Assembly: GCA_016872675.1 (NCBI GenBank)
Contig: VGZG01000029.1
Coordinates: forward strand, 1 to 40,844
Source: Planctomycetota bacterium
GTDB taxonomy: Bacteria > Planctomycetota > UBA1135 > UBA2386
Length of the DNA stretch: 40,844 nucleotides
Reading direction: 5' to 3'
How positions within the stretch are numbered: position 1 is the stretch's first letter; the number at the start of each line of letters is the position of its first letter. The notes beneath the pieces were generated by a model. It was not told where the DNA came from. It saw only the letters and a list, made by a program, of their open reading frames with translations, and searched no databases. Positions 1 to 40,844 of this stretch are shown piece after piece. Both the position numbers and the translations under genes were made by a program.

Positions 1-1009
1 GCACGGCGCGCACCGACGCCGGTCCGAGCGCCGCGTCGGCGGCGGCGCAGGCGAGCGCGGCGCTGCACGCGTCGTTGGGGTGGTAGGGATCGGTCGGCAC
101 GACGCGCACCGGCAGGCCGGCGCCGGCGAGCGCTTCGCACGCTGGCTGCAGGTCGACGCTCGCCACGCCCAGGCGCTGCACGGTCTGCAGGCACCGCTCG
201 CGACTGCGCCGTTCGTGCGGCTGCCAGTCGCGTTCGGCGGCGAAGATCGGCAGCACGAGAACCGTCAGCCTGCCGCCGCGGCCCTGCACCTCGTCGCGCA
301 AGCGGACGAGCGCGCGCTCGACGTCGTCGGCGCGGCAAAGGTAGTGCTCGGGCCGCAGGCGATCCATGTGCCGGCCGTGTACGTACAGTTGGTAGAGGAT
401 GCTGCGGCCGTACCACGCGACGTCGACCGGCACGAGCGAGCCAGGGTTGCACAACGTCAGCGTGCCGTCGCGAAGACACATCACCGTCGACTCGGTGAGG
501 TCGTTGTTGTGCAACGACAACACGACATGGTCGGCGGCCAGTTCGCGCTGGCTGCGGAAGTAGCCGGCAACCTCCTGCGCGGGATTCCAGCTCTCGACGC
601 CGGCGTTGAGCGTCTCGACGGTCTGGCCGCTCGCGTCGGCGAACGCGCGCAGCGGCGCCACCAGGCTCGCCCGCCGCGTCACCGAGTCGCCGAGAAACAA
701 CAGCCGCGGGACGTCCGGCTGCTTGGCGACGCCGGCGCGCAGCGGGAACGCGCGCAGCAGGCCGTGCTCGTCGTACACCGGGCCGCCGAGGACCGGCGCG
801 TGGCCGAGTTCGTCGTCGGCCGTGATCATCGTGCGCTCGACCTCGGCGCGCGCCGCGAACACGGCGACCGCGGTCGGGCTCAGCAGGCGGCCCGGCGGCA
901 TCAACGCGCGCACCGCGAACTCGGCCAGCAGCACCGTGCCGACGACCGCGCCGGCGATGAGCAGCAGCTTGGCGCGCAGGCTAGGGCGGCGACCGGTCGG
1001 GGCGGACAC
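1..1009 (-). CDS. Membrane-anchored SGNH/GDSL-type hydrolase, 3' end cut by window
   Basis: Translated from the minus strand, this reads as one open frame with no stop to the window edge. A hydrophobic segment at residues 12-30 suggests a membrane anchor or signal. The SGNH blocks are visible: LLFLGDSVT (nucleophile Ser), NAGVESWNP, a block-III-like LSLHNNDL, and near the cut end TDPYHPND with the Asp/His pair. Family members are esterases or carbohydrate deacylases, often acting on exported polysaccharide. The start chosen is GTG at 1009, because it directly precedes the hydrophobic segment; a GACACT hexamer 6 nt upstream could be a weak -10. Substrate unknown. It lies divergent from the catabolic operon at 1123 with a 113-bp gap. 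The last residues lie outside the window. Confidence 0.75.
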   Translation of the reverse strand, partial: MSAPTGRRPSLRAKLLLIAGAVVGTVLLAEFAVRALMPPGRLLSPTAVAVFAARAEVERTMITADDELGHAPVLGGPVYDEHGLLRAFPLRAGVAKQPDVPRLLFLGDSVTRRASLVAPLRAFADASGQTVETLNAGVESWNPAQEVAGYFRSQRELAADHVVLSLHNNDLTESTVMCLRDGTLTLCNPGSLVPVDVAWYGRSILYQLYVHGRHMDRLRPEHYLCRADDVERALVRLRDEVQGRGGRLTVLVLPIFAAERDWQPHERRSRERCLQTVQRLGVASVDLQPACEALAGAGLPVRVVPTDPYHPNDACSAALACAAADAALGPASVRAV

Positions 1010-1085
1010 CCCCGCAGTGTCGCCGTACGCGCACGATTGGTGCAAGCGCGACGACGACGCCGCTGCGCGCTGGGGATTCGGCTGC

Positions 1086-1091
1086 TACCCT
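1086..1091 (+). promoter_or_regulatory. Candidate -10 (TACCCT) for the 1123-4716 operon
   Basis: TACCCT fits the TANNNT pattern seen before other genes here. It would start transcription about 24 nt before the ATG at 1123. No convincing -35 box is visible. Confidence 0.3.
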
Positions 1092-1122
1092 GGCGCGCCG
1101 ACTCGTCTCCCCCAACCGCCCC

Positions 1123-2010
1123 ATGCACCTGTCCACCCACAACTGGATGCGCGCCGAGCCCCTCGCGGTCACGCTGCGCCGGATCCAACGCCTCGGTTAC
1201 ACCAGCATCGAACTCAGCGGCGAGCCGACGCAGTACGACGTCGCGACCACGCGCGCGCTACTGAAGCAGCACGGCATCAAGTGCTGGGGCTCGGTGACGC
1301 TGACCCTCGGCGAGCGCAACCTCGCCGCCAAGGACGCCCGCCAGCGCGCACATACCGTCGCCTACATGAAGTCGGTGGTGACGATGGTGCAGAACTTCGA
1401 GGGCCGCGAGGTATCGGTCGTGCCGGTCACCGTCGGCAAGATCGTCGCCGAGAGCACGCCGGAGCAGGAGTGGGCGTGGATCGTCGCCGGCCTGCAGGAG
1501 GTCTACGACCACGCGCAGAAGGCCGGTGTGCGCCTCGCGCTCGAGCCGATCAACCGCTTCGAGACGTACTTCATGAACCGCGCCGACCAGGCGCTGTGCC
1601 TCGCCGACGCCGTCGGCCCGAACTGCGGCATCTGCCTCGACACGTTCCACATGAACATCGAGGAGGTCGACATGTACGCCGCGATCCGCAAGGTCGGCAA
1701 GCGCCTCGTCGACGTGCACGTCGCCGACAACAACCGCCTCGCGCCCGGCATGGGCAACATCGATTGGAAGCGCCTCGTCGGCACGCTGAAGGAGATCGGC
1801 TACGACGGCGCGCTGACGATGGAGGCCGTCGCCCCCGTCGACCGCACGCCGGCGTCGCCGTGGCCGGACCAGGTCGAGCGCAACCCGGTCGACATCTCCC
1901 CCGAGCAGCTCAAGTTCATCCAGGACCACGGCAGCAGCCTGCTGAGCGAGTCGTTCTATACACGCCTGTTCGAGACGGCGGCGGGCACGCTGCTGCCGCT
2001 GATCCGGTGA
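1123..2010 (+). CDS. Sugar phosphate isomerase/epimerase-like TIM barrel (AP_endonuc_2 / D-tagatose 3-epimerase type)
   Basis: This 295-residue protein has the xylose-isomerase-like TIM-barrel pattern. The four metal and acid-base residues of ketose 3-epimerases are all present at sensible spacing: Glu141 (LALEPINRF), Asp173 (CLDTFH), His199 (VDVHVADNN) and Glu234 (LTMEAV). Such enzymes use a divalent metal to epimerise or isomerise ketoses or related compounds in the cytosol. The ATG at 1123 starts directly on the first beta strand (MHLSTHNW). It is the first gene of a co-directional set with an enolase-superfamily enzyme, a VOC protein and a hydroxyacid dehydrogenase, which suggests breakdown of a sugar or sugar acid. 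The exact substrate cannot be read from sequence. Confidence 0.85.
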   Translation: MHLSTHNWMRAEPLAVTLRRIQRLGYTSIELSGEPTQYDVATTRALLKQHGIKCWGSVTLTLGERNLAAKDARQRAHTVAYMKSVVTMVQNFEGREVSVVPVTVGKIVAESTPEQEWAWIVAGLQEVYDHAQKAGVRLALEPINRFETYFMNRADQALCLADAVGPNCGICLDTFHMNIEEVDMYAAIRKVGKRLVDVHVADNNRLAPGMGNIDWKRLVGTLKEIGYDGALTMEAVAPVDRTPASPWPDQVERNPVDISPEQLKFIQDHGSSLLSESFYTRLFETAAGTLLPLIR

Positions 2011-2119
2011 GCGACCACCGCGAGCGCGAACGGCGGCGCGCGAGCGAGCGCACCGTGACGACCCGCTCCGACAACGCCCCCACCTTCCAACCGACGCCCC
2101 AACACCCCGCGAGCACCGA

Positions 2120-3283
2120 GTGAAGATCCGCGCCGTCGACGCCGTCTGGCTGCACGTCCCGCTGCCCCAAGAGACGCAGCACGTCTCCGACTTCGGCCGC
2201 ATCGCCGCGTTCGACGCCGTGCTCGTCACGGTGACGACCGAGTGCGGGCTCGTCGGCTACGGCGAGGCCAAGCCCGCCGTCGGCAGCGCCGGTGACGGCC
2301 GCGCGCTCGTGGCGATCATCGAGAACGAGCTGCGCCCGCGGCTGCTCGACCGCGATCCGCGCGAGGTCGGGCGTGCCTTCGGCCTCTTGTACAACGGCAG
2401 CCGTGCTGGCCACGCCGAGCGCACCGGCCGCGCCATGCCGATCCTTGGCCGCCGCGGCGCGCACACCGTCGCCATCGCCGGCGTCGACCTCGCGCTCTGG
2501 GACCTCGCCGCCAAGGCGCGCGGCTGCTCGGTGCTCGCACTGCTCGGCGGCCCGTGCCGCGAGCGCGTGCGCGCCTACGCCAGCGGCGGCTGGGCCGACG
2601 TTCCCGGCCTGCCGGCGGAACTCGGTCGCTACACGCAGGCGGGCTTCCGCGCCGTCAAGATGCGCGTCGGCGCGATGGACGGCCGCGTCGACAGGAGCCT
2701 CGCCCGCGCCGCCGCTGCGCGCCAAGCACTCGGCCCCGACGTCGACCTGATGGTCGACGCGCACGGCACGATGAACGTCGCCGAAGCCAAGCGCTTCTGC
2801 GCTGGGGCCGCCGAACTGGGCCTGCGCTTCGTCGAGGAGCCGGTCAGCTCCGATGACCGCCACGGCCTCGCCGAGGTGCGCGCGGCCAGCGCGCTGCCGA
2901 TCGCGGCCGGCGAGAGCGAATCGGCCGCGTTCGACTTCGCCGAGATGATCGAACGCCGCGCGATCGACGTGCTGCAGCCTGACCTCGCCATCGCCGGCGG
3001 GCTGAGCGAAGGCCTGCGCATCGCCGCGCTCGCCTACGCCAACCGCCTCGAACTCGCGCCGCACAGCTGGGGCTCGGCGATCACTTTCCAGGCCGCGCGA
3101 ACGCTGGCGTTCGCCAGCCCCGCCGGCGTCTTCGTCGAGGTGCCGATGGGCGGCGCGCCGCTGCTGCGCGAGATGGCGGCGATCGACCTCAGCCTGCACG
3201 ACGGCGACCTGCTGCCGCCGACCGGGCTCGGCTTCGGCGTCGAGCCGGACAAGGAGTTCGTGCAGCGCTACACCAAGCGCTGA
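2120..3283 (+). CDS. Mandelate racemase/muconate lactonizing enzyme family protein (enolase superfamily)
   Basis: This 387-residue protein spans a full enolase-superfamily capping domain and barrel. Metal ligands are Asp213 (MVDAHG), Glu239 (FVEEP) and Glu265 (AAGESES). An Asp288/His315 dyad (QPDLAIAGG, APHSWGS) has the same spacing as the Asp-His base of mandelate racemase (26, 26, 23 and 27 residues). The KxK motif reads K180-M-R182, so the second Lys is Arg. Together this favours a His-based acid-sugar dehydratase or a related reaction over a two-base racemase; that part is inference. The start is GTG at 2120 (initial VKIRAVDAV), because no ATG gives a complete first strand. The upstream gap of 109 bp holds nothing recognisable. 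Confidence 0.85.
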   Translation: MKIRAVDAVWLHVPLPQETQHVSDFGRIAAFDAVLVTVTTECGLVGYGEAKPAVGSAGDGRALVAIIENELRPRLLDRDPREVGRAFGLLYNGSRAGHAERTGRAMPILGRRGAHTVAIAGVDLALWDLAAKARGCSVLALLGGPCRERVRAYASGGWADVPGLPAELGRYTQAGFRAVKMRVGAMDGRVDRSLARAAAARQALGPDVDLMVDAHGTMNVAEAKRFCAGAAELGLRFVEEPVSSDDRHGLAEVRAASALPIAAGESESAAFDFAEMIERRAIDVLQPDLAIAGGLSEGLRIAALAYANRLELAPHSWGSAITFQAARTLAFASPAGVFVEVPMGGAPLLREMAAIDLSLHDGDLLPPTGLGFGVEPDKEFVQRYTKR

Positions 3284-3319
3284 CGCGGCGAACGGATCCA
3301 CGAGCGACGGAGCGAACGC

Positions 3320-3790
3320 ATGGCCGACTTCCACCTGCATCACATCAACGTCAACGTCGACGACCTCGACGCCGCGATCGCGTTCTACCGCGACGTCGTC
3401 GGCCTGCCGCTCGACCCGACGCCGGACCAGGGCTTCCGCTCGCAGTTCTTCCGCCTGGGGCCCAACCAGCAGATCCACATGAACGAGATCGCGGACGTGC
3501 ACCAGTACCGCGGTCACTTCTGCCTCGTCGCGCCCGACTTCGCATCCGTCTTCCGCCGCGCCAAGGCGGCGAGCGCGATCGACTGCAAGCCATGGGGCCG
3601 CGTGCGCCGGCTGCCGAGTGGCGCCATGCAGATGTTCGTGCGCGATCCCGCCGGCAACCTCGTCGAGATCGCCAGCGCCCGCGACGCCGTGATCGACCCG
3701 GCCCTGTTCAGCGACGAACTCGTCGAACCGAAGCCAGGCATGTACCGCATGGCGCCCGGCGCCGCCGACGGCGCGCACGAAACGCCGTGA
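3320..3790 (+). CDS. VOC (glyoxalase/bleomycin-resistance/dioxygenase) superfamily protein
   Basis: A 156-residue protein with the paired beta-alpha-beta-beta-beta VOC pattern. It begins HLHHINVNVDDLD and continues AAIAFYRDVVGL, with a second module around GHFCLVAPDF and the closing RDPAGNLVEIAS. Candidate metal ligands are His8, the His of QQIHMNE, the His of RGHFCL and the Glu of NLVEIA. The family includes glyoxalase I, epimerases and extradiol dioxygenases, so the reaction is not fixed by sequence. A GGAG sits 8-10 nt before the ATG. Its TGA overlaps the GTG of the next gene, which suggests coupled translation in the catabolic operon. Confidence 0.8.
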   Translation: MADFHLHHINVNVDDLDAAIAFYRDVVGLPLDPTPDQGFRSQFFRLGPNQQIHMNEIADVHQYRGHFCLVAPDFASVFRRAKAASAIDCKPWGRVRRLPSGAMQMFVRDPAGNLVEIASARDAVIDPALFSDELVEPKPGMYRMAPGAADGAHETP

Positions 3791-4716
3791 GCATCCTACT
3801 GCTCGAGTCGCTGCACCCCGAGGCGGAGGCGCTGCTCGCCGCGGTCGACACGCTGGTCCGCGCCGCCGACCCCAACGCGCCCGACTGCGACTTCGCGGCG
3901 GTGCGCGCGATCCTCACGCGCGGCCGCGGCCGCGTCACCGACGCGCTGCTCGCCCGCTGCCCGGGCCTGCAGGCCGTCGCGCGCGCCGGCGTCGGCCTCG
4001 ACAACGTCGACACGCAGGCGGCTGCGCGCCGCGGCGTGCCGGTGGTCTACGCGCCCGGCGGCAACGCGCTGACCGTCGCCGAACACACGATCGCGCTGCT
4101 GCTCGACCTCGTGCGCGGCATCACGCGCTGTGCCAACCAGGTGCGCGCCGGCCGCTGGGAGGAACGCGCGCGCTACCAGGGCGACGAGATCCGCGGCCTC
4201 ACGCTCGGCGTGCTCGGCTTCGGCGCGATCGGCCAGCGCGTCGCGCGGCTGGCGAGCGCGTTCGACATGGAGGTGATGGTGCTGGCGCACAAGGACAAGC
4301 CCGTGCCAGCGCCGTTCGCCAGTGCGCCGCTGGCCGAGATCCTGCGGCGCGCCGACGCGCTGACACTGCACCTGCCGCTGACGCCGGCGACCAAGGGCCT
4401 GCTCGGGCCGGCCGAGTTCGCCGCGATGAAGCCCGGCGCGTTCCTGGTCAACACCGCGCGCGGCGCGCTGATCGACGGCGCGGCGCTGCGGCAGACGCTC
4501 GCGTCGGGCCGGCTCGGCGGCTTCGCGGCCGATGTGCTGGAGCAGGAGCCGCCGGCGAACGACGACCTGCTGGTCACGCACGAGCGCGCGCTGCTGACGC
4601 CGCACAATGCGTCGCTGACCGCGCGCACATATCGCAGCCTGTGTGTCGACACCGCGCGCAACGTCGCGGCGATCCTGCGCGGCGCGGCGCCGGAGCCACG
4701 CAGCGTTTTCCGCTAG
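3787..4716 (+). CDS. D-2-hydroxyacid dehydrogenase (NAD-dependent, phosphoglycerate dehydrogenase-like)
   Basis: A 309-residue oxidoreductase. The NAD-binding glycine motif is in LGVLGFGAIGQRVA. The catalytic Arg lies in VNTARGALID, the Glu in DVLEQEPP, and the His in LTPHNAS. The GTG start at 3787 overlaps the stop of the VOC gene (GTGA), so an upstream extension of the same frame is disregarded as it would run inside that gene. The enzyme interconverts a 2-oxoacid and a D-2-hydroxyacid. With the epimerase, enolase-superfamily dehydratase and VOC protein it plausibly finishes a short sugar-acid route. It lacks the C-terminal ACT domain of many serine-biosynthetic SerA proteins, which argues against SerA. 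Confidence 0.88.
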   Translation: MSILLLESLHPEAEALLAAVDTLVRAADPNAPDCDFAAVRAILTRGRGRVTDALLARCPGLQAVARAGVGLDNVDTQAAARRGVPVVYAPGGNALTVAEHTIALLLDLVRGITRCANQVRAGRWEERARYQGDEIRGLTLGVLGFGAIGQRVARLASAFDMEVMVLAHKDKPVPAPFASAPLAEILRRADALTLHLPLTPATKGLLGPAEFAAMKPGAFLVNTARGALIDGAALRQTLASGRLGGFAADVLEQEPPANDDLLVTHERALLTPHNASLTARTYRSLCVDTARNVAAILRGAAPEPRSVFR

Positions 4717-4717
4717 C

Positions 4718-4748
4718 AGTCCGCGCCGCAGGACGCGCGACGCGGACT
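4718..4748. terminator. Hairpin filling the convergent gap between two operons
   Basis: Perfect 8-bp inverted repeat AGTCCGCG (4718-4725) and CGCGGACT (4741-4748) with a 15-nt loop. It occupies almost all of the space between two facing stop codons. There is no T-run, so it may act as a bidirectional barrier or 3'-end protector rather than a classic intrinsic terminator. Confidence 0.5.
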
Positions 4749-4749
4749 C

Positions 4750-6231
4750 CTACGCCAGCGCCGCGCGCACGACCTTGCCATGCACGTCCGTAAGGCGGAA
4801 GTCGCGGCCCTGGTGCCGGAAGGTCAGGCGCTCGTGGTCGATGCCGAGCAGCCACAGCACGGTCGCCTGCAGATCGTGCACGTGCACCCCGCCCTCCACG
4901 ACGTTCCACCCGAAGTCATCCGTCGCGCCGATCATCTGCCCGCCGCGCACGCCACCACCGGCCATCCACCACGCGAACGCGCGACCGAAGTGATCGCGGC
5001 CGTTGGGCTGCTCGCTCGGGCCTTGGCCGAACGGCGTGCGGCCGAACTCGCCGCCCCACAGCACCAGCGTGTCGTCGAGCAACCCTCGCTGTTCGAGGTC
5101 GCCGACCAGCGCCGCGCTCGGTTGGTCGGTGTCGCGGCACTGTTCGGCGAGCTGGGTGTAGAGGTTGCCGTGCTGGTCCCAGCCGCTGTGCATCAACTGC
5201 ACGAAGCGCACGCCGCGTTCGAGCAGGCGGCGCGCGATCAGGCAGTTCCAGGCGAACGTGCCGCGGGCGCGGACGTCGGGGCCGTAGGCGGCGAGCACGT
5301 GCTCGGGTTCGTCGCGCAGGTCGAGCAGGCCGGGCACGCTCGCCTGCATGGCGAAGGCCATCTCGAACTGCGCGCGCCGCGCCTGGGTCGGGTTGTCGTC
5401 GGCGCCAAAGCGCGCGCGATCGAGCGCAGCGAGGTCCTGCAGCAGCGCCCGGCGTGAGGCCGCGGTCACGCCCGGCGGGTCGCCGAGGTACGGCACCGGG
5501 TCGCCGCCGCCGCGGAAACGCACTCCCTGGTGGCGGCCGGGCAGGAAGCCGTTGGACCAATAGTGCTCATAGAACAACTGTCCGCAGGTCTTGCCGCGGT
5601 CGGACGAGGTCAGCGCGACGTACGCCGGCACGTCGTCGCACAGGCGTCCGAGGCCGTAGTCGAGCCAGGCGCCGAGCGCGGGCCGGCCGGGCTGCTGGCT
5701 GCCGGTCAGGAAGTACGTGACGCCGGGCGAATGGTTGACCGCCTCGGTGTGCAGCGCGCGCAGCAGGCAGATGCGATCGGCGATCTGGCCGGTGTGCGGC
5801 AGCAGCGTCGACAGCGGCATGCCCGACTGTCCGTAGCGCGCGAACGGCGCGATCGCCGGCGTCGCCGGCCAGCGGGTGTATCCCGACGACATCGTCGACA
5901 GCCTGGTCGTGCCGCGCACCGACGCCGGGATGTCCTGGCCGCGATGGCGCGCGAGCGCTGGCTTCTCGTCGAAGAGGTCGACGTGCGACGGGCCGCCGCC
6001 CTGCCACAGACAGACGACGCGCTTGGCGCGCGGCGCATGGTGCGGTAGGCCCGGCAGGCCACGGCCGTCGGCGGCGGCGCCTTCGTCCAAGCGAGCCGCG
6101 CGTGCGTCTTCGGCGAGCAGCGCCGCGAGCGCGATGCCGCCGAGGCCCTGACCGAGGCCGCGCAGCAGCGCGCGCCGCGAAGTCGTCGCGCCGGCGGCGC
6201 TCGCACCTTGACCGTGCCAAGCCTCAGTCAC
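4750..6231 (-). CDS. DUF1501 family protein (planctomycete sulfatase-like, Tat-exported)
   Basis: A 493-residue protein of the DUF1501 family, distantly related to the alkaline phosphatase/sulfatase fold. A Tat-type signal is visible at residues 17-35 (TTSRRALLRG followed by a hydrophobic stretch). Family-typical blocks follow: CLWQGGGPSHVDLFD, GMPLSTLLPHTGQIAD, NHSPGVTYFLTG, FGRTPFGQG, GRDHFGRAFAWWMAGGGV and a C-terminal DLQATVLWLLGID. The start is GTG at 6231, overlapping the stop of the DUF1549 gene (GTGA); longer frames upstream lie inside that gene. DUF1501 proteins are nearly always paired with a DUF1549/DUF1553 protein, as here. Their biochemical role is unproven; polysaccharide processing has been proposed. 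Confidence 0.9.
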   Translation of the reverse strand: MTEAWHGQGASAAGATTSRRALLRGLGQGLGGIALAALLAEDARAARLDEGAAADGRGLPGLPHHAPRAKRVVCLWQGGGPSHVDLFDEKPALARHRGQDIPASVRGTTRLSTMSSGYTRWPATPAIAPFARYGQSGMPLSTLLPHTGQIADRICLLRALHTEAVNHSPGVTYFLTGSQQPGRPALGAWLDYGLGRLCDDVPAYVALTSSDRGKTCGQLFYEHYWSNGFLPGRHQGVRFRGGGDPVPYLGDPPGVTAASRRALLQDLAALDRARFGADDNPTQARRAQFEMAFAMQASVPGLLDLRDEPEHVLAAYGPDVRARGTFAWNCLIARRLLERGVRFVQLMHSGWDQHGNLYTQLAEQCRDTDQPSAALVGDLEQRGLLDDTLVLWGGEFGRTPFGQGPSEQPNGRDHFGRAFAWWMAGGGVRGGQMIGATDDFGWNVVEGGVHVHDLQATVLWLLGIDHERLTFRHQGRDFRLTDVHGKVVRAALA

Positions 6232-8284
6232 GGCACTGCGCCTCTGCGAGATTGAGGATGCCCAGGCACGTTGCCGCGAGCGCTGCGTGTTCGACCGGCG
6301 GCAGCGCGCACGGCGTCTTCGCTTCGCCGACCGCGAGCAGGGCCGATGCCGCCGCCGGGTCGTCGGCGTACGCTGCAAGCTGCCGCTGGTACATCGCCGC
6401 CAACAGCCGTTGCTCCGCGGCTGCGGGCGTGCGCGCGACGACGCGGCGGAACGCCGCTGCCAGCCGGCCGCCGACGTCGTTCGCTTCGTCGGCGACGCGC
6501 GCCGCCAGCGCCCGCGCGGCTTCGACGTAGGTCGGGTCGTTGAGCGTCACCAGCGCATGCAGCGGCGAGCCGGTCACCGGCACGCGCACGCGGCAGTTCT
6601 GTCGCTGGCTGCTGTCGAAGAAGTTGGTCGGCTGCACCGTGCGCCGCCAGAAGGTGTAGAGGCTCCGCCGCCACAGGTCGGGGCCGTGCGACGCGGGATA
6701 GGTGAAGTCGCGCTCGTTGGTGATCGCGAGCGACTCCCAGACCTTGTCGGGCTGGTACGGATAGACCGGCGCGCCGCCGAGCGTCGGCACGAGCAGGCCG
6801 CTGACGGCGAGCGCCTGGTCGCGCAGCAGCAGCGACGAGCGGCGGAGGCGCGGCGCGCGCGCCAGCAGGCGGTTGTCGGGATCGCGCGCCAGCAACTCGG
6901 CGCTCGCCGCGCTCGACTGGCGGTAGACGGCGCTAGTGACGATGCGGCGGTGCAATTCCTTGCTGCGCCAGCCCGAGCGCGCGAAGTCGACCGCGAGCGT
7001 GTCGAGCAGTTCCCGGTGCGTCGGCCGGTCGCCCTGCGTGCCGAAGTCCTCCGGCGTGCGCACGAGGCCATCGCCGAAGAAGTGCTGCCAAGCGCGATTG
7101 ACGGCGACGCGCGCGGTCAGCGGGTGGCCGTCGGAAAACAGCCAGCGGGCGAGGCCGAGCCGGTTCTTCGGCGCGCCTTGCGGCAACGGCGGTAGGCAGC
7201 CCGGCACGCCGAAGGCGACGACTTCGCCCGGCTGCAAGTAGTCGCCGCGCTGCAGCACGCGCGTCGGCTTTTCGACCGCGTCCTGCATCACCATCACGCG
7301 CGGCCACTGCGTGTGGCGGAAGCGGTCGTACTCGCTGCGGTAAGCATCGATGGCCGGCTTGTCGCCGGCCGCTTCGAGTTCCTTGAGCCGCGCTTCCATC
7401 GCCGCGCGCTGCTGCCGCAGCGCCGGCGTCGGGTACGCGACCGCCGGCTCGGCGACACGGAAGCGCGATGGCCCTTCGCCGGCGAGGCCGTTCTCGGGCA
7501 CGCGGCCGAAGGCGTCGAGCAGCGCGTAGTAGTCGCGCTGCGGGATCGGGTCGTGCTTGTGGTCGTGGCACTGCGCGCACGCCACCGTCAGTCCGAGCCA
7601 CGTCGTGCACGTCGTGTCGACGCGGTCGAACAGCATGACGAAGCGGTTCTCCTCGGGGATCGCGCCGCCTTCGCCGTTGAGCAGGTGGTTGCGCAGGAAC
7701 GCCGTGCCGAGCCGGTCGTCGTCGGTGGCGTCTGGCAGCAGGTCGCCGGCGAGCAGCTTGGTCGACAGTTGGTCGAACGGCACGTCGGCGTTGAGCTGGC
7801 GCACCAGCCAGTCGCGCCACACCCACTGCCACGTGTCGCCGTCCTGCTGGAAGCCGTTGGAGTCGGCGTAGCGCGCGGCGTCGAGCCATGGCAGCGCCAT
7901 CGCCTCGCCGTAGTGCGGGCTGGCGAACAATCGATCGACGACGCGCTCATAGGCGCCGGCTTCGCCGTCGGCGAGGAACGCGTCGACCTCGGCCGGCGTC
8001 GGCGGCAGGCCGGTGAGGTCGAGGGTCACGCGCCGCAACAGCGTCGTGCGTGTGGCCGGTGGCGCGAGTTCGAGCCCTTCGGCGCGCAACCGCGCGCGCA
8101 CCAGCGCGTCGATCGGGTTGGCGCCGAGGGTCGGCGTGCGCACCGGCGGCACGAAGGCCCAGTGCGGCCCGGGCGGCGACGCATCGGCCGCGGCAACGGG
8201 CGCGCGCTCGGGCGCCGGCGCGGCGCATCCGAGCACCAGCAGGCCGGCCAGCGCACAGCCAGGGACGAGGAACGGACGGAGCAC
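6224..8284 (-). CDS. DUF1549/DUF1553 domain lipoprotein with CxxCH motif
   Basis: A 686-residue predicted lipoprotein. From the GTG at 8284 it starts VLRPFLVPG, with the lipobox ending at Cys20 (LLVLGC). The DUF1549 block includes LLRRVTLDLTGLPPTP and PHYGEAMALPWLDAARYADSNG. A haem-type CAQCH motif at about residues 236-240 (CAQCHDHKHDP) follows, then the DUF1553 half with NRLGLARWL, ARVAVNRAWQHFFG and PTHRELLDTLAVDF. The separate planctomycete cytochrome C domain often found at the N-terminus is absent; only about 30 residues lie between lipobox and DUF1549. The start is uncertain: in-frame codons up to 8416 are possible but would push the signal peptide inward. Function unknown; probably an envelope redox or carbohydrate-related role. 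Confidence 0.88.
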   Translation of the reverse strand: MLRPFLVPGCALAGLLVLGCAAPAPERAPVAAADASPPGPHWAFVPPVRTPTLGANPIDALVRARLRAEGLELAPPATRTTLLRRVTLDLTGLPPTPAEVDAFLADGEAGAYERVVDRLFASPHYGEAMALPWLDAARYADSNGFQQDGDTWQWVWRDWLVRQLNADVPFDQLSTKLLAGDLLPDATDDDRLGTAFLRNHLLNGEGGAIPEENRFVMLFDRVDTTCTTWLGLTVACAQCHDHKHDPIPQRDYYALLDAFGRVPENGLAGEGPSRFRVAEPAVAYPTPALRQQRAAMEARLKELEAAGDKPAIDAYRSEYDRFRHTQWPRVMVMQDAVEKPTRVLQRGDYLQPGEVVAFGVPGCLPPLPQGAPKNRLGLARWLFSDGHPLTARVAVNRAWQHFFGDGLVRTPEDFGTQGDRPTHRELLDTLAVDFARSGWRSKELHRRIVTSAVYRQSSAASAELLARDPDNRLLARAPRLRRSSLLLRDQALAVSGLLVPTLGGAPVYPYQPDKVWESLAITNERDFTYPASHGPDLWRRSLYTFWRRTVQPTNFFDSSQRQNCRVRVPVTGSPLHALVTLNDPTYVEAARALAARVADEANDVGGRLAAAFRRVVARTPAAAEQRLLAAMYQRQLAAYADDPAAASALLAVGEAKTPCALPPVEHAALAATCLGILNLAEAQCRD

Positions 8285-8461
8285 CGCGCCATCGTGCAAC
8301 GTCGCGGCGATCCCGCAAGCCGCCGGACCGACGCCGCGTGCAACGCGTTCGTCGCTATCCTGCGCCGACATGACTACGCTGCCCGTCGGGCTCCGCGTCG
8401 CCGCGAAAGCGGCCACAACGGGCCACTTCGTGAGCCCACAAGATTACTTCTTCTCGGGTTC
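8285..8461. other. 177-bp intergenic gap, nothing firm
   Basis: Lies between two minus-strand genes. Short frames on both strands lack any recognisable protein. It presumably holds the promoter of the DUF1549 gene; CACGAT 6 nt before its GTG is only a weak -10 match. Confidence 0.3.
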
Positions 8462-9016
8462 TCAGCGCGTCAGCTCGGCGAGCTTCTGCTGCAGCGCGCG
8501 CAGCGCTCCGACCGAGTAGCCGCGGTCGTGGAACCACGCGACCACGCCGTCGCGGTCGAGCAGCACGATGCGGCCCGGCAGGCCGTCGTCGTTGCCGGTG
8601 AACTGCGCGATCGCCTTGGCGTCGCCGTAGACGGTGACGACGCCGCCCCAGTCCTCCTTGGGGATGCCGCGGCGCATGCCGCCGTCGATGAAGCCCGACG
8701 CCAATCCCGGCATCAGCCCGGGCAGCGTCGGCACCTCGAACGCGCGCACCGTGACGCCGGCCTCGGACACGCCGAGCAGCCAGCGGTCGAGGTCGAACTG
8801 CGTGTTCTGCTGGTAGCCGATCAGCAGCAGCAGCGGCGCCCCCTTGCCGACGCCGGGCAGCGCCACCTCGGCGCCGTCGAGCGCGTTGCCACGCACCGCC
8901 GGGAACGGCTCGCCCGTCGGATCGCGGCGCGGATAGGTCGTGCCGCACGAGGCGAACGCGACGGCGATGGCGAGCAGGGCGAGGACGACGAACAGCGGGC
9001 GGCGCATCGGCGGCAT
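8462..9016 (-). CDS. Thioredoxin-fold (ATP10/redoxin-like) lipoprotein without CxxC
   Basis: A 184-residue lipoprotein. The signal RPLFVVLALLAIAVAF ends at a lipobox Cys (ASC, about residue 24). The body looks like a redoxin-type fold: a phrase like FPAVRGNALDGAEVALPG, then APLLLLIGYQQNTQFDLDRWL, VVTVYGDAKAIAQFTG, and a C-terminal PGRIVLLDRDGVVAWFHDRGYS. No CxxC pair exists, so it is probably not a thiol oxidoreductase; assembly factors such as ATP10 and some peroxiredoxin relatives share this look. The ATG at 9016 is preferred, with MRR at 9007 an alternative. It follows the sulfotransferase gene by 46 bp, and that gap folds into a strong hairpin. Confidence 0.55.
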   Translation of the reverse strand: MPPMRRPLFVVLALLAIAVAFASCGTTYPRRDPTGEPFPAVRGNALDGAEVALPGVGKGAPLLLLIGYQQNTQFDLDRWLLGVSEAGVTVRAFEVPTLPGLMPGLASGFIDGGMRRGIPKEDWGGVVTVYGDAKAIAQFTGNDDGLPGRIVLLDRDGVVAWFHDRGYSVGALRALQQKLAELTR

Positions 9017-9017
9017 C

Positions 9018-9059
9018 TTCGCCGCGCGCGCCGCCGCGGACGCACGCGCGAGCGGCGAA
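9018..9059 (-). promoter_or_regulatory. Strong GC hairpin spanning the leader of the thioredoxin-fold gene
   Basis: TTCGCCGC (9018-9025) pairs perfectly with GCGGCGAA (9052-9059), with further GCGCG/CGCGC pairing inside. On the minus strand it begins just after the sulfotransferase stop and ends one base before the ATG at 9016. It has no U-run, so it may attenuate or occlude translation rather than terminate. Confidence 0.4.
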
Positions 9060-9062
9060 ACC

Positions 9063-10559
9063 TCAGCCGAACAGGCCCGCCCACCTCGTGCCGGCGAAGG
9101 CCGCGCGCAGTTCGTCGTTGTTGGCGATGCCAGCGCGCGGATCCTTCGGGCCGGTCTTGTGCGTGCGCGGCACGAGTTCGCCGAAGTCGACGCCGAATGC
9201 TTCGCCCAGGCGCCGCGCGGCCGACGGCAAGCGCAGCGCCAGGTCCTCGTAGTCGAGTTCGACCGTCGGCAGGCCGGCGAACGCGGCGCGGAAGCGGGCT
9301 TCGAGCGCCTCGCCGGCGACGAAGTCGGCGGCAGTCTCCGCGACGGGCAGGACGATCGCCGATTCGTCTTGCGCGCCGCCGAACCAGCTGTCGCTCGCCA
9401 ACGCGCGCAAGTGCGAGCGCCACCGCTGCAAGCGATCCCGACGCAGCAGGTGCAGCACGATGCAGCGGCCATCGCCGGCCGTGGCCTCGACGATGTGGTC
9501 GTCGTGCAATGCGTGGCCGTAGATCAGCTTGTAGCCGCAATGCGTGGCGCCGATCCGCGCCGCGTCGGCGGCGAGCCGATCGAGCAACGGCTCGGGACCG
9601 CGCTCGCGCAGCGCCGCCAGCTCGCGCCGGTCGGCGGCCGCATGCTCCGGCCAGGCGACCAAGCCCGCGGCGATCTCGCGGACGTTGAACAGCTCGTTGG
9701 CGCAGAAGAAATCCGGCCGCGCGTCGAGCATGCCCACCAGCAGGTTGCTGCCGGTGCGCTCGGCCCCCATCACCACGAACGGACGCACGGCGGGGATGCG
9801 CGGCTGCCGCGGCGCGAGCGGCCCGTAAGCCGCCGCAGGCCCCAGCGGCGCGGCGTCGGCGGCGCGCCCCATTCCCGCGGCGCGCGCGATCGCGACCGGC
9901 GCCTGCGCTAGGCCATCGACCACGGCCGCCGCGTCGACGCAGTCGGCGAAGCGGCGCAGCAGCTCGGCGCGGGCGAGCGCGTTGGTCGCCACCACCGCCG
10001 CCGCGCCGCGCAAGTGCAGCGGCATCAGGTTCGCGGCCGGATCGCCGAGATCCGGGTCGTCGAGCACGGCGACGCGCGGCACGCCGAGCAGCCGGCCGAC
10101 GATCGCCGCGCGGAACGAATCGTGATGCTGACCGACCGCGACCAGCATGTCCGGCGCGAACGCCTGGATCGCGCGCGCGAAGGCGAGCGCCTGCCGCACG
10201 TCCACGCGCGCCGCGACCTCGGCCGGCGCGCAGCCCCAGAACGCCGCGAGGTCGGCGACGACGCGAGCGAGAGCGGCCGGGGCGATCGCGCCGAAGCGGG
10301 CGAAGTCCTGTGCGTGCGCCGCCGGATCTTCGAGGACGAGCGTGCCTTCACCGAGCCGGCGGCGGCTCGCCGGCGGCAGCGCGCGCGGATCCGACACGTG
10401 GGTGTGGAACGCGCGCCAGTCGCCGCCGTGGGCGTCGCGCAACGCGTCGAGAGCGGCGTAGAACGGCTCGCAAGCGGCCAGCGGGTGCAGGTCGCCGGCG
10501 AGCAGGGCGATGCGCGGTGACGCAGCGGAGATGGGAAGACCGGACAACGGACCGGACAC
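9063..10559 (-). CDS. Two-domain protein: GT-B-like N-terminal lobe plus C-terminal Stf0-type sulfotransferase
   Basis: A 498-residue protein. Residues 15-220 resemble the N-terminal Rossmann lobe of GT-B glycosyltransferases (IQAFAPDMLVAVGQHHDSFR, GRLLGVPRVAVLDDPD, LRGAAAVVATNALARAELL). A linker of about 40 residues rich in Ala, Gly and Pro follows. From about 260 it is a sulfotransferase: the PAPS 5'-phosphosulfate loop is AERTGSNLLVG (266-276) and the 3'-phosphate motif is around LRRDRLQRWRSHLRA (372-386, Arg and Ser382). A C-terminal IANNDELRAAFAGT fits the family end. The C-terminal half of a GT-B fold is missing, so the first domain may bind an acceptor rather than transfer sugar. The start is GTG at 10559, 13 nt after the preceding gene's stop. 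Confidence 0.7.
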   Translation of the reverse strand: MSGPLSGLPISAASPRIALLAGDLHPLAACEPFYAALDALRDAHGGDWRAFHTHVSDPRALPPASRRRLGEGTLVLEDPAAHAQDFARFGAIAPAALARVVADLAAFWGCAPAEVAARVDVRQALAFARAIQAFAPDMLVAVGQHHDSFRAAIVGRLLGVPRVAVLDDPDLGDPAANLMPLHLRGAAAVVATNALARAELLRRFADCVDAAAVVDGLAQAPVAIARAAGMGRAADAAPLGPAAAYGPLAPRQPRIPAVRPFVVMGAERTGSNLLVGMLDARPDFFCANELFNVREIAAGLVAWPEHAAADRRELAALRERGPEPLLDRLAADAARIGATHCGYKLIYGHALHDDHIVEATAGDGRCIVLHLLRRDRLQRWRSHLRALASDSWFGGAQDESAIVLPVAETAADFVAGEALEARFRAAFAGLPTVELDYEDLALRLPSAARRLGEAFGVDFGELVPRTHKTGPKDPRAGIANNDELRAAFAGTRWAGLFG

Positions 10560-10572
10560 GCTATCAAGTCGG

Positions 10573-12606
10573 CTACTCGACGATAGTTAGAACTTGGTCG
10601 GCGGCGACGCCGCGGACGACGGTGCGCTGGCCGCTCGGCCAATCGACGATCACGTGTTTGGTCACGGCGTTTTGCCCGAGCCCGAAGTGGATGCCGTGAT
10701 TCTGCGAGTGCCGGTGCATGCCGCCGCCGTGCTCGCGGATCTGGCTGACTCCCCCGGCGAGCACCTGGACGCGCGCGCCGATGCCATCGCGATTGGACGT
10801 CGTGCCGACGAGTTCGATGCCAAGCCAGTGATTGCCGTTCGCCGTGACGTTGCGCAGCAGCTGCGTCCTGCCGTCGTCGGCGAACGCGCCGGGCGAGCTC
10901 GGCAGGCGGAAGGCGCTGCCAAGACCGTTGACGAGCAGCAGGTCGACGAGCCCGTCGCGGTCGTAGTCGAACGTCGCGACGGAATCGCCGATGCCGTCCG
11001 GGCTGCCGACCGCGACGCCAGCAGGCGCCAGCGCGAACATGCCGCCGCCGAGGTTCTCGAGCAGCACGTTGTCGAGGTTGCAGCTCTGCGTCGAACGCTC
11101 GACGTAGAGGTCGAGGTCCATGTCGTTGTCGAAGTCGGCGGCGACGACCGAGCGGCCGCGCAGCCACGACGGGATGCCGCTCACCACGGTCTGGTTGGCG
11201 TAGCCGCCGTTGGGCCCGTTGCCGACGCGTACGAACAGCACGTCGGACGCGTTTGGTCCACCGGGGGCATAGCCGATCGCCTGCGGCACGGTCACCGGTA
11301 GGCTGCAGATGAAGCGGATCAGCGCCTCGGCCCAGACCGGCGTGCTGCACAGGCACACCCACTCGAGCGCCGCCGCGTCCCAGCCGATGTAGATGCCGCG
11401 CGACTGGCCGGGCGCATGCGGCGCGATGCCAGAGTTGGCCGGGTCGCTCGGATCGAGCGGCACGCCGTTCTGCGACGGGTTCCAGCCCTGCGCGCCGATG
11501 AACACGTCCGCCGTCGTCCAGCCGGACACGCCGCCCCAGTCCAGCCACAGCACGTGGCCCGGCAGCGAGCCGAAGCGGATGCCGTGCTCGTCGCCGTCGA
11601 GGTTGGCGACGAACTCGATCGCCAGCGGACCGTCGCGGTGCGCCGCGCTGCGCGTCGCGTCGCGCGCCATGTAGACGTCGTTGCGACCATCGCCGGTGAG
11701 GTCGGCGATCACGGCGTCGTGCATCGTCGGGAACGGCGCCAGCGGCGGCAGGCCGATCGTGGTGGTGATGTTCTGCACGCCGCCGCCGAGGAACGAGTAG
11801 GCGCGCCGCGGATAGCCGTCGAAAAGCGCGTCGAGCTTGCCATCGCCATCGAGGTCGCCGAGCACGCCGAACTCGGTGCCCACGCCGACGCCGAAGCCGA
11901 GCGCGGCGCCGACCTCGCGGAAGCGGCCGCCGCGCTGCTGGTAGAGGCTCGGCGGCGACTGCAGGTCCGGACGGAGCTGGGCCGCCATCAGCAGGTCGAG
12001 CAGACCGTCGCCGTCGGCGTCGACGGCCAACGGCGTGCGGCCGCGCATCAGCGGCAGGTCGAGGCCGACGGCCGCGGCGACGTCGAAGTAGAAGGCGCCG
12101 CTGCGCCGGTATTGGCGCTTGGGCGCCGCGCCGAGGCCGAAGCCGGCGCCGCCCGTGACGTACAACTCCTGCACGCCGTCGTTGTCGGCGTCGAACCACT
12201 GCGCGCCGTGGTTGTCGCCGTGCGGCAACGGCATCAGCGCGATGGTGTCGTCGACGAACGAGCCGTTGCCGAGGTTCCGCCACAGCCGCGGATGCGCCAT
12301 GTAGTGGCCGCCAGTGAAGATGTCGGGCCAGCCGTCGCCGTTGCAGTCGCCGACGGACACGCCGTGCGAGATGCCCATGTCGGCGATGCCGACGGCGGCG
12401 GTGACGTCGGCGAACGCGATGGCGCTGGTGGACGACCGCGGCTGCGGTCGCCGCGACCGCGGCGCGCGCGCGCGCCGTTCCTTGTCCTCGGGGCCGGCGG
12501 CCGCCGCGCGCGTCGGATCGCCGCCGTTCGCGCACGCGGATCCAGTCGGACCAGGCGCAATGCTGGCCAACATCGCCGCGACGATGGCAAGGAGCTCGCT
12601 CCGCAT
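10573..12606 (-). CDS. Secreted FG-GAP/VCBS repeat protein with C-terminal ASPIC/UnbV domain
   Basis: A 677-residue exported protein. The signal MRSELLAIVAAMLASIAPG is followed by a low-complexity Arg/Ala/Pro spacer. Calcium-binding FG-GAP loops recur: DCNGDGWPD, DADNDGVQE, DADGDGLLD, DLDGDGKLD, DLTGDGRND, DFDNDMDLD and DYDRDGLVD, consistent with a beta-propeller. The C-terminus is an ASPIC/UnbV module (GNHWLGIELVG, NRDGIGARVQVLAGG, IHFGLGQ, VDWPSGQRTVV). Such proteins are abundant in planctomycetes, sit at the cell surface and probably bind ligands; no enzyme activity is established. A middle region with CLCSTPVW and RFICSL carries several Cys. The ATG at 12606 has GGAG 4 nt upstream; CATACT at 12631-12636 could be its -10. 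Confidence 0.88.
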   Translation of the reverse strand: MRSELLAIVAAMLASIAPGPTGSACANGGDPTRAAAAGPEDKERRARAPRSRRPQPRSSTSAIAFADVTAAVGIADMGISHGVSVGDCNGDGWPDIFTGGHYMAHPRLWRNLGNGSFVDDTIALMPLPHGDNHGAQWFDADNDGVQELYVTGGAGFGLGAAPKRQYRRSGAFYFDVAAAVGLDLPLMRGRTPLAVDADGDGLLDLLMAAQLRPDLQSPPSLYQQRGGRFREVGAALGFGVGVGTEFGVLGDLDGDGKLDALFDGYPRRAYSFLGGGVQNITTTIGLPPLAPFPTMHDAVIADLTGDGRNDVYMARDATRSAAHRDGPLAIEFVANLDGDEHGIRFGSLPGHVLWLDWGGVSGWTTADVFIGAQGWNPSQNGVPLDPSDPANSGIAPHAPGQSRGIYIGWDAAALEWVCLCSTPVWAEALIRFICSLPVTVPQAIGYAPGGPNASDVLFVRVGNGPNGGYANQTVVSGIPSWLRGRSVVAADFDNDMDLDLYVERSTQSCNLDNVLLENLGGGMFALAPAGVAVGSPDGIGDSVATFDYDRDGLVDLLLVNGLGSAFRLPSSPGAFADDGRTQLLRNVTANGNHWLGIELVGTTSNRDGIGARVQVLAGGVSQIREHGGGMHRHSQNHGIHFGLGQNAVTKHVIVDWPSGQRTVVRGVAADQVLTIVE

Positions 12607-12816
12607 GGTTCTCCGCGAGAGGGTTGTCGAAGTATGCCCCACCCTTCCTCCCTGACAACCGCCGGCGGGCCGGCGGGTCGAAGCCGCCGGTGGCAATGCG
12701 CCGACAGCGCCGCGGTCGACCGCATCGCCGACGCCGCGCGCAATCGGCCTCGTGCATGCGGCGGCGCCAGCGCTCGTTGCCGATCCAGCTGCGCAGCCGC
12801 TTTCTGCGCCGGCGCG
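12607..12816. other. 210-bp intergenic gap with candidate -10
   Basis: The largest gap in the window. It holds a GGCATACT octamer (minus strand, hexamer at 12631-12636) identical to the one before the response regulator at 40113, placing a start site about 17 nt before the FG-GAP gene. No coding potential is recognised in the rest. Confidence 0.35.
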
Positions 12817-13242
12817 TCAGCGCAGCAGTTCGATCTGCGGCACGGCGTCGGTGTCGCACCACACGACCGCGTCCTGGCCATGCCGTTGGCCGAGCGCGCG
12901 CGCCGCCGCGCGCGGCAGGCCGAGGGCCAGCAGGCTCGACTCCGGCGGCCAGCCATTGCTCGGATGCACGCCGTCGCCCTCGAGGAACGCGACGCCGACG
13001 GCCTGCAACTCGGCGCGCAGCGCCGCCATGCGCGGCGCGTTGGCGGCGGCGCCGAGGTCCTGCGATCGCGGGTTGCAGGCAGTGACGAACGCGCTGGCGA
13101 CAACACCGTGCGCGCGATGCAGAGCGGCGAGCGGCTCGCTGCGTTCGCCGATGCGTAGCGCGAACGGCGCCGGCGCGACCACGTGGTACGCGGTCTCCAG
13201 GAACGCCTGGCGCGTGGCGGGCGGAATGGCAGACTCGACCAT
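12817..13242 (-). CDS. DUF3293 domain protein
   Basis: A 141-residue cytosolic protein matching the DUF3293 pattern: AYHVVAPAPFALRIGERSEPL, then a core with SAFVTACNPRSQDL, NAPRMAALRAELQAVG, LEGDGVHPSNGWPPE, SSLLALGLPRAAARALG and QDAVVWCDTDAVPQIELL. The family is widespread and uncharacterised. The ATG at 13242 has a TATGCT -10 hexamer only 6 nt upstream, which suggests a leaderless mRNA. It is followed by the FG-GAP gene after 210 bp, so the two are probably separate units. Confidence 0.8.
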   Translation of the reverse strand: MVESAIPPATRQAFLETAYHVVAPAPFALRIGERSEPLAALHRAHGVVASAFVTACNPRSQDLGAAANAPRMAALRAELQAVGVAFLEGDGVHPSNGWPPESSLLALGLPRAAARALGQRHGQDAVVWCDTDAVPQIELLR

Positions 13243-13248
13243 CGCTGT

Positions 13249-13254
13249 AGCATA
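13249..13254 (-). promoter_or_regulatory. -10 element (TATGCT) for a leaderless DUF3293 mRNA
   Basis: TATGCT lies 6 nt before the ATG at 13242, so transcription would begin at or next to the A of the start codon. No Shine-Dalgarno sequence is present. Confidence 0.5.
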
Positions 13255-13280
13255 GCGGCCGCGCGCGCGGCGACGCCACG

Positions 13281-14726
13281 TCAGCGCCCGTCGACGCGGT
13301 AGAAGCCGCGCGGGTTGACCATGAAGTAGCTGTCGTACGGCAGCAGCGGCGGCAGCTTGCAGTACGGCTTGCCGCCCTCGTCGCGCGCCATCATGAACAT
13401 CCAGAACGGCGACGCCGGCTGGTCGGCCGGCTTCTTGCGGATGCTGATCTCACGGATGTCGTCGACGACGCGGTCGATCCACTTCAGCTGCACGGCCTTG
13501 TCGGCGAACTCGTCCCAGTCGCCGGTCTTCTTCGCCTGGTACATGCGCGCCTTGAACTCGTCGAGCGTGATGCCCATCTTGCGCGCGATCGGCTCGGCGA
13601 GGCGCCGCTCCCACTCGCGCAGCGTCTGCACTTCCTGCTCGATGTCCGTCATGTTGCCGTTGGCGCCGCTCGACATCTGGTGATGCAGGATGACGGCGTT
13701 GGGCAGCGCGTAGCTGTGCTTGGCCAGCGTGGCGATCGTCGCCGCCATGCTCGCGGCGAAGCTCTTCACCACGACGTGCACCGGCGCGTCGCTGGTCTCG
13801 ATCGACTTCACGATGCGGTAGCCCTGCTGCACGCTGCCGCCCGGCGAGTTGTCGATGACGAGGAAGATCGGCTTCTTCGCGTCGAGGTTGTTGAAGTAGT
13901 CGATGCGGTCGCAGACGTGGTCGGCGGTGCCGGTCACGATCGGGCCGTTGAGGTCGATGCGGCGGTCGGTGATGGTCAGCACGCCGTCCTGCAGCGGCTC
14001 GTCGGCGTAGACCATCGGCGCGTCGACCAGTTCGCGCAGCTTGTCGGCGCCGTCGCGCTTCTGCAGCTGGGCGGCCTGCTTGCGCGCCTCGGTCTCGATG
14101 AGCGCCTGCTCGTCCATCGCGCGCATCTGCTCGGCCTTGCGCTTCTCGGCGGCCAGCTGGTTCTGGATCGCCAGCTCCTCGGCCTCGCGCCGCATGGCGG
14201 CGAGCTTGGCCTTGTGCTGGGCGTCGACGAGGTCCTGCGCCGACTTCATGCGCGCCATCTCGACGCTGTTCGCCGACAGCTCGGCCTCGAGCCGCGCGCC
14301 GGCGAGCGCCTGCGCGTGCTTGAGCCGCTCCATCTCGGCCGTGCCGGGGGCGAGTTCGGTCTTGAGCGCCGCGGCGGCGACCTCGGCGGCGCGCGCCATC
14401 GCCTCGACCTTGGCCTTGTCCGGCTCGGCGCCGGCGGCGGCCTTGGTGGCGTTGAGCGCCAGTTGGGCCTCGAGCCGCGCCTTCTCGGCTTTGAGCGCGG
14501 CGAGTTCGTTCTGTAGCTGCTGCTCGCGCAGCGCCGCCTCGAGCGTCAAGCGCTTGAGCTCCTTCTCGGCCTGCGGCTCGGCCTCGGCGAGCTTCTCGGC
14601 CGGCGCCGGCGCGGCGGGCTTGGCGGCTGGGTTGGCGGACGGGCTGGACGGGGACTGCGGGGACGCTGCCGCGCAGGCGGCAAGCGAGACGGCCGCGAGC
14701 GCGGCGGAGAGGATTCGTTGGGACAT
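13281..14726 (-). CDS. ClpP/crotonase-fold protease-like lipoprotein with long coiled coil
   Basis: A 481-residue predicted lipoprotein. The signal MSQRILSAALAAVSLAAC ends with lipobox Cys18. A Pro/Ala-rich tether (19-45) precedes a helical, charged region (about 45-225) of coiled-coil character. The C-terminal half is ClpP-like: the oxyanion-type loop NSPGG (293-297), nucleophile Ser326 in SFAASMAAT, His349 in ILHHQMSSG, and Asp405 in DWDEFADKA, aligning with the RDRF region of ClpP. All three catalytic residues are present. Because it is exported, it cannot be the usual ClpA/X partner in the cytosol. GAGGT precedes the ATG at 14726, and TACGGT at 14776-14781 may be a -10. It lies 79 bp downstream of clpB on the same strand. 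Confidence 0.75.
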   Translation of the reverse strand: MSQRILSAALAAVSLAACAAASPQSPSSPSANPAAKPAAPAPAEKLAEAEPQAEKELKRLTLEAALREQQLQNELAALKAEKARLEAQLALNATKAAAGAEPDKAKVEAMARAAEVAAAALKTELAPGTAEMERLKHAQALAGARLEAELSANSVEMARMKSAQDLVDAQHKAKLAAMRREAEELAIQNQLAAEKRKAEQMRAMDEQALIETEARKQAAQLQKRDGADKLRELVDAPMVYADEPLQDGVLTITDRRIDLNGPIVTGTADHVCDRIDYFNNLDAKKPIFLVIDNSPGGSVQQGYRIVKSIETSDAPVHVVVKSFAASMAATIATLAKHSYALPNAVILHHQMSSGANGNMTDIEQEVQTLREWERRLAEPIARKMGITLDEFKARMYQAKKTGDWDEFADKAVQLKWIDRVVDDIREISIRKKPADQPASPFWMFMMARDEGGKPYCKLPPLLPYDSYFMVNPRGFYRVDGR

Positions 14727-14775
14727 CGTGAGTGACCTCGACGGCGGGGCACGACCGGCCGCGCCGTCGCCACCC

Positions 14776-14781
14776 ACCGTA
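14776..14781 (-). promoter_or_regulatory. Possible -10 (TACGGT) for the ClpP-like lipoprotein
   Basis: TACGGT lies 49 nt before the ATG at 14726, in the gap after clpB. The leader would carry GAGGT ahead of the start. Read-through from clpB is equally possible. Confidence 0.25.
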
Positions 14782-14805
14782 CGCGCCGCGCGGGCGCCGG
14801 CCAAC

Positions 14806-17424
<2,619 letters not shown>

Positions 17425-17460
17425 CCTGGGGCTCCTTGGCGTTGCATCCGGGCCCGAAGG

Positions 17461-17476
17461 TGCACGGACTGTGCCA
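17461..17476 (-). promoter_or_regulatory. Candidate sigma-54 (-24/-12) promoter of clpB
   Basis: The minus strand reads TGGCACAGTCCGTGCA. It has a perfect -24 box TGGCAC, the required GG-N10-GC spacing, and a -12 box GTGCA that differs from TTGCA at one base. It predicts a start near 17450 and a 25-nt leader with AAGGAG before the ATG. Confidence 0.5.
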
Positions 17477-17528
17477 ATGGCAGAAATTGGCTTAGATCCT
17501 TTGGGCGCATTGGTTTATGTCACCAATG
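17473..17528. promoter_or_regulatory. Two CCAAT/ATTGG dyads upstream of clpB
   Basis: Dyad 1 is GCCAAT (17473-17478) with ATTGGC (17486-17491), spacer 7. Dyad 2 is CATTGGT (17508-17514) with ACCAATG (17522-17528), spacer 7. Their centres are 36 bp apart. Dyad 1 overlaps the -24 box and dyad 2 lies near -68, so they could be a repressor and/or activator site. The patch is clearly richer in A+T than its surroundings. Confidence 0.5.
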
Positions 17529-17602
17529 GACCAGCTCGGCGGCCAGCCAGATCACGCCAAACAGTCAGCCGTCGACAAGATCATGCCAAGATGGCGCGTG
17601 AC

Positions 17603-19036
17603 TCAGACCCGGATCTCGCTGCCCAGCGCCCCCAGCTTGGCGCCGCGCAGCCGCGGCTCGACCTCGTCGCGGACGAAGGCGTCGACCTGCTCGGCCGAGC
17701 GGCCGACGAAGCGCGCCGGGTCCATCAGGCTCGGCAGCGCGTCCTTGATGGCGGCGAACGCCGGATCGGCGGCGATCAACTGCAGCAGCGGGTTGTCGCG
17801 GCCCTCGGCCTTGACCGCCTGGGCGGAGGCGCGGCTGTGCACGCGCACGCGCTCGTGCAGGTTCTGGCGATCGCCGCCGGCGGCGACGCCAGCCATCAGG
17901 ATCTCCTCGGTCGCCAGGAACGGCAGCTGCTCGCGCAGCTTCTTCTGGATGACCTTGGGGTAGACGACGAGGCCCTTGGCGACGTTTTCCACCAGCATCA
18001 GGATGCCGTCGATGGCGAGGAACGACTCGGGGATGGCGATCCGCCGGACAGCCGAGTCGTCGAGCGTGCGCTCCAGCCACTGCGTCGCCGCCGTGTGCGC
18101 GCTGGTGTTGGCCGTCTCGATGACATAGCGGGCCAGCGAGCAGACGCGCTCGCAGCGCATCGGGTTCTTCTTGTAGGCCATCGCCGAGCTGCCGATCTGC
18201 TTCGACTCGCTTGGCTCCTCGATCTCGCCTTCGTGCGACAGCAGGCGCACGTCGGTGGCGAACTTGCTGGCCGACTGAGCGATGGCGGACAGAACCTGAT
18301 GGATCGTCCAGTCGAGCTTGCGCGTGTAGGTCTGGCCGCTGACGGCGATCGACGCGCCGAAGCCCATCGCCTTGGTGACGCGGCGGTCGAGCTCCGCGAC
18401 CTTGCCGTGGTCGCCGCCGGCGAGCGTGAGGAACGTCGCCTGCGTGCCCGTGGCGCCCTTGACGCCGCGGAACGGCAGCCAGCCGGCGACGCGGCGCGCT
18501 TCGTCGAGGTCGAGCAGGAAGTCCTGCGCCCACAAGCAGGCGCGCTTGCCGACGGTGACCGGCTGCGCCACCTGGAAGTGCGTGTAGCCAAGGCACGGCT
18601 CGGCGCGCCAACGCTGCGCGAACGCCGCCAGCGCCGCCACGACCGCCGCGAGTCGCTGCTCCAGCAGCCGCAGCGCCTGCCGGTAGAGCAGCAGGTCGCC
18701 GTTGTCGGTGACGAAGCAGCTGGTGGCGCCGAGGTGGATGATCGGCCGCGCCTTGGGGCACAGGTCACCCCAGTGGTGCACGTGCGCCATGACGTCGTGG
18801 CGCAGTTCCTTCTCGTACTTGGCGACGGCGTCCCAGTCGAAGCGCTCGCGGTTGGCCCTCAACTCGGCGATCTGCTCCGCCGTCACCGGGAAGCCGAGTT
18901 CGTGCTCGGCCTGGGCCAGCGCGATCCACAGGTCGCGCCATGCCCCATGGCGCGCACGCGGCGAGAACAGGCGGGCCATCTCCTGGCTCGCGTAGCGTTC
19001 GATGAGCGGGTGGTCGAAGCGATCGCCGCGTTCCAT
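17603..19036 (-). CDS. purB: Adenylosuccinate lyase
   Basis: A 477-residue member of the fumarase/aspartase superfamily. The signature loop is GSSAMAYKKNPMRCE. Other conserved blocks are HDVMAHVHHWGD, IIHLGATSCFVTDNGD, LGYTHFQVAQPVT, GVKGATGTQATFL and the catalytic-base region ERTLDDSAVRR. It catalyses two steps of purine synthesis: SAICAR to AICAR, and adenylosuccinate to AMP. Length and motifs resemble the eukaryote-like ADSL subgroup. The ATG at 19036 has AGGCGG just upstream. It is 178 bp upstream of clpB on the same strand; the regulatory region between them suggests clpB is transcribed separately. Confidence 0.95.
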   Translation of the reverse strand: MERGDRFDHPLIERYASQEMARLFSPRARHGAWRDLWIALAQAEHELGFPVTAEQIAELRANRERFDWDAVAKYEKELRHDVMAHVHHWGDLCPKARPIIHLGATSCFVTDNGDLLLYRQALRLLEQRLAAVVAALAAFAQRWRAEPCLGYTHFQVAQPVTVGKRACLWAQDFLLDLDEARRVAGWLPFRGVKGATGTQATFLTLAGGDHGKVAELDRRVTKAMGFGASIAVSGQTYTRKLDWTIHQVLSAIAQSASKFATDVRLLSHEGEIEEPSESKQIGSSAMAYKKNPMRCERVCSLARYVIETANTSAHTAATQWLERTLDDSAVRRIAIPESFLAIDGILMLVENVAKGLVVYPKVIQKKLREQLPFLATEEILMAGVAAGGDRQNLHERVRVHSRASAQAVKAEGRDNPLLQLIAADPAFAAIKDALPSLMDPARFVGRSAEQVDAFVRDEVEPRLRGAKLGALGSEIRV

Positions 19037-19074
19037 GCCGCCTGTCTATCCCGCCCACGCCGCACGCGCCACGA

Positions 19075-19458
19075 TCAGTAGTTCACCCAGACCTGCTGCG
19101 TGCGCGTCTCCCAGCGGTCCGGCACCCACACCCGGCGGCAACCGCCCGGGTCGACCATCGCCCAGCGCCGGCAGCCGCAGTGGTCGACCACCCAGCCGTA
19201 GGTCGGCGGCAGGCGCTCGTCGCGCCAGTAGCCGGGCACCAGGAATTGCTCGTTGACCGTCCGCCAGTGGCCGCGGTGGCGATCGTGGCAGTCGTCGAAC
19301 ACGCGGCGAACCGGCGGGCAGGGCGCACGACGCGGAGCACAGTCGGCGAAGCGGACGACGGCGCCGACGTGGCGTCCGAAACGGGCTTCGATCGCGAATT
19401 GCGCGGGGAGCGAGACGGCGGCGAGCAGCAGGGCCGCCACGACGTGCGGGAGTCTCAT
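19075..19458 (-). CDS. Small secreted Cys/His/Trp-rich protein, function unknown
   Basis: A 127-residue protein with a clear signal peptide (MRLPHVVAALLLAAVSLPAQ). The mature part has five or six Cys (FADCAPRRAPCPP, FDDCHDRH, DHCGCRR, PGGCRRVW) and aromatic pairs such as VPGYWRDE and VPDRWETR. The two related halves, each ending in an aromatic VP..(Y/R)W motif, suggest an internal duplication. I do not recognise a characterised family; it vaguely resembles YXWGXW-type surface proteins. It lies just upstream of purB on the same strand, with a sigma-54-like motif 15-30 nt before its ATG. Confidence 0.6.
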   Translation of the reverse strand: MRLPHVVAALLLAAVSLPAQFAIEARFGRHVGAVVRFADCAPRRAPCPPVRRVFDDCHDRHRGHWRTVNEQFLVPGYWRDERLPPTYGWVVDHCGCRRWAMVDPGGCRRVWVPDRWETRTQQVWVNY

Positions 19459-19472
19459 GGTGGCTGACCAAG

Positions 19473-19488
19473 CGCAACCGGCGTGCCG
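19473..19488 (-). promoter_or_regulatory. Second sigma-54-like motif, before the small secreted protein
   Basis: The minus strand reads CGGCACGCCGGTTGCG: GGCAC, five bases, TTGC, with exact GG-N10-GC spacing. The predicted start near 19462 leaves only about 4 nt before the ATG at 19458. A chance match is possible in such GC-rich DNA. Confidence 0.3.
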
Positions 19489-19575
19489 ACGTTCCTGCGC
19501 GCCGCGCGCCGGCCGTCCCGCGACGGGATCGACGCGCGCGCGTCCGTCCCGGTGGACGACTGTCTCGGTATCAGG

Positions 19576-20082
19576 TCACCACCGCCCGAAGGTCGCAGCA
19601 GCGGCAGCCGCAGCGCCGCATACGGCGAACACCGCGCCGCGCCAGCCGGGCGCGCCAAGGCCGAGGCGGGCGCGCGCGAACCAGGCGCCGAACGCGGCGC
19701 CGAACGCGTCGGTGATCAGGTCGACAGCCGACGCCGTGCGCCCCGGCACCCACGACTGATGCCACTCGTCGACAACGCCGTAGCCGACGGCGAACACGAC
19801 GACGGCCGCGTCGAGCGCCCGCGCCGGCGTCGAGGCCGGCGCCGCCAACCAAGCCGCCAGCGCGAGACCGAAGTAAGCGACGAAGTGCGCGGCGTTGCCG
19901 AGCAACACGATCACCAGATCGTGGGGCCGGTCGAGCGCCGGCTGCCGCGACGATGACCACCACAAGATCGCCATCACCGCGGCGACGCCGCCGAGCCGCA
20001 CGAACGCCGGCAGTCCGCGCCAGACGCGTAGCAAGGCGTCGACGAGGCGCAGCGGCGCGAGCATCGCCGACGGCGCGTTCAC
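19576..20082 (-). CDS. VanZ-like integral membrane protein
   Basis: A 168-residue membrane protein with about four hydrophobic segments (near 28-42, 58-80, 90-103 and 146-163). The family hallmark is the loop DEWHQSWVPGRTASAVDLI, followed by TDAFGAAFGAWF. VanZ itself gives low-level teicoplanin resistance by an unknown mechanism; most homologues are unstudied. The ATG at 20082 overlaps the stop of the ATPase gene (ATGA). As the last gene of the run from 23833 it is probably co-transcribed with the genes before it. Confidence 0.82.
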   Translation of the reverse strand: MNAPSAMLAPLRLVDALLRVWRGLPAFVRLGGVAAVMAILWWSSSRQPALDRPHDLVIVLLGNAAHFVAYFGLALAAWLAAPASTPARALDAAVVVFAVGYGVVDEWHQSWVPGRTASAVDLITDAFGAAFGAWFARARLGLGAPGWRGAVFAVCGAAAAAAATFGRW

Positions 20083-20507
20083 GGCGCGCCGATGTAGCCG
20101 ACGAGCCGCAGGCCGCCAGACGGCTCGAGGTCGGCGCGAAGCTCCTGCAGATAGACCGTCAGCAGGAAGAGGCCACGACCGCGCTCGCTCTCCAGCGCGG
20201 GCAGGTCGCGACTGACTGCGGCGAGCGCGTCGGCGAGCTGGCCGACCAGCTCGATCGGCATCTCCGGATCGAAAAACTCGACACGCAGGCGCGCGCCATC
20301 GACGGCAACCTGCAAGGCGAGGAGCTTGCCGCTGCGGCGATAGCTGGTGCCGTGCTCGATGGCGTTGTTGACGATCTCGTCAGCGACGAGCGCCAACTGG
20401 TCGCTCGCCTCCGCCGTGGCGCCGAGTTCGGCGGCGAGCCCGCGCACTTCAGCGCGCAGCTTGCGCACGATGGTCGGCGACGCCGGAAACTCGAGGCGTT
20501 TGCCCAT
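20079..20507 (-). CDS. RsbW-like serine/threonine kinase-type ATPase (HATPase_c_2)
   Basis: A 142-residue stand-alone GHKL ATPase domain. The N box is LVADEIVNNAIEHG and the G region is ESERGRGLFLLTVYLQEL. No histidine phosphoacceptor or sensor domain is present, so an anti-sigma factor or switch-protein kinase is likely. The ATG at 20507 shares one base with the nadC stop (TGATG), and its own stop overlaps the VanZ start, so translation is coupled on both sides. No STAS-domain antagonist or sigma factor gene is in the window, so its partner must be elsewhere. Confidence 0.8.
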   Translation of the reverse strand: MGKRLEFPASPTIVRKLRAEVRGLAAELGATAEASDQLALVADEIVNNAIEHGTSYRRSGKLLALQVAVDGARLRVEFFDPEMPIELVGQLADALAAVSRDLPALESERGRGLFLLTVYLQELRADLEPSGGLRLVGYIGAP

Positions 20508-21394
20508 CAGGCCACGCCCTCGACGAGCAGCGACAGGTCGACGGCCGGGGCCGAATGGGTCAACGCGCCGATGGAGATGCGATCGACGCCGGACTCGGCG
20601 AAGGCGCGCACCGAAGCCAACGTGACGCCGCCGGACGCCTCGGTGAGGACGATGCGGCCGGCGGCGGCGGCCTCGGCGCGCACCGCCGCGACCGCTTCGC
20701 GCAATGGCAAACCCGGCGCGAAGTTGTCGAGCAGCACCACGGCGGCGCCGCCACGCACGGCCGCGCGGGCCTCGGCGACGTCGCGAGCCTCGGCCACGAC
20801 CGGGGCGGCCTGCTCGCGGACGCATCGGCGCACGACGTCCTCGTACGTCGCGGGCCGGGCGAAGCCGAAGTGGTTCTCCTTCAGCAGCACCTGGTCGTAG
20901 AGGCCAATGCGGTGGTTCCGACCGCCGCCCGCAGCGACGGCCGCCTTCTCCAACAAGCGCAGACCCGGGGTCGTCTTGCGGGTGTCGAGGATGTGTGCGC
21001 CGGTGCCGGCAACGGCGTCGACGTAGGCGCGAGTGACCGTGGCGATGCCCGACAACCGCTGCAGGAAGTTGAGCGCCGTGCGCTCAGCGACGAGCAGACA
21101 GCGCATGTCCGACTCGACTTCGAGGACCAGGTCGCCCCGGACGAACGACTCGCCATCGCGGCGGTGGACGACGACGCGCGCCGTCGGATCGAGCAGCAGG
21201 AAGGTCGCCGCAGCGCAAGCCGTCCCGGCCAGCGTCCCCTTCGACTTGGCGACGACCCGCGCGCGACCGCGCTGGCCGGCACGCACCGACAGCCGGCTGG
21301 TGACGTCGTGCCCGACGTCGAGCGCCGGCGAACCGAGATCCTCGGCCAGGGCCCGGCGCACGGCATCGCGCACATCGTCGGGTCCGGGGTCCAT
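20507..21394 (-). CDS. nadC: Nicotinate-nucleotide pyrophosphorylase (quinolinate phosphoribosyltransferase)
   Basis: A 295-residue protein of normal NadC length. Signature blocks are ERTALNFLQRLSGIAT, ILDTRKTTPGLRLLEK, VAAGGGRNHRIGLYDQVL with LLKENH, and AVVLLDNFAPG plus ASGGVTLASVRAFAESGVD. It converts quinolinate and PRPP to nicotinate mononucleotide in NAD synthesis. The ATG at 21394 has a TACGCT hexamer 11 nt upstream, so a very short leader is possible. It follows the helix-hairpin-helix gene's region in the same direction, with a 54-bp gap, and is translationally coupled to the downstream ATPase. No other nad gene is nearby. Confidence 0.95.
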   Translation of the reverse strand: MDPGPDDVRDAVRRALAEDLGSPALDVGHDVTSRLSVRAGQRGRARVVAKSKGTLAGTACAAATFLLLDPTARVVVHRRDGESFVRGDLVLEVESDMRCLLVAERTALNFLQRLSGIATVTRAYVDAVAGTGAHILDTRKTTPGLRLLEKAAVAAGGGRNHRIGLYDQVLLKENHFGFARPATYEDVVRRCVREQAAPVVAEARDVAEARAAVRGGAAVVLLDNFAPGLPLREAVAAVRAEAAAAGRIVLTEASGGVTLASVRAFAESGVDRISIGALTHSAPAVDLSLLVEGVA

Positions 21395-21405
21395 GAGCAG
21401 GCGGG

Positions 21406-21411
21406 AGCGTA
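21406..21411 (-). promoter_or_regulatory. Candidate -10 (TACGCT) for nadC
   Basis: TACGCT fits TANNNT and lies 11 nt before the ATG at 21394, giving a leader of about 4-5 nt. No Shine-Dalgarno sequence is present. Confidence 0.35.
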
Positions 21412-21448
21412 CCCGATAGGCATGGGCGTGGCACCGCGCCGTCGGCGG

Positions 21449-21787
21449 TCAACGGCGACCGGCGGACGGCCGCACGAAGTCGAGCCACGGCGCGAAGCTC
21501 GCCGCGAAGGCGGCGCCGACGCCGTCGACGCGCTCGAGATCGGACGCGTCGCGGAACGGCCCGCCGCGGATGCGGGCGACGACGATCGCCTCCGCGCGCG
21601 CGCGGCCGCAGCCGGGCAACGCCGTCCACTGTGCGACGGTCGCTGCGTTGGCGTCGAGTCGGCACGGCTCGACGCGGCACGTCGCCGGCCGCGCGCGGGC
21701 GAGCGCGCCATCGGCGACCGTACGCACCAGCAAGACGAGCGTCGCCATCGCCCAGGCCTGCAACAGCGGCCCGGGCTGGCGCCTCAC
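21449..21787 (-). CDS. Short ComEA-like helix-hairpin-helix protein with N-terminal anchor
   Basis: A 112-residue protein. The N-terminus has a hydrophobic segment (about 10-30, LLQAWAMATLVLLVRTVADG) that could anchor it in the membrane. The C-terminal half is a tandem helix-hairpin-helix: LDANAATVAQWTALPGCG, RARAEAIVVARI and DLERVDGVGAAFAASFAP, as in the DNA-binding domain of ComEA. The GTG at 21787 overlaps the stop of the MinD-like gene (GTGA); the ATG at 21748 is an alternative that would shorten the anchor. A role in DNA uptake is suggested by the family but not by neighbours, as no comEC or pilus genes are present. Confidence 0.7.
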   Translation of the reverse strand: MRRQPGPLLQAWAMATLVLLVRTVADGALARARPATCRVEPCRLDANAATVAQWTALPGCGRARAEAIVVARIRGGPFRDASDLERVDGVGAAFAASFAPWLDFVRPSAGRR

Positions 21788-22683
21788 CAGCGCAGGATCT
21801 GCGCCTGCATGCGCGCTTCGATCCCCTGATCGGGGACGAGGCGCGTCCGCTCCAACCGCAGGTCGAGCCGGTCCGCCAACGTCTGCACCGCATTCGCCGT
21901 CGCGCATCCTGCCGCACCCTTGACCAGAGGGGGCTGCCCGAGGCGGCGATGCGCCGCCACGGGGTCCTCCGGCACCTCGCCGAGGTAATGCACTTCGCGG
22001 CGCGCGAAACGGCGCGCGACGTCGGCGAATCGTTCGTGGGTGGCGCGACCGAGGCCGTCCTCGGGCACGCGATTGACGGCCAGGTGCAGCGTCGCCGAAG
22101 CGCCCTGCTTGGCCAGGCACTTCACCAGCGCGTAGGCGTCGGTCACCGACGCGATTTCGGGATTGGCGACCAGCACGACGTGCTGAGCCGCGAGCAGGGG
22201 AACCAAGGACTGCGGCGCAAGGCCGGCGCCGCAGTCGAGCATGACGACGTCGTAGCGCTCGCCCAGCACGTGCAGCGCCCGCGCCAGGGTCGCCATGTGC
22301 CGGGCGTCGAGATCGGCGAGGCTGACCACGCCGGAACCGCCGGGCACCAGCGCCGGGCCGTGCGGCGTCACCAACAATGCCTCGTCGACGGCGAGCCCGC
22401 CTTCGAGCACGTGCGCGAGCGTGCACTGCGGGTTGACGCCGAAGAGCAGGTGCGCGTTGGCAAGGCCGAAGTCGCAGTCGACAACCGCGACCCGCCGGCC
22501 GCGTTCGTGCAGCGCGATCGCCGCGTTGACCGTCAGGAAGGTCTTGCCGGTGCCGCCCTTGCCGCTGGCGAAGGCGACGAAGGCCGCCTCGCGCGCCGCT
22601 TCGCGGACGAACGGCCCGTCGCGCAGTAAGAGGTGCCGCGCGAACGCGCGTTGGTCAGCGTCTCCGCGATGGACTCGTTCCAA
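21784..22683 (-). CDS. MinD/ParA-family ATPase, FlhG-like
   Basis: A 299-residue P-loop ATPase. The deviant Walker A is SGKGGTGKT (40-48) with the signature first Lys42; further motifs are VAVVDCDFGLANAH and VVMLDCGAGLAPQSL. The short N-terminus contains DQRAFARHL, reminiscent of the DQAxxLR activation helix of FlhG. It likely dimerises with ATP at the membrane to position or count a structure. No flagellar genes are in the window. The start is TTG at 22683, supported by GGGAG 8 nt upstream and the lack of any in-frame ATG or GTG before the P-loop. It lies 40 bp after the unknown gene 22724-23833 and is coupled to the helix-hairpin-helix gene. Confidence 0.82.
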   Translation of the reverse strand: MERVHRGDADQRAFARHLLLRDGPFVREAAREAAFVAFASGKGGTGKTFLTVNAAIALHERGRRVAVVDCDFGLANAHLLFGVNPQCTLAHVLEGGLAVDEALLVTPHGPALVPGGSGVVSLADLDARHMATLARALHVLGERYDVVMLDCGAGLAPQSLVPLLAAQHVVLVANPEIASVTDAYALVKCLAKQGASATLHLAVNRVPEDGLGRATHERFADVARRFARREVHYLGEVPEDPVAAHRRLGQPPLVKGAAGCATANAVQTLADRLDLRLERTRLVPDQGIEARMQAQILRW

Positions 22684-22723
22684 TACCGTCGCTCCCGGGC
22701 CGCGCGGCTTGTCGCCGTCGTTT

Positions 22724-23833
22724 CTACTCCGACCTGGCGCTGCGTCCGGCGTCCGTCGCCGCGACGATCCGCTTCAGGTCGCCTGCCAAGGCCGCGTACT
22801 CGGATTCGCCGCCGGCCGACGAGGCCAGCCCACCGAGCGCAGAGTGCTCTTCGGGCGACAGGCGCGCCGCAGCAGCAGCGGCCCGCAGGCCCTCCGCGCT
22901 CGCGCGCGGCGGCTTGCCGAGCCCTCTGGCTGCGTGGCGAGACGCAGTCGAATTCGATTCGTGGTCGCGCGATGGCGCAGTTGCGGCGCGCTTCCGGATG
23001 ACGATCCCTGCGAGCTGCGAGTAGCTGCGCAGCACGCGATTCGAGAACGCGCCGACGTCGGCGGGCGCGGCGAGAGTGCACGACGAGCCGTCGGAGAGGA
23101 CGCCGTGCAGCGCGCCGCCGCTCTCGCGGACCTCGGCGAGGTGCTGACCGTTCCAGGAGATGCGCCGACGCTCGGAGTCGTCGTCGATTTGGATGCCCTG
23201 GTCGATGCGCAGGCACAGTTCCTTCAAATTGGCCCACAACGCCTGCACCTGGGCAGGGCTCAGCGCGGCGACGCGCGCCGGCTCGGCCGCAGCCGCGACC
23301 TCTAGCGCAGGCTGCGCGCCAGCCGGGGAGACGGCCACCGGGGCAGCGACCGACTCGAGGGCCGGCGTGGCGCGGCGCGCATCAGCGAGCCAGCGCACCG
23401 CGAAGCGCTCGCTGCCGGCGACGCGGAACGGCTCCAGCACGCAGATCTGCAGGCGGGCCGAAGCGTGGCGCAGCAGCGGCTCGCACACGCCGGCCATGCC
23501 GGCCACGGCGATGACGAGCACCCGGCCGGCGACGCCGCGACCGAGGCCCGCCTCCGGGATGGCGTCCGCGAGCACATCGCCAACGCGAGCGAGAAATGAC
23601 ACGGCGTCCAGGGCGCGCGGCACCAGCAGCGGATCGTCGGGACGCGCGAGGACGACCAGCACCGGGGCGCCCGCGACGTCGCGAGCCAAGCCCTCGATGC
23701 CGCCCAACTTGCCGTCGGCGCAGTCGAAATCCTCGAACACCAGCGCCATGCCGCGCTCGATCGCTTCCAGGCGCTCGGACACGAGCGCCCACAAGGCGTC
23801 CCTGGACTGAGGCAAGACCGGACCGCGCATCAT
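22724..23833 (-). CDS. Unknown protein with possible degenerate NucS/DUF91-like nuclease-fold domain
   Basis: A 369-residue protein I cannot assign firmly. Residues 1-155 resemble the PD-(D/E)XK fold of NucS/DUF91-like nucleases: GKLGGIEGLARDVAGAPVLV corresponds to the typical iDllardkdGnlvviELK stretch, and GRVLVIAVAG and RLQICVLEPFRV look like later core strands. The catalytic E-x-K is replaced by V-L-A and the Asp by Glu, so nuclease activity is unlikely. After an Ala/Pro linker, residues 200-300 form a second domain (QVQALWANLKELCLRIDQG, RRRISWNGQHLAEVRES). The tail is Ala/Arg-rich. The ATG at 23833 has AGGGGG upstream. It heads the run containing the MinD-like ATPase. Confidence 0.5.
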   Translation of the reverse strand: MMRGPVLPQSRDALWALVSERLEAIERGMALVFEDFDCADGKLGGIEGLARDVAGAPVLVVLARPDDPLLVPRALDAVSFLARVGDVLADAIPEAGLGRGVAGRVLVIAVAGMAGVCEPLLRHASARLQICVLEPFRVAGSERFAVRWLADARRATPALESVAAPVAVSPAGAQPALEVAAAAEPARVAALSPAQVQALWANLKELCLRIDQGIQIDDDSERRRISWNGQHLAEVRESGGALHGVLSDGSSCTLAAPADVGAFSNRVLRSYSQLAGIVIRKRAATAPSRDHESNSTASRHAARGLGKPPRASAEGLRAAAAAARLSPEEHSALGGLASSAGGESEYAALAGDLKRIVAATDAGRSARSE

Positions 23834-24024
23834 GCAAACGCCCCCTGCATTGGAAGACACTGCAATGGAAGACTCAGCGCCCGAGGCCACCGCCGCCGCG
23901 GCGACCGCTAACCGCTCCACAGACCGTGCGAGGCGGCTGGTGACCCGGCCGCCAAGACGCGACGAATCGGACCTCACTGTGGAAAGAATTTCAATACGTC
24001 TCTCGGCTGAGCACTCGCCGCGTC
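23834..24024. other. 191-bp intergenic gap with A+T-rich patch
   Basis: Between ruvC and the unknown gene at 22724-23833. It contains the 15-bp tandem repeat at 23845-23874 and an A+T-rich stretch near 23980-24001 (minus strand TATTGAAATTCTTTCC), a likely promoter zone. TTGAAA is a possible -35 but no good -10 is visible 17 nt on. Confidence 0.35.
23845..23874. repeat. 15-bp tandem direct repeat just before a start codon
   Basis: CTGCATTGGAAGACA (23845-23859) is followed at once by CTGCAATGGAAGACT (23860-23874), two mismatches in 15. It ends 12 bp from the ATG of the gene read on the minus strand, so it lies in that gene's leader or promoter. Confidence 0.7.
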
Positions 24025-24621
24025 TCACTCCTCGAGCGCGAGCAGCGGCGAGCGACGGACTTCGTAGCGTGTCCACGCCACGGCGATGGCGTCGGTCGCG
24101 TCGGCCGGCAAGCCATCGACGAGCACGGCTGCCGCCGGCCGCACGAACTGCCGCATCATCGCCGCGACGGTCGATTTGTCGGCGGCGCCGTTGCCAGTCA
24201 CGCAGCGCTTGATGCGCGCCGGCGCAAACTGATGCACGTCGAGCCCCAGGCCCGTCGCCTCGGCGAGCACGACGCCGCGCGCTTCGCCGATGCGCAGCGC
24301 CGCCTGCACGCTCTTGCCGTGGAAGGCCTCCTCGAGCGCGAGTTCGGTCGGCTGTAGCTCGCGCGCCAACGCGCGGAATTGGACGGCGAGCGCGTGCAAC
24401 CGCGCGCCGATCGCGTCGTCGCGCCCGCCCAGGCGCAACACGCCCGCTGCGACGAGGCGGGCGTCGTGGCTGCCGCCGCCGGCGCGCACGACGTTGCTGG
24501 CGCGCAGCGCGATCGGCACGGCAACGCCGCTGGGGCGTCCGGCCGCCGGCGCCACCTCGAGGCAGGCATAGCCCACGACCCGTGTGCCGGGGTCGATGCC
24601 CAGAATCCGTACGACCGCCAC
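24025..24621 (-). CDS. ruvC: Crossover junction endodeoxyribonuclease RuvC
   Basis: A 198-residue Holliday-junction resolvase. The RNase H-like catalytic acids are Asp10 (ILGIDPGTRVVGYA), Glu in ELALEEAFHGKSVQAAL, and the Asp pair in LPADATDAIAVAWT. LGQARG-like IGEARGVVLAEA and NGAADKSTVAAMM are also conserved. It is about 25 residues longer than typical RuvC; the extra segment sits between the first two strands (about residues 24-50, rich in Ala, Gly and Arg). RuvA and RuvB genes are not in the window. The GTG at 24621 is used because it is the only start that retains the first strand; a TACACT -10 lies 7 nt upstream, predicting a leaderless mRNA. Confidence 0.92.
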   Translation of the reverse strand: MAVVRILGIDPGTRVVGYACLEVAPAAGRPSGVAVPIALRASNVVRAGGGSHDARLVAAGVLRLGGRDDAIGARLHALAVQFRALARELQPTELALEEAFHGKSVQAALRIGEARGVVLAEATGLGLDVHQFAPARIKRCVTGNGAADKSTVAAMMRQFVRPAAAVLVDGLPADATDAIAVAWTRYEVRRSPLLALEE

Positions 24622-24628
24622 GCGGCGG

Positions 24629-24638
24629 AGTGTACGGT
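24629..24638. promoter_or_regulatory. Overlapping back-to-back -10 elements of ruvC and ispD
   Basis: AGTGTACGGT holds TACGGT on the plus strand (24633-24638, 8 nt before the ispD GTG) and TACACT on the minus strand (24629-24634, 7 nt before the ruvC GTG). The two hexamers share the central TA. Both genes would be leaderless and the two promoters could not be occupied together. Confidence 0.55.
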
Positions 24639-24646
24639 CTGTCGCC

Positions 24647-25360
24647 GTGAAGGTCGCCATGTTGCTGCTCGCCGCCGGCCGCGGCACGCGCTTCGGCGGG
24701 CCCGTGCCGAAGGCGTGGCTGCCGCTTGGCGGCCGCACGCTGCTGGCGCGCAGCGCCGAACGCCTTGTCCAGGCCCTGCCGGACGGCGCGGCGGCGGAAG
24801 CGCTGGCGTTGGTGCACACCGACGACCGACCGACCTACGTCGCGCAACACCGCGCCGACGTCGAACGCGCGCTCGGCGGCCGCTGCCCGCTGCGCTTCGT
24901 CGACGGCGGCGCGACGCGCCAGGAGTCGCTGCAGAACGGCCTCGCCGCCTGCAGCCCGGACGTCGACCTCGTGCTAGTGCACGACGCCGCCCGCGCGCTG
25001 CTGCCGATCGGGTCGACGCGCGCGTGCATCGCCGCCGCCGCCGCGCACGGCGCGGCTCTGCTCGCGCTGCCGGCGCCGGACACGCTCAAGAAGGTCTCGG
25101 CCGCCGGGCTCGTCGAAGCCACGGTCGACCGCGCCGGCGTCTGGCTGGCGCAGACGCCACAGGTGATCCGGCGCGATCTGCTGCTGCGCGCAATGGCGCA
25201 CGCCGCACGGACCGGATTCGTCGGCACCGACGACGTCTCGCTGGTGGAGCGACTCGGCGAACCCGTCGCGGTCGTCCGCGGGTCGCCCACCAACCTGAAG
25301 ATCACCGCGCCGGCCGACCTGCCGCTGGCCGAAGCGATACTCGCCGCCAACCTCGCATGA
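24647..25360 (+). CDS. ispD: 2-C-methyl-D-erythritol 4-phosphate cytidylyltransferase
   Basis: A 237-residue nucleotidyltransferase. The CTP-binding start is MLLLAAGRGTRFGGPVPKAW, followed by FVDGGATRQESLQNGL, LVLVHDAARALL and the terminal VVRGSPTNLKITAPADLPLAEAI. It makes CDP-methylerythritol in the MEP isoprenoid pathway. The GTG at 24647 (VKVAMLLL) is preferred; the ATG at 24659 is an alternative. It overlaps ispF by four bases (ATGA), a common arrangement, and lies 25 bp from the divergent ruvC start. Confidence 0.95.
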   Translation: MKVAMLLLAAGRGTRFGGPVPKAWLPLGGRTLLARSAERLVQALPDGAAAEALALVHTDDRPTYVAQHRADVERALGGRCPLRFVDGGATRQESLQNGLAACSPDVDLVLVHDAARALLPIGSTRACIAAAAAHGAALLALPAPDTLKKVSAAGLVEATVDRAGVWLAQTPQVIRRDLLLRAMAHAARTGFVGTDDVSLVERLGEPVAVVRGSPTNLKITAPADLPLAEAILAANLA

Positions 25361-25842
25361 ACAACCTCCCCCGCATCGGCCTCGGCATCGACGTGCATCG
25401 ACTCGCGCCGGGCCGCGCCTGCACGCTCGGCGGCGTGCCGTTCCCGTGCGACGTCGGGCCCGTCGGCCACAGCGACGGCGACGCGCTGCTGCACGCCGCC
25501 TGCGACGCCGTGCTCGGCGCCGCAGGCCTCGACGACCTCGGCACGCTGTTCTCTGACCGCGATCCGCAGAACGCGGGCCGCGCGTCAGCCGAGTTCTGCC
25601 ACGAGATCATGCGTCGCGTGCGCGAACGCGGGCTGCGCGTGCTTGGCCTCGACTGCGTCGTCGAGACCGAGGCGCCAAAGCTCAAGCCGCTGCGCGCGGC
25701 GGTGCGCGCCAGCCTCGCGGCGCTGTTCGCAGTCGACCTCGACCGCGTCAATGTGAAGGGCAAGACCGGCGAGAAGGTCGACGCGATCGGTCGCGGCGAG
25801 GCGATGCGCGCGACCGTCGTCGCGCTGCTAGGCGCCGTCTGA
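25357..25842 (+). CDS. ispF: 2-C-methyl-D-erythritol 2,4-cyclodiphosphate synthase
   Basis: A 161-residue protein of standard IspF length. Zinc ligands are in GIDVHRL (Asp and His) and the later HAACDAVLGAAGLDDLG. Other blocks are VGHSDGDALLHAA, LGTLFSDRDPQNAG, VVETEAPKLKP and VNVKGKTGEKVDAIGRGEA. It cyclises CDP-methylerythritol 2-phosphate, two steps after IspD. Its ATG overlaps the ispD stop. Its last 15 bases overlap the 3' end of the convergent ABC exporter gene. Confidence 0.96.
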   Translation: MNNLPRIGLGIDVHRLAPGRACTLGGVPFPCDVGPVGHSDGDALLHAACDAVLGAAGLDDLGTLFSDRDPQNAGRASAEFCHEIMRRVRERGLRVLGLDCVVETEAPKLKPLRAAVRASLAALFAVDLDRVNVKGKTGEKVDAIGRGEAMRATVVALLGAV

Positions 25843-27741
25843 CGGCGCCGCGCCGCCGGCGTAGGCGTCGTACATGCGGCGATAGGCGCCGTTTCGGGCG
25901 TACAGATCCTCGTGCGCGCCGAGCTCGGCGACGCGCCCCTTCTCGAGCACCGCGATGAGGTCGGCGCCGACGATCGTCGACAGGCGGTGCGCGATGACGA
26001 CCGACGTGCGGCCCTTGCGCAGCGCGTCGAGCGCGGCCTGCACCAGCCGCTCGTTCTCGGAGTCGAGCGCGCTGGTCGCCTCGTCGAGGAACAGCACCGC
26101 CGGGTCGCGCACGATCGCGCGGGCGATGGCGAGCCGCTGCTGCTGGCCGCCCGACAGGTTGCCGCCGCGGTCGCCGACGACCGTGTCGTAGCCCTGCGGC
26201 AGCGAGACGATGAAGTCGTGGATGTTGGCGGCCTCCGCAGCGGCTTCGATCTGCGCCTGCGACGCGCCCGGGCGGCCGCATTCGATGTTGGCGCGGATCG
26301 TCGTATTGAAGAGGAACGATTGCTGGCTGACGACGGCGGTGCGGGCGCGCCAGTCGGCGAGCCGCACGTCGCGCAGGTCGAGGCCGTCGACCAGGATCGC
26401 GCCCTTCTCGGGGTCGTGGAAGCGCTGCAGCAGATCGACCGTGGTCGTCTTGCCGCTGCCGGACTCGCCGACCAGCGCGACCGTCGCGCCGGCCGGCACG
26501 CGCAGCGACAACCCGCGCAGCACCGGCTCGGAGCCGTAGCCGAACCAGACATCGCGCAGCTCCAGGTCGCCGCGCACCTGCGGCAGCGGCGTGCCGATGG
26601 CGAGGTCGCGGTCGAGCGGCTCGCGCAGGATGCCTTCGAGCCCGGCGAGCGCGCCGGAGGACTCCATCAGCACGTGGTAACTGCGCGTCAGGCGCTTGAC
26701 GTGCTGGTACGTCGTCGCGAGCGGCATGATCACGAGCGCGACGTCGTCGAAGTGGAGTGACCCGTCGACGAGCACGACCCAGCCGAGCACGACGAGCAGC
26801 GCGCCGAAGCCGGCCTGGTAGCTGACGAACGTCTGCGCCATCGATCGGCCCTTGGCGCGCAGCATCTTGCGCGTGCGATCGAGGAACGTCGTCGTCGTCG
26901 ACTCGAAGTCGCGCAGCATCGCGCCCTCGAGCTGGAACGACTTCACCGTGCGGATGCCGGTCAGGATCTGGTTGAGCGACTCGGTCGTCTCCCCCATCGC
27001 CTGCAGGCTCTTGCTGCTGCGCTTGCTGACCTGCCGGCCCTGCCGCAGCAGCGGGATCGCCATCGCCGGCACCATCAGCGCCAGCACAATCAGCGCCTGC
27101 GGCACGAACCACGCCAGCACGGCGACGTTGCCGAGGATCATCAGCGGATCGACGACGACGTTGTCGCTTGCCAGCTCGAAGCTGCGCTGCATGACCTGCG
27201 TGTCATTGGTCACCTTGCTGATCAGCTCGCCCATGCGCTGGCGGCCGAAGAAGCGCACCGGCAGGCGCAGGAAGCAGCGCGCCAGCTCGCCGCGCAGGTC
27301 GGCGACGATGCGCACGGCGAACAGGCGCGAGATGGTCTGGACGAAGTAGATCGTGAGGGCGCCGAACAGGCCGCAGATCGCCGCGAGCCCGCCGCAGACG
27401 ACCACGACGTTCATGCCAGGGTGATCGAAGGCGAGGCCGAGGCCGCGCATCAGCTCGCCGCTGAGCTCGCGGAACCAGCCGTTGAAATCCTCCGACAGCC
27501 GATTGGCGAGCGTCGGGTCGGCAGGCAGGCCTGGCGCTGGCTGCGGCGGGGCGCCCGCCTCCGACGCCCCGAGTTCGGCCATCAGCGGCTTCACCAGCAC
27601 GAACGGCAGCTTGGTGAAGGCGGCCTCGAGGAAGCCGAAGAGCAGCATCGCCGCGACCATGCCGCGATAGCGGACGATGGCGCCCCAAAGGCGGCGCAGC
27701 AGGCTGCGGAGGGCCTCGCGCGGATCCGACGGTTCGGTCAC
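25828..27741 (-). CDS. MsbA-type ABC exporter (fused permease and ATPase)
   Basis: A 637-residue half-transporter. The membrane domain spans about 1-370 with six predicted helices; a long Pro/Ala-rich extracytoplasmic loop (about 50-105) lies between the first two. The ATPase has Walker A GESGSGKTT, Q-loop SQQSFLFNTT, signature NLSGGQQQRLAIARAI, Walker B VLFLDEATSALD and H-loop VIAHRLST. Such homodimers flip lipids, glycolipids or peptides; sequence alone does not fix the substrate. It starts at GTG 27741 with TAGCAT only 7 nt upstream, predicting a leaderless mRNA. The 3' end overlaps ispF by 15 bp. Confidence 0.92.
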   Translation of the reverse strand: MTEPSDPREALRSLLRRLWGAIVRYRGMVAAMLLFGFLEAAFTKLPFVLVKPLMAELGASEAGAPPQPAPGLPADPTLANRLSEDFNGWFRELSGELMRGLGLAFDHPGMNVVVVCGGLAAICGLFGALTIYFVQTISRLFAVRIVADLRGELARCFLRLPVRFFGRQRMGELISKVTNDTQVMQRSFELASDNVVVDPLMILGNVAVLAWFVPQALIVLALMVPAMAIPLLRQGRQVSKRSSKSLQAMGETTESLNQILTGIRTVKSFQLEGAMLRDFESTTTTFLDRTRKMLRAKGRSMAQTFVSYQAGFGALLVVLGWVVLVDGSLHFDDVALVIMPLATTYQHVKRLTRSYHVLMESSGALAGLEGILREPLDRDLAIGTPLPQVRGDLELRDVWFGYGSEPVLRGLSLRVPAGATVALVGESGSGKTTTVDLLQRFHDPEKGAILVDGLDLRDVRLADWRARTAVVSQQSFLFNTTIRANIECGRPGASQAQIEAAAEAANIHDFIVSLPQGYDTVVGDRGGNLSGGQQQRLAIARAIVRDPAVLFLDEATSALDSENERLVQAALDALRKGRTSVVIAHRLSTIVGADLIAVLEKGRVAELGAHEDLYARNGAYRRMYDAYAGGAAPSDGA

Positions 27742-27748
27742 CGCCGGG

Positions 27749-27754
27749 ATGCTA
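27749..27754 (-). promoter_or_regulatory. -10 element (TAGCAT) for a leaderless ABC exporter mRNA
   Basis: TAGCAT lies 7 nt before the GTG at 27741, with no Shine-Dalgarno sequence between. Confidence 0.5.
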
Positions 27755-27805
27755 GCGCGCGCGCCCGTCCGGCAACCAGCGCCAAGACGGCCGGCGCGGC
27801 GGCGA

Positions 27806-29404
27806 TCACTCGAACTTGGCCTTGCCGATGACCTCGGCGGCCCACTCGAAGAAGCGCACGGTGACGTAGTCCTCCTTCACCAGGTCGCGCTCGCGCTCGA
27901 CCTTGACGTCGATCTGGCGACGGGCCGGCGTGCGCGAATTGACGCGCGCAACCACGAAGCCGTCCGGACTCTGGATCGGACCGATCGTCTTGCCGACCTC
28001 TGCCTCGAAGAACAGGAAGTCCGCGATCGACGTGCCGTCGAGCAGCTGGGTGAACTCGTTCTCGCGCAGCTGCTGGCGCAGCTGGTTGAGCGGCATCATG
28101 CCCAGCCGCCCGCGCTTCTCGTCGTTGCTGAAGAACTCGGCGTGCTTGTCGAGCGCCTGATCGAACGTCAGCTCCTTCTTCTCCAGCGCGGCGAACAGCT
28201 CCTCGCACCGGGCCTTGGCTCCGGCCATGCCGTCCGGCTCCCACGCGCCCGTCTTCGGGTTACGCGCCTGGAACGGGATCAGGCTGACGTCGACCTGGCC
28301 ATCGGCGAAGAAGGCGGCGCGCTTGTTGGCGTGCGCCTGCAGGTTCTCGTCGTTGACATCGGCCTTGATCATGTCGGCGTACGACGTGATCAGGCGCCAG
28401 CGAGCGCGGTAGGCCTCAAGGCACGGGTAGCCCTTGAAGCGCGTCGCGATGACCTCGACGGTGAACGGCGTCGAGTCGTACGGCTGGCGATACTCGTCGT
28501 AGCGCTTCTGGAAGTCCTCGTCGCTGACGTGCGTGCCCTTGGCGACCAGCTCCTGGCGCAACGCCTCGCGGACGCAGACCTCCTGGATGGCGCGCTCGAG
28601 GTCCTGCACGAACAGGCCCTTCTTGACGAAGTCGAAGGCCTCCTGCGTCGACCAGCTCAGCTCGTTGACCTTCAGCACGACGTCGGCCGGCAGGCCATTG
28701 GACGCGTAGCGGATGTCGCTCCAGCTACGCAGGCCCTTTTGCACGAACTGACGCATCATGTTGACCCAGAAGTCGGGCAGCTTCCTCGGCTGGCCGTTGG
28801 CGTCGACGGCCTGCGTCGCCTCCTCGAGCTTCTCGAGGAAACGCGGACCCTGGTCGCTCTGCGTCTGGGCTTTGATCGCCTCCTTGGTGATGTCGGGCCA
28901 GTCCTTCGGCGCGCCCGGGAAGAACACGCGGTCGAACAGGATCGACTCCTTGCGCTGCTGCAGGAAGGTCTCCTTGTTGAGGCCGAACTGCGAGCGCACG
29001 ACCTCCCAGAAGTCGACGCCGGGGTTCTTGGTCTCGAACTCCTGCTTCATCGGCGCCAACTGGTCGACGACGTCCTGCTCCTTGACATCGAACTCCTCGA
29101 CCTTGCGCGCTCCCGCGTCGACCTGCTTCTTCATCTCCTCGAAGACGAAGAACTCGGAGACCTTGGCCTCCACGAGCTTGCCGCCGGTCAGGTAGACGGC
29201 CTCGCGCATCACCTCGCGCGGGTCGAGCGCCTTGCCGTTGACCTTGAGGTCGGCGAGCATCCGCGTGCGCTCGTCGACCAGCTGGTCGTTGAGGCGGGCG
29301 ACGTCACGGCGCAGGGTCTTGAGCAGCTCCTGCTGGTCTTGGGCCAGGAGCGGGAAGGCCAGGAACGCCGCCGTGGTGGCGGCGCGGACAAGAAGGCGAT
29401 TCAT
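27806..29404 (-). CDS. Secreted SurA/PpiC-type parvulin-like protein
   Basis: A 532-residue exported protein with signal MNRLLVRAATTAAFLAFPLLAQ. A long, charged, mostly helical region fills residues 20-400, as in SurA-like chaperones. The C-terminal parvulin-like domain (about 400-510) is recognisable by GRLGMMPLNQLRQQL, VGKTIGPIQSPDGFVVARV and NSRTPARRQI. Parvulins isomerise prolyl bonds and help fold outer-membrane or periplasmic proteins; key active-site residues are not clear enough to assert catalysis. The ATG at 29404 is preferred over the adjacent GTG. A TACACT hexamer at 29435-29440 gives a leader of about 24 nt. It is divergent from the envelope operon at 29558. Confidence 0.7.
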   Translation of the reverse strand: MNRLLVRAATTAAFLAFPLLAQDQQELLKTLRRDVARLNDQLVDERTRMLADLKVNGKALDPREVMREAVYLTGGKLVEAKVSEFFVFEEMKKQVDAGARKVEEFDVKEQDVVDQLAPMKQEFETKNPGVDFWEVVRSQFGLNKETFLQQRKESILFDRVFFPGAPKDWPDITKEAIKAQTQSDQGPRFLEKLEEATQAVDANGQPRKLPDFWVNMMRQFVQKGLRSWSDIRYASNGLPADVVLKVNELSWSTQEAFDFVKKGLFVQDLERAIQEVCVREALRQELVAKGTHVSDEDFQKRYDEYRQPYDSTPFTVEVIATRFKGYPCLEAYRARWRLITSYADMIKADVNDENLQAHANKRAAFFADGQVDVSLIPFQARNPKTGAWEPDGMAGAKARCEELFAALEKKELTFDQALDKHAEFFSNDEKRGRLGMMPLNQLRQQLRENEFTQLLDGTSIADFLFFEAEVGKTIGPIQSPDGFVVARVNSRTPARRQIDVKVERERDLVKEDYVTVRFFEWAAEVIGKAKFE

Positions 29405-29434
29405 CACGTTTCGGTCGGCAGGGATTGGTCAAGT

Positions 29435-29440
29435 AGTGTA
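29435..29440 (-). promoter_or_regulatory. Candidate -10 (TACACT) for the parvulin-like gene
   Basis: TACACT is the same hexamer found before ruvC. It lies 30 nt before the ATG at 29404. Confidence 0.35.
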
Positions 29441-29535
29441 GCAGCCGCAGGCGACGATACGAGCCAGGCGGGTCAATCCTCCCTTGTTTGCGATGCAACG
29501 GCGCATCGGCCCCTGTCGCGCGCCGCGCCGGCCCG

Positions 29536-29541
29536 TAGCAT
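29536..29541 (+). promoter_or_regulatory. Candidate -10 (TAGCAT) for the 29558-33061 operon
   Basis: TAGCAT, identical to the hexamer before the ABC exporter, lies 16 nt before the ATG at 29558 and predicts a leader of about 9 nt. Confidence 0.35.
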
Positions 29542-29557
29542 CGGTCGCTCCGCACGA

Positions 29558-30241
29558 ATGAACTACGACCCGCGCACGATCGCCTTCGCCGCCGAGATCC
29601 TCCACCCGCCGCAGCAGGTGCGCGCCGACCTCGTGCAGAGCGTCCACAACGCCCTTTGGCGCCAGCCCGCGATCGGCTACCAGAACTTCCAGATCGCGCC
29701 GGACGGCATCCACCTGAGCAACCTGCCGCAGGCGCCAGGACAAGTGTCGATGGCGACGTTCGCCTGGGATCGCCTCGTGCTGCGCGAGGAGATGCGCGGC
29801 ACGACGCCCGAGGACTTCGCCGGCCGCGTCGTGCAGGTCGCCACCGCGGCGTTCGGCGCGCTCGGCATCGCGACGTCGTTGGCACAGCAGTTCACCGTGC
29901 GCTCGCTGGTGGCGCCACGCCACTACCGCGACGGCCGCGAGTTCCTAAGCCGCAAACTCATCGCGCCCGGCGCCGAGGCCTGGCAGGCCTTCGACCGGCC
30001 GCTGCACTCGCTCGGCGCGCGCTTCGTGCTGCCGCCGCCGCCCGGGGCGCCGGAGACCTACCAGGTGCGCGTCGAGACATGGCCGCCGGACCAGCGCTCG
30101 ATCTGGCTGGAGAACACAGGCAGCTTCCCGGTGCCGACGGCGACCAGCGACGCCGCCCGCTTCGGCGAGCAGCTCGACGCGACCTATCGCTTCTTGTGCG
30201 GCCCCGTCTGCGGCTTCCTCGCCGCCCTCGACACGCCGTGA
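29558..30241 (+). CDS. Conserved-looking protein of unknown function, first gene of envelope operon
   Basis: A 227-residue protein without signal peptide or membrane segment. It reads as a mixed alpha/beta protein: MNYDPRTIAFAAEILHPP, NALWRQPAIGYQNFQ, MATFAWDRLVLREEM, FTVRSLVAPRHYRDGREFL and RVETWPPDQRSIWLEN. The overall look recalls TIGR04255-type proteins of unknown role, but I cannot confirm this. Its TGA overlaps the GTG of the next gene (GTGA). It is the only gene in the operon predicted to stay in the cytosol. Confidence 0.65.
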   Translation: MNYDPRTIAFAAEILHPPQQVRADLVQSVHNALWRQPAIGYQNFQIAPDGIHLSNLPQAPGQVSMATFAWDRLVLREEMRGTTPEDFAGRVVQVATAAFGALGIATSLAQQFTVRSLVAPRHYRDGREFLSRKLIAPGAEAWQAFDRPLHSLGARFVLPPPPGAPETYQVRVETWPPDQRSIWLENTGSFPVPTATSDAARFGEQLDATYRFLCGPVCGFLAALDTP

Positions 30242-30915
30242 GCCACGCTGTCCTGGTCGCCTACGCGCTCGGGCTCGCGCTGGCCACAGCGCTCGCCGGT
30301 TGCGGCGCCAAGGCGCCGACGGAACAGCGACTGCTCGTCGTCGACGGCATCGAGATCACGTTCGCCGACATCGAGCCGTACATCGCGTTTTACGACGGCT
30401 ACTTGCCCGAAGGCGGCCGCAAGAGCAAGGTGCTGCGCGCGCTCGAGGACCAGGTGCTGCCGCTGCGACTGGCGCAGCGCGCCTTCCCGGCCGAACGCGC
30501 GCGGTTGCGCGCCCAGGCCGAGGCGCTGTGCTCCGTGGCGACCAACGCGCTTGAGCTCGAGCAGCAGTCGCAGCAGGTGCGCGACAAGCGGCGCGCCAAC
30601 CTGACGCGCAGCACCGCGCTGCTGCCGGTCGGCATGTGGGCCTTCGATCTGACGCGCGTTGGCGCCGTCAGTCCGCCGCTCGAACTGCCGCACGGCTGGT
30701 TCGTCGTCGGGCTGTTCGACTTCAGGGAGTCGCCAGGGCTCGTCATGGACGACTACGTCGACGCGCTGCAGGTCGGTTTCGTGACGCACGCGCGCATCGA
30801 GTTTGACGCTTGGTATAGGGAGCAGCAGGCGCTGCTCGCCGACAAGGCCACGTTCGTCCACCCCGACTTCGAGCACGCGCTGCCGTCGTGGTTGCGCCCG
30901 CCAAAACGCTCATGA
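30238..30915 (+). CDS. Lipoprotein with degenerate parvulin-like region
   Basis: A 225-residue predicted lipoprotein. The signal VSHAVLVAYALGLALATALAGC ends at lipobox Cys22. The first part (VVDGIEITFADIEPYIAFYDG) resembles the N-terminal segment of SurA-type chaperones. The stretch VGAVSPPLELPHGWFVVGLF, followed by FRESPG, resembles the C-terminal strand of parvulin domains, but the catalytic core is too short to be complete. It starts by GTGA overlap and ends by ATGA overlap, so it is coupled to both neighbours. Possibly a periplasmic folding helper; the divergent gene at 27806 is a larger parvulin-like protein. Confidence 0.6.
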   Translation: MSHAVLVAYALGLALATALAGCGAKAPTEQRLLVVDGIEITFADIEPYIAFYDGYLPEGGRKSKVLRALEDQVLPLRLAQRAFPAERARLRAQAEALCSVATNALELEQQSQQVRDKRRANLTRSTALLPVGMWAFDLTRVGAVSPPLELPHGWFVVGLFDFRESPGLVMDDYVDALQVGFVTHARIEFDAWYREQQALLADKATFVHPDFEHALPSWLRPPKRS

Positions 30916-31772
30916 TCCACGCCATAGCCTTCGCCGCGCTCGCGGCGCTCCTCGCCACGCTCGCGCCCGCGAGCGCCCAGCAGAAGCCCGCCACGCCGGC
31001 GCCCGCCGCCGGCGCCAAGCTCGCCGAGTGGCCGGAGCTCAGGGACGTCGACAAGCAGAAGACGCGCGCGCTAATCGATCAGTTCCGCAAGCCGGACACG
31101 AAGCTGCACGAGCCGGCGCACAAGGCCCTGGTCGCGCTCGGCGCGGGCGCGGCGCCAATCGTCATGGCGCAGGTCGCCGACCGGACGGACGGCATCAACA
31201 CGCAACTGTTCGCCGTGCTCGACGCCGTGCTCGGCAAGGAGCATGCCGCGCTGATGGCGCGCGAAAGCAAGAAGCCGCGCGTGGAGTTGCGTCGGCACCT
31301 CGCTCGGCGGCTCTGCTGCATGGGCGACAAGGACCTCACGCCGTTCTTCGAGTCGATGGCCAAGGACGCCGACCCGGAGACCGCCTTCTACGCGCAACTC
31401 GGCGCCTTCGCGCTGGGCAAGGCCGCGCAACTGTCCGGCGTGCTCGAACACTGCAAGACCAACTGGCCTACCGCCGGCCCGGTGGTCGCCGAGGCGCTGG
31501 CGTCGGCGCGCAGCCAAGAACTCGCCATGCCGGTGTTCGAGACGATCGCCAGCAAGGGCGCCGTCGAGCAGATGACCGGCCTGCGCCTGCTGCGCTACCT
31601 AATGGTCAAGGAGCAGGGCATCCTGCTGCACCGCTACCTCGACGACGGCCAGCACACCGTCAAGCGCGAGGCGGTCAACACCGCGCGCTGCCTGTTCGGC
31701 GAGGCGCCGATAGAGAACCTCTCGGTGTTCCAGGCCATCGAGCAGGCGAAACTCTGGCGCGCCAAGGTGTGA
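30912..31772 (+). CDS. Secreted helical-repeat (HEAT-like) protein
   Basis: A 286-residue protein with signal MIHAIAFAALAALLATLAPASA. The mature part is almost all helix pairs: KTRALIDQFRKPDTKLHEPAHKALVALG, read in pieces, then INTQLFAVLDAVLG, ELRRHLARRLCCMGD, AFYAQLGAFALGKAAQL and TGLRLLRYLMVKEQGILL. This suggests HEAT/ARM-type repeats forming a binding scaffold. The ATG at 30912 overlaps the previous stop (ATGA); an in-frame start at 30888 lies inside the previous gene and would bury the signal peptide. Partner unknown. Confidence 0.7.
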   Translation: MIHAIAFAALAALLATLAPASAQQKPATPAPAAGAKLAEWPELRDVDKQKTRALIDQFRKPDTKLHEPAHKALVALGAGAAPIVMAQVADRTDGINTQLFAVLDAVLGKEHAALMARESKKPRVELRRHLARRLCCMGDKDLTPFFESMAKDADPETAFYAQLGAFALGKAAQLSGVLEHCKTNWPTAGPVVAEALASARSQELAMPVFETIASKGAVEQMTGLRLLRYLMVKEQGILLHRYLDDGQHTVKREAVNTARCLFGEAPIENLSVFQAIEQAKLWRAKV

Positions 31773-31810
31773 TCGCGCCGCCGGCCTCCAGCCCCTCCAC
31801 CGCCCCGCCA

Positions 31811-33061
31811 ATGTCCACCGCTTCCCGACCATTCGCCACGCTGGCGCTCGCCGCGCTGGCCGCCGTCGCCGCGCCCGCGCAGGCGCCGAAGCCCGACAAG
31901 ACGCCGAAGTGGCGGATCGACCCCTTCACCAAGAACGCGCCCGAGGCGATGGCGAAGGCCGGCTACGTCAACTACGGCCCGTTCGTCTTTGGCGAGGTCG
32001 CCGGCAAGCCCGTGCAGTCGTCGGACATCGACGCGCGGCTCGAGTTCACCAAGATCCTCTGGGCCGAGACCAGGCACTTCCGCATCGGCCTCAATCTGCC
32101 GGAGTGGACGGTCCCGATGGACCCGGAGACGCGCGGCAAGATCCGCACGGAGCTCGAGGAATTGCAGAAGACCCTGCCCGGCGTCAACCCGAAGGCGCGC
32201 ACGCTCGACCCGTGGCTGCGCCTGCATGTGACCGCGTGGCGCCTCGAGAAGCTGTACGCCGAGACGAGCGCGCTGTTCGGCGTGAAGGACGAGGACTTCC
32301 CCGCCGATTCGACCAAGGTCGTCCGCCAGCCGGACGCGCGCTACATGGGCTACGGCCCGTACCTCGGCATGAAGGAGAAGTACCTCGTCTTCGTGACCGA
32401 GAAGGCGGCGCCCTTCCAGGAGTACATGAAGACGTACGTGCTGCGCGACTCGGCGCTGCCGCAGCGCTGGCACTACAAGGACTCGGGCTCGCTGCTGATC
32501 TGCTTCTGCACCGAGTCGGACAAGTTCCCGCTCAAGCACGACACCGCGCTGCACTGCGCGCTGAACTTCAACGTCAGCATCAATCTGCTCGACGGCTTCC
32601 GCTTCTACGCCTACGACCTGCCGGTCTGGATCCGCGAGGGCTTCGGCCACTGGAACTCGCGGCGGGTGAGCGGCGACTGGTCGAGCTTCGACCAGAACGA
32701 GGGCTCGACGGCCGACATGAGGGTCGTCGCCAAGTGGGACGTGTACTGCCGCAACCTGCTCGGCTCGCCCAAGCTGACCCCCTTCCCCGAGGTCGTCGCT
32801 TGGCGCGACTTCGGCAACATCAAGTTCGACGACCATGTCGCCACCTGGTCGCGGATCGACTGGATGATCGCGCAGGGGCCGGAGAAGTGGCAGAAGTTCC
32901 TCTTCGGCGTGAAGGGCCGCGTCGACGAGAACTGGGGGGCCGACCAGACCGACCTGGTCGGCGCGACGCGCGAGGCCTTGCAAGCGGCCTACGGCGTGTC
33001 GACGCTCGACTTCGACCGCAAGTGGGCCGAGTGGGTCAAGGCGACCTACCCCACCCAGTGA
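31811..33061 (+). CDS. Secreted gluzincin-like protein lacking the HExxH motif
   Basis: A 416-residue exported protein with signal MSTASRPFATLALAALAAVA. The region 240-285 aligns in layout with gluzincin metalloproteases of planctomycetes: a helix DTALHCALNFNVS, then DLPVWIREGFGHW corresponding to the usual LPxWLxEGxAxW with the third-ligand Glu276. The expected HExxH reads HCALN at 248-252, so the catalytic Glu is Cys and the second His is Asn. It is therefore probably not a zinc protease. The C-terminal third (RIDWMIAQGPEKWQKFLFG, LDFDRKWAEWVKATYP) matches the end of such proteins. It follows the HEAT-like gene by 38 bp. Confidence 0.65.
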   Translation: MSTASRPFATLALAALAAVAAPAQAPKPDKTPKWRIDPFTKNAPEAMAKAGYVNYGPFVFGEVAGKPVQSSDIDARLEFTKILWAETRHFRIGLNLPEWTVPMDPETRGKIRTELEELQKTLPGVNPKARTLDPWLRLHVTAWRLEKLYAETSALFGVKDEDFPADSTKVVRQPDARYMGYGPYLGMKEKYLVFVTEKAAPFQEYMKTYVLRDSALPQRWHYKDSGSLLICFCTESDKFPLKHDTALHCALNFNVSINLLDGFRFYAYDLPVWIREGFGHWNSRRVSGDWSSFDQNEGSTADMRVVAKWDVYCRNLLGSPKLTPFPEVVAWRDFGNIKFDDHVATWSRIDWMIAQGPEKWQKFLFGVKGRVDENWGADQTDLVGATREALQAAYGVSTLDFDRKWAEWVKATYPTQ

Positions 33062-33062
33062 G

Positions 33063-33074
33063 CGGCGCGCGCCG
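33063..33074. terminator. Palindrome filling the convergent gap
   Basis: CGGCGCGCGCCG is a perfect 12-bp palindrome occupying all but one base between two facing stop codons. Too short for a confident terminator. Confidence 0.25.
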
Positions 33075-33779
33075 TCAGCTCGGGTCCCACAGCGTGAAGC
33101 GGTAGAGCGGCAGCAGCGCCAGCAAGGACGCGCGCACCCACGTCTCGGCCTCGGGTCCGAGCGCCACCGCGTCCTCCTTCGGCAGCTGGCGCTGCACATG
33201 CAGCCAGTGGTTGCCTGGGGTGTAGTGGCCGAGCATTTCCTTGATCTCGGCGGGTTTGGCCGACGCGCACCAGTGGTCCTTCTTCCAGTCGTGCAGCTTC
33301 AGGTTGAAGCCGGGCGGCAAGGCGCGCATCAGTCGGCAGAACTCGTCGAGCTTCGCCGGGTCGCCGAGAACCTTCTTCTTCAGGTGCTCGCCGTCCCACC
33401 ACGCCTGCGGGTGCACGCGCAGCGCCGCCTCGACGATCATGTCGTCGATGCACGCCTCCAGCACCGTCTGGATGTAGTGCGTCTCGGCATCCTTGCCGAG
33501 CGCCTCGCCGAAGAACGACGCCAGCTTCTTCCGCTCCTTCGGGTTGCGGCACAGGTACGCGCGCTGCTCCCGCACCCGGTAACTGTTGAAGGTGTACGGG
33601 TGGTGCAGGCCGGCCTGCGCGCTCGTCTCGACGCCCAGCGCCTTCGCCTCCTTGGCGGTCGCGTCGACCATCGCCTTCAGCTTGCGGCGGACGGACAGCC
33701 GCAGCGCGTTGTACTCGGGGTCGTCCTGGCGATGCTTCTCGTAGGCCTTGAAGTCGCGTTCGAGGAACGTCTCGGGCAT
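33075..33779 (-). CDS. Hypothetical soluble protein
   Basis: A 234-residue protein, no signal peptide, rich in Lys, Glu and aromatic residues. Notable stretches are FNSYRVREQRAYLCRNPKERK, read as a basic segment, HYIQTVLEACIDDMIVEAALR, LPPGFNLKLHDWKKDHWC and GHYTPGNHWLHVQRQLP. I do not recognise a family. The high share of Lys compared with neighbours is mild. A TAGCCT hexamer lies 6 nt before the ATG at 33779, predicting a leaderless mRNA. It is divergent from the lipoprotein gene at 33852. Confidence 0.65.
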   Translation of the reverse strand: MPETFLERDFKAYEKHRQDDPEYNALRLSVRRKLKAMVDATAKEAKALGVETSAQAGLHHPYTFNSYRVREQRAYLCRNPKERKKLASFFGEALGKDAETHYIQTVLEACIDDMIVEAALRVHPQAWWDGEHLKKKVLGDPAKLDEFCRLMRALPPGFNLKLHDWKKDHWCASAKPAEIKEMLGHYTPGNHWLHVQRQLPKEDAVALGPEAETWVRASLLALLPLYRFTLWDPS

Positions 33780-33785
33780 GCCGAC

Positions 33786-33791
33786 AGGCTA
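33786..33791 (-). promoter_or_regulatory. -10 element (TAGCCT) for a leaderless mRNA
   Basis: TAGCCT lies 6 nt before the ATG at 33779. The divergent lipoprotein gene has its own -10 at 33840-33845, 48 bp away. Confidence 0.5.
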
Positions 33792-33839
33792 CGAGCCGGA
33801 CCGTCGCACGCACACCCTTTGTCCGCGGCGTGCGGCCGC

Positions 33840-33845
33840 TACCGT
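33840..33845 (+). promoter_or_regulatory. -10 element (TACCGT) for a leaderless lipoprotein mRNA
   Basis: TACCGT lies 6 nt before the ATG at 33852. TTGTCC 15 nt further upstream is a partial -35 match. Confidence 0.5.
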
Positions 33846-33851
33846 GCACAG

Positions 33852-34667
33852 ATGCGCGCCCTCGCATCCACCCTGGTCCTGCTGGCTGCGTCCTGCTCGT
33901 CGACCACGTTCACCGAGCCTCGCTTCCAGCTGTCGCCCTACGTCGCCGTGCATCGCCTGACCGGCGACGCGTCGGCGGCGACGCCAAGCAGCGGCGGCGG
34001 CCCGGCGACGTCGAACGCCGCGCAACCGCTGTCGTCGTTCGGCCAGGGCGACCGCGACCAGGACCTCTGCTACCGCTTCGACGTCGGCGATGGCTTCGCC
34101 GGCGTGCGCGTCGATTGGTACCGGCTCGGCATCGCCGGCGACCCGGGCAATCCGCTCGACGACGGCTACGGCGCCTACGTCGCCGGCACCGAGGCGAGCA
34201 TGCGCGCGGCGATGGACGAGTGGCGGCTGGGCTACGTCGAGACGATCGCGAGCAAGCGCACGATGCTGTGGGAGCGGCCGCTGGCGCTGCACGCCGGCGC
34301 CGGCGGCGTGTTCGCCTCGCGCGACCTGTCGCTGACCGCGCGCCGCGCTGGCGACGGTCTCGTCGAACGCTCGTCGTTCGACGGCGAGAACGTCTACGCG
34401 GCGCTGCGGCTGGGCGCGCGCTGGCAGGGCTTCGCGCTCGACGCCGAGTACGCGCTGTGCCCCGACCTCGCCGTGGCCGGCGACGTCGACGGCTGGCTGC
34501 ACGACCTCGAGCTGCGCGCCGCCTGGGCGCTGCCGTACGTCGACGTCACGATCTTCGCCGGCTACCGCCTCGCGACGATGGAAGCGTCGACGACCGACGC
34601 CGGCGCGCGCCGCACCGCCGACCTGCAGCTCGACGGCTGGCTGCTCGGCGTGTCGGTGTCGTTCTGA
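33852..34667 (+). CDS. Lipoprotein with beta-barrel-like body
   Basis: A 271-residue predicted lipoprotein: signal MRALASTLVLLAASC with the lipobox Cys15. A Ser/Gly/Ala-rich linker follows. The rest alternates polar and hydrophobic residues in strand-like pieces (YRFDVGDGFAGVRVDWYRLG, LALHAGAGGVFASRDLSL, AALRLGARWQGFALDAEYA, YVDVTIFAGYRLATMEAS) and ends LLGVSVSF with a terminal Phe, as in outer-membrane barrels of the opacity type. A lipobox on a barrel is unusual, so it may be a periplasmic beta-sandwich instead. Function unknown. Confidence 0.65.
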   Translation: MRALASTLVLLAASCSSTTFTEPRFQLSPYVAVHRLTGDASAATPSSGGGPATSNAAQPLSSFGQGDRDQDLCYRFDVGDGFAGVRVDWYRLGIAGDPGNPLDDGYGAYVAGTEASMRAAMDEWRLGYVETIASKRTMLWERPLALHAGAGGVFASRDLSLTARRAGDGLVERSSFDGENVYAALRLGARWQGFALDAEYALCPDLAVAGDVDGWLHDLELRAAWALPYVDVTIFAGYRLATMEASTTDAGARRTADLQLDGWLLGVSVSF

Positions 34668-34692
34668 CCGCCGCGCCGGTCGCCGCGCGCGC

Positions 34693-36189
34693 TCACCAGC
34701 CGGCGAACGCCGCCAACCGCTGCACGAAACCGTCGACCGCCGCCTTGGCGGCGGCGTCAGCGCAGGTGAAATCGTTGAGCATGACCGCGAACACGAGCGG
34801 CGGCGCCGCCGGATCCGGGCGCGGCACGAAGCCCGAGAGGCAGACGACGCGGCTGATGTAGCCGGTCTTGGCGCGCACGCGGCCGTGCGCCGGGCCGTCG
34901 CGGAAGCGGCTGGCGAGCGTGCCGCTGCGGCCGGCGAGCGGCAGCCCGGCGACGAAGTCGTCACGCCACGGCGCTGCGTGCGCGGCGCGCAGCGCGCCGA
35001 CGACCTGGCGCGGCTGCACGAGGTTGCGGCGCGACAGGCCGCAGCCGTCGGCCATCACCATGCCGGTCGGGTCGACGCCCAGGCGCTGCAGCGTCGCGGC
35101 GGCGTGGCGGGCCATCGCCGCCGTGCCGCCGTCGCCGAGCGCATTGCGCGCCGCCAGCCGCGCCAACTGCTCGGCGTACAGGTTGTCGCTGCGCAGCAGC
35201 ATCGGCTGCGTGAGTTCGCGCACGGTCGGCGACACCTCGACCGCGACGAGCCGCGTCGGCGCGGCGGCGGCGCCGGGCCCGGCGACGCGGGCGATCCCAT
35301 CGGCCATGGCGCCGTGGAAGTCGTGAGTGACGAAGGCGATGCCGCGCGCCGCGAGTTCGCGCCGCAGCACGCGCGCCGCGAAGTCCGCCGGGTCTGGCAC
35401 GGGCACGGCGACCTTGGCCGGCGCCGCGTCGCGCGCCATCGCGCCTTCGACGACGATGCGCTCGGCGCCGAGCGGCCGCCGCACGCGCAGCGCGCCGCGC
35501 TCGCCCGACGCGAGCGTGCGCGCGCGCACCTCGGGCGGCGGGAACACGTCCGGCGCGAGCGTCGCGACGGGCGCGCCGTCGGCAGCCGCGACCTGCACGG
35601 CGACGACGTTGCGGCCGCAGCACAGCCCGCCGAACGGCGCCGCGTAGTCCTCGTCGAGGTAGTCCCACTGCCAGCCGTGCCCGAGCGGCTCGTCACCCAA
35701 CCACGAACCGTCGCCGAGCACGCGGCCTTCGACGCGCGTGATGCCCTGCGCGCGCAGCCCCGCCGCGAAGCGCTCCCACATCGCCCCCGCCTCGGCGCCG
35801 GCGGCGAACGCCGGATCGCCGCGGCCGACGAGCACGAGGTCGCCGCGCAGCGCGCCGTCGACGATCGCGCCGCGCGCGTGCAGTTCGGTGGCCGTGCGCC
35901 AGTCGGGCCCGAGCGTCGCCAGCGCGACGACGCCGGTCAGGACCTTCATGTTGGATGCGGTGGCGAAGCCGCGGTCGTCGTCGCTGGCGCACAGCCGCGC
36001 GCCGTCGGCGGCGTCGACGACGAGCACGCCGACGCGGCCGCCGGCGAGATCGCGGCGCGCCAGCAGCTCGTCGAGCGCCGGCCGCAGCGCGGCGATCGCT
36101 TCGCCGCGGATCGGCGGCGCCGGCGGCGCGGCGCAAGCGACAGCCAACAAGGCGGCGAGAATCGAAGCAGCGGCGGCCCGACGGGTCAT
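34693..36189 (-). CDS. dacB: D-alanyl-D-alanine carboxypeptidase/endopeptidase, PBP4 type (peptidase S13)
   Basis: A 498-residue penicillin-binding protein. The signal ends at lipobox-like Cys19 (LLAVAC). The active-site motifs are S79-N-M-K82 (TASNMKVL), SDN in LLRSDNLYAEQLARL, and KTG in RVRAKTGYISRV. A GLSRRNLVQPRQVV block before KTG is also family-typical, as is the inserted domain between SxxK and SDN. It trims or cleaves peptidoglycan peptides in the periplasm; its presence shows a peptidoglycan wall. The ATG at 36189 overlaps the stop of the glycosyltransferase gene (ATGA), suggesting joint expression. Confidence 0.9.
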   Translation of the reverse strand: MTRRAAAASILAALLAVACAAPPAPPIRGEAIAALRPALDELLARRDLAGGRVGVLVVDAADGARLCASDDDRGFATASNMKVLTGVVALATLGPDWRTATELHARGAIVDGALRGDLVLVGRGDPAFAAGAEAGAMWERFAAGLRAQGITRVEGRVLGDGSWLGDEPLGHGWQWDYLDEDYAAPFGGLCCGRNVVAVQVAAADGAPVATLAPDVFPPPEVRARTLASGERGALRVRRPLGAERIVVEGAMARDAAPAKVAVPVPDPADFAARVLRRELAARGIAFVTHDFHGAMADGIARVAGPGAAAAPTRLVAVEVSPTVRELTQPMLLRSDNLYAEQLARLAARNALGDGGTAAMARHAAATLQRLGVDPTGMVMADGCGLSRRNLVQPRQVVGALRAAHAAPWRDDFVAGLPLAGRSGTLASRFRDGPAHGRVRAKTGYISRVVCLSGFVPRPDPAAPPLVFAVMLNDFTCADAAAKAAVDGFVQRLAAFAGW

Positions 36190-38072
36190 CGCGGCAGTTG
36201 ACCGCGGATGACCTTCTCGCGCCATTCCGCCTCGATCGCGCGGAGGCGCTCGGCGGTCATCGGCGTCGCGCGCGGCCGCACCGTCACGACGCCGTCGTCG
36301 GCGACGTCGACGTTGGGCTCGAAGGCCTCGACGTAGCCCGGCGGCGGCATGCGTTCGTGCGCCATGCGGCGCGCGAACGAGATCGTGCCGCCGATCGCCT
36401 CGGCCTCGGCGAGCGACACGCGCTCGCTGCCGTCGTCGCGATGGATCGCCCAGAACAGCCGCAGCACGAACAGCCCGTAGTTGTCGTCGGGCCGCGCGCC
36501 GAAGACCTCGCCGAGGGCGTCGCGCAGCTCTTCCTTGGCGAGCCAGCCGTCGCCGTCGCGGTCGGCCGCGCGCACGGCGGCGGTCACGCGCGCCGGCTCG
36601 ACCTCGGGCGGCATGCGCGTCGGCGTGCGCGCGACCACCCAGTCGTTGAGCCCGTAGACGTCGATCAGCGCGACGTCGGGCAGCATCCAGCCGGGCAGGC
36701 CGACCGCCGACTCGGCGCGGATCGGGAACGTCGTCGCCGCGTCGGCGTGGCGCACGCGGGCCGGGAAGCGCGGTTCGAGCGAACGCAACCGCGCCGCGTG
36801 GTGGTTGCAGCGCAGGCCGATGTAGCGGAAGAACAGCCAGACCTGCTGCCGGTCGTACCAGCGCGTCAGCGGCCGCAGCACGGCCGGCGCACGCGGCGTC
36901 ACCACCGCGATGCCCTCAGCGCTCGCCGCGCTCGTGCACGCGAGGTGCCACCAGCCCGCGCCGGCGGCGAGCAGCAGCGCGCCGGCGGTCGCCAGCGGCA
37001 GCGCCGGCCCGCGCGCGAGCCGCGCCGCCATCGCGACGACCGCGAACGTGCCGAGCGTCGCGAGCTGGCTGAGCACGCGATACTCGAAGTGGTCGCCGCC
37101 GACCTGGAAGCAGTAGTACGCGGCGTTGAACAGCACGACGGCGACGGCAGCGACCGCCGGCGCCCGCTCGAGCAGCGCGCGCGCCGCCGCGACGACGCCG
37201 CCGCGCAGGCCCGATGCGAGCCACGGCAGCGCGACCAGCGGCCACAGCCACGCGCCGTTCTCCAGCGCGAAGCAGCCGAGGTAGCGCCAACCGGCGTCGG
37301 GCCACGACGCCACGACCTTGGCGTAGTACGTGTTGGGCAACCAGTCGCCGTAGTACAGCTTGCGCCAGATCGTCAGCGCGACGATGAGCAGCAACGGCCC
37401 AAGGCCGAGCGCGACGCCGCGCAGAGCCAGCCGACCGCGCAGCAACAAGAAGCCGCCGACCGCCGCCGTCGCCGCCGCCGCCGGCAAGCCATCGGGCCGC
37501 GTCAGCGCGCCGAGCGCCGCCGCCAGCGACCAAGTCGCGAGCCAGCGCGCCGGCCGTTCGCCCGGGCCGCGGAAGGCGTGCAGCGCCCACCACACGCCGA
37601 ACAGGTTGGCGAGCGGCGTGTCGAGGCCGCCGGTCCACCACTGCAACACCGTGCGGTTGCCGACCACCGCCAACAGCGCCGCGACGCCGACGATCGCCGG
37701 ACTCCGCTGTCCGTCGCGCGCGCGCAGCCGATCGGCGGCGAACGCCAGCAAAACGAACTGGACGAGCCCGCAGCCGATCGAGAACGGATTGGCCGCTTCC
37801 GGCGGCGCTTCGCCGGTCAGCCCCCAGATCGCCGCCAGCACGACGACCCACAGGAAGCCAGCGCCCTCGACCGGCGCGAACGGCGCCTGGTTCCACACGA
37901 TGCCGCGCCCCTCGTGCAGGTTGCTGGCGTAGCGGAAGTGGATGTAGGCGTCGTCGCAGAGGAACGCGAGTTGCCACGCGCCCCACGCCGCGCCGAGCGC
38001 CAGCGCGGCGATCGCGCCGAGGCGCCACGTCGGGCGAGCAGTCGGTGCGGCGTTTCGCGCGAGCGAGGTCAT
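36186..38072 (-). CDS. GT-C glycosyltransferase (AftB/ZomB-like) with C-terminal EF-hand tail
   Basis: A 628-residue polytopic protein. The N-terminal signature FLCDDAYIHFRYASNL, with Asp40-Asp41, followed by GRGIVWNQAPFAPVEGAGF, is typical of AftB/ZomB-like GT-C enzymes, which use polyprenyl-phosphate sugars outside the membrane. About ten hydrophobic segments fill residues 15-380. The extracytoplasmic tail carries a canonical EF-hand loop D504-R-D-G-D-G-W-L-A-K-E-E515, plus a second, incomplete one (RDDGSERVSLAEAE). A calcium-binding tail on this enzyme class is unusual. The ATG at 38072 has GATACT 8 nt upstream, predicting a leaderless mRNA. Coupled to dacB by ATGA. Confidence 0.75.
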   Translation of the reverse strand: MTSLARNAAPTARPTWRLGAIAALALGAAWGAWQLAFLCDDAYIHFRYASNLHEGRGIVWNQAPFAPVEGAGFLWVVVLAAIWGLTGEAPPEAANPFSIGCGLVQFVLLAFAADRLRARDGQRSPAIVGVAALLAVVGNRTVLQWWTGGLDTPLANLFGVWWALHAFRGPGERPARWLATWSLAAALGALTRPDGLPAAAATAAVGGFLLLRGRLALRGVALGLGPLLLIVALTIWRKLYYGDWLPNTYYAKVVASWPDAGWRYLGCFALENGAWLWPLVALPWLASGLRGGVVAAARALLERAPAVAAVAVVLFNAAYYCFQVGGDHFEYRVLSQLATLGTFAVVAMAARLARGPALPLATAGALLLAAGAGWWHLACTSAASAEGIAVVTPRAPAVLRPLTRWYDRQQVWLFFRYIGLRCNHHAARLRSLEPRFPARVRHADAATTFPIRAESAVGLPGWMLPDVALIDVYGLNDWVVARTPTRMPPEVEPARVTAAVRAADRDGDGWLAKEELRDALGEVFGARPDDNYGLFVLRLFWAIHRDDGSERVSLAEAEAIGGTISFARRMAHERMPPPGYVEAFEPNVDVADDGVVTVRPRATPMTAERLRAIEAEWREKVIRGQLPR

Positions 38073-38080
38073 CGGGGCGC

Positions 38081-38086
38081 AGTATC
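38081..38086 (-). promoter_or_regulatory. -10 element (GATACT) for a leaderless GT-C mRNA
   Basis: GATACT lies 8 nt before the ATG at 38072; it matches TATAAT at four of six positions. Confidence 0.4.
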
Positions 38087-38231
38087 GGCAAGGACTGCAG
38101 GCCGGCGCAAACGCGGCATGGCGATGGGGAGGTGGGGCGAGACGGGGAGCGCGTCGGCGCGATGGAGGCGACGGCCATGCGTTTCTGTGTTTCTGGATTG
38201 GCGCCCAGACCACACGCCCCCCCTTCGCACT

Positions 38232-38255
38232 CCCACCACCCACTCCCAAACTCCC
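38232..38255 (-). other. Predicted G-quadruplex (four GGG runs)
   Basis: On the minus strand four GGG runs are separated by loops of 5, 3 and 4 nt; seven further Gs follow at 38217-38223. The motif fits G3N1-7 rules and would be in the RNA downstream of the response-regulator stop. Confidence 0.5.
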
Positions 38256-38268
38256 GCCTCTCTCGCCC

Positions 38269-40113
<1,845 letters not shown>

Positions 40114-40125
40114 GGCGAGACCTCC

Positions 40126-40133
40126 TAGTATGC
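40126..40133. promoter_or_regulatory. Overlapping opposed -10 elements of the S41 protease and response regulator
   Basis: TAGTATGC-region: TAGTAT on the plus strand (40126-40131) lies 6 nt before the S41 ATG. CATACT on the minus strand (40128-40133) faces the response regulator. A start 6-7 nt after CATACT would cut off the AGGAGG, so that promoter may instead lie inside the S41 gene. Confidence 0.45.
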
Positions 40134-40137
40134 CGCG

Positions 40138-40844
40138 ATGGATCGGCCCGTGCGCCTGCCCTGGTGGTTCCTGGTCGCCAACTTGTCGCTGACGGCGACG
40201 GCGCTCTGGCTCGGAATCAAGATCGGCGAGCGCCTTGCCTTCCCGTCGGGCCTCGCCGGCGAGCTGCCGCGCGCGCAACTCGACGCGCTCGCCATCGTTC
40301 ACCGCGAGATCGCCCGCTCGCACGTCGACCCGCAGGACCAGGAAACCCTGCTCGAAGCGGCAATCGCGGGCATGGTGCAGTCGCTCGACCCCTACAGCCG
40401 CTACGTGCCGCCGGCCGAGGCGGCGGCGTACGAAGAACAGAACTCCGGCGCCTACGTTGGCATCGGCGCCGACTTCCGCGCGCTCGGCGACGAGGTCGTG
40501 CTGTGGTTCCCGCTCGCCGGCGGCCCAGCCGAGCGCGCCGGCCTGCATCCCGGCGACGTGCTGCTCGCCGTCGACGGCGTCGCGCTGACGGCGCCCGGCA
40601 TGCGCGAGAACTACGTCGCGCGCGTGCGCGGCGAAGCCGGCGCCCCGGTGACGCTGCGGCTGCGCCGCGGCGACCGCGAGTTCGACGCGCCGATCGCGCG
40701 CGGCGAGGTCCACCGACCGTGCGTCGCGTGGACGCACCGGCTGCCCGGCGAGGACGCTCTCGGCTACCTGCTGGTCACCGACTTCCAGCCCGACGCCGCC
40801 GACGAAGCGCTGGCGGCGATCGACGGGCTGCTGCGCGACGGGCC
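40138..40844 (+). CDS. S41 family C-terminal processing protease, 3' end cut by window
   Basis: The first 235 residues of an S41 (CtpA/Prc-like) protease. An N-terminal anchor (about 8-26, LPWWFLVANLSLTATALWLG) is followed by the helical lead LDALAIVHREIARSHVDPQD and MVQSLDPYSRYVPPAEAAAY. A PDZ domain follows with VGIGADFRALGDEVVL and AGLHPGDVLLAVDGVALTAP. The protease core begins at LGYLLVTDFQPDAADEALAA; the catalytic Ser and Lys lie beyond the window. Such proteases degrade or trim exported proteins. The ATG at 40138 has a TAGTAT -10 6 nt upstream and no Shine-Dalgarno sequence. Confidence 0.88.
   Translation, partial: MDRPVRLPWWFLVANLSLTATALWLGIKIGERLAFPSGLAGELPRAQLDALAIVHREIARSHVDPQDQETLLEAAIAGMVQSLDPYSRYVPPAEAAAYEEQNSGAYVGIGADFRALGDEVVLWFPLAGGPAERAGLHPGDVLLAVDGVALTAPGMRENYVARVRGEAGAPVTLRLRRGDREFDAPIARGEVHRPCVAWTHRLPGEDALGYLLVTDFQPDAADEALAAIDGLLRDG

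Follow-up and report, generated by a model that had tools for sequence, protein, structure and literature searches.

The ruvC/ispD locus raises the question of how two divergent genes can be transcribed from an intergenic gap of 25 bp. The window (the whole 40,844-nucleotide stretch analysed, contig C29) belongs to a genome of 3.58 Mb in 182 contigs with a GC content of ~72%, for which Planctomycetota MAGs are the closest relatives that carry a name. The first-pass annotation of this DNA had read the gap as two −10-type promoters, each at leaderless distance from a GTG and fused at one TA, so that DNA repair and isoprenoid synthesis would be transcribed in mutual exclusion. We know of no physiological or functional link between ruvC and ispD.

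The genes and the gap between them are as follows.

24025–24621, minus strand: ruvC, GTG start at 24621
24622–24646: 25-bp gap separating the divergent start codons of ruvC and ispD
24647–25360, plus strand: ispD, GTG start
25357–25842, plus strand: ispF, its start overlapping the ispD stop (ATGA)

IspD (NCBIfam TIGR00453) and IspF (NCBIfam) were identified above their cut-offs; RuvC was matched by its NCBIfam profile with an E value of 1.8e-29, under the model's curated cut-off. The head-to-head adjacency of ruvC and ispD is kept across families of the order (loci L166–L188), with RuvC identities of ~32–47%, and represents an old synteny.

Results

Two hexamers meet at one TA

The gap contains the following features.

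24629–24638: shared element of ten bases, ANNNTANNNT (AGTGTACGGT), with 8/10 columns identical across 21 genomes
24629–24634, minus strand (read from 24634 to 24629): TACACT, −10-like hexamer of ruvC at 7 nt from the GTG; 21/21 in the clade
24633–24638, plus strand: TACGGT, −10-like hexamer of ispD at 8 nt from the GTG; the family has TANNNT in 33/33
24633–24634: TA dinucleotide belonging to both hexamers; wherever the hexamers overlap (26 of 52 gaps), they do so by two bases

Inspection of the letters bore out the gap length, the two hexamers with their common TA and the spacing to the GTGs exactly as first annotated. The opposite-strand −10-like hexamers thus share bases, as they also do in 26 of 52 related gaps. 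The pattern CAY-N7..8-ANNNTANNNT-N7..8-RTG had a single match in the 3.58-Mb genome, the ruvC/ispD gap itself, and none in the control.

By geometry, the divergent starts would lie 23 to 26 bp apart. The TA overlap gives 23 bp if both starts are placed 7 bases past the −10 (24645 and 24622); starts exactly at the GTGs give 26 bp, just beyond the 7–25 bp by which bidirectional promoters are defined. The element has the 23-bp geometry and does not belong to the 18-bp class (TANNNTA, with positions −7 and −11 reciprocally paired), since the overlap was two bases in 26/26 overlapping gaps. TGn is the extended −10 motif. It did not fit the ruvC/ispD element, where the TG stands one base too close.

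Start codons at leaderless distance

The spacing was compared with that of other genes in a 720-kb sample of the genome holding 449 ORFs with coding-like GC3. TANNNT stood 6–9 nt upstream of 40/2882 ATG or GTG codons versus 33/14617 control codons, a six-fold excess. The window genes, at 7 and 8 nt, therefore show the spacing of −10-motif leaderless genes in a genome where this spacing is enriched. A C directly preceded the start in 30 of the 40 candidate leaderless genes, both window genes included. In a clade of 21 genomes, it preceded the ruvC start in 19/21 and the ispD start in 16/18 cases (coding strand). Such a C would fit an initiator of the pyrimidine-purine type placed on the start codon. 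A leaderless-spaced hexamer, TAGCAT, also stands 7 nt before the GTG of the MsbA-like ABC transporter gene at 27741 (minus strand).

Conservation in the family of the window

The family of the window (f1) was sampled in 34 genomes; the gap was visible in 33 and lost to a cut contig in one. The contig of G007 begins inside ispD, and G066, whose match starts inside ispD near a contig start, was left out. Apparent second copies of counted genomes (L031–L042) were omitted from the counts. Starts were taken from the alignment to the window's proteins, with L025 corrected by hand; the ruvC start was GTG or ATG in 33/33 rows and that of ispD GTG throughout.

All 33 readable members had TANNNT 6–9 nt before both start codons. 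The TA was shared in 24/33 (gaps of 23–25 bp), and the boxes were separate in 9/33 (46–107 bp). In the 21-genome clade, each column of AGTGTA was invariant (21/21); the next column held A, C, G or T (A in 16), followed by G in 19, G in 21 and T in 21. The element averaged 1.84 bits versus 0.92 bits for its flanks, and only 2 of 100000 random picks of ten among 24 well-filled columns matched its conservation. The expectation that the ten bases would be conserved while the flanks vary was thus confirmed in this clade. Long gaps in relatives, named at the outset as evidence against the reading, do occur in part of the tree, but there each hexamer stays beside its own gene, still next to its start codon.

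The second family and chance controls

Loci were also drawn from two further sets. From the one with 29 loci, 16 were kept; L165, L185, L189 and L190 had no ruvC match, and nine with an ambiguous ruvC start were dropped (L167, L169, L170, L174, L175, L180, L181, L184 and L186). In the other, of 16 loci, L201 and L207 were without a ruvC match. The counts outside f1 are softer because starts were picked there after viewing the sequence, the softest cases being L210, L166 and L205.

In f5, the second family of the order, both hexamers were found in 19/19 readable loci, with the TA shared in 2 and the boxes separate in 17. The ruvC hexamer of f5 was TAGCAT in 15/19 loci, whereas the ispD hexamer varied. 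Families other than f1 and f5 showed both hexamers in 3/8 kept rows.

When f1 and f5 were pooled, both hexamers stood at 6–9 nt in 52/52 gaps, as against 0.06 of 52 expected after shuffling each gap; the maximum in any of 2000 shuffled sets was 2. The TA was shared in 26 of these gaps and the boxes were apart in the other 26 (28–169 bp). TANNNT is a loose motif, which is what could be said for a chance occurrence in a compact gap. In view of the shuffled gaps and of an element conserved against drifting flanks, chance was rejected and retains a negligible probability.

Synonymous constraint inside the neighbouring genes

Two further stretches lie within the coding sequences.

24604–24609: ruvC codons 6 and 5 (ATT, CGG), synonymously invariant in 21/21; the ispD strand reads AATCCG, at ~−41 to −36 relative to the putative ispD promoter
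24652–24670: ispD from the last part of codon 2 through codon 8, where the predicted ruvC promoter would have its −35 and upstream DNA, with GCGACC at 24657–24652

The clade used ATT at ruvC codon 6 in 21/21 genomes, although ATT makes up 6% of the Ile codons in these genes, and CGG at codon 5 in 21/21. For synonymous constraint, ruvC codons 6 and 5 ranked 1 and 2 of 117 columns; ispD codons 6, 8, 3 and 4 ranked 1, 2, 3 and 5 of 125. The other f1 members, 12 in number, had ATC at ruvC codon 6 in 9/11 (rank 87/104), and ispD codon 6 fell to rank 69/118 among them. This constraint is clade-specific, with two counter-points: ruvC codon 5 is biased to -GG in the non-sharing relatives too (rank 1/104), and among the 12 other members, ispD codons 3 and 8 still come 8th and 9th of 118.

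The constrained codons lie ~22–36 bp from the shared TA, where the −35 and the adjoining upstream DNA of each promoter are expected. With positions counted by hand, the ruvC −35 position reads GCGACC, in which a GAC core is present, and the ispD −35 position reads TACGAC in the window, a weak match with AATCCG just upstream. At 23 bp from the ispD −10, AATCCG is too distant for a standard −35 hexamer. The pattern suggests that the constrained codons act as the upstream element of the neighbour's promoter; constraint on early codons of leaderless genes could alternatively come from translation.

Recurrence of the merged state

A tree of RuvC and IspD (IQ-TREE, 55 rows, 428 columns) was used to follow the shared and separate states by parsimony, which required a minimum of 4 changes between them. 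TA sharing therefore looks convergent and was probably reached several times independently. The first origin is the 21-member clade (support 98/97). The second is L163, whose sister L030 is separate (67 bp), the third L026 with L028, whose nearest relative L027 is separate (65 bp), and the fourth L183 in f5. L210 may be a fifth origin or share that of L183. Some of the forks on which the number of origins depends have modest support (94/53 where L027 joins L026 and L028; open forks in f5). Common descent with losses may be an alternative to several origins. The letters of the element differ among origins (AGTGTAAGGT, ATGCTACGTT, ATGCTACGCT, ATGCTAACCT and ATGGTACCCT), as convergence predicts, although those of L163 and L026/L028 are alike.

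Three f5 loci of genus g48 (L203, L208 and L209) retain ATGCTAACCT, shared in L183, by ispD, while ruvC starts at a greater distance and has a TAGGCT to itself. This layout is possibly an intermediate between the merged and separate states.

Other gene pairs

The loose pattern (N6..9) gave 6 sites in the window's own genome versus 3 in the control; 3 of them are flanked on both sides by divergent ORFs whose GC3 is coding-like. Across the 34 genomes, it showed no excess over the control in most. The pattern alone is thus no detector, and only gene-anchored cases count. The shared-TA layout was seen between a trypsin-like and an FG-GAP gene (Pfam; L191, G000:C24:24836-24867, gap 26), mostly as AATCTATGGT in relatives and with the pattern in 12/15 genomes examined. 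It was also seen between a PLP-dependent enzyme and a DUF1801-like gene, the DUF1801 match being below cut-off (L140, G000:C21:5760-5787, gap 22); this pair is shared in G001 and separate in G002. TANNNTA of the 18-bp type occurred across the window's genome at one site versus four in the control. That site (L195, G000:C109:2345-2373), flanked by an HTH gene and, in divergent orientation, an ORF with coding-like GC3, may accordingly be due to chance.

Discussion

Weighing the explanations

With these results, we regard it as highly probable that the gap of 25 bp serves as a minimal, double-leaderless variant of the bidirectional promoters described for E. coli (PMC12825309). A Shine-Dalgarno reading would leave ruvC alone with a promoter and turn the TAAGGT seen before ispD into the ribosome-binding signal of a transcript starting elsewhere. 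A four-letter match to the generic anti-SD complement does stand before ispD in 16/33 f1 members (TAAG, AAGG or AGGT in 15 of them). The other 17, the window included, lack a match yet keep TANNNT at the same distance (33/33), and separated relatives carry TAGCGT, TAGCCT or TAGGCT instead. As a sole explanation it was rejected on these counts, and we consider it extremely unlikely. If a DNA-binding regulator used the element as an operator for both ruvC and ispD, this would account for the conservation of twelve bases, GAGTGTAAGGTC, beyond the needs of TANNNT. An operator word should recur at the genes of a regulon, but GAGTGTAAGGTC had only 12 matches in 34 genomes, and 9 of these fall at the ruvC/ispD gap, which argues against a regulon. 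The symmetry, moreover, does not extend beyond the promoter-critical bases GA, TA and TC, and other origins use other letters (ATGCTACGTT, ATGCTAACCT, ATGGTACCCT). An operator is therefore very unlikely.

Mutual exclusion as the function of the fusion, setting DNA repair against isoprenoid synthesis, was the remaining part of the original reading. It draws on the depth of conservation (21 genomes) and on the statement in PMC12825309 that overlapping −10 elements cannot be occupied both ways. The boxes are, however, separate in 9/33 f1 and 17/19 f5 relatives, so exclusion is not needed; no physiological ruvC–ispD link is known to us. In addition, basal activity was reported as too low for competition at the five bidirectional promoters tested in E. 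coli (PMC12825309); exclusion therefore need not regulate anything. We consider this function unlikely. Of the first-pass reading, the two conserved, leaderless-spaced −10-type boxes fused at a TA stood, and the intended exclusion was left without support as worded, 26 relatives having separate boxes. The fusion is real, conserved and probably convergent, and physical exclusion of two polymerases at the shared element is likely; exclusion as regulation is unproven.

A model for the fused promoter

The preferred reading, a double-leaderless bidirectional promoter, would work as follows. The same ten bases would accept RNA polymerase with the housekeeping sigma factor facing either way. The −10 would be TACACT for a leaderless ruvC mRNA and TACGGT for a leaderless ispD-ispF mRNA, the palindromic TA providing −12/−11 to both promoters. 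The −35 and upstream DNA of each promoter would sit in the first ~eight codons of the opposite gene, and a single polymerase would occupy the site at a time. The ancestor may have had head-to-head ruvC and ispD with two separate −10-adjacent promoters, the spacer shrinking until the boxes merged. The merged state would then be kept because any insertion within the element would disable one promoter or both. Transcription from these boxes, the leaderless mRNAs, exclusion and this lock-in are what we infer from the sequence.

Relation to known promoters

Overlapping −10 elements on opposite strands are reported for the bidirectional promoters of E. coli and Salmonella by the Grainger and Wade groups (PMC12825309, PMC10268837). 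There, a start spacing of 18 bp is described as commonest, with 10 and 23 bp also common, and polymerase as bound in one direction at a time (PMC12825309 for the latter). The ruvC/ispD gap resembles them in the overlap and in a geometry that can give 23 bp. It differs in that neither mRNA is predicted to have a leader, so that the element would form the core of the 25-bp intergenic region; in that the upstream DNA is coding; and in that conservation of the site extends through a clade within one family.

The TANNNT 6–9 nt before each start matches the −10-motif or TA-led leaderless genes reported for Deinococcus-Thermus (PMC12340547), in a bacteria-wide survey (PMC3160421) and for M. tuberculosis (PMC3898074). 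TACACT is given as the commonest −10-motif of D. radiodurans, 6–7 bp before the ORF (PMC12340547), and a high-GC genome is a further point in common. Unlike the ruvC/ispD pair, the genes in these works are treated singly; a word search of the texts found neither 'divergent' nor 'bidirectional' in PMC12340547 and no 'divergent' in PMC3160421. For M. tuberculosis, closely juxtaposed divergent promoters are mentioned, among them the prpD/Rv1129c pair, both leaderless (PMC3898074). Judged by titles and abstract openings, the literature searched showed no description of a shared leaderless promoter.

Implications

Knowledge of bacterial bidirectional promoters comes mostly from the mapping of transcription starts in a handful of species, and it is not clear if their −10 sharing results from selection or is incidental. 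The ruvC/ispD locus offers one orthologous pair as a natural experiment, with merged and separate states within one family. Tentatively, and at somewhat less than even probability, we propose a generalization: double-leaderless pairs can fuse their promoters at one TA, with the first codons of each gene synonymously constrained as the upstream element of the other promoter. Such a dual-purpose module of ~75 bp may have arisen more than once, with four or more origins at ruvC/ispD and others at further pairs, and would be an evolutionary trap because one promoter or both would be lost to an insertion in the shared element. The findings suggest that ~25 bp is enough for a head-to-head pair of leaderless genes to run on, and that the promoter of a neighbour can reside in synonymous codons.
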